A DNA stretch of 44,724 nt from NCBI GenBank assembly GCA_022969215.1, contig JALJPA010000010.1, forward strand, positions 1 through 44,724. Direction: 5' to 3'. The position numbers and the translations under genes were made by a program. The DNA comes from Colwellia sp. (GTDB taxonomy: Bacteria > Pseudomonadota > Gammaproteobacteria > Enterobacterales > Alteromonadaceae). Below are positions 1 through 44,724 of the stretch, in pieces. The notes beneath the pieces were generated by a model that was not told the DNA's origin, did no database searches, and was given only the letters and a program-made list of their open reading frames with translations. How positions within the stretch are numbered: the first letter of the stretch is position 1; the number at the start of each line of letters is the position of its first letter.

Positions 1-339
1 AAAGCCGAAGGTGATTTTCAATTGAAGCAGATGTGCGACATGTTGCGCAGTCAATTAGCTAAACGTAATGTTGATGCTAAAGCCATGAACGTTGGCGATG
101 CTAGTGCGACCGGAAAAAATTGGAGCCAGCAAGTTACTTTTAAAGAAGGTATCGAGCAGGATATGGCTAAAAAAGTCGTTAAGCTTATTAAAGCTGAAAA
201 GTTAAAAGTACAAGCGGCTATTCAAGGTGAGCAAGTACGAGTAACAGGTAAAAAGCGTGATGACCTACAAGCGGTAATGCGTTTATTAAAGGCTGCTGAG
301 TTAGAGCAGTCTTTCCAGTATACTAACTTTAAAGACTAG
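1..339 (+). CDS. yajQ: YajQ family nucleotide-binding protein, 5'-truncated by window start
   Basis: Reading frame open from base 1; residues ...[24 protein letters not shown]...[20 protein letters not shown]...FQYTNFKD match the YajQ C-terminal pattern. Confidence 0.9.
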
Positions 340-390
340 TATTGCTACCCTCTGGTAATGTAAAACGCTGGCTAAATTAGCGTTACAGCC

Positions 391-421
391 AAAAAAACCA
401 TAACCTTGTTATGGTTTTTTT
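391..421 (+). terminator. Rho-independent-type terminator after yajQ
   Basis: AAAAAAACCATAACcttGTTATGGTTTTTTT hairpin with T-run, A-run on the other side (bidirectional potential). Confidence 0.75.
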
Positions 422-484
422 ATACGTTATTAGTTGATAAAGCTAATTGGCAGCAGGGGAAGTTTCTTTGCTCACTTAGTGATT

Positions 485-1249
485 TTAAAAATGATAGCGG
501 CTACTTAATAGCAGAGTTAAGTCATTGTTGTTGCTGATATTTTTAACAATACCTCCTTCAATAATCCATGTTGACTGCACCCATTGCAGGCCAATGGTCA
601 CTTGATGAGTGACATTATCTCCTGCTTGCCACCTGCCACCGAGTTCTGTCACCGTATAGACTTCCGGCGCTATACCCCAATCAGGATAGATTGAAGGTGA
701 TAATCTATATTGCCAAGAAATATCATATCGTCCACTATTAGGTCGGCTATCAATACCTGTTTGATAAAGTGCATCAAAATCGAACTCATGTCTGTTTTTA
801 AAAAAGGTATAAACAAAGCCAACTTGTATCGCTGGATCTCGATGCTTATTACTAGGATCATTATCAATAGGACTATCACTAATAGGGAGAATTGCACCCG
901 CTAATAAGGCTAACCTTGATGTGCCTGAGAAAAAGTCATCTTGTATTACCGTGTGGCGATATAAAGTCGATAGCTCGCTAAATTCTTGTTCATCATTAGG
1001 TGCTATCTTGTAGGGGATGGAAAATAGCAAAGCTTGCTTATTGCTTAAGCCGTAGGCAGCACTAGTAATAAAATAACTGCTGTTGCTATTTGTCGCATGC
1101 TGATATAAAAATCTTATCACATAACCATACTTATCAAGGGGCAAGGCGACCAATGACCTTAAGCCCATACTGTTAGCATTTGGCACACTAAGTAGCGCTA
1201 ATAGTGCGACTATAACTATTGATGTAAAGCTAGTTATTAGCGTCTTCAT
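485..1249 (-). CDS. Predicted outer-membrane beta-barrel protein at the end of the mer-like operon
   Basis: N-terminal signal-like hydrophobic stretch, alternating aromatic/hydrophobic strands, C-terminal ...SSRYHF ending in Phe; start overlaps the end of the MerP-like ORF. Confidence 0.65.
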   Translation of the reverse strand: MKTLITSFTSIVIVALLALLSVPNANSMGLRSLVALPLDKYGYVIRFLYQHATNSNSSYFITSAAYGLSNKQALLFSIPYKIAPNDEQEFSELSTLYRHTVIQDDFFSGTSRLALLAGAILPISDSPIDNDPSNKHRDPAIQVGFVYTFFKNRHEFDFDALYQTGIDSRPNSGRYDISWQYRLSPSIYPDWGIAPEVYTVTELGGRWQAGDNVTHQVTIGLQWVQSTWIIEGGIVKNISNNNDLTLLLSSRYHF

Positions 1250-1532
1250 TTGATATTACAGTCACTTTTATGGGAGTAAAGCCTGCATCCAATATCGCTT
1301 GCTTAATCATTGCCGTAGTAGGTGATTTTTCCTTGGTTTCCAAGCGCACTTTCTTCATCTTCATACTGACAGCTACTTTTTCTACACCAGCCATTTTATT
1401 GAATTTTCGATTTAGGCTATCAACACATAACGCGCAGGTCATGCCGTGTATTTCAATTTCTATGGTCTTGGCGTTAATTGAAGCCGTCATGGTTAAAGCG
1501 ACAACTAATGGTAATAATAAAATTTTTTTCAT
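1230..1532 (-). CDS. MerP-like periplasmic heavy-metal-associated (HMA) protein
   Basis: Signal peptide followed by IEIHGMTCALCVDSLNRKFNKMAGVEKVAVSMKMKKVRL, an HMA fold with the GMTCxxC motif. Confidence 0.85.
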   Translation of the reverse strand: MKKILLLPLVVALTMTASINAKTIEIEIHGMTCALCVDSLNRKFNKMAGVEKVAVSMKMKKVRLETKEKSPTTAMIKQAILDAGFTPIKVTVISNEDANN

Positions 1533-1546
1533 GGTTTAATGCTCCT

Positions 1547-1942
1547 TTATAGCTCTAGGATATTTCGAATGGGTAGTAATAGGTAACTAGTGAAAAAGCC
1601 AATAAACCAGATTATTGCACTTAGCCAAAATATTCTTTTGTTCAAACGCTTTGATTTTTGACAAAGGACTGCTAAGTCTGGCTCAACAGGGCAATGCTGA
1701 TTAGGTCGCCAATTGAGCCAAGCTAAAGCCATCAAAATCAACGCTGCTATTATCAGTGTCCAGATCTTATGTTCAGCAAGAAAAACCAATCCAGGAATGT
1801 TGTAGTTTAAACTCGCAACTAGGGCACCAAAACCTAATGTCACTAGCAAGATAGGTAAGGCACAGCAAAGCAAGGTGCCGCTGGCAATAAAAAGAGTCAG
1901 CCATTTTAGGTAAGTTTTTTCTAAAATATTATTGTCTGGCAT
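1547..1942 (-). CDS. MerT-like mercuric/heavy-metal transport membrane protein
   Basis: ORF track gives 1547..2029; the start was moved to MPDNNILEK because that ATG lies 1 nt past the upstream stop. Has TM helices and a Cys pair in helix 1 (TLLCCALPILLVTLGFGALVASL) typical of MerT. Confidence 0.75.
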   Translation of the reverse strand: MPDNNILEKTYLKWLTLFIASGTLLCCALPILLVTLGFGALVASLNYNIPGLVFLAEHKIWTLIIAALILMALAWLNWRPNQHCPVEPDLAVLCQKSKRLNKRIFWLSAIIWFIGFFTSYLLLPIRNILEL

Positions 1943-1943
1943 G

Positions 1944-2165
1944 TTAACTATCACAGCTTGAACATGAGCCCGACTCTTGAATCGGTGGGCAGGGTACTGA
2001 GCCATAAGAGCAAAAAACACAACAATCACCTTTAAGAGGTTTCAGTAATACCTGACAAGCGGTGCACTCATAGAACCATTGGCAAGCATTGGTTGGCATT
2101 TCAAGCAATTTTGTATCGCCACATTCGGGGCAGGTTAGCTCTGAGTTGATGATAATTTTAGTCAT
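1944..2165 (-). CDS. GDCCVxC domain-containing small Cys-rich protein
   Basis: 73 aa; contains literal GDCCVFC plus CPECG and CTAC Cys pairs. Confidence 0.85.
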   Translation of the reverse strand: MTKIIINSELTCPECGDTKLLEMPTNACQWFYECTACQVLLKPLKGDCCVFCSYGSVPCPPIQESGSCSSCDS

Positions 2166-2190
2166 ATGCGATCCCTAGTTTGTTTCTGTT

Positions 2191-2221
2191 AGTATAGAAC
2201 CTATAGTTACTATAGGTTCAA
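2191..2221 (-). promoter_or_regulatory. MerR-type promoter/operator: -35 TTGAAC, 19-bp spacer, -10 TATACT with dyad GAACCTATAG-TTA-CTATAGGTTC
   Basis: Perfect 10-bp inverted arms (2197-2206 / 2210-2219) between a -35 and a -10 separated by exactly 19 bp on the minus strand, between divergent merR-like and GDCCVxC genes. Confidence 0.88.
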
Positions 2222-2231
2222 GGGGTTTAGT

Positions 2232-2663
2232 ATGAATTATGAAAAATATTCTATTGGTCAGTTAGCTAAAAAAACAGCGTGTAAGGTTGAAACGGTACAT
2301 TACTATGAAAAAGTAGGCTTAATGCCCGAGCCACCGAGAACTGAGGGTGGGCATAGGATATATTCCTTACCTCATGTTAAACGCTTGAATTTTATTCGGC
2401 GCAGCCGTGATCTAGGTTTTAGAATTGAGCAAGTTAAAGAGCTACTTAAGTTTATTGATGAGCCCAACCACTATTGTGGCGAAGTTAAAGAAATGGCAAT
2501 GCAACAAGCTCGAGTGGTACAAGAAAAAATAGATGATTTACAGCGTCTTAAATCAGCGTTGAATGAAATGGTTACTCACTGTACCGCAGGTGATAAACCA
2601 GTGGATGATTGCCCTATTGTTGATGCGTTATATACCGAAAATAGCACTAACAAAGCCACTTAA
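2232..2663 (+). CDS. MerR family metal-responsive transcriptional regulator
   Basis: YSIGQLAKKTACKVETVHYYEKVGLMPEPPRTEGGHRIY wHTH; Cys residues at HYCGEV, HCTAG and DDCPI consistent with metal binding. Confidence 0.92.
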   Translation: MNYEKYSIGQLAKKTACKVETVHYYEKVGLMPEPPRTEGGHRIYSLPHVKRLNFIRRSRDLGFRIEQVKELLKFIDEPNHYCGEVKEMAMQQARVVQEKIDDLQRLKSALNEMVTHCTAGDKPVDDCPIVDALYTENSTNKAT

Positions 2664-2955
2664 GAAACTACTTGAAAGGTTACTGATAAAGCAATGGAGT
2701 AAACAACTGAACAAGCAAGCGGGCTAAAATAAAATGAAAGGTTTGAGCTGTACTATTTGCGCTTAATAGCCGCTTATTTTGAGTCCAGGCAAGTTGCTTC
2801 ATTATTGAGTTCTCTCACCTATAGAGAAAAATTTACTTTGTCAGCCTAAGTTGCTTTAGTAGCTCTAAAAGCAATCAGCCTCATGCCTCTAAGATTTTAT
2901 CCGCTGATTATCTCAGTTATCCGATTTTAGTATTGTTAAAAATGGCGTATTTTGT

Positions 2956-4032
2956 CTAACTTACCTCAAGCTGATGCAGCTTTAATAAACTTGCCGGGGT
3001 AATTCCAAACTGTCTTTTAAATGCCGATGTGAAATTTGAAACATGATTATAGCCAGCTTGGTAACCAGCCTCGCTAATACTAAGCTCTTTTACGGTAATG
3101 GCTATCTTGGCTTTATCTAAACGATGTTGTCTAATATATTCATTGATAGTTTGACCGTAGGTTTGTTTGAAGTAGCGCTGCAAGCTAGAAATGCTTAAAC
3201 CAAATTGCTGAGCGATAGAGGATAGAGTAATTGTGTTTTCTAGCTCTTTTACTATATAGCGCTCAATATTCTTCTTTTTTCTCAGTAATTTTTTTTCTGT
3301 TCTTGCCTGTAATGCTTTACTTTCACCAACCGGCTGTAGAGGGTGCTCAATTTTATCAGTAAGTACCGACAATAAGTGAGTCAATAAACTATAAGCAATT
3401 TTCTCTTTGAGTATGTTGTTATATAAAGAATCCTCCGTAGGTAAACTTAATAATTGTTGTGCCAAAAGACTAAACTCTTTGTTGTCTTGCCATCGATAAA
3501 GTGCGTTATGTCGGCTAAAGACTCTCTTAAGTAATGCTTTATCTTTAGCATCAGTGCAGCGTTTTTCTAACCACGAACGTTTGATAAATAAATTAACTTT
3601 TCTAACCTGTTGACCCTTAATTATTTTTCGGCTCAACAAGTCACTCTTTGTCAACACGCCTACCGCACAAATGGCGGTTATTGGCTGGTCAATTTCTTCA
3701 GCAGATTTCATTTTATCTAACTTACTGGTATTAAGTTCATAAGCTTTACTGCCTAAACAAAAGTTTAAGCTACCTTTAAGCAAAATATTAAGGCTCAAAC
3801 TTGCCGGTATTTGTGTAGAGCTGATGCCATCGTTGGACTCAATAACATCGCCGCCGTGAATACTTAGACCGGAAGATAATTCATTATGAAAGAAATGTCC
3901 GTTCATAACGTTGCTTTTGCTATCACGAATTACCAGTTTATTGGTTAAGCCCAATGAAGAGATAAGGCTAGAAAAAGCTTGGCTATTTATGTTTATGGGT
4001 GAACCCTTTATCGGTGAGTGAACTTTCATCAT
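2956..4032 (-). CDS. AraC family transcriptional regulator (PchR-like)
   Basis: C-terminal AraC HTH: SSIAQQFGLSISSLQRYFKQTYGQTINEYIRQHRLDKAKIAI...SEAGYQAGYNHVSNFTSAFKRQFGITP. Confidence 0.88.
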   Translation of the reverse strand: MMKVHSPIKGSPININSQAFSSLISSLGLTNKLVIRDSKSNVMNGHFFHNELSSGLSIHGGDVIESNDGISSTQIPASLSLNILLKGSLNFCLGSKAYELNTSKLDKMKSAEEIDQPITAICAVGVLTKSDLLSRKIIKGQQVRKVNLFIKRSWLEKRCTDAKDKALLKRVFSRHNALYRWQDNKEFSLLAQQLLSLPTEDSLYNNILKEKIAYSLLTHLLSVLTDKIEHPLQPVGESKALQARTEKKLLRKKKNIERYIVKELENTITLSSIAQQFGLSISSLQRYFKQTYGQTINEYIRQHRLDKAKIAITVKELSISEAGYQAGYNHVSNFTSAFKRQFGITPASLLKLHQLEVS

Positions 4033-4113
4033 GCCCCTGAGTTTGACGATCTAGCATAGCAAATTGACGTTTTGGCAAAACCATTAGTAAGTTACCTAGC
4101 ATAACAACTTTGT

Positions 4114-4134
4114 ATAATAATGAGAATCATTATC
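4114..4134. promoter_or_regulatory. Fur box upstream of TonB receptor / divergent AraC gene
   Basis: AATAATGAGAATCATTATC (4116-4134) matches the classical 19-bp GATAATGATAATCATTATC at 17 positions. Confidence 0.85.
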
Positions 4135-4178
4135 AACTAATTTGTATCGTTTGATGCACTCATTACAAAGGAAAAATT

Positions 4179-6326
4179 ATGAACGGTAAACCATTTGCTA
4201 AATGCGCGTTCGCATTGGCAATATCAAGCCTTTTCACCAGCCAAGCTATTTATGCTAACGAAAAATCATCACCAAAAGATGCTAAGAACGTGGATGCAAC
4301 TAAAGCCATTGAACGTGTACAGGTATGGGGTACAGAAGTTAAATCTTCATCTGTTTATATGGGCGGTACTGCTATTGAAACTAAGCAGGCCGATCATATC
4401 AGTGATTTATTACGGACTATTCCAGGTGTTGATGTCGGCGGCGCGCACTCCTTAAATCAGCGTATTACCATTCGTAGTATGGATGATAAAGATTTAACCA
4501 TAACCATTGATGGCGCCAATCAAAATACTTATATGTATCACCATATGGGTAACCTACAAATTCATGCCGATATTTTAAAATCTGTTGATATTGAAGTAGG
4601 TAGTAACTCAGTTATTAATGGCGGCTTAGGCGGGGCTGTTCATTTCGAAACCAAAGAAGCAAAAGACTTACTTGCCGAGGGCGAAACATTTGGTGGTCGT
4701 GTTCAAGGAAGTTATGCAGGGAATTCATCTTCAGGCCTTTCATTCACGGGTTATGGTCAACTAAGTGATAATTTTGACTTTTTAGCCTATTACAATTTTG
4801 TTGATAGAGACAATTACACCGTCGGTGGCGGTAAGATACTTGATGCTAACGGTAATGAAGTGCCGGGTACTTCTGGGGAAGTGGCAGGTCTTGAAGGGGA
4901 AGTTAAAGATGCACTCATTAAGTTTGGTTGGGATCTCGATGCCGAGCAACGTTTTGAGGTGGGTTATGAGTCGTATCAAGACAAAGGTGATTATAGCTAT
5001 CGCCCTGATATGGGCTTAGCTACGGATACTGCTATCACCCAATCTTTACAAGTACCTTTGTTATGGCCGACTGAGTTTACTCGAGAAACCTTAACCTTAA
5101 ACTATGATGCTAACTGGGGCGAAAGCTCAAGTGTCAAGGCAGCTTTGTTTGCTAATGAAAGTGAATTAAATCGTGACGAAAGTGGTTGGGCACAAAACCC
5201 AAAGTTTGCTGGCTGGGCAGGGGATATTACTGGTACTGCAACCAATACAGGCTTGCACGTTATCGCTAACTCTTTACTGGGGGAGCTCATTGAGCATGAG
5301 CTGACTTACGGTTTGGATGTGGTGAAATATAAAACTGACTACCGTGCATCTTTATTAAATGGCTCAGTCAATCAATCTAAGGAACAAGCAGTAAACAGTT
5401 CTGCTTTTCTTGAAGATAACATTGATTTCGGTAATGGTTTTGTTGTTATTCCGGGTGTGCGTTATGACAGTTATGATATTGCATCGGCAGTTGTTGATAA
5501 TACCTTTAATCAATTTTCAGCAGCCTTAGCTGCACAGTATACCTTTGCTAATAGCTTTATTGTTAAAGCCAGTAGTACTCAGCTCTTTAAAGGCCCTGAA
5601 ATTGGCGAAGTATTTACCGGCGCTGGCTCACGTGATAACGCGAATAAAAATATTGCAGCAGAAACAGGATTTAACCATGAATTAGCCTTTGCTTATGAAG
5701 ATGGTGTTTTAGGCGCGGATTCATTCACTGCGGGCTTAACATTATTTAAAACCCAAATTGATGATTATATTTATGATCATGCACAGCTACCCGATGGCGG
5801 GCCAAGAGATACTTGGAAAGACAATATCGGCGATATGGAAATTGATGGTTTTGAATTTTATACCGGTTATGCACTTGGCAAGTTAAAACTACAATTGACT
5901 TACTCTGTTGCGGAAAGTGAATTAAGCGCTTTTGAGCAATACTCGTCTCTTGATGGTGGCAGGCTTGATCGCCAACAAGGCGACACCATCAGTGCCGCGG
6001 TTGATTACCGCTTCACTGATTTCGACCTTGCCCTGCACTGGGATATGTTAATGGTTGATGATCTTGAAGATGGCTTAGCTATTGATGGCGCTTCAGTTGA
6101 TAACTCAAAAATGAGCTTCGCAGTACACAACCTATCAATTAGTTGGCAGCCAGAGCAACTTGATGGCTTGAGTGTTATTTTTGGTATTGATAATGTTTTT
6201 GACGAGTTTTATGCATCTCAGTCATCACATACTGGTCTTTCAAATCATCCACTTTTTGGTGAGCTTTATTTAATGGATTATGAGCCAGGTAGAAATGTTA
6301 AGGCGACTATAGCGTATCAGTTCTAA
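4179..6326 (+). CDS. TonB-dependent outer-membrane receptor (iron/siderophore or heme class)
   Basis: Signal peptide, plug domain (ISDLLRTIPGVDVGG...QRITIRSMDDKDLTITIDG), beta-barrel with terminal ...NVKATIAYQF. Confidence 0.92.
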   Translation: MNGKPFAKCAFALAISSLFTSQAIYANEKSSPKDAKNVDATKAIERVQVWGTEVKSSSVYMGGTAIETKQADHISDLLRTIPGVDVGGAHSLNQRITIRSMDDKDLTITIDGANQNTYMYHHMGNLQIHADILKSVDIEVGSNSVINGGLGGAVHFETKEAKDLLAEGETFGGRVQGSYAGNSSSGLSFTGYGQLSDNFDFLAYYNFVDRDNYTVGGGKILDANGNEVPGTSGEVAGLEGEVKDALIKFGWDLDAEQRFEVGYESYQDKGDYSYRPDMGLATDTAITQSLQVPLLWPTEFTRETLTLNYDANWGESSSVKAALFANESELNRDESGWAQNPKFAGWAGDITGTATNTGLHVIANSLLGELIEHELTYGLDVVKYKTDYRASLLNGSVNQSKEQAVNSSAFLEDNIDFGNGFVVIPGVRYDSYDIASAVVDNTFNQFSAALAAQYTFANSFIVKASSTQLFKGPEIGEVFTGAGSRDNANKNIAAETGFNHELAFAYEDGVLGADSFTAGLTLFKTQIDDYIYDHAQLPDGGPRDTWKDNIGDMEIDGFEFYTGYALGKLKLQLTYSVAESELSAFEQYSSLDGGRLDRQQGDTISAAVDYRFTDFDLALHWDMLMVDDLEDGLAIDGASVDNSKMSFAVHNLSISWQPEQLDGLSVIFGIDNVFDEFYASQSSHTGLSNHPLFGELYLMDYEPGRNVKATIAYQF

Positions 6327-6522
6327 AGTCATTAGTTTGATAGCGGTAATTTTATCTCTTAACAAAAGGTAAAGTTACAAGTAAAACCTTGCGTTTACTT
6401 AGCTAATAAAATTGAGCAGTCATCGCAGTATGGCTGCTCATTTATAGCTAAAAAATCAAGTTTAAACGTGCATAAATTAAATCATATTAAATCATATTAA
6501 ATTAGCTAATTTAAATACACAG

Positions 6523-7227
6523 ATGAAAAAACGTTCAACTAAATTTAGACAAAACTCAGCAGACTTATTAAAGCGCCCTGCCAGAAAAGCAGGTGTTAAA
6601 TATTGGCAGTGGACTAAAAGCTCACTGGCTAAAAAAATGTTTTCGCTAAGTCGCTGGCTACATATTTACGTATCAACAGTGCTATTTAGCTTGTTGGTGT
6701 TTTTTTGCTTCACTGGCATAACCTTAAATCACGCCGCTTGGTTTTCAGCTGACGGGGAGGAGCAGCTCAAAATAGAGCCCTTACCACAATCATTATTAAC
6801 CTCACTTAATAATGATGACGAGTTAGCACTTTTTAATCTACAAAAATACGTTGAAAAGCTAATTGGCCTTGAGCAGGTGCGTAGCATTGACGTAGATAAG
6901 GTAGTGGCAGAAATCAGCTTTGATTATCCCATTCCTGCTGGTTATGTATTTGTCACAGTTTATCTAGATACCAGTGAAATAGAAATTGAGCAAAAATCGG
7001 GCTCGTTAATAAGTTTGCTTAATGACCTTCATAAAGGCCGCCACAGCGGCGAATTTTGGTCATGGCTTATTGATATCAGTGCTGGCCTAATGTTGCTTTT
7101 TTCGATTACTGGTTTGGTCATCTTATTGCAAAACAATAAACGCCGCGCTAAGGGCGTTATGTATATTTTACTAGGCAGTATTGCACCATGGTTGGCGTAT
7201 TTACTTTGGGTACCAAGAATCAGTTAA
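6523..7227 (+). CDS. PepSY-associated TM helix protein
   Basis: SRWLHIYVSTVLFSLLVFFCFTGITLNH N-terminal helix, periplasmic PepSY-like segment, LNDLHKGRHSGEFWSWLIDISAGLMLLFSITGLVILL; typical PepSY_TM architecture. Confidence 0.8.
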   Translation: MKKRSTKFRQNSADLLKRPARKAGVKYWQWTKSSLAKKMFSLSRWLHIYVSTVLFSLLVFFCFTGITLNHAAWFSADGEEQLKIEPLPQSLLTSLNNDDELALFNLQKYVEKLIGLEQVRSIDVDKVVAEISFDYPIPAGYVFVTVYLDTSEIEIEQKSGSLISLLNDLHKGRHSGEFWSWLIDISAGLMLLFSITGLVILLQNNKRRAKGVMYILLGSIAPWLAYLLWVPRIS

Positions 7228-7274
7228 CCAGCAAGAAGCTAACTAAACTACTTCTAATAAGAAAGAGAGATAAT

Positions 7275-7784
7275 ATGAAAACAGATTTATCAGGACTGGC
7301 CGCAATGGCTTTTGTCTGGATATTACTTGCCTCACCTGTGAGCCAAGCCGAACAAATATCGGTAGAAATCACTATTCCTAAAATTAATAGCCAACCGTAT
7401 CATAAGCCTTATGTTGCCGTTTGGTTAGAGTCTGCACAGCGCAAAGGTGTTCATACTTTAGCTTTTTGGCATGAACAAAAAGACTGGTATAAAGACGTAA
7501 GGCAATGGTGGCGAAAAATTGGCCGGCAGCAAAGCCCTATATACGATCAAGTCACAGGCGCGACACGAAAACCAGGTACCTACACCCTTAAAATTGATAA
7601 CAAAGAATTAACTAAACTAAACCTTATTCCAGGGGAGTATTTCCTCAATGTTGAAGCGGTTAGAGAGGAAGGGGGCAGGGAGTTCATCCGACAGAAAATT
7701 GTCATTGGCGCCAGGGAAGTTAAACACTATGAAAAGTCAGGGCAGCATGAACTCGGTAAGGTAGCGATAAAGGTTATGCCTTAA
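7275..7784 (+). CDS. DUF2271-like periplasmic protein with DxxTGAT flavinylation-type motif
   Basis: Start moved from 7188 to MKTDLSG, which follows an AGAGAG RBS and begins a signal peptide. VEITIPKI...PYVAVWLE...TLAFWHE...WRKIGR...YDQVTGATRKPGTYTLKID pattern of DUF2271. Confidence 0.75.
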   Translation: MKTDLSGLAAMAFVWILLASPVSQAEQISVEITIPKINSQPYHKPYVAVWLESAQRKGVHTLAFWHEQKDWYKDVRQWWRKIGRQQSPIYDQVTGATRKPGTYTLKIDNKELTKLNLIPGEYFLNVEAVREEGGREFIRQKIVIGAREVKHYEKSGQHELGKVAIKVMP

Positions 7785-7887
7785 TGGGCGTCACAGAATA
7801 CAGCATAATAAATTAAATAAGCACTTTCACACTCTTAATTTAATCACATAAGTGATTTAGCCAATTTATTTATAAAAGGAACACTCA

Positions 7888-8781
7888 ATGTTATCAGTTT
7901 CAAAGCTTACTAAAGTTATAGCTGCAAAAGGCAGTACGATTAAAGCACTCGCTACACTCACACTGGCCTTGCTATTGCCACTTAAGGCTATTGCCCATGA
8001 GCGATTTATTTTACCTAGCCATACTATTTTATCAGGGGATAAGAGACAATCGGTTAGTTTTATTGCCAGTATTTCCAATGAAATCTTCCATGGTGATAGA
8101 CCATTAGGTGACAATGGTAAGGGCGTTTCTGTGCCCGAACTGGCACCGCTCTTTAAACAATTGAAGCCAGTTGTTATTGGTCCTGATGGCGCGCGTCGTG
8201 ATATGAGTTGGCAAGCATTTTCACGTTTCTCTGTCGCAGATGCTCACTTTAAAGTGGCAGGTACTTACCGTATAGCACTAGTGCAGCCCAATGTACCTAT
8301 GACTACTTTTACTAAGGTTGATGGAAGTAAAGGTCGATTTTTTGGTAATCAAGGTGAAGTACCTGCTGGCGCGAGTAATATTGTAAAAAGAACAACCGCA
8401 TCAAGAGTTGAAACTTATGTCAGCTTTAATCAGCCAAATAATAGGGCGTTACAATCTACCGGAGAAGGACTGGAACTCGCAGGTAAAACTCACCCAAATG
8501 ATTTATTTGTTGATGAAGTACTGAGTTTTCAGCTTATGTTCGAAGGAAAGCAGTTAAAACAAGCAACTAAAGTTAAAGTGGTTCAAGGGGCTACTCGCCA
8601 TAGAAACCAACGTGATGAGCAGGTTATTAAAACTGATGACCAAGGAATGTTCTCATTAACTATTGCTGAGGCAGGATTTTACTTATTGTCTGCCAATATT
8701 GATGTTAAAGGTAAACTAGGTAGTAATATTGATATACATCACTACGGCTTATACGCCACATTGGAAGTTTTTCTACAATAG
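7888..8781 (+). CDS. DUF4198-like periplasmic protein (NikK/metal-uptake-associated family)
   Basis: Signal peptide then AHERFILPSHTILSGDKRQSVSFIASISNEIFHGDRPL... and C-terminal Ig-like region; typical DUF4198 N-terminus. Confidence 0.78.
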   Translation: MLSVSKLTKVIAAKGSTIKALATLTLALLLPLKAIAHERFILPSHTILSGDKRQSVSFIASISNEIFHGDRPLGDNGKGVSVPELAPLFKQLKPVVIGPDGARRDMSWQAFSRFSVADAHFKVAGTYRIALVQPNVPMTTFTKVDGSKGRFFGNQGEVPAGASNIVKRTTASRVETYVSFNQPNNRALQSTGEGLELAGKTHPNDLFVDEVLSFQLMFEGKQLKQATKVKVVQGATRHRNQRDEQVIKTDDQGMFSLTIAEAGFYLLSANIDVKGKLGSNIDIHHYGLYATLEVFLQ

Positions 8782-8930
8782 CATTTATGTGCTGTATAGG
8801 AACTTCTCGGTAAAACTGTTATCTTCAGACGATAGTAGTCCTTAGCAGTAGTCCTTAGTAATAGCGCCTAGTAATTGATCCTAAGCAATGGACCCTAAGA
8901 AAATAACCTTTTTACTGTGTTGATAAATTT

Positions 8931-10100
8931 TTGATAACTTTCATTGATAGCTTTGAACAAATCCCCGCAAGTGATTGGCATAGGCTAAATACGTCTTCAT
9001 GTCCGTTAGTAAGTTATGATTTTTTTAAGGCATTAGAAGCCAGTCAGTCAGTATCTACTGCGCGTGGTTGGCAACCACATCATATGGTTATTGAAAACGA
9101 TGGCGCCATTGATGGCATTATGCCTTTGTACCTTAAGCAACACTCTTGGGGTGAATATGTCTTTGACTGGGATTGGGCCCGAGCATTTGAAGATAACAAT
9201 ATTGCTTATTACCCTAAACTGGTCGGCACAATTCCTTTTACGCCACTGACTAGCAATAAACTATTTTCGAACACTCCTTCTTCAACTAGATTAAGTTTAG
9301 CGGAGCTCTTGCCATCATTAATTAGTCATTGCCAGCAGCACGACATAAACAGTTGGCACATACTGTTTTGTCCTGAAATTGAAAGTGGCTCAAAGCAAGC
9401 CGAAAACAGTCAAAGTGTCAGTATGGCTAAATTACCTGAAGATGTTTATCAACGTCATACGGTACAGTTTCACTGGTTTAACCGAAGTTATGCCTGTTTT
9501 GATGACTTTCTTGCCACTTTTACCTCGCGTAAACGTAAAAACACTCGTAAAGAAAGGGCGTCGATAAGTCAGCAGGGCATTACAATCAGGCAACTTCAAG
9601 GGCAAGAGATTACTGCGCAAGATATCGATTTTTTCTATTTAACTTATCAACTAACTTATCTTAAGAAAGGCCATCAGCCTCACCTTAGTTTTGATTTCTT
9701 CAAACAAATATTCAAAAACTTAGCAGATAATATTTTACTAATCATTGCCAGCCATGAAGATAACGATGTGGCTTGTGCTTTATTTTTTTATGATGAAAAG
9801 CAGCTGTATGGGCGATACTGGGGCTGTAAAGAGTCATTTAAAAACTTACATTTTGAGCTTTGTTATTACCAAGGCATAGCATTTTGTATCGAACAAAATT
9901 TACAATGTTTTAACCCTGGTACCCAAGGGGAGCATAAAATTCAGCGAGGCTTTGAGCCCGTATTAACCCATTCATATCACTGGGTTAAACATGCAGCTTT
10001 TAAAGATGCGATTAGAGAGTTCTGTCAACACGAATGTGAACAAATGCAAAGTTACCTTCATCAATGTCGACAAGCATTGCCATTTAAAGTCGTGGTATAA
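8931..10100 (+). CDS. GNAT/FemAB-like protein (DUF482, 'peptidogalycan biosynthesis' family)
   Basis: 389 aa; GIMPLYLKQHSWGEYVFDWDWARAFE, FTSRKRKNTRKERASI, RGFEPVLTHSYHW motifs characteristic of the family; TTG start. Confidence 0.82.
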   Translation: MITFIDSFEQIPASDWHRLNTSSCPLVSYDFFKALEASQSVSTARGWQPHHMVIENDGAIDGIMPLYLKQHSWGEYVFDWDWARAFEDNNIAYYPKLVGTIPFTPLTSNKLFSNTPSSTRLSLAELLPSLISHCQQHDINSWHILFCPEIESGSKQAENSQSVSMAKLPEDVYQRHTVQFHWFNRSYACFDDFLATFTSRKRKNTRKERASISQQGITIRQLQGQEITAQDIDFFYLTYQLTYLKKGHQPHLSFDFFKQIFKNLADNILLIIASHEDNDVACALFFYDEKQLYGRYWGCKESFKNLHFELCYYQGIAFCIEQNLQCFNPGTQGEHKIQRGFEPVLTHSYHWVKHAAFKDAIREFCQHECEQMQSYLHQCRQALPFKVVV

Positions 10101-10148
10101 ATAGACACTAGAACTGTTTTAAAATAAATACCTACCTAGGAAATTATA

Positions 10149-10763
10149 ATGGATATCGCTTTTTCTCAAGCTTGTGAAAATAATAAACAGCCAATCCTTA
10201 CAGTATTACAAAACGCTTTTGCCAATACTAAGCAAGTATTAGAAATAGGCTCGGGCACCGGGCAACATGCGGTGTTTTTTGCTAAACAGTTACCACAGCT
10301 CTGTTGGCAGCCCAGTGATCTACTTGTCAATCATCATTCGATAAACTCCCGCAGGCAGAGCAGTGGCTTAACGAATATGCTAGCGCCACTTGTTTTAGAT
10401 TTACATCAACCATGGCAAGTAGCTTTTGCAAAGACATCCCAGCAAGGAGTTATTGATGGTATTTTTACCGCCAATACTTTGCATATTGTCAGTAGCGCTT
10501 TGGTTAAATTATTTTTCACTGGGGTACAACAAAGCCTAGTTAAAGGTGGCGTTTTATGTGTTTATGGTCCCTTTAATTACCAAGGAAAATATACTAGCCA
10601 AAGTAATGCCAATTTTGATTTGTGGCTAAAGGATAGGGATGCAGAAAGTGGTATACGTGATTTTGAACACATTGAAAATTTGGCTGAGGAAGCAGGTCTT
10701 GCTTTAATATCGGATAACCCTATGCCCGCAAACAACCGCTTACTGGTCTTTATTATGAACTAA
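10149..10763 (+). CDS. DUF938 SAM-dependent methyltransferase-like protein
   Basis: VLEIGSGTGQHAVFFAKQLPQLCWQPSDL SAM motif; GVLCVYGPFNYQGKYTSQSNANFDLWLKDRD. Confidence 0.85.
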   Translation: MDIAFSQACENNKQPILTVLQNAFANTKQVLEIGSGTGQHAVFFAKQLPQLCWQPSDLLVNHHSINSRRQSSGLTNMLAPLVLDLHQPWQVAFAKTSQQGVIDGIFTANTLHIVSSALVKLFFTGVQQSLVKGGVLCVYGPFNYQGKYTSQSNANFDLWLKDRDAESGIRDFEHIENLAEEAGLALISDNPMPANNRLLVFIMN

Positions 10764-10781
10764 GGTTTTTTGATAGAATAG

Positions 10782-10829
10782 AAACATCTAGACGTCTATA
10801 CGTTTAGATGTTGACATATCTAGCAATCT
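10782..10829. promoter_or_regulatory. Tandem MetJ met-box array upstream of metA
   Basis: Consecutive 8-mers AAACATCT|AGACGTCT|ATACGTTT|AGATGTTG|ACATATCT|AGCAATCT; the second is the exact AGACGTCT consensus. Confidence 0.85.
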
Positions 10830-10883
10830 AAGTAATATGATAATCATCAATTTATTATGTTCTTTTTTTTGTTAGGTAGTGTT

Positions 10884-11822
10884 ATGCCCATTAAAATTCC
10901 CGGTCAATTACCCGCTTTATCAGTGCTAGGTAAGGAAAACATCTTTGTGATGTCAGAGCACCGAGCGGCCAATCAAGAAATTCGCCCGATGCAAGTGGCT
11001 ATCCTGAATTTAATGCCTAATAAAATGGAAACAGAAGTACAAATTCTGCGGATGTTATCTAATACGCCATTGCAAATTAATGTCGAATTTGTGCGTATCC
11101 ATAAAAATGTTTCCAAAAATACGCCGAAAGAACATTTAGATAATTTTTATTGTTTATTTGATGAGATTAAACACAAGCAATATGACGGTTTGATTATTAC
11201 TGGCGCGCCTTTAGCTTTATTAGATTACTCTGACGTGAGTTACTGGGATAAAATTTGTGAAGTATTTGATTGGGCCGAGAAAAACGTCACTTCCACTATG
11301 TTTTCTTGCTGGGCTGCCCACGCTGCTTTATATCATCATTACGGTTTAAACCGTCATTTGCGCCAGAAAAAGCTGTCTGGGGTATACCAACATTACCCCC
11401 TTGATAGTAAAGAAGAACTTACTCGTGGTTTTGATGAAAGTTTTAATGTGCCGCACTCGCGTTATGGTTATATTAATCAAGTCGATTATCAAAGTATTGA
11501 TGAACTCAATATTTTAGTGCAATCAGCCGATGCTGGTGTCTGTTTGGTAGCGAGTAAAAACAAGCGACAAGTGTACCTAACCGGACACCCAGAATACGAT
11601 ACCTCCACCTTGCATGAAGAGTACCTTAGAGATCGCAAGAAAGATGCGGCAACGCCACTGCCAATTAACTATTATCAAGATGACAATGTTAATAATAAAC
11701 CGGTAGGCTCATGGCGTAGTCATGGTAGTTTGCTTTTTACTAACTGGCTTAATTATTATGTTTACCAAATGACGCCTTATCAATTAGATGCTGATCATAT
11801 TAATTCGACACTAATGAAATAG
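10884..11822 (+). CDS. metA: Homoserine O-succinyltransferase
   Basis: MPIKIPGQLPALSVLGKENIFVMSEHRAANQEIRPMQVAILNLMPNKMETE...; ORF-track start 10857 is upstream of the conserved MPIKIP start. Confidence 0.95.
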   Translation: MPIKIPGQLPALSVLGKENIFVMSEHRAANQEIRPMQVAILNLMPNKMETEVQILRMLSNTPLQINVEFVRIHKNVSKNTPKEHLDNFYCLFDEIKHKQYDGLIITGAPLALLDYSDVSYWDKICEVFDWAEKNVTSTMFSCWAAHAALYHHYGLNRHLRQKKLSGVYQHYPLDSKEELTRGFDESFNVPHSRYGYINQVDYQSIDELNILVQSADAGVCLVASKNKRQVYLTGHPEYDTSTLHEEYLRDRKKDAATPLPINYYQDDNVNNKPVGSWRSHGSLLFTNWLNYYVYQMTPYQLDADHINSTLMK

Positions 11823-11877
11823 AACATTAATTACTAAAAACTCCCTTATTCTTTAAAAGTTATTCCTGGATTTCACA

Positions 11878-14800
11878 ATGAAAAAACACCCATCTTTTGC
11901 CTTATTCGAACAGCAGCTGGCTAAAAATATCCTCATTCTTGATGGTGCTATGGGTACCATGATCCAAGCGTATAAGTTTGAAGAGCAAGATTTCCGTGGC
12001 GACCGTTTTGCTGATTGGCATACTGATGTTAAAGGCAATAATGATATGTTAGTGCTTACTCAGCCTGAAGTGATTAAAGCTATTCACCTTGAGTATTTGG
12101 AAGCTGGCGCTGACATTCTTGAAACCAATACCTTCAATGCCACAACGATTGCCATGGCTGATTATGACATGGAAGAGTATAGCGCTGAAATTAACCGTGT
12201 TGCCGCACAAATTGCTCGCGCAGCTGCCGATGAATACACTAAAAAAACACCAGACCGTCCACGTTTTGTTGCCGGTGTTTTAGGGCCAACCAATCGTACC
12301 TGTTCAATTTCTCCTGATGTAAATGACCCTGCATTTCGTAACGTTACCTTTGATGAATTAAAAGAGGCTTACATTGAATCGACCTTAGCCTTAATTGAAG
12401 GTGGTAGTGATATCATTTTAATCGAAACAATTTTCGATACCCTCAATGCTAAAGCGGCTATCTTTGCCGTAGAAACGGTATTTGAGCAATTAGGCCAGCG
12501 TTTACCAGTGATGATCTCAGGTACCATTACTGATGCCTCAGGTCGTACCTTATCAGGGCAAACAACGGAAGCATTCTATAATTCACTGCGTCATGCGAAA
12601 CCAGTTTCATTTGGTCTTAACTGTGCCTTAGGTCCGGTTGAACTGCGTCAATATGTTGCAGAGCTGAGTCGTATTTGTGATGTTGCTGTCTCTGCTCACC
12701 CGAATGCCGGTTTACCGAACGCTTTTGGTGAATATGACTTTACCGTTGAGGACATGAATACTCATGTAGAAGAGTGGGCTTCATCAGGATTTTTAAATAT
12801 CATTGGTGGTTGTTGTGGTACTACGCCTGAACACATTAAAGGCATGGCTGACACGGTTGCTAACCTTCATGCACAAGGAATAGCGCCACGTAAAGTAGAG
12901 CCACGTGCAATTGCTTGTCGTTTATCCGGTTTAGAAGCCTTAACTATTAACGGTGATAGTTTGTTTGTTAATGTGGGTGAGCGAGCTAACGTCACCGGTT
13001 CTGCTGTATTCAAACGTTTGATCAAAGAAGAAAATTACGAAAAAGCTGTTGCTGTCGCTTTGCAGCAGGTTGAAAACGGTGCACAAATTATTGATATCAA
13101 CATGGATGAAGGCATGTTGGAATCTAAAGAAGCGATGGTACGTTTTTTAAACTTGATTGCTGGCGAGCCAGATATTGCCAAAGTGCCAATTATGATCGAC
13201 TCCTCTAAATGGGACATCATTGAAGCGGGTTTAAAGTGTATTCAAGGTAAAGGCATAGTTAACTCGATCAGTTTGAAAGAAGGCGAAGATAACTTTCGCA
13301 AACAAGCTAAATTAGTACGCCGTTATGGCGCGGCTATGATAGTGATGGCCTTTGATGAAGATGGCCAAGCGGATACCCGTAAACGTAAATATGAAATCTG
13401 TAAGCGTGCTTATCATATTTTGGTTGATGAAATTGGCTTTCCACCGGAAGATATTATTTTCGATCCCAATATTTTTGCTGTGGCCACCGGTATTGAAGAG
13501 CACAATAATTACGCAGTAGATTTTATTGAAGCGGTTGGCGATATTAAGAAGAACCTGCCTTATGCGATGATCTCTGGTGGTGTTTCAAACGTATCATTTT
13601 CGTTTCGAGGCAATAACCCCGTGCGTGAAGCTATTCACGCGGTATTTTTATATTATGCCATTAAAAATGGCATGGACATGGGCATTGTTAACGCCGGTCA
13701 ATTAGCCATTTATTCAGATTTACCTAAAAATTTAAAACAAGCGGTAGAAGACGTTATTAACAATAGTGATGATGACGCTACCGAACGTTTACTTGATATT
13801 GCCCAAGAATACCATGGTCAAGCGGGCGGCCAGGCTTCAAAAGCGGATTTAACTTGGCGCGAGTTGCCGATTAATGAGCGCTTGTCTTATTCATTAGTGA
13901 AAGGCATTAACGAATTTATTGTTGCCGATACCGAAGAGGCGCGCCTTATTGCGGTGCGCCCGTTAGATGTTATTGAAGGGCCGTTAATGGACGGTATGAA
14001 TACCGTTGGTGATTTATTTGGCGCCGGGGAAATGTTTTTACCGCAAGTGGTGAAATCCGCCCGGGTAATGAAACAAGCGGTTGCTCATTTAAACCCGTTT
14101 ATTGAAGCAGCAAAAACTGAAATTAGTACCAATGGTAAAGTCTTATTAGCGACGGTGAAAGGTGATGTTCATGACATTGGTAAAAACATTGTTGGCGTAG
14201 TGTTGCAATGTAATAACTATGAAATTATTGACCTTGGCGTGATGGTTTCTTGTGATGATATTTTACGGGTCGCGAAAGAAAAAAAGGTCGACATTATTGG
14301 TTTATCGGGCCTTATTACACCTTCTCTTGATGAAATGGTCCATGTTGCTAAAGAAATGAAACGCACAGGCTTGAAACTGCCTTTATTAATTGGTGGTGCC
14401 ACGACGTCAAAGGCACATACGGCCGTTAAAATTGAACCGCAATATGATGAACCTGTAGTCTATGTCTCTAATGCTTCGCGCGCGGTTTCTGTGGTAAGTA
14501 AATTATTATCTAAGGAACACAAAGCCAAGTTCTTTGCTGATACTAAAGAAGAATATGATCGAGTGCGTATTCGTCATTACAAAAAAGGCCCTCGTTCAAG
14601 TTTAATTACTCTTGAAGCGGCTCGTGCTAATGCCACACCAATTAGCTTTGATGGTTATACGCCGAAAAAACCTAACAAGTTAGGTGTTACCGTACTTGAT
14701 AATATCGATTTGAATGAAGTTAGAAAATATATTGATTGGACACCATTTTTCATGACCTGGCAGATGTCGGGCAAGTATCCGCTAATTTTAAAACATGAAG

Positions 14801-15585
14801 TGATTGGTGTTGAAGCAACGAGCTTATTTAATGATGCTAATGCCATGCTTGATGATGTTATCAACAATAAAAAAATATCTGCTAGAGCGGTATTTGGTTT
14901 GTTTCCTGCGAACAGTAATCAAGATGATATACAGCTATACACTGATGAAAGTCGCCAGGAAAAATTAATGAGACTTCATCAACTACGTCAACAAAGTAAA
15001 AAACCGGCAGGGCAGTTTAACCGCTGTTTAGCAGATTATGTTGCCCCAATTGATAGCGGTATTGACGATTATATTGGCGCGTTTGCAGTGTCAGCAGGTT
15101 TTGGTGTGGAAGATTTAGTGAAAGTCTTTGATGCTGACCACGATGCCTATAACTCAATACTATTAAAAGCGGTGGCTGATCGGTTAGCTGAAGCCAGCGC
15201 AGAATATTTACATGAAAAAGTGCGTAAAGAATACTGGGGTTACGCCCCTGATGAATCCCTAGGTAATGATGATCTTATCAGAGAAAACTATCAAGGTATT
15301 CGTCCTGCGCCAGGTTACCCAGCTTGTCCTGAGCATACCGAGAAAGGTTTATTGTGGGAACTACTCAATGTTAAAGAGAACATTGATATGGACCTGACCT
15401 CAAGTTATGCCATGTGGCCGGGTGCTGCAGTAAGTGGTTGGTATTTCTCACATCCTGAGTCTAAGTATTTTGCTGTGGCAAAACTGGCTAAAGATCAGGT
15501 ATTAGATTACGCCGCACGTAAAGGCATGACCATAGAGCAAGCAGAACGCTGGTTATCGGCAAACTTAGACTATGAACCAGAGTAA
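11878..15585 (+). CDS. metH: Cobalamin-dependent methionine synthase
   Basis: 1235 aa; [21 protein letters not shown], cobalamin motif [18 protein letters not shown]-terminal activation domain [15 protein letters not shown]. Confidence 0.98.
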
Positions 15586-15670
15586 GCTGAGTCTGAATAA
15601 GTGGTAATCCAGCAACTTAACTAGCTATATTTGTAACGGGTTTACTTAAAAAATAAAATATTAATAATAA

Positions 15671-15710
15671 AAAAGGCTGCATCCTGATAATCATCATGAT
15701 GCAGCCTTTT
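15671..15710. terminator. Bidirectional terminator between metH and hibernation factor
   Basis: AAAAGGCTGCATC...GATGCAGCCTTTT perfect stem, A/T runs on both sides. Confidence 0.85.
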
Positions 15711-15795
15711 CGTTTTCTCGTTAACTGATAAATTTAAGTTTTACTGGTAATTGCTTAACCTTTTGATTTAGCTTATTGCCAGCACTTCACTAGCC

Positions 15796-16134
15796 TTATG
15801 GGGCTGCTTGGAATAAGTCTGTTTGTTGAACAACAAACTTATTATTGAATTTGGCTGATACTACACCTTTACGATGTGCGAGCGCTGATTGTAGTTTTTT
15901 TGCTACCTTAGCAATAGCTACATACAGTTGTTTGTCAGAAGCATTTACTGTTACTTTTTCACCTTCATACAGAGTGGTGACTTCAAGTTTTTGCAGATGC
16001 GGCTCTACGGTAATAGTCGAGTTTAGCGTCATAATTGACGGATAATGCTTAGAGATTTTCGCAAACTTATTTTCGATAGATTGCTTGATACCTTCAGTAA
16101 TTTCAACGTGGTGTCCAGAAATTTTAATCTTCAT
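15796..16134 (-). CDS. Ribosome hibernation promoting factor / ribosome-associated inhibitor A family
   Basis: 112 aa; MKIKISGHHVEITEGIKQSIENKFAKISKHYP...VNASDKQLYVAIAKVAKKLQSALAHRKG. Confidence 0.88.
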   Translation of the reverse strand: MKIKISGHHVEITEGIKQSIENKFAKISKHYPSIMTLNSTITVEPHLQKLEVTTLYEGEKVTVNASDKQLYVAIAKVAKKLQSALAHRKGVVSAKFNNKFVVQQTDLFQAAP

Positions 16135-16445
16135 AGTCTTGCCTCTTTTGTTATCTTTATCTTTGTCTTCATCTTCATATTCCTCCTTCAGCGATAAAAA
16201 TGCAATAGAAAAAACAGGCTTATTTGCAATTAAATGTAACAGTTCTTTTAGATAGTATATTTCGACAAAATATTGAAATTAAGCAGCTCTTTGGTGAATA
16301 CCTTTATCCATCGACAAGCTCGTAAGTCATTTGTACTTGATTTTTGTTGTTGTGGATAATGTGACCTAACATCTTGGCGCAATGACAAAATTAATAGAAA
16401 AATCATTTGTCAGTAATGAGTGAAATCATACTTTAGTTAATTGAT

Positions 16446-19400
16446 TTAGGGTGATAACTTCTTCGGCAGTACAATGATAATTTCTATGCCACCGTTTATG
16501 GAACTAGCTAGTTTTATGGAGCCTAACAAGCTATGTACTACTTTATTGTAGACAATAGGCATGCCTAAACCTATGCAATCTGAGCCACGTTTCGTTGTGG
16601 AGAATGGGTCGAATATATTACCCACTAAATCATCAGACAGACCTTCGCCATTGTCTTGGTAAAGTAAGTGCACTTCGTCAGTTTTATCTGTGATAGTAAT
16701 TTCAATTTTAACCTGATTAGCTAATGTATCTTCAAATGCATGTAAGCAAGAATTCTCGACCAGTTGATTAAATACCTCTTTAATCATTTGCGGGTAGCTA
16801 ACAATATTGAGCTGTTTTGGGCAATGTATCTTGATAAATGCAGCTTTAGTAGTGGCTCTAATTGAGTAATCTTTAGCTATATTTTCAAATAGTAGCGGTA
16901 ACGCTATTGTCTTTATCGCTTCATTTTGTGATGAGTACGATAGCGCCTTAAAGTTTTCCACTAAGTTAATAGACTTTTTGATACTACTGTTAATTAACGC
17001 AATACAAGCATTACTTTGATTGTTGTATGCGGCTAATAATTGAGAAGAAAGAGTTTGCTGTGATATTTTTTCTGAAAGCTGTTTTTGTTTATGTTCAAGC
17101 TGGGATGTGGCAGTTAATATTACCCCTAATGGAGTATTTAGTTCATGAGCAACCCCTGTTACTAAGTTAACTAAAGAAGCCATTTTTTCAGACTCAAGTA
17201 ACTGCGCTTGAGTGACGGTTAATTCTTCTAAGGTATCACTCAATTCAATAGTACGGTTTTTTACCCGCAGTTCTAACTCCTCATTTAAGCTTTTGAGTTG
17301 GTTTTGAGCTTCTATTAAATCATTAACATCTTCAATGGTTCCAACAATTCTATTCGCTGTTCCTTGAGGTGTTCTTGATACTGCTTTTGCTCGGCTACGG
17401 TACCAACGCCAGTTACTATCTTTATCATGTCTTCTGTAAGTTATATCTAAACGAGCAGACTCGTTATGCCTGTGAAAGTTAAATGCGGTAAGTACCTTGT
17501 CTATATCTTCAGGATGAGTGGTTTTTTTTAAGTGCTCAATAGTGAATTTTTCTTTACCGTTTATATTGTTAGTAATGCTATTTATTCTAAAAATATAGTT
17601 TTCAGCTATGTGCCAGTCCCAGAGTTCTCTATTACTCCCCCATAATGACAACGTTAGCCTTTCTTCATTTTCTTTTATATATAGATAGCGTTGATAACGC
17701 TGATACAAGAATAGACTGATCAAAGTAATGATAATAAAAAAATAGGCACTATAAGCCCACCAAGACAACCAAGGTGCAGGCTTTACTGTTATCGGCAATC
17801 GAGTAACCTTGTTTCCCCATTGTTGATTTTGCTTCTTTGCTCTTAGCATCAAGGTGTAACTGCCTGGAGGTATATTTGTATAGGTAGCTAAACGTGATTT
17901 ATGATTAGTTTTTATCCAGTTTTCATCCAAATTATCCAGCTTATATTCATAGTTAATATTATTAGCCTTTGAAAAGTCCAATGTTGAAAATTCAAAAGAG
18001 ATCAGGCTTTCTTTATAGCTAAGGGTTAACTCGTCAAGTAGATAAGCAGCTTTGTTTAATTGAAAGTTGTGGTCAAGGGGCCTATTTATATCTGTTTCGT
18101 TTTTTATAGCGACTGTTTGGTTAAACAGTCGTACTTTAGTTATTGTCAGTGCTAAGTCTTGTTGCTGTTGATTAAAGTATTGTGGGTTAAAAATATTCAG
18201 ACCGTTAATGCCACCAAAATATAACTCCCCAGTTGATGATTTTAAAAAAGCTCCAGAATTAAACTCATAACTTTGTAAACCATCTTCTAAAGTAAAGTTG
18301 GTGAAAGTATTCGTTTTAGGGTCTAATCTAGAAATACCTCTATTTGAGCTTAGCCATATAGCGGCATCATTGCCTTCTAGTACTGCATAAGTAGCTTCAT
18401 TTGCCAAGCCATGTTGCTTGCCATAGCGAGTGATTTTTTGACTGGAGAAGTCAAGTTTATTGATACCGCCAAAGGTAGCTATCCAGATATTATTATTACT
18501 ATCTTCGGATACGGACATTACATAGTTGTTGCTAATGCTATTAGCATTATTAATATCATACTTGTAGCGAGTGAATTTCTGTGTGTTTTTATCAAAATAA
18601 TTAAGCCCTCCACCATAGGTACTAACCCATATAAGCCCTCTCGAATCTTCAAATATGGATAATATATAATTAAAACTTAAACTGTCTTTATTGTTGGGAA
18701 CATGGGTTAAATGGCTAAACTCTCCTGTGTTTGTATCTAATTTATCTAAGCCGCTCTTGGTGCCAATCCATAAATTTTGCTCTTTATCTTTATAAAGAGC
18801 GAGTATCTTATTATCTATTAAGCTATTCTCATTATCCGGTTGGTTAACAAAGTGCTCGACTAGGTTTTTGTTTGTATCTATTAAGTTTAGTCCTGCATCA
18901 TAGGTACCTACCCACAAAACTCCAGGTTTACTTTCTGCTATGGCCCAAATACGGTTACTTGAAAGTGTGTTTTTGTTGTTTTTTTCATGGGTAAAACGCT
19001 TAATTATTTGATTTTCTTTGTTGAAGTGGTTTAAACCTCCACCATCGACACCAAGCCAAACCTCACCTTGACTATCTTCGAAAATTGACCAAATTTCATC
19101 ATGTTGTAATGATGTTGTAGTCATATTGTCTTTATATATATGAATGAAATGTGGTCTAGATAAATTGAATTTATTGATGCCATGGGCAAATAAGCCAAGC
19201 CATAAGATATTATTGTTTGCAATATATAACTCATATACAACATTGCCAGAAATAGATTGTTTGAGCATAGGGTTATTTTGGTGACGAGATAGTGTATTTC
19301 TGTTCTTATCAAGTATTTGAAGCCCTGAAGAGGTCGCTAGCCATAAGCGTTGCTCTTTGTCTTCTTTGATATCCCTAATTGCAATATAGTTTGATGTCTC

Positions 19401-20198
19401 TTGGCTACCTTCAGGCAACATAAAACGCTGAAAATTATTTTTTTTTGCTTGGTACTTATTTAAACCATTTAATGTTGCTACCCATATTGTCTGACTTTGA
19501 TCTTGATAAATTGAGGTGATTTGGTTGTCGGAAAGGCTATAGCTTTGTTGATTGTTATGTTTGAAGTATTCAATTGATTGAGTATTAATGGAATATTTGA
19601 TTAAACCATTGTTTTCAGTCCCAAGCCAAAGATTATTCATTTTGTCTAATAATAAACTGGTAATGATTTTTTGTGAAAGTAACGCTTGATGCTCTTTATT
19701 AAAAATAAAGGGTGAGAATGTTTGGTTATGTAAGTTAAAAATTTGTATGCCAGCGTCATGGGTCGCCAACCACAATTCATTTGGATTAGGTTGAATTATT
19801 TGTTGAATGCTATGGTAGTTAGCATTTGATCCCCTCTTTACATACTGGAAGTGGTCAAATGTTTCAGTATCATAATTAAAGCGATTTAAACCACCGCCTC
19901 GGGTTGCCACCCATAAATTACCTTGCTGATCAACAAAGAGGTAGTAAATATAGTCATTGCTGAGTGAGCTTGGGTCTTCAGGTTCGGCATAAAAAACTTC
20001 AAATTCAAAGCCATCAAATCTGTTTAATCCATCTTGGGTACCAAACCACATAAAACCATATTTATCTTGGGTTATGGCATTAACGGTGTTTTGCGATAAA
20101 CCATCTTCAATATCGTAACCGGTAAATCTAATGTTAGCACTAACTTGCCAGCTGCAAAAAAGTAATAGAATAAGAGAAAAACGATATGGTATGCCCAT
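16446..20198 (-). CDS. Two-component-regulator-propeller sensor histidine kinase (propeller + Y_Y_Y + TM + PAS + HisKA + HATPase)
   Basis: Many WFGTQDGLNRFD/LWVATRGGGLNRFN-type propeller repeats; YTNIPPGSYTLMLRAKKQNQQW Y_Y_Y; TM; PAS; GVAHELNTPLGVI H-box; QDNGEGLSDD...GLGMPIVYNKV ATPase. Confidence 0.92.
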   Translation of the reverse strand: MGIPYRFSLILLLFCSWQVSANIRFTGYDIEDGLSQNTVNAITQDKYGFMWFGTQDGLNRFDGFEFEVFYAEPEDPSSLSNDYIYYLFVDQQGNLWVATRGGGLNRFNYDTETFDHFQYVKRGSNANYHSIQQIIQPNPNELWLATHDAGIQIFNLHNQTFSPFIFNKEHQALLSQKIITSLLLDKMNNLWLGTENNGLIKYSINTQSIEYFKHNNQQSYSLSDNQITSIYQDQSQTIWVATLNGLNKYQAKKNNFQRFMLPEGSQETSNYIAIRDIKEDKEQRLWLATSSGLQILDKNRNTLSRHQNNPMLKQSISGNVVYELYIANNNILWLGLFAHGINKFNLSRPHFIHIYKDNMTTTSLQHDEIWSIFEDSQGEVWLGVDGGGLNHFNKENQIIKRFTHEKNNKNTLSSNRIWAIAESKPGVLWVGTYDAGLNLIDTNKNLVEHFVNQPDNENSLIDNKILALYKDKEQNLWIGTKSGLDKLDTNTGEFSHLTHVPNNKDSLSFNYILSIFEDSRGLIWVSTYGGGLNYFDKNTQKFTRYKYDINNANSISNNYVMSVSEDSNNNIWIATFGGINKLDFSSQKITRYGKQHGLANEATYAVLEGNDAAIWLSSNRGISRLDPKTNTFTNFTLEDGLQSYEFNSGAFLKSSTGELYFGGINGLNIFNPQYFNQQQQDLALTITKVRLFNQTVAIKNETDINRPLDHNFQLNKAAYLLDELTLSYKESLISFEFSTLDFSKANNINYEYKLDNLDENWIKTNHKSRLATYTNIPPGSYTLMLRAKKQNQQWGNKVTRLPITVKPAPWLSWWAYSAYFFIIITLISLFLYQRYQRYLYIKENEERLTLSLWGSNRELWDWHIAENYIFRINSITNNINGKEKFTIEHLKKTTHPEDIDKVLTAFNFHRHNESARLDITYRRHDKDSNWRWYRSRAKAVSRTPQGTANRIVGTIEDVNDLIEAQNQLKSLNEELELRVKNRTIELSDTLEELTVTQAQLLESEKMASLVNLVTGVAHELNTPLGVILTATSQLEHKQKQLSEKISQQTLSSQLLAAYNNQSNACIALINSSIKKSINLVENFKALSYSSQNEAIKTIALPLLFENIAKDYSIRATTKAAFIKIHCPKQLNIVSYPQMIKEVFNQLVENSCLHAFEDTLANQVKIEITITDKTDEVHLLYQDNGEGLSDDLVGNIFDPFSTTKRGSDCIGLGMPIVYNKVVHSLLGSIKLASSINGGIEIIIVLPKKLSP

Positions 20199-20334
20199 AG
20201 TTAATTATCCTAAATTTTTCTGGTATAGCGGCTTTCACGATGTGATAAGTATAGTCAGTAAATAACAGTTAGCGCTTGAAAGTAAGTGGATGGTGGCGGC
20301 AGGGGATTAAATATGTAGTAAGTTGACGTTGATA

Positions 20335-20369
20335 AAAAATTGCCACCAGATATATGGCGACAATTTTTT
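20335..20369 (-). terminator. Hairpin downstream of S9 peptidase gene
   Basis: AAAAAATTGCCACCagatatatGGCGACAATTTTTT imperfect inverted repeat with terminal T-run. Confidence 0.6.
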
Positions 20370-20377
20370 ACTTGTGG

Positions 20378-22678
20378 TTATTTAAAGTGCCTATCGAAAA
20401 AGTCTATGATAGAGCTGTTTAAATGCACTTTCACTTTTTTCCCACGCATACTATGTTTGCTACCTGGGTAGGTCATTAATTCAAATAACTTACCTTGGTC
20501 TTGCAAGCTTTTAATTAATTTCGTGGTATTGGTAAACAAGACATTATCATCAGCCATGCCATGATAAACCATCAATGGGCCACTTAAGCCTGAAACATAT
20601 GGAAACACACTGCTTTGTTGATAACCGGCTGCATTCACCTTTGGATGATTTAAATAGCGCTCAGTATAATGGGTATCATAAAGCATCCAATCGGTCACTG
20701 GCGCACCACTAACACCTGCTTTGAAATAATCACCCGCTTTAAACATAGTCATTAACGCCATGTAGCCACCGTATGAATGACCAAAGACACCAATACGCTC
20801 CTTATCAACATAAGGCAGAGTATGTAAATATTTAACGCCTGATATTTGATCTGCAACTTCTACTTGACCCAGAGTCTCATAAATCGGAAATTCAAAAGCA
20901 GTGCCACGGTAGTTAGAGCCACGATTATCTAGCTGATAAACAATATAACCTTGTTGTAGCATATACTGAGTCATATCAGCACCTTGCCATGAATTAGTGA
21001 CACGTTGCGCGTGAGGACCACCATAAACTCTAACAATAACCGGGTACTTCTTACCGGGTTGCATGTTTTTCGGCTTATACAGTTTGTAAAACAAGTCTGC
21101 TTGACCATCATCTGATTTTAGCGAGCCAAATTCAGGCATAACTAAATCATCATAATAAGGAGCCACAGGGTGTGCAGCGGTTACTTTATTTTCAGCTAAC
21201 CAAGTAATATGCTCGCCATTGGCTAAGTGTAAACTGACTTGCTTAGGCGTATTAGTGTTGGAGAAACTATCAATATAACTGTCACTGGTGGCACTAAAAT
21301 TAATGCTATGAAAACCATTACGTTTACTTATACGCTGCACATGTTCAGGGGATTTACCTGTCATTGGTACCTTGTATAAATGACGTTCCAGTGGTGTATC
21401 TGCACGGCCAGTAAAGTAAAGCCAGCCGTTCTTTTCATCAACTCGGGTAAGTGAGTCAACTACCCATTCGCCCTTGGTTAATTGTGAGATTAACTCACCT
21501 TTTAGATTGTAATGGTAAAGATGTTTATAACCATCACGTTCAGAGGCCCAAATGAAGGTTTGATTATCACTTAAGAAGGTTAAATCTTTGTTCAAATTAA
21601 GCCAGTGAGTAGACGTTTCCGTGAGTAAGGTTTTTTGGCGACGTTTTTTTAAGTCGTAGGTTTTTAATGTTAAGGTTTTTTGATCACGACTTTGTAATTG
21701 GTAAGAAAGCTTTTTACTATCATTTAGCCATTTTACTCGTGGGATATAAATATCTTGATTTTTTCCCAGGTCAACAAAGCGAATTTTCTTAGCTTGGATA
21801 TCGGTAACAGCTAATTGAATATGAACATTATTGGTCCCTGTTGCAGGGTAACGTTGTTCAATTAATTCAATTTTCTCCGCGTATATTTCATTGCGAATAA
21901 CTATTTGTACTGGTGTTTCATCGACACGTAAAAAGGCAATGTGCTTCTCATTGGGTGACCACCAATAGCCAGTCATACGAGACATTTCTTCTTGAGCAAC
22001 AAATTCACTCATACCATTTTTAATGGCACCAGCACCGTCTATGGTTAGTTGACGCTCTTCACCTGAGGCAATATTTAGTACATATATATTTTGCTCACGT
22101 ATATAAGAAACGAAGTTACCTTTTGGTGAAAATTTAACATCGGTTTCAAAATCGGCCGTTTCGGTTAAACGTTTAGCCGTTTTACTCGCTAAGTGGTAGT
22201 AGTAGATATCACCATTTAGCGGGAATAATATCGCGCTACCATCTTGAGAAAATTGGTACTCCATAATGCCAACACCATAAATACGTTGGCGTTCACGGCG
22301 TGCTTTCTCTTCATCAGATAAATTCTCAGGACCACTAAACAGCGATTGAGAATCTACTAGCAGTTTATTTTCTTTACTGGCTAGGTTGTACTCCCATAAA
22401 TCGTATCGATGTAAGTCTTCCGCTTTACCTTGTAAATAGGTAACACGGGTACCATCAGGAGAGAATTTTAGTGATTTGGGGGTTTGACCATTCAGAGAAG
22501 GCGAACTATAAATGCGCTCAATGGTTAATTGTTCAGTACTTGTTGTGGCAGCAGGTGCTTGTATACTTTTATCAGCGACGCTTTTGTCCGTTGCGTTGTC
22601 ATTAGTTGCATGAACGCTTAGCGGTAAGGCTAATGAGCAAGCAAGAGCAACAAGTGCTTTTTTAACAGTAAATTTCAT
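20378..22678 (-). CDS. S9 family peptidase, dipeptidyl-peptidase IV-like
   Basis: DPP IV N-terminal propeller; catalytic GVFGHSYGGYMALM, DDNVLF and GSKHSM motifs. Confidence 0.93.
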   Translation of the reverse strand: MKFTVKKALVALACSLALPLSVHATNDNATDKSVADKSIQAPAATTSTEQLTIERIYSSPSLNGQTPKSLKFSPDGTRVTYLQGKAEDLHRYDLWEYNLASKENKLLVDSQSLFSGPENLSDEEKARRERQRIYGVGIMEYQFSQDGSAILFPLNGDIYYYHLASKTAKRLTETADFETDVKFSPKGNFVSYIREQNIYVLNIASGEERQLTIDGAGAIKNGMSEFVAQEEMSRMTGYWWSPNEKHIAFLRVDETPVQIVIRNEIYAEKIELIEQRYPATGTNNVHIQLAVTDIQAKKIRFVDLGKNQDIYIPRVKWLNDSKKLSYQLQSRDQKTLTLKTYDLKKRRQKTLLTETSTHWLNLNKDLTFLSDNQTFIWASERDGYKHLYHYNLKGELISQLTKGEWVVDSLTRVDEKNGWLYFTGRADTPLERHLYKVPMTGKSPEHVQRISKRNGFHSINFSATSDSYIDSFSNTNTPKQVSLHLANGEHITWLAENKVTAAHPVAPYYDDLVMPEFGSLKSDDGQADLFYKLYKPKNMQPGKKYPVIVRVYGGPHAQRVTNSWQGADMTQYMLQQGYIVYQLDNRGSNYRGTAFEFPIYETLGQVEVADQISGVKYLHTLPYVDKERIGVFGHSYGGYMALMTMFKAGDYFKAGVSGAPVTDWMLYDTHYTERYLNHPKVNAAGYQQSSVFPYVSGLSGPLMVYHGMADDNVLFTNTTKLIKSLQDQGKLFELMTYPGSKHSMRGKKVKVHLNSSIIDFFDRHFK

Positions 22679-22977
22679 AGCAAAGTTATCTTATTAAGTT
22701 ATCGTATTAAACTTTCTAATTAAATTATTTAATTAGAAAAGGTAAATAGGTAATAGTGAGCATTGTGTCTATGACTTCCTTGCCAACACTTTTTCCAGTA
22801 TTGATTGGTTCGTACTCGTTTTGTCAGTTCTTGTTTGCCAGCACTTTAGCAAACGTGGCTTTGTTAAACTAGCGCAGTGATGAAAAAGAGTAAGTCTAAA
22901 GGGGATTGTCGTTAAAAGTGCTGATTATGCTGGTTAAATTGCATATCAGCAGTTTGTTAGTAATTTTTATTCCGTGG

Positions 22978-24366
22978 CTATTTTATTAACTCAATCAATT
23001 CATGAATGGTTTTAACTGCGTGGATATTAGCGCCTAAACCTTCCATAGATTTATGATAATTACGATAAGGAATATATATCTCGGTGAAGCCATGCTGCGC
23101 AGCTTCTTTAACCCGAGGCACACCACTGTCTATTGGTCTAACATCACCGTTTAAACTTAGTTCGCCCATAATGCAGGTATTTCTAGGGATAACAAAATCG
23201 TTCAAGCTACTTAATAAAGCTGAAACCAAGGCAAGATCAATACAGGTTTCAGTCTCATCGATTCTTAAGCCGCCAACAATATTAAAGAAGGTATCGTGAA
23301 ATATCTTGGTTTTGGTGTGTTTACGTAATATGCCCGTTAACATCTTTATTCGGTTCATGTTTAAACCGACACAAACTCGTTGAGGAAACTCTGCCTCGGT
23401 TTCAGTGGTTAAACATTGAATTTCTAATAGTAGGTTTCGGTTACCTTTACGAATACAGGTAATAGTTGAGCCGGGCGATTCAGTGCTAGAGCCGGAGAGA
23501 AATATTTCACTGGGGTTATCAACACTGAGCATACCGCGTTCACACATTCTGAAAATTCCGACTGTGTCAATATCGCCAAAACGGTTTTTATTGGCTCTTA
23601 GGGTACGAATTTGCCCGTCATTGGTATCGATGTGCAACAGCGCATCAACTATATGTACTAGGGTTTGTGGACCAGCAATTTCATTGTTTTTATTGACGTG
23701 GGCAATAATAAACATGGTGACATTGTTTTGTTTACAGTACTGGGTTAGTGCTTGCGCGCTACTTTTTACTTGGGACGGAGAGCCTGGGCTGCCATTAGCA
23801 TTTTCAGTAACTACCGCTTGAATTGAGTCAATAACAGCAAATTTAATTTTGTTGCTGTCTAATTCATCGATGATTGACTCAACACTGGTTTCAGCCAATA
23901 GATACAAGTTATCTTCGTCGTAGTCTAGTTTTAATCGGTGTACACGGTTCTTAAACTGAGAAAGAGACTCCTCGGCGGTACAATAAAGCGAGGCGGTAGT
24001 CTTTGACATTCTAGCGACCAGATCTGACAGTAAAGTAGTTTTACCTGCGCCAGGATCGCCAGAAATAATATTTACCGAGCCGCGAGTGACACCACCGCTT
24101 AAAACACGGTCGAGCTCACCGATACCGGTTAATCTTTTTTCTGCGTCAGTGGCTTCTATTTCGTTAATTTTTTTAGAGCCACCACCGATTAAGCCGGCAT
24201 AGCCCGCTGTTTGTGCTGTACGGGTGACAGTATTTTTACTAGCCGTTTTAGATATTCTCACTTCAGCCAAGGTATTCCAAGCACCGCAACGACATTGTCC
24301 TTGCCAGCGAGTGAAGTTCATGCCGCAATCGGTACATACAAATTCGATTTTTGCTGCTTTTGCCAT
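22978..24366 (-). CDS. radA: DNA repair protein RadA
   Basis: Zn finger CTDCGMNFTRWQGQCRCGAWNT, Walker A GDPGAGKTT, KNRFG motif, Lon-like C-terminus. Confidence 0.93.
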   Translation of the reverse strand: MAKAAKIEFVCTDCGMNFTRWQGQCRCGAWNTLAEVRISKTASKNTVTRTAQTAGYAGLIGGGSKKINEIEATDAEKRLTGIGELDRVLSGGVTRGSVNIISGDPGAGKTTLLSDLVARMSKTTASLYCTAEESLSQFKNRVHRLKLDYDEDNLYLLAETSVESIIDELDSNKIKFAVIDSIQAVVTENANGSPGSPSQVKSSAQALTQYCKQNNVTMFIIAHVNKNNEIAGPQTLVHIVDALLHIDTNDGQIRTLRANKNRFGDIDTVGIFRMCERGMLSVDNPSEIFLSGSSTESPGSTITCIRKGNRNLLLEIQCLTTETEAEFPQRVCVGLNMNRIKMLTGILRKHTKTKIFHDTFFNIVGGLRIDETETCIDLALVSALLSSLNDFVIPRNTCIMGELSLNGDVRPIDSGVPRVKEAAQHGFTEIYIPYRNYHKSMEGLGANIHAVKTIHELIELIK

Positions 24367-24687
24367 CTAGATTATACCTACCTTTAAAAGATAAAATGAT
24401 TGTAATAAGGATCTGTCATTGCAGATGTATTATCTTGTTTCGATTAGCTGTGACGTTATCGAAGCAAACACAATACGATGCAACAAGTGACTTTGCGCGA
24501 CTAGCCTACTTGAGAGGCATAGAAATTGCTTGGTTTATCTTGATAAAGTCGGTTAGATTATAATGATTTTGATTTTTTTGTCTAAGCTAAAAAGAGTAAT
24601 AAAGGTTGTCAGCCAGCAATAAGGCTAAGTCTAGCGATTGAAACAGCGATTAAAGCAGCGAGTAAACGAGAAGTTAATAATAAAACT

Positions 24688-27156
24688 ATGAATAAAAATT
24701 TCAGCAAACACCATAAAATCATTGAAGATTTCCGTGGTGAAGTGAACAAGCAGAGCTTTGAAACAAGCTTCAGTGCCATAACTGTACACCTCACTAGAAA
24801 TGAAAGGTTTTTATTGAAAATGGAATTAAAGCGCTTAGCGGGCGCTTGTACACGAGCCATAGACCTACGTGGCTTGGTTGATGGTGAATGTCAGTTATTT
24901 GACTATCAAGGTCAAAGCCATTTTTTAGATGACATTGCCGTGGCCGCGTTTCAGGAAAATATTGCAATTTATGGCGGTTATACTTTTGGTGTCTATGAAT
25001 CAGTAAAAGATGCCGAAAATAGTTTTCGTAATATTTATCAAAATGAACAAGGTAATTCAACTGCAGTTGAGGGTAAAAGTCTCAACAAAAAATTATCGGG
25101 AGAAAAGCTACAATACCCCGCTAAATTACAACTTTTGGCCAATTACCCTAATCGCTCAGAAGAGCGAATGAATTTCGCTATTGCCATCACGCTGACCCTA
25201 GAAAATAAGCAACAAGTGACTACCAGCAGCATAGATTTAAGTGTCGAGGGCATTAAGTTCAAACTTATTAATGAAGCGACTCTATTTAAGGGCGAGCAAG
25301 TAACCATTACCTTTACCGGCTTAGAGCAAGACTTTCAATTTAATAAAGACAGTTTATTTTATTTTAAAGTTAAAAATACCTTACGTGACTCAGCTACGCA
25401 GATTGTTGGTTGTCAACGTATTGATATTCCTGAAGATGACGGGTTTTCACGATTTTTAACTGGTTATATTCAAGGAAATAAACGCCGATATAAAATTAAT
25501 TTAGATAATAGCTTAGCGGCGTTACAAGCGAGAAGCTTTGAGCAGTTTGCCTTAGTTAAATTAAATGAATTGGTTGTTTTTATGCACAGTGCCAATGGTC
25601 GCGCTGAGGGGCTTGCGCCTCGTTATGCGCTGACCACTAAAAATAATCAAAAGGTATATCACTATTGGCGAGATGATAAACATAATTCGACTTTGCATTA
25701 CCTCATCAATGATGAGCGACTTGCGCGTCTACAGGCTTTAGCACATAAAAATAAGAGTTTATTAGTTTTTAGTTTTATTCATCAACATAAAGGCCGTAAG
25801 TTCTTCTATACCTTAGATGAAGAGCAGCTTAAGCACGATAAGAGCTTTTTTAAGCAGTTCCTAGCCTTTTCTGCCAGTAAAAATTCTTTTGCCATTACCG
25901 AATTAAAGTATCAGCAGGTAAGTGCTGAACAAGCTTATTCACCGTTTACCTTATCTAGTGTTATGAGCAAGCAGCAAAGTTACTTAAATCCACCGTTAAC
26001 TGATGAAGTTAACGGAATTTTGGCGAATATACCTTGCTTAGTAACGGTAACCGATATCACTAGCGCTAGTGATATCGGTGAGTATCAAGCATTAGGCTAT
26101 AAAGGAGTCGACCTAGAACGGCTGAAAAGTTATGGTCATAAGTATGGCGATAAGAATAATCTAGTTGATGAAATCACGCTAAGTTATGGTCATCAACGTC
26201 AAGAAATGCGCTTTAAATATCAGACGCCTGTTGACATTGAGTGCGCTGAAGCAACTTGGTCGGGACAGTCGGCAGACTTTTCTGTATCGGGCTTAAAAGT
26301 AGACTTAGCCGAGCCAGCCGCATTGTCACAGGGTGATGTGGTTTATTTAACTTTTCCTAAATTGCAAAAAATAACCTCAGCCTTTGATCTCAAACAATTG
26401 CCTTATAAGGTGATGAGGATAAGCAAAGATAAAACCGTGGTAAACCTTCGGGTGTCGGTTAAAGAACACCAACATATCGGTCGGTCATTTTTTAAGTTAT
26501 TAATTGATAAGAATAAAAGTAAGTTGACGCCTGATGAATATGCGATGTTAACTCCTGGTTTATCTGGCGCTTTGAGGACCTTGTATGCGGTGAATATGAC
26601 GATACCAACAGTCATGGTGCAATCAAGTGGCAGTCGTTATAAGCTAGAAACCTTAGTTACCGGTCAGTACGCTAATCAAAGCCATAAAAATTTATTATCA
26701 GCCATGCTGCGATTAAGCGATCGTAATGGCTATTATAATTTGTATCCTTTGCTCGGTAATTTACATGTTAGTAGTTTACTTGAACATCAGATGAGGAAAC
26801 TGCTGGCCAGTGATGTTGCGGTCAGTGAAGTTATTTATATTGCCATCAATTCAAGTATTACTGATATTGACAAGTCGGTAACGATAAAGCAGGTAAGTGA
26901 ATTAGAGACTCTTGAGCTAAGAAAGCTTTTTATTAAAAAATCGTTAAAGCAGGGGCAGTTTTACAGCTTACAGCTAAAACTGTCACGCAGCGATGCCGCA
27001 AATATGGATCATTTAACCCCAGAGCTGACTTATATTGGCGTTTATGCGATACATAGAAGTAAGCAACTTGAGCAAGAAATGTATAGTGTCGCGGGACTGG
27101 TACAGCTAGTTGATGTCACAGAAGAAACGTTACTAAGGTATTCAATCACAGACTAG
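24688..27156 (+). CDS. Large dual-PilZ-domain cyclic-di-GMP-binding protein
   Basis: Two copies of PilZ signature: RSEERMNF...DLSVEGIKF and RQEMRFKY...DFSVSGLKV. Confidence 0.85.
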   Translation: MNKNFSKHHKIIEDFRGEVNKQSFETSFSAITVHLTRNERFLLKMELKRLAGACTRAIDLRGLVDGECQLFDYQGQSHFLDDIAVAAFQENIAIYGGYTFGVYESVKDAENSFRNIYQNEQGNSTAVEGKSLNKKLSGEKLQYPAKLQLLANYPNRSEERMNFAIAITLTLENKQQVTTSSIDLSVEGIKFKLINEATLFKGEQVTITFTGLEQDFQFNKDSLFYFKVKNTLRDSATQIVGCQRIDIPEDDGFSRFLTGYIQGNKRRYKINLDNSLAALQARSFEQFALVKLNELVVFMHSANGRAEGLAPRYALTTKNNQKVYHYWRDDKHNSTLHYLINDERLARLQALAHKNKSLLVFSFIHQHKGRKFFYTLDEEQLKHDKSFFKQFLAFSASKNSFAITELKYQQVSAEQAYSPFTLSSVMSKQQSYLNPPLTDEVNGILANIPCLVTVTDITSASDIGEYQALGYKGVDLERLKSYGHKYGDKNNLVDEITLSYGHQRQEMRFKYQTPVDIECAEATWSGQSADFSVSGLKVDLAEPAALSQGDVVYLTFPKLQKITSAFDLKQLPYKVMRISKDKTVVNLRVSVKEHQHIGRSFFKLLIDKNKSKLTPDEYAMLTPGLSGALRTLYAVNMTIPTVMVQSSGSRYKLETLVTGQYANQSHKNLLSAMLRLSDRNGYYNLYPLLGNLHVSSLLEHQMRKLLASDVAVSEVIYIAINSSITDIDKSVTIKQVSELETLELRKLFIKKSLKQGQFYSLQLKLSRSDAANMDHLTPELTYIGVYAIHRSKQLEQEMYSVAGLVQLVDVTEETLLRYSITD

Positions 27157-27179
27157 TGTTAATTCACTGTTGTTTACTT

Positions 27180-27444
27180 AGGGTTTGTTGATCTTTCGAG
27201 ATTGCTTTTACAGCAACATGTTTGATATTTAGGCAAAATAGAGCATATGAAGTGTAGCTAGCTACATGAACATAGGATAACGCAGTATAAATTTCAAATA
27301 AGTGCTGCCCTTTGGCTTCATTTAAAACGAACTTACTCCTTGTTGCTCGCTTTTTTAATAGAATAACTATGATACAAAGCTCGCGCCGCGATTAAGCCCG
27401 TTTTAAATTGAATAAATTTTAACCCTGAAAGATTAACAGACCCT
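27180..27444. mobile_element. MITE-like element with ~24-bp terminal inverted repeats (AGGGTTTGTTGATCTTTC / AGGGTCTGTTAATCTTTC)
   Basis: Left end AGGGTTTGTTGATCTTTCGAGATT; reverse complement of right end AGGGTCTGTTAATCTTTCAGGGTT (19/24 identical, all differences transitions); no ORF. Confidence 0.65.
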
Positions 27445-27450
27445 TGTGTA

Positions 27451-27496
27451 AAAGCCTAAGCACTGATACTTAATAAAAGAGCAGCGCTTGGGCTTT
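27451..27496. terminator. Putative hairpin/terminator 3' of serB
   Basis: AAAGCCTAAGC...GCGCTTGGGCTTT inverted repeat. Confidence 0.4.
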
Positions 27497-27578
27497 GTAC
27501 TTAACTATTAATTATCATCTTTTAGCCACGTACTGTTTAAGTTAATGTGCGGCTTAAACTCAGAGGCTTACTAAATGG

Positions 27579-28589
27579 TTATGCTAACCAATGTAAAAGG
27601 CAATCTAAACCCTGCACGTTAATGCTACTGTCAGCTTGTGCTAAAACAATCGGTTTAGCATGAAAAGCAACACCAAAGCTTGCCGCTGCCATCATCACCA
27701 GATCATTAGCCCCATCACCCATAGCAACCGTTTGATTGTGAGGAATACTATATTCTTTGCTCAAAATAGCGAGAGAGTTGGCTTTTACTTGTGCATCGAC
27801 AACATCACCTAATACCTTGCCGGTAAGTTTGCCATCTATAATTTCTAGGGTATTGGCAAAAGCTGCATCCAATTCTAAAGTGTCTTTTAGATGGTCAGCA
27901 AAATAAGTAAAGCCGCCAGAAGCGATGGCTATGCGCCAGTTGTGCTTTTTAAGTTCTTTAATTAATGGTTTTAACCCAGCCATAAGAGGAATATCTTTGG
28001 CTACATCGCTTAATATGCTTTCCGGCGAATTTGCTAATGTAGCTACACGTTGATGTAGGCTTTGGGCAAAGTCCAACTCACCTAACATAGCGCGCTCAGT
28101 TACTTCTGCCACTTCTTCACCAACACCGGCTAGTTTAGCTATTTCATCAATACATTCAATTTCTATGGTAGTTGAGTCCATATCCATTACTAACAGACCC
28201 GGCTCACTTAAGGTCGGTACTTGTGTTAATAAGGCTGCTTCAATCCCGTTAGCTAAAGTAAAGTCAGCTAGCACTTTACGTGCTTGCATAAAGTCGCTAC
28301 AGCTCACTTGAAAACGGCAGCTGGTTTGATTATTACGGTGATTAATAGCGGTTAATGAGGTGATTTTTAACTGAACTTGGTTTTGTAATGCCAGTAGCAG
28401 GGCTAGGGGCAGTTGTTGAAATACCACCAATTCGATCTTATCTTGCGCTGTACTAGTCTCAAGCGGACGTTCATCAAGGTTAAGAGTCTGCTCTGATAAG
28501 TCAAAAGCGACGGGTAATTGCGTACCTGCTAGGTTTTGGGCTAAATACTGTTCAAGGGACAGGGATAATACATTGGCGATAAAAGACAC
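27579..28589 (-). CDS. serB: Phosphoserine phosphatase
   Basis: HAD motif LLVMDMDSTTIEIECIDEIAKLAGVGEEVAEVTERAM, AMGDGANDLVMMAAA. Confidence 0.96.
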   Translation of the reverse strand: MSFIANVLSLSLEQYLAQNLAGTQLPVAFDLSEQTLNLDERPLETSTAQDKIELVVFQQLPLALLLALQNQVQLKITSLTAINHRNNQTSCRFQVSCSDFMQARKVLADFTLANGIEAALLTQVPTLSEPGLLVMDMDSTTIEIECIDEIAKLAGVGEEVAEVTERAMLGELDFAQSLHQRVATLANSPESILSDVAKDIPLMAGLKPLIKELKKHNWRIAIASGGFTYFADHLKDTLELDAAFANTLEIIDGKLTGKVLGDVVDAQVKANSLAILSKEYSIPHNQTVAMGDGANDLVMMAAASFGVAFHAKPIVLAQADSSINVQGLDCLLHWLA

Positions 28590-28612
28590 GTTAACTCTCT
28601 AAGGTATTGGTT

Positions 28613-28876
28613 TATATCCAAGCCACATGAAGATGCAGTTGGAATTAGAAACGCCTTTAGGTATGACATTGATTGAAGAGAATGGTTATTCCCTTATCGA
28701 AATCAATAACGTAGCATAAAGCGTTTCTAAACCAGCCCTGCAGGGGCGTCTGAGCAAACCATGTTATTTGTTGCCTTATTTTTTAATGGAATAACCATTA
28801 ATAAAACAAGGCGCCTTGATCATTATTCGCTCAGGCTACCTGAAACACGCATCTTCAAGTTGCTTGGGTATGTATA
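28613..28876. mobile_element. MITE-like dispersed repeat, copy 1 (TIR CCAAGCnACnTGAAGATGC)
   Basis: Left end TATATCCAAGCCACATGAAGATGC; reverse complement of right end TATACATACCCAAGCAACTTGAAGATGC; internal sequence matches the reverse complement of 44464-44724. Confidence 0.75.
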
Positions 28877-28954
28877 AAAATATTAAACTTCACATCAGTT
28901 AGTAATCTAACTATAGTGAGACTATTAATGCGCTAAAATAGTCACCTGTGTTTT

Positions 28955-29641
28955 ATGAAGCAAGCCGAACAGCCTTTATACCCTAAATTATCGTCGATTT
29001 ATAATAAAATCCTGCAATTAGCTAGTGCTATTTCGCTTATCATAGTGCTGATCAGTATCTTGCAGTCTACTGGGGTGAAAAATAATAACAATTTAACTGA
29101 GCATTTTAATTTTATTGCCAAGCAGCAATTACACCAAGCCATTGTCGGTGCCACTGTACTACTTGAGCAAGAGCATAAAAATAACATTGAGAAAAAAGCT
29201 TTATTACAACGTTACCTCGATGGTTTGGCAAAAGTTAACTTTGTTAAACAGGCACATTTATATGATGCCACAGGTATGTTATTAGTTGCTAGCACATCGG
29301 TTGATATAGATAAGCGCGGTAATGAAATTTCTCGTCCTAAAGCCAAAAGTATTAACGATCTTTATGGGATATCACCACACCAACGCAATTTAAGCGATAA
29401 ATTAACGCCTTTTGTTGAAGAAGTTCGCCATAGTGATACAAGCAGCTATAAACTTCATGGCTACTTACGTTTTACAATCGAGCCGTCTTATTTAACCAAT
29501 GTATTAGCGCAAGCGGATGAAGAGCAGCAGTCATTACAACGGTTAATGTTGTTAGTGGCGGGGGTTATTGGCTTTCTGCTTACTCGCGGCTTAAACCGCT
29601 TTAGCAGACGAGGTTATCGACTAGCTTCAGAGCCGAAATAG
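28955..29641 (+). CDS. AhpA/YtjB (Smp) family membrane protein, divergent from serB
   Basis: N- and C-terminal TM segments, LYDATGMLLVAS, LHGYLRFTIEP; same serB-divergent arrangement as in enterobacteria. Confidence 0.8.
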   Translation: MKQAEQPLYPKLSSIYNKILQLASAISLIIVLISILQSTGVKNNNNLTEHFNFIAKQQLHQAIVGATVLLEQEHKNNIEKKALLQRYLDGLAKVNFVKQAHLYDATGMLLVASTSVDIDKRGNEISRPKAKSINDLYGISPHQRNLSDKLTPFVEEVRHSDTSSYKLHGYLRFTIEPSYLTNVLAQADEEQQSLQRLMLLVAGVIGFLLTRGLNRFSRRGYRLASEPK

Positions 29642-29663
29642 ATGAGTTCAAAGCTATCTCTTA

Positions 29664-30533
29664 TTAAGTGAAGAATACTTGCTCGATATTACGCTCACAT
29701 TGACTGGCAATTTCCTCAGCACTCTCTGGCCTAATAGTGGTTAACAGCTCAAAAATTTTGATTAGATTAACTGGATAGTTAGCTGGAGCAGGGTGTTTTT
29801 CTTGTTCAGCCTGTGCGCTATTAGCCAGTACGTCTTTAGCCCTTACCTCAACACCCATTATCTCAGAGCTTAACGGCATCGATGGTGCATCCGTTTCTAA
29901 TACTAAAGACTCCAGCGGTAAGCGCTTAATAGTGTTGATGGTTTTTTTAGCGCGGGAATAACTGATAGTACTACCGACACCGAGCTTAAAGCCTAAATCT
30001 AGGTAGCCTTTAGCTTGTTGGTAGCTGCCTGAAAAGCCATGAATGATACCCGCCTTGTTTAGCTGGTACCTCTTCAAAAATGGCATGTTCTTGTCGTGAG
30101 ATTGTCTATGATGAACTATTACCGGTAAGTCTTGCTGCTTAGCGAGGTTAAGCTGAAAATCGAAAAAGTGTTGCTGCTTTGCTAATTCAGCCTCGGGATC
30201 ATCACTACGTTTAATAATGGCGCCATCTAAACCAATTTCACCAATGGCGATAATTTCATTTTTCGCCAGTGTTACTTTTTCAGTTAACAGTTCGAGGTGA
30301 GAACCGTTTAACCCTTGTAAAAACCACGGATGAATGCCTAAGCAGGGGTAAATCTTTATAGGTTTGTTATGATAATTTTTGGCTAGGTTTAATACTTTAT
30401 CAAAGTTATCAGGGGCTATGGCAGGAACGATAATTCGGTTAATTGCCAGTTTCGCGCATTGCTCTAGCAGGGCAGGTAGTTGTTCTTTAAAAGCGTTGTC
30501 GTCAAGGTGACAATGACTATCGGTAAATTTCAT
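29664..30533 (-). CDS. TatD family hydrolase (YjjV-like)
   Basis: FTDSHCHLDD, CLGIHPWFL, AIGEIGLDG, PVIVHHRQSH, LVLETDAPSMP metal-dependent hydrolase motifs. Confidence 0.93.
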   Translation of the reverse strand: MKFTDSHCHLDDNAFKEQLPALLEQCAKLAINRIIVPAIAPDNFDKVLNLAKNYHNKPIKIYPCLGIHPWFLQGLNGSHLELLTEKVTLAKNEIIAIGEIGLDGAIIKRSDDPEAELAKQQHFFDFQLNLAKQQDLPVIVHHRQSHDKNMPFLKRYQLNKAGIIHGFSGSYQQAKGYLDLGFKLGVGSTISYSRAKKTINTIKRLPLESLVLETDAPSMPLSSEIMGVEVRAKDVLANSAQAEQEKHPAPANYPVNLIKIFELLTTIRPESAEEIASQCERNIEQVFFT

Positions 30534-30570
30534 GCTTTTATCCCCCTTTATCCATTTACTTCTTTAGATA

Positions 30571-30600
30571 CAAAAAAGCGCGGTATAAACCGCGCCTTTG
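30571..30600 (-). terminator. Terminator of argS
   Basis: AAAAAAGCGCGGTataaACCGCGCCTTTG; T-run on minus strand. Confidence 0.75.
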
Positions 30601-30623
30601 TGCACTTAATCATGTAGTGACTT

Positions 30624-32408
30624 TTACATTCTGTCCATCACTTCAATACCTAATATATCCAGACCCTGCTTTAAGGTGTCGGCGATAACTTTACATAGCG
30701 CTAAACGTGATGCTTTAACTTCTTCACTAATACCTTCTTTAAGAATAGGGCAGGCTTCATAAAAACTCATGTAAAGGCTAGCAAGCTCGTATAAATAATT
30801 ACAAAGCAAGTTAGGTGTACATTCACTAATTACTGCATCAATTACATCTTCAAGTTGCAACAACTTAAGCGCTAGTGCTTTTTCTTGCGGCTCGATAATA
30901 GTAATAGCGGCATTAGCTGGTAACGTACCGGCACTCGCTTGCGCTTTGCTAAATATACTTTGAATACGCGAATATGCATATTGTAAATAAGGTGCGGTAG
31001 CACCTTCAAAGCTCAACATAGTCTTCCAGTTGAAAATATAATCACTGGTACGATTTTTCGATAAATCGGCAAACTTAACCGCGCCAATACCAACCTTATT
31101 TGATATTTCCGCTAAATCAACATCGCTAATCTCAGGGTTTTTCTCTTTGATTAATGCAGCTGCACGGACAACGGCTTCATCAAGTAATTCTGCTAACTTG
31201 ATAGTACCACCAGTACGGGTTTTAAATGGTTTGCCATCATCACCCATCATCATGCCAAACGGACAATGTTGATAACCAACACTGTCAGGTAAGAAACCTG
31301 CTTTACGAGCAACAATTTCAACTTGTTTAAAATGTAATCCTTGGCGTGCATCGGTGAAAATAATGATGCGATCTGCCGCTAACTTGCCACTACGGTAACG
31401 ACACGCAGATAAGTCAGTAGTGGCATATAAGAAACCGCCTCCGGATTTCTGTACGATAAATACCGGTCTGTCGCCATCTTTGTTGGCCATTTCATCAATG
31501 AAAACAACTTTAGCGCCTTGACTCTCTTCGGCAACCCCACTCGCCATAAGCTCATCAACTACCGTTGATAAATCGTCGTTATAAGCACTTTCGCCCATAA
31601 TGTCAGAGCGTTTTAATGACACATTTAACTTAGCGTAGATTTCTTCACTGTGGGCAATAGAGATATCAATAAACTGTTGCCATAACTTGGCACTATCCGC
31701 ATCGCCACTTTGCAGTTTAACTACATCAGCACGTGCTCTATCGGCAAAACCATCTTCGTTGTCAAAACGAACTTTTGCTTCACGGTAAAAATTTTCTAAA
31801 TCGCTAAGGGCCGTTTCAGCCACTTCATCGCTAGCAAGTTTATCGCTTAAGTGCGCGATTAACATGCCAAACTGTGTGCCCCAATCACCCATGTGATTTT
31901 GACGAATTACTTTGTCACCACGAAACTCTAGTGCGCGTACTACTGCATCACCAATAATGGTTGAACGTAAGTGACCAACATGCATTTCTTTGGCAAGGTT
32001 AGGCGCTGAGTAATCAACAACTACTGTTTGCTGTTTATCATCAGCGTTGTCATCGGTAGCAGTACTTGTGCTAGCGACGCGTTGGCTAACACCAATAAAG
32101 TCATCTTGAGCAACAACATTAAGCTGAGCAGCTAACCATTTTTCACATAAATGAATATTGATAAAGCCAGGGCCGGCTAATTCAATTTTGCTAGCAATGC
32201 CATCAAGATTTAGTTCGGCTACAACCTTAGTAGCTAGTTCGCGCGGATTAGTCTTAAGCTTTTTCGCTGCACCCATTACACCATTGGCTTGATAGTCACC
32301 AAAGTTTGGACGGTTAGATAAACTAACCGCAGGGTTCGTTCCTTCAGGTAAGCCCGCAGCAACCATAGCAGCGCTAACTTTAGCACTCAAAATATCTTTA
32401 ATATTCAT
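30624..32408 (-). CDS. argS: Arginyl-tRNA synthetase
   Basis: MNIKDILSAKVSAA..., SAPNLAKEMHVGHLRSTIIGD (HIGH-like), C-terminal anticodon-binding domain ending LGIEVMDRM; ORF-track start 32453 trimmed to the conserved MNI start. Confidence 0.96.
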   Translation of the reverse strand: MNIKDILSAKVSAAMVAAGLPEGTNPAVSLSNRPNFGDYQANGVMGAAKKLKTNPRELATKVVAELNLDGIASKIELAGPGFINIHLCEKWLAAQLNVVAQDDFIGVSQRVASTSTATDDNADDKQQTVVVDYSAPNLAKEMHVGHLRSTIIGDAVVRALEFRGDKVIRQNHMGDWGTQFGMLIAHLSDKLASDEVAETALSDLENFYREAKVRFDNEDGFADRARADVVKLQSGDADSAKLWQQFIDISIAHSEEIYAKLNVSLKRSDIMGESAYNDDLSTVVDELMASGVAEESQGAKVVFIDEMANKDGDRPVFIVQKSGGGFLYATTDLSACRYRSGKLAADRIIIFTDARQGLHFKQVEIVARKAGFLPDSVGYQHCPFGMMMGDDGKPFKTRTGGTIKLAELLDEAVVRAAALIKEKNPEISDVDLAEISNKVGIGAVKFADLSKNRTSDYIFNWKTMLSFEGATAPYLQYAYSRIQSIFSKAQASAGTLPANAAITIIEPQEKALALKLLQLEDVIDAVISECTPNLLCNYLYELASLYMSFYEACPILKEGISEEVKASRLALCKVIADTLKQGLDILGIEVMDRM

Positions 32409-32620
32409 ACGTTGTCTCATTCTCTTTGTTATTTGGTTCAATACATTTATCAATCGTGCTCATTGACATGCGTCAACTCCGCGCGTTTTCTTCTGTCTTG
32501 AACCAACTAACTGCGAGAAGTGAGTAACTCACAGCTAGTAACTTAATTTGTTTTATTTTGCTGATTTATATCTTCAGCAAAACTTTCTAAATTCTTTTGA
32601 ACTTTCATCTTTGGCAAAGT

Positions 32621-32723
32621 AGTTTGCTTACTTTTACAAGGCGCTTGGTCATTTTTATAAAGGAGCTTAGTACACTAAGTGACTGAATAAAAATGATTAA
32701 GCAACGCTGTAAAATGACAAACT
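32621..32723. repeat. Long imperfect palindrome between prfC and argS
   Basis: Arms AGTTTG..TTTTACAAGGCGCTTGGTCATTTTTAT..GCTTAGT and AGTTTG..TTTTACAGCGTTGCTTAATCATTTTTAT..CACTTAGT (reverse complement) around 32672. Confidence 0.75.
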
Positions 32724-32733
32724 AAGAAGCCAA

Positions 32734-34314
32734 TTAGTGTTCACGTGTCGAGTGGAACTTGATATCGGGATGACGCTCTTGCGCTAATGATAAATTAACC
32801 ATAGTTGGCGCAATATACGTTAAGTTATTACCACCATCATAAGCTAGGTAATCACCGGCTTTCTTCTTAAATTGCTCTAAGGTGCGTTCATCATCACATG
32901 TACACCAGCGCGCAGTTGCAACACTAATTGCTTCGTAAATAGCATCAACTTTATATTCGGTCTTTAATCGTTGCACTACAACTTCAAACTGTAGTACACC
33001 AACCGCGCCAACAATCATGTCATTGTTAATGAAAGGTCTAAATACTTGTACAGCACCTTCTTCAGATAACTGTATCAAGCCTTTTTGTAGTTGTTTGGCT
33101 TTAAGTGGGTCGCGTAGGCGAATACGGCGGAACATTTCCGGGGCAAAGTTAGGAATACCACCAAACTTCATCATTTCACCTGAGGTAAAAGTATCACCAA
33201 TTTGAATGCTGCCATGGTTATGTAAACCGATAATATCGCCAGCGTATGCTTCATCAACGTTTGATCTATCACCGGCCATAAAGGTAACCGCATCGGCAAT
33301 TTTAACATCTTTGTTAATGCGCACTTGTTTCATCTTCATGCCTTTTTCATACTTGCCTGAGCAAATGCGCATGAAAGCAATACGATCGCGATGTTTCGGA
33401 TCCATATTGGCTTGGATTTTAAAAATGAATCCAGTAAATTTTTCCTCTTCCGGCGTTACTGTGCGTAAATCTGTTTTGCGCGGTAATGGCTTTGGTGCCC
33501 ATTTAGTTAAACCGTCGAGCATGTGGTCAACACCAAAGTTTCCTAGTGCCGTGCCGAAATATACGGGCGTTAATTCGCCATTTAGAAAAGCCTCTAAATC
33601 AAACTCATGGGAGGCGCCAAGTACTAATTCCATTTCCTCGCGGAAATCTTCAGCAAAGGGGCCAATGGCTTCATCAAGAAGGGGGTTATCAAGGCCTTTA
33701 ATGACACGCCTTTCTTGAATCATGTGACCTAGGCCTGATTGATACAAAAATATTTCATCGGTCAATAAGTTATACACGCCTTTGAATTCTTTGCCCATGC
33801 CAATTGGCCAGGTAATTGGTGCACATTTTATGTTTAATACCGTCTCAACTTCATCCATCACTTCAATAGGATCGCGCACATCACGATCCATTTTGTTCAT
33901 AAAAGTAATAATGGGCGTATCACGCAGACGAGTAACTTCCATTAATTTAACTGTACGTGCTTCAACACCTTTGGCCACGTCAATTACCATTAGACAAGAA
34001 TCAACAGCGGTTAATGTACGGTAAGTATCTTCCGAGAAATCTTCATGACCTGGAGTATCAAGCAAGTTTACCAAGCAGCCTTTGTAAGGAAATTGCATAA
34101 CCGAGGTAGTAATTGAAATACCACGCTCTTTTTCCATTTCCATCCAATCAGATTTTGCGTGTTGACCTGATTTTTTACCTTTTACCGTGCCGGCTCTTTG
34201 TAAGGCTTGACCAAACAAAAGTACCTTTTCGGTGATGGTGGTTTTACCCGCATCGGGATGAGAAATGATAGCAAAGGTGCGACGTAAGTCGACTTGCTGT
34301 TGCTGTGCAGACAT
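32734..34314 (-). CDS. prfC: Peptide chain release factor 3
   Basis: [26 protein letters not shown]...[35 protein letters not shown]. Confidence 0.97.
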
Positions 34315-34645
34315 GCAAATTACCTGTTAAGAAAATAGTAGAAAAACACCCAGTTAATTAGGGACTTTTTAAAAATTATAAAATTGCGCGCATTGTACCA
34401 TTAAAACAGAGTGAATCTGTAATAAAGCGAGGTTATAAAGAGCAACTTTGTAGGTTGATAGCAGCTTAATAAAAAGGTAACACTTTTATTGATAATAAAT
34501 GGGGCAGATCAATTGGCTTGTTAAAGCAGATTTAACGTTTTATTAATGCTAGATGAAATCTAGGAAAAGGTAGTAAACAGTAGGCTGAAGCTAGTTTATT
34601 AGCTGCAAAGTAAGACAGCTGAGGTTAACCATATTAGTTAAATCG

Positions 34646-34894
34646 TTAATTAAATAAGCTTGAAATGAATTGAGCTTCATTTTGCTCTAATAAAGGGGAA
34701 TGTACTTTAGTTCTTTTTATATGGCTAACTTTGTCAGTCTGTTGGCTAACCTGATTCACTAATAAAGCAAAAGCTTGCTCTTGGTTCAGTCCGGTCAATT
34801 GGCTAATGTTTTTTAGTGCATCATTCACCATCAGGTTGGCAACATCTTCATTTGACAACTGACTATCTGCTGTAGGACTTATTTTAGTAAACAT
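34646..34894 (-). CDS. Hypothetical small protein
   Basis: 82 aa from MFTKISPTADSQLSNEDVANLM with upstream AGGGTGAG RBS-like sequence; ORF-track start is 34933. Confidence 0.55.
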   Translation of the reverse strand: MFTKISPTADSQLSNEDVANLMVNDALKNISQLTGLNQEQAFALLVNQVSQQTDKVSHIKRTKVHSPLLEQNEAQFISSLFN

Positions 34895-35049
34895 TTGGCT
34901 CACCCTAATGACTTTTAGGAATATAGTTAACAATCTTGTTAACTATATTAACCAAAGGAGAAGGATTAACTAGCGGCTTTGCGTTTCGAAGTGTTGTGAT
35001 TTGTTAATGTACTGAATAGTTTGTTACTTGTTAATCAAAGAGCTGTCTA

Positions 35050-35550
35050 TTAGCACTTTAGCGACATAACAATGGCATCTTCATAACCAAATCCTGAGCT
35101 ACTAGGATAATAACCTGTGCGGCGATCAATTTCGATAAAGCCGGAATTCATATAAAGCATTTGTGCGGCGATGTTTTTTGCTCGTACTTCTAAGAATATT
35201 TTGCTTGCGCCAAGTTTTTTCGCTTGGGCTAAAAATTGATTAAGTAAAACTTTACCATAACCTTTGCCTTGCTCACTTGGCAGAACACAAATATCCATCA
35301 GGGTTGCTTCACCGACAACATATTCACCAATGTAGAAACCAATACTTAGATCACCATGCTGCTCACCGAGTTTTTCTCCAAGCTTCTCACCAAGTTTTTC
35401 ACCGAAGTAACGACCACCAATACAACTTAAAAAGGTTTTTTCACTCCAGGGGTGTGAGTGACAAGCCAGCTCTATTGGCATTAACTTATCTACATCACCG
35501 GGCTTTATTTCAGCAAAGTGATTATTGCTACTTTTTGATGTCTTATTCAT
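35050..35550 (-). CDS. rimI: Ribosomal protein S18-alanine N-acetyltransferase with in-frame GEKL repeat
   Basis: HPWSEKTF, LPSEQGKGYGKVLLNQFL acetyl-CoA motif, LEVRAKNIAAQMLYMNSGF; overlaps holD by ATGA. Confidence 0.92.
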   Translation of the reverse strand: MNKTSKSSNNHFAEIKPGDVDKLMPIELACHSHPWSEKTFLSCIGGRYFGEKLGEKLGEKLGEQHGDLSIGFYIGEYVVGEATLMDICVLPSEQGKGYGKVLLNQFLAQAKKLGASKIFLEVRAKNIAAQMLYMNSGFIEIDRRTGYYPSSSGFGYEDAIVMSLKC

Positions 35551-35924
35551 TGTGCTTGTCTACTCAGTAATTGCCACAGTTGCTTTTTAAGCGCAGGCGA
35601 CTTTGAAATTTCGGCGATAGCTGGGGTGAGCAACTGCTGCTCAAGCCATTGTATTTCAACGGGGGATGATTTGTCGGTGAAATACCAGTTAAAGAGCCCT
35701 AAATCTAGATGGTCACCTTGCTGATTAATTTCACCGATACTTAAGCCAGTTGCTAATAAAATATCATTAAATAATTGCTGTTTGGCTAAGTTTTTTAAAT
35801 CAATATCAAGGTAACTATTAGAATGAGTCGGTACACTTTTATTTTGACTATCATTGGAGCGATGCTGCCAAAGGCTGATACCCATTTCAGTTAATTGCTC
35901 AAATTGATGTTGATTAATGCTCAT
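35547..35924 (-). CDS. holD: DNA polymerase III psi subunit
   Basis: Small protein directly upstream of rimI (conserved holD-rimI order); MSINQHQFEQLTEMGISLW. Confidence 0.75.
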   Translation of the reverse strand: MSINQHQFEQLTEMGISLWQHRSNDSQNKSVPTHSNSYLDIDLKNLAKQQLFNDILLATGLSIGEINQQGDHLDLGLFNWYFTDKSSPVEIQWLEQQLLTPAIAEISKSPALKKQLWQLLSRQAQ

Positions 35925-36092
35925 TAGTAAAGCTCATCAGTGAATGCTCATTAGCTAGGTATGATTTAAGGCTGAATATAATGACAGAATTCGCTGTTAA
36001 CGAACAGCAGATAAATTAATTCTGGGAATATATTAGCGAAAGATTTTTTGGAATATAGATAAAGAAATATAAAGATATACTGGAAGAAAAAA

Positions 36093-36169
36093 TGGCAGGG
36101 GTGGAGAGACTCGAACTCCCAACCATCGGTTTTGGAGACCGCTGTTCTACCAATTGGAACTACACCCCT
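36093..36169 (-). tRNA. tRNA-Trp (anticodon CCA), 3' CCA encoded
   Basis: AGGGGTGTAGTTCCAATTGGTAGAACAGCGGTCTCCAAAACCGATGGTTGGGAGTTCGAGTCTCTCCACCCCTGCCA folds as cloverleaf; loop CTCCAAA. Confidence 0.95.
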
Positions 36170-36329
36170 GCAACAGATTCGAATTATACTGATGCAGGTT
36201 AAAAGGTAAAGCCCTAATGTTCATCTTTTTACTAAATCGCGTCTGTTCGGCTAATTTACCAACAAACTGCCAGTAAAGTAGCCAGTCTCTAGCTGTTTTT
36301 ATTTTATGGTGCAGCTAACACCAGCTAAA

Positions 36330-38099
36330 TTACTTTAACTCGCTGCTAAAGCCTTGATGACAAAGACGGTATTTATCGGGATAAGGGAAAACATCTTTAT
36401 AAATACCATTAGCGACATCTTGTTGGCATTGTTGCCAATAGGTTGGTGTAAGTAAATCTTGGTGATGAATCTTAAAGGCTTTTAAATAGCTTGGATTAGC
36501 CAAAGCAAAAGTTGCTATCTCTTCAGGGAACATATCACCAGGCATTACACTGTACCAAGGCTCAGCAGCATACATTTGTTCTTCAGTGACCGCTTTAGGT
36601 TTTACCCGAAAGTTAACTTGGTCCATATAGGTGATTTCATCATAATCATAAAAAATAACCCGGCCATGACGAGTGACACCAAAGTTCTTCAGTAACATGT
36701 CACCCGGAAATATATCGGCAGAAATCAGTTGTTTAATGGCTTCACCGTAACCAAACATGGCGTCATTTATTTCATCTTGTTTTTTATTTTTAAGCGCATC
36801 CATCAGGTATAAATTGAGTGGCACCATGCGACGTTCTATATATAAATGCTCAATGATAAGAAGCTCATCCTTGCCTTCCCCTTCATAACGAATAATGGAA
36901 GAAGCAACTTTTTTCAGCTCCGCTAACAGTTCATCGTTAAAGCGGGCTTTAGGAAAAGCGACTTCAGAATACTCCATGGTATCAGCCATGCGACCCACTC
37001 TGTCGTGTAGTTTCACTAAGCGGTATTTTCCCTTTACATCTTTCTTGGTCATGTTTTTACTGGGGGAAAATTTATCTTTGATTATTTTGAATACATAAGG
37101 ATAAGAGGGCAGGGTAAATACTGACATCACCATGCCTTTAATACCGGCAGCTAATTCAAATTGGTCATCACTGTCTTCAAGGTGATTGAGAAAATCTCGA
37201 TAAAATTGGGTCTTGCCCTGTTTATGAAAACCGATGGCAGAATATAAATCTGCCTTGGTTTTATGAGGCATTAATCCCTGTAAGAAATTAACCAGCGCAT
37301 ACGGATGCTGGCAATCAACAAAAAAGTAAGCGCGGGCAAAACCAAAGACCACCGCCATGCTTTCGCTGGTAGTTAGTAATGCATCTATATATAAACCGCC
37401 TTTCTCGTTGTTAAGTACCGCAACAATAAAGGGGGTTTCTCCTGCGGGCGATAACACCCGACCAATTAAGTAGGCACCTTTATTACGATAAAAAGTAAAA
37501 TTGAGGATATCAAACTGTAAATCTTCTAGTTTTACCCTAGTTTTATGAGCTTTGCGGCGAAAGGCATTAATAAGAGCATCAACATCACGGTCTAGATCTT
37601 CAAAGGGAATTACCGTTCTGTGACTATTCATAATGTCACAAATAGTTTGTTTTAAACCGAGTGCTTGTGGTTGATAAGAGGTGTAGATCTTTGGAACTTC
37701 TTTCTCATCAAGGCGATGGGCAGTACTTTCTACAAAAATATAATCATTGTGATAATACTTGCGCTCGAATAAGTGACAAAAGACCGAATTGTAGAAAGTT
37801 TCCGCTAACTCGGGTTGTTTATGATTAGATAATAAATCTGAATAAACTGTTTTAACCTCTTGCCACAAAGCATCATCTAGATCGCTAATATTGAAGTATT
37901 CTTTAATAACGCTGCAGCTTTCTATTACTCGTTCGTCATAAAAGTTAGTTCTCGCTCTAGCTGAGCGGTGTACTTCATGCCATTGGCATTGTTGAAATCG
38001 CTCTCTGGCTGATTGAGTAATCTCAGTGAAAAGTGCAACATGGCGTTCAAAGCCACTAATAATGGTGTTGGCTATAGTAAAAGCAAGTTCATCTTTCAT
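36330..38099 (-). CDS. aceK: Isocitrate dehydrogenase kinase/phosphatase
   Basis: 589 aa; YYHNDYIFVESTAHRLDEKEVPKIYTSY, FKIIKDKFSPSKNMTK, FGVTRHGRVIFYDYDEI. Confidence 0.95.
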   Translation of the reverse strand: MKDELAFTIANTIISGFERHVALFTEITQSARERFQQCQWHEVHRSARARTNFYDERVIESCSVIKEYFNISDLDDALWQEVKTVYSDLLSNHKQPELAETFYNSVFCHLFERKYYHNDYIFVESTAHRLDEKEVPKIYTSYQPQALGLKQTICDIMNSHRTVIPFEDLDRDVDALINAFRRKAHKTRVKLEDLQFDILNFTFYRNKGAYLIGRVLSPAGETPFIVAVLNNEKGGLYIDALLTTSESMAVVFGFARAYFFVDCQHPYALVNFLQGLMPHKTKADLYSAIGFHKQGKTQFYRDFLNHLEDSDDQFELAAGIKGMVMSVFTLPSYPYVFKIIKDKFSPSKNMTKKDVKGKYRLVKLHDRVGRMADTMEYSEVAFPKARFNDELLAELKKVASSIIRYEGEGKDELLIIEHLYIERRMVPLNLYLMDALKNKKQDEINDAMFGYGEAIKQLISADIFPGDMLLKNFGVTRHGRVIFYDYDEITYMDQVNFRVKPKAVTEEQMYAAEPWYSVMPGDMFPEEIATFALANPSYLKAFKIHHQDLLTPTYWQQCQQDVANGIYKDVFPYPDKYRLCHQGFSSELK

Positions 38100-38376
38100 A
38101 GGGAAAATAACTCTTTAGTCAGTATTAAATCAGGCTTGTATAAAGTTCATATCAATAATGCATGATTTACCAACATACACTAAAAGCATTATTGCCGAGA
38201 TTATTTTGATAAATACCGGCTATCACTGGTAATAATGGTGCTTGAAGACAACTTTGTCGGCGGTTCTTTGCTACTAGGGCTAAGCTTAAGATGTAAAAGT
38301 GGCGAATTAACTTGCTATCAAGGGCGTGCAGCTCTAAAATTACGCCTTTTTTTAAGCCAGAAAAATAGCCAATATC

Positions 38377-39462
38377 ATGCGTGTTTCAGACTTTTCTTTC
38401 AATTTACCCGATGCCCTTATTGCTCGTTACCCTAAAGCCGAGCGTACTGCTAGCCGTTTAATGAGCTTAAATGGTGATTCTGGTGCGATAACCGATGGTG
38501 TTTTTACCGATATAGTAGCGCAATTAAACTCAGGTGATTTACTCGTTTTTAATAATACTCGTGTGATCCCGGCCAGAATGTTTGGCCGAAAAGCCAGTGG
38601 TGGTAAAATTGAGGTTTTGATTGAGCGGATCATTGATCAAAATACCGCCCTTGCTCATATTCGTGCCAGTAAATCACCCAAAGTTGGCAATGAACTTTAC
38701 CTATGCAGAGAGAAAGGTAATGAGCTTGACAATGACGATAGTGCCGTTAAATTTAAAGCAACTATGGTTGCCCGTCACGGGGCACTTTTTGAGCTTAAAT
38801 TTGCTGATGGTCAATCAGTGTTAGATGTTTTAGATCAAATTGGTCATATGCCACTACCGCCTTATATTGACCGACCTGATGAAGACAGTGATAAAGAGCG
38901 TTATCAAACAGTTTACAATGAAAAGCCTGGTGCGGTTGCCGCGCCAACAGCTGGCTTACATTTTGATAATGCTCTGTTAGAAAAAATTAAAGCTAAGGGC
39001 GTTGAGTTAGCTTTTGTTACCTTGCACGTCGGCGCAGGTACGTTTCAACCGGTAAAAGTTGACGAGATTGCCGATCATATTATGCACGCGGAATACGTTG
39101 AAGTATCAGATGAAGTGGTTACCCAAATAGCAAAAACCAAAGCAGCGGGTGGTAGAGTTGTTGCGGTTGGCACAACCTCAGTACGTTCTCTTGAAAGTGC
39201 GGCAAAAGCTTCTAAAGATAAAGGCGAAGCCTTAGGTGCTTTTTATGGTGATACCGATATATTTATCACCCCAGGTTATAAATTTCAAATCATCGATGCC
39301 TTAGTGACTAACTTTCACTTGTCAGAATCAACTTTATTGATGCTGGTTAGTGCCTTTTCTGGTTATGACCATATAATGCCCGCTTATCAACACGCTATAG
39401 ATAAAGAATATCGATTCTTTAGTTATGGTGATGCTATGTTCTTAACTAAAAAAGAGCAATAA
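38377..39462 (+). CDS. queA: S-adenosylmethionine:tRNA ribosyltransferase-isomerase
   Basis: [48 protein letters not shown]. Confidence 0.97.
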
Positions 39463-39527
39463 AAGAGCGAAGCAAGAATACTTATTTTTAAACCCAAACA
39501 CCGCCAGCCTGTTTTGCTAGTGGGTGA

Positions 39528-40697
<1,170 letters not shown>

Positions 40698-40799
40698 TAT
40701 TTAAACATTATTTAAAAGCTAATTTAACTAGCTAGTGTTTTAAAAAATTGAAAAAATCCTGTGGTTTGATATTTTGCAGCGAATACGTTCAATTGAAAG

Positions 40800-40833
40800 G
40801 AAAATGCACGGAGTTGACGTTAGTCAATGAGTA
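40800..40833 (-). repeat. Short dispersed motif, copy B (TACTCATTGACTAACGTCAACTCCGTGCATTTTC)
   Basis: Near-identical to 32457-32490 (+) and 41290-41321 (+). Confidence 0.7.
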
Positions 40834-40914
40834 CCTTTGACATATCAATTGGGCGAAAGCGCAATAAAATAGAAAGTCACTAACTAATATAATAAGAAGT
40901 AAGGAAGTAAGTTT

Positions 40915-41247
40915 ATGAGTTTATTTATCAGTACAGCCCATGCCGCAGACGGAGCACCAGCCGGTGGCGGAATGGAAATGATCATTATGCTAGCCGTTTT
41001 TGGTTTGGTATTCTTTTTCATGATCTACCGCCCACAAGCTAAACGTGTAAAAGAGCATAAAGGTTTAATGTCTTCATTAGCGAAAGGCGATGAAGTGCTA
41101 ACACAAGGCGGTATTGTTGGCAAAATCGTTAAAGTATCTGATGAAAAAGACTTTGTTGTTGTTAGCATTAGTGAAGGTACTGAAGTAACAGTACAAAAAG
41201 GCGCAATCAACGCTGTACTTCCAAAAGGCACAATGAAATCTCTGTAG
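40915..41247 (+). CDS. yajC: Preprotein translocase subunit YajC
   Basis: MIYRPQAKRVKEHKGLMSSLAKGDEVLTQGGIVGKI. Confidence 0.95.
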   Translation: MSLFISTAHAADGAPAGGGMEMIIMLAVFGLVFFFMIYRPQAKRVKEHKGLMSSLAKGDEVLTQGGIVGKIVKVSDEKDFVVVSISEGTEVTVQKGAINAVLPKGTMKSL

Positions 41248-41265
41248 CACCTATCTCATTGCCAT

Positions 41266-41339
41266 TTAACACACTAGTGGCATCGGGAATACTTATTGAC
41301 ATGCGTCAACTCCGTGTTCCCTTTTTACTAGTGTATTAA
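41266..41339. repeat. Nested palindromic element between yajC and secD, containing motif copy C
   Basis: TTAACACACTAGT (41266-41278)/ACTAGTGTATTAA (41327-41339); GGGAATAC/GTGTTCCC; apex TTGACatgCGTCAA. Confidence 0.75.
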
Positions 41340-41475
41340 CTGCCAGCGAGCTAAAGCGTACATAATTATTGTGTAAGCTAAAGCTATAAAAGTTGATTTA
41401 AGTAAGTAAGGTGGGCAGCTTGTGTTATCAAAAGCTTTGTTCACACGAAAGAGTAATAAATAAAAAGGACACATT

Positions 41476-43323
41476 GTGTTAAACAAATACCCTTTATGGA
41501 AAACACTAATGGTGGCATTTATTGTCGCCTTAGGTGCGCTCTATGCCACACCAAACTTATATGGTGAATCACCTGCAGTGCAAGTCTCAGGATTACGTGG
41601 CGTTGAAGCTGATGCCGCAACTCTTGATAATATCAGAGCACATTTAGAAGCAAGTAACCTGACCTTTGAAAGTATTGCATTAGAAAATGGCCAAGTATTA
41701 ACGCGCTTTAAAAATACCGAAGACCAGCTTAAAGCCCGTGATGTATTGGACGATAGCTTAGGTAGAAAATTCTCAGTAGCACTTAACTTAACGCCAAATA
41801 CACCGGATTGGTTAGCGGCTATTGGCGGTATGCCAATGAAGTTAGGTTTAGATTTAAGTGGTGGTGTTAGCTTCTTGATGGAAGTGAACATGAAAGAAGC
41901 CATTAATAAAGCTAAAACCAGCATGGTCAGTGATTTTCGTGGTGATTTACGTAATGAAAAAATTCGCTACCGCAGTGTAAAAGAAAGCAATAATGGTATT
42001 GTGGTTATTTTCCGGAAAGTTGCCGATCTAGACGCGGCAGAATCACTACTGGAAAAACGTTACCGTGATTTAGTGATTAAAACGGATGACGATAAGTTAA
42101 CGCTTACCGCGAAAATGACAGAGCAAAAGCTGAAAGAAATTCGTGATTACGCCTTGGCACAAAACATTACTATTATTCGTAATCGTGTTAATGAGCTAGG
42201 TGTGGCTGAGCCATTAGTACAGCGCCAAGGTAAAAAACACATTGTTATCGAATTACCGGGTGTACAAGATACCGCCAAAGCAAAAGAAATACTTAATGCA
42301 ACGGCAACTATTGAATTTCGATTAGTCGACACCGAAGGTGATTTAGCTAATGCGATAAACGGTCGCATACCGGCAAATTCTATTTTATTGAGAGATAAAG
42401 ATGGTCGACCGAGCTTATTGAAAAAACGCGTGATGTTAACCGGTGATCATATAACTGATGCAAAATCAGGTTTTGATGAATACTCACGTCCACAAGTTAA
42501 TATTTCACTGGATAGTGCTGGTGGTTCAAAAATGTCCAATGGCACCAAAAGTAATATTGGTAAACCAATGGCAACGGTATTTATTGAATATAAACCTACC
42601 GGTAAACGTGACGCCGAAGGTAATATTATTTTTGAAAAAGTCCAAGAGATCATCTCTATTGCGACAATTCAATCACGTTTAGGTAAAAGCTTCCGTATTA
42701 CCGGTTCAGGTAGTCCAGCTGAAGCACATAACTTAGCGTTATTATTACGTGCTGGTGCCTTAATTGCGCCAATTACTATCGTTGAAGAGCGTACTGTAGG
42801 TCCGACATTAGGTGCTGAAAACGTACGACTAGGCTTTGAAGCCATTATGTTGGGTTTTGCTTTAGTCTTTATCTTTATGATTATTTACTACCGTGCTTTT
42901 GGTGTTGTTGCTAATTTGGCACTGGCGGCAAACTTAGTATTAATTGTTGGCATAATGTCATTGATGCCAGGTGCGACTTTAACCTTACCTGGTATGGCGG
43001 GTATAGTATTAACTGTTGGTATGGCCGTTGATGCCAATGTACTGATATTTGAGCGGATTCGAGAAGAAATACGCGAAGGCAAGACAATTCAGCAAGCTAT
43101 TCATCAAGGTTATGATGCCGCGTTTTCTACTATCATCGATGCCAACATTACCACTTTAATCGCCGCAGTGATTTTATATGCGATTGGCACAGGACCTGTT
43201 AAAGGTTTCGCAATCACCTTGTCTATCGGTATTATCACTTCAATGTTTACTTCTGTTATTGGTACTCGCGCAGTCGTTAATGCTATTTGGGGCGGTAAAC
43301 GCCTTGATAAATTACCTATATAA
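41476..43323 (+). CDS. secD: Protein translocase subunit SecD
   Basis: [40 protein letters not shown]-terminal RND-type TM domain. Confidence 0.97.
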
Positions 43324-43341
43324 AGACAGGAACGATAAATT

Positions 43342-44289
43342 ATGCAAATTTTACACTTAAAAGAAACTGTCAAATTTATGAGCTATCGCAAGATAGCCAT
43401 GGTATTTAGTGCAATATTGATGATTGCTTCAATTGTCTCACTAGCAACCAATAAACTAAACTTTGGTTTAGATTTTACTGGCGGCACCTTGATTGAGGTC
43501 GGTTTTGAACAACCCGCTGATTTAAAGATAATACGCCAAGTAATGACTGATAATGGTTTTTCCGATGCCAAAGTACAATTTTATGGCAGCAGCCGTGATG
43601 TGGTAATTCGCCTTGGTTTACGTGAAGACGTAAAAGCTGAAATGCTTGGCAATGAAATCTTGGCTCTTTTAGAGTCTGGCTCAGGGCAAAAAGTTGATAT
43701 GCGTCGAATCGAGTATGTTGGAGCCAGCGTTGGTGACGAGTTAGCTGAGCAGGGCGGTTTAGCCATGTTAACGGCGCTTATCTGTATACTTATGTATGTA
43801 GCCTTTCGTTTTGAATGGCGCTTTGCCGTTGGCTCAGTGGTGGCGTTATTTCACGATGTGTTATTAACCCTGGGTTTATTCTCTATTTTAAAATTAGAGT
43901 TCGACCTTACGGTACTGGCGGCTATATTAGCGGTTATTGGTTACTCTCTGAACGATACCATTGTTGTTTCGGATCGTATTCGTGAAAACTTTAGGAAAAT
44001 ACGAAATACAGATGCTGAAGAAGTGATTAATATCTCTTTAACTCAAACATTGAGTCGTACCTTTATTACCTCAATAACGACCTTATTAGTATTGGCGGCT
44101 TTATTCTTTAGAGGTGGCGAGCTAATTCACGGTTTTGCTACGGCATTATTATTCGGTGTTTTTGTTGGTACCTACTCATCCATTTATGTTGCTTCGTTAG
44201 TGGCATTGGGCTTAGGTATTTCAAGAGAAGACTTGATACCAGAAGTGATTGAAAAAGAAGGTGCCGATCAAGAAGCGATGATGCCTTAA
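43342..44289 (+). CDS. secF: Protein translocase subunit SecF
   Basis: LNFGLDFTGGTLIEVGF; AVIGYSLNDTIVVSDRIRENFR; directly after secD. Confidence 0.97.
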   Translation: MQILHLKETVKFMSYRKIAMVFSAILMIASIVSLATNKLNFGLDFTGGTLIEVGFEQPADLKIIRQVMTDNGFSDAKVQFYGSSRDVVIRLGLREDVKAEMLGNEILALLESGSGQKVDMRRIEYVGASVGDELAEQGGLAMLTALICILMYVAFRFEWRFAVGSVVALFHDVLLTLGLFSILKLEFDLTVLAAILAVIGYSLNDTIVVSDRIRENFRKIRNTDAEEVINISLTQTLSRTFITSITTLLVLAALFFRGGELIHGFATALLFGVFVGTYSSIYVASLVALGLGISREDLIPEVIEKEGADQEAMMP

Positions 44290-44345
44290 TGCTTACCTAG
44301 TAAGTATTAGTGCTTTAAGCATTATTGTTAAATGATTATAAAAAT

Positions 44346-44376
44346 CCGAGTAACGAAAGTTGCTCGGTTTTTTTAT
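44346..44376 (+). terminator. Rho-independent terminator of secDF
   Basis: CCGAGTAAC-GAAA-GTTGCTCGG stem-loop followed by T7. Confidence 0.88.
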
Positions 44377-44432
44377 TTTTAGCCTATTTATTTTTTGCAC
44401 TACACTTACAGATATTATTTTATCCCAGTTCG

Positions 44433-44724
44433 ACCTGAAGCTACAGGATTCAGCTAAAGCGGGTATATACCCAAGCTACTTCAAGGTGCTCGTTTCAGGA
44501 CGGAAGAGCGATTCATAATCAAGGCGCATATTTCATTAATGGTCATTCCCTTAATTACATACGCAACGATGAATATGATTTGCTCATACGTCCCCTAGGG
44601 CTGGTTTAGTAACGTTTTATCCATCGTTATTGATTTCGATAAGGGAATAACCATTCTCTTCAATCAATGCCTTGCCTAAAGACGTTTCTAATTCCAGCTG
44701 AATCCTGCATCTTGAGGTTGTTTG
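44433..44724. mobile_element. MITE-like dispersed repeat, copy 2 (inverted relative to copy 1, possibly truncated by window end)
   Basis: Reverse complement aligns across its length with 28613-28876; additional outer inverted repeat ACCTGAAGCTACAGGATTCAGCT / ACCTCAAGATGCAGGATTCAGCT. Confidence 0.7.

Follow-up and report, generated by a model that had tools for sequence, protein, structure and literature searches.

Can a protein that carries a motif for covalent flavin attachment be flavinylated when no flavin transferase gene lies near its own? This question is raised by a small DUF2271 protein in which the sequence DQVTGAT resembles the attachment sites used by ApbE, the enzyme that transfers FMN to Thr or Ser residues. 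We addressed the question at three levels: the 44.7-kb window that contains the gene (the whole stretch of DNA analysed, 44,724 nucleotides), the remainder of the genome, and a broad sample of relatives.

A predicted FMN attachment motif in a DUF2271 protein

The preliminary description had placed DQVTGAT in a DUF2271-like protein that bears a signal peptide and is encoded beside a PepSY membrane protein; the family, the motif and the PepSY neighbour were borne out, and export is probable. Translation of the 169-residue frame (...SPIYDQVTGATRKPG...) reproduces the motif exactly, as residues D91–T97 in the local context Y-D-Q-V-T-G-A-T-R (Table 1). The protein matches PF10029 (DUF2271) over residues 28–161 with a score of 143.1 bits, against a curated cut-off of 27.3, and a Sec-type signal peptide can be recognized by eye (MKTDLSGLAAMAFVWILLASPVSQA/EQ). 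An upstream ATG at position 7188 is the start given in the list of open reading frames and lies within the PepSY gene. The ATG at 7275 is the better start because the ribosome-binding-like sequence AGAAAGAGAG precedes it and the putative signal peptide follows immediately.

Table 1 Features of the locus and its predicted FMN attachment site
Feature	Position	Strand	Description	Basis
AraC-family regulator	2956..4032	-	divergent, 358 aa	PF12833 E 1.3e-21
Fur-box-like site	4116..4134	.	AATAATGAGAATCATTATC	17/19 to consensus GATAATGATAATCATTATC
TonB-dependent outer-membrane receptor	4179..6326	+	715 aa, heme-receptor-like	PF00593 E 2.8e-34, PF07715
PepSY-like membrane protein	6523..7227	+	234 aa, predicted to bind haem and conduct electrons across the membrane	PF16357 E 6.1e-51, PF03929 E 1.1e-9
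DUF2271 protein	7275..7784	+	169 aa with a putative signal peptide; predicted to be flavinylated and to carry electrons in the periplasm	PF10029 E 5.9e-42
DQVTGAT	7545..7565	+	predicted site of FMN attachment, with T97 (codon 7563-7565) as acceptor	direct reading
DUF4198 secreted protein	7888..8781	+	297 aa	PF10670 E 2.6e-34

The motif is the single match to D..[ST]GA[ST] among the 14,044 residues of the window's open frames of at least 100 aa, and the same pattern arises in 35 of 200,000 shuffles of the DUF2271 protein. A chance origin was rejected on these shuffle counts together with the conservation of the acceptor residue described below. An AlphaFold model computed from the single DUF2271 sequence was poor (mean pLDDT 57.5) and was set aside, and a search of solved structures with the DUF2271 profile returned weak FlgD Ig-like matches alone.

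Conservation of the acceptor residue and separation of apbE

The host belongs to the family Alteromonadaceae, order Enterobacterales, class Gammaproteobacteria and phylum Pseudomonadota (GTDB). The search for DUF2271 covered the family (150 genomes, 62 over the cut-off), the class (274 genomes) and the phylum (399 genomes, 65 over the cut-off). Neighbourhoods of ~18 kb were collected for 111 loci outside this genome, and the DUF2271 sequences from 109 of them were aligned.

Conservation of the motif threonine in orthologues had been set beforehand as a test on which the flavinylation proposal could fail. The proposal withstood it: the acceptor position is Thr or Ser in all 110 aligned sequences (109 relatives and the window sequence). 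Both the motif D and the acceptor T/S are found in 66/66 family sequences, and D, A and the acceptor T/S are kept at 71/71 order loci, as in the majority of lineages where apbE adjoins DUF2271. The Dxx[S/T]GA[S/T] consensus on which the proposal was built applies in full to the protein in this window but proved too strict for the order as a whole, in which G is replaced by S or A in 23 of the 71 sequences to give the variants DxxTSAT and DxxTAAT. Because of this replacement, strict pattern searches undercount the motif. Indeed, a strict regular expression gave the appearance of motif loss in many relatives, a reading that was rejected by alignment: D, A and the acceptor are kept, and the variant relatives differ from the strict motif solely by S/A for G, or by A for the first S/T. 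DUF2271 proteins with the G-variant motif were seen at L040, L041, L054, L060, L061, L064, L080, L088 and other loci.

The position of apbE follows a different pattern. Outside the order, DUF2271 has a separate apbE beside it at 32 of 38 loci; inside the order, this is so at 0 of 71 (Fisher P ~7e-22, uncorrected for relatedness). PepSY and DUF2271 occur in one open frame in six relatives. Two of the 71 order loci encode divergent ApbE–DUF2271 fusions (L093:9294-10622(-) and L099:7885-9426(+)), whose ApbE parts score 42 and 59 bits and whose DUF2271 parts score more than 125 bits; each may be a transferase that modifies itself, or else an inactive transferase joined to its substrate.

Where, then, would the transferase come from? 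ApbE is present in every sampled family genome and in 65/65 phylum-sample genomes that have an over-cut-off DUF2271, versus 293/399 overall (two lists compared by reading). Inside the order such co-occurrence carries little weight, because ApbE is almost universal there. Among 20 relatives with DUF2271 and a single apbE, that gene comes directly after nqrF in 19, and in the exception (G036) it comes after a LysR-type gene. Taken together, the comparative counts indicate that the motif is retained where the sole ApbE available is distant and usually nqr-linked.

A different account of these data is that the motif is kept for structure, and that this DUF2271 lineage has been unflavinylated since it lost its neighbouring apbE. 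The complete lack of separate neighbouring apbE genes in the order and the relaxation at the motif G would both be expected on this account. The retention of D, A and the acceptor at every order locus argues against it, as do the full canonical motif in the protein of this window, the continued adjacency or fusion of PepSY and DUF2271, and the presence of ApbE throughout the sampled family. We consider a purely structural role very improbable.

Candidate flavin transferases elsewhere in the genome

A PF02424 search found no apbE within the 44.7-kb window, in agreement with the earlier remark that none is nearby. The genome-wide search that had been suggested with it found four apbE genes on other contigs, each over the PF02424 cut-off, so the notion of a genome without ApbE was rejected and the remark is correct only in its local sense. 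A fifth copy might be missing, because the assembly consists of 434 contigs and is 87% complete.

The first copy (L001/L036) lies directly after nqrF, which is the kind of location that had been foreseen for an ApbE encoded elsewhere. It carries a lipoprotein signal (judged by eye), and two frames upstream of it bear the NqrB motif DGFSGAT and the NqrC motif DALSGAT. The other three copies (L037, L038 and L039) each adjoin a gene for DUF3570, a published ApbE substrate (PMC8238504); one of these loci also has DsbD and a thioredoxin-like protein, and another has DUF4266 and a thioredoxin-like protein. FMN_bind matches number three in the genome, being located in the nqr cluster, in a 254-aa frame on contig C55 and in a 740-aa frame on contig C87.

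One of the DUF3570-linked enzymes could flavinylate the DUF2271 protein in trans instead of the nqr-linked one, given that there are three such genes and that ApbE recognition works through a short motif. However, each of them adjoins its own DUF3570 substrate, and the motifs of these substrates end in Ser, whereas the DUF2271 protein has its acceptor Thr in common with NqrB and NqrC. Furthermore, the three DUF3570-linked enzymes show no obvious signal peptide (by eye), and the nqr-linked gene is the sole copy in all but one of the sampled single-apbE relatives, whose DUF2271 proteins bear the motif. This route is therefore unlikely. Judged by genomic position, signal peptide and acceptor residue, the nqr-linked ApbE is most likely the acting enzyme.

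The L038 locus, on contig C428, holds additional genes with related motifs. Two paralogous predicted lipoproteins of 660 and 1024 aa (L038:7847-9829(-) and L038:12282-15356(-); 25% identity, E 3e-13) have an aligned IDG[FT]TGASE motif and cluster with apbE, DsbD, DUF3570 and a thioredoxin-like protein. The two lipoproteins are thus candidates for ApbE substrates that have yet to be described. Their motif region falls in no specific Pfam family, and the rest of the family sample gave weak homologues or none, with the motif found in 0 of 6 checked. The DUF3570 protein of the same locus (L038:9951-11270(-)) carries DSISGAS, DSITGAS and DAFTGAS in succession within ~30 residues, making three [ST]GAS motifs versus the two described for DUF3570.

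Neighbouring genes and a Fur-like site

The gene order PepSY–DUF2271–DUF4198 is common to most relatives. Here, a gene matching PF16357 and PF03929 adjoins DUF2271. This agrees with the definition of PepSY-like clusters in a previous survey (Meheust 2021, eLife; PMC8238504), in which a PepSY-like gene (PF03929 or PF16357) is located close to a signal-peptide-bearing DUF2271, FMN-binding or ApbE gene. The 3220 clusters in that survey commonly include DUF2271 (2833) and DUF4198 (1500); a TonB receptor is occasional (231), and apbE is frequent in them although not obligatory. Fur repression of such clusters is known in Shewanella and Caulobacter, and a function in iron reduction has been proposed (PMC8238504). 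Similarly, DUF2271 and DUF4198 genes of Alteromonas are up under iron limitation (PMC7190382).

Three histidines of the PepSY-like protein (H47, H70 and H170) are invariant across 15 orthologues. This conservation would fit the expected haem-binding electron conduit, the class to which the protein is referred (PMC11334425); a search of solved structures with the PepSY profile gave no useful match. A permease function has been proposed for Alteromonas PepSY-domain proteins that are encoded near iron-responsive TonB receptors (PMC7190382). On that model, the PepSY protein here would be a siderophore permease and the DUF2271 protein its ligand-binding partner, with any redox activity being incidental. 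However, the protein encoded here, with its invariant histidines, belongs to the short PF16357 type, which is tied to VciB-type iron reduction and flavinylation (PMC8238504), and the flavinylation acceptor of its partner is likewise invariant. We regard the permease model as quite improbable and favour electron transfer.

The TonB-dependent receptor scores 263 bits (E 5.2e-78) against the TIGR01785 heme/hemoglobin family, which is below the curated cut-off of 316.85. The stretch corresponding to FRAP/NPNL, which we take to be the motifs of heme receptors, reads FKGP/NKNI. The ligand of this heme-receptor-type protein may be other than heme.

The divergent arrangement of the AraC-family regulator is also found at loci L042, L043, L050, L075 and L085. 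The intergenic region that separates the regulator gene from the receptor gene contains the best Fur-like site in the window (the next best scores 14/19), and none of 2000 shuffles of this region attains its score. Orthologous intergenic regions between AraC and TonB receptor genes (n = 5) carry Fur-like sites scoring 15–16/19. A gap of 196 bp separates the receptor gene from the PepSY gene, which makes a single transcript uncertain.

A proposed ferric reductase module

These observations are well explained if the locus encodes an iron-repressed periplasmic ferric-reductase module in which the DUF2271 carrier receives its flavin in trans from the nqr-linked ApbE, an interpretation that we hold to be probable. 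In answer to the question posed at the outset, the small periplasmic DUF2271 protein probably carries a covalent flavin. The motif and its conservation, the gene order, the Fur-like site and the apbE genes with their number and positions were observed directly, and the literature documents ApbE modification of DUF2271 and iron/Fur regulation of PepSY-type clusters; we infer the flavinylation of this particular protein, as well as the acting ApbE, the electron flow and the substrate. If the model is correct, iron deprivation would lift Fur repression of the operon, and the TonB receptor would import an iron chelate. The PepSY-like protein, with haem on its conserved histidines, would carry electrons across the inner membrane to DUF2271, where they would be received by FMN in phosphoester linkage to T97. 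The DUF2271 protein, perhaps with DUF4198, would reduce periplasmic ferric iron or free it from its chelate. Flavinylation of T97 would be performed in trans by the periplasmic lipoprotein ApbE that is encoded directly downstream of nqrF.

A broader proposal is that, throughout the order, a PepSY/DUF2271 iron module without its own flavin transferase depends on the housekeeping Nqr-encoded ApbE, and that in about one third of lineages this ApbE accepts S/A in place of the motif G. We judge the chances of this broader proposal to be even. If true, maturation of an iron reductase would be tied to the respiratory flavinylation machinery, namely the ApbE of the sodium-pumping NADH:quinone oxidoreductase (Nqr). 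The findings offer an independent indication that DUF2271 flavinylation is possible without a neighbouring apbE. For species whose only apbE is nqr-linked, the prediction is that deletion of that gene would strip flavin from a periplasmic iron-uptake protein as well. Searches that use only apbE neighbourhoods would miss the clusters of this order unless DUF2271 serves as the query.

Comparison with known systems

Much of this picture is known already: published work has identified DUF2271 proteins as substrates of ApbE, located the target Thr and described PepSY/DUF2271/DUF4198 clusters, in some of which a TonB receptor is encoded. What is new, although only modestly so, is that apbE is separate from the PepSY/DUF2271 cluster across the order.

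The DUF2271 protein of Amantichitinum ursilacus is flavinylated by its cognate ApbE, and a Thr-to-Ala change abolishes the modification (PMC8238504). The protein described here has the same PF10029 domain, [S/T]GA[S/T] sequence with a Thr acceptor, and probable secretion, but the cognate apbE is inside the cluster in A. ursilacus and is unlinked here. The published PepSY-like flavinylation clusters (PMC8238504) similarly share the gene set, with a TonB receptor and a Fur-like site, and differ in that apbE is absent from the cluster here, as it is throughout the sampled order.

The PepSY-like protein also has a counterpart in VciA/VciB of Vibrio cholerae, a TonB receptor and a PepSY-like ferric reductase, a likeness drawn by description. 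In V. cholerae, the TonB receptor gene adjoins that for VciB. A difference is that no flavinylation partners are reported for VciB (PMC8238504). The Caulobacter locus CCNA_03155-03159, which is a direct Fur target and is needed under EDTA (PMC11870441), has PepSY (COG3295), DUF2271 and DUF4198 genes in common with the present locus, along with iron/Fur regulation. The Caulobacter locus includes a gene for a flavin-dependent reductase, whereas the genes described here are accompanied by those for a TonB receptor and an AraC regulator.
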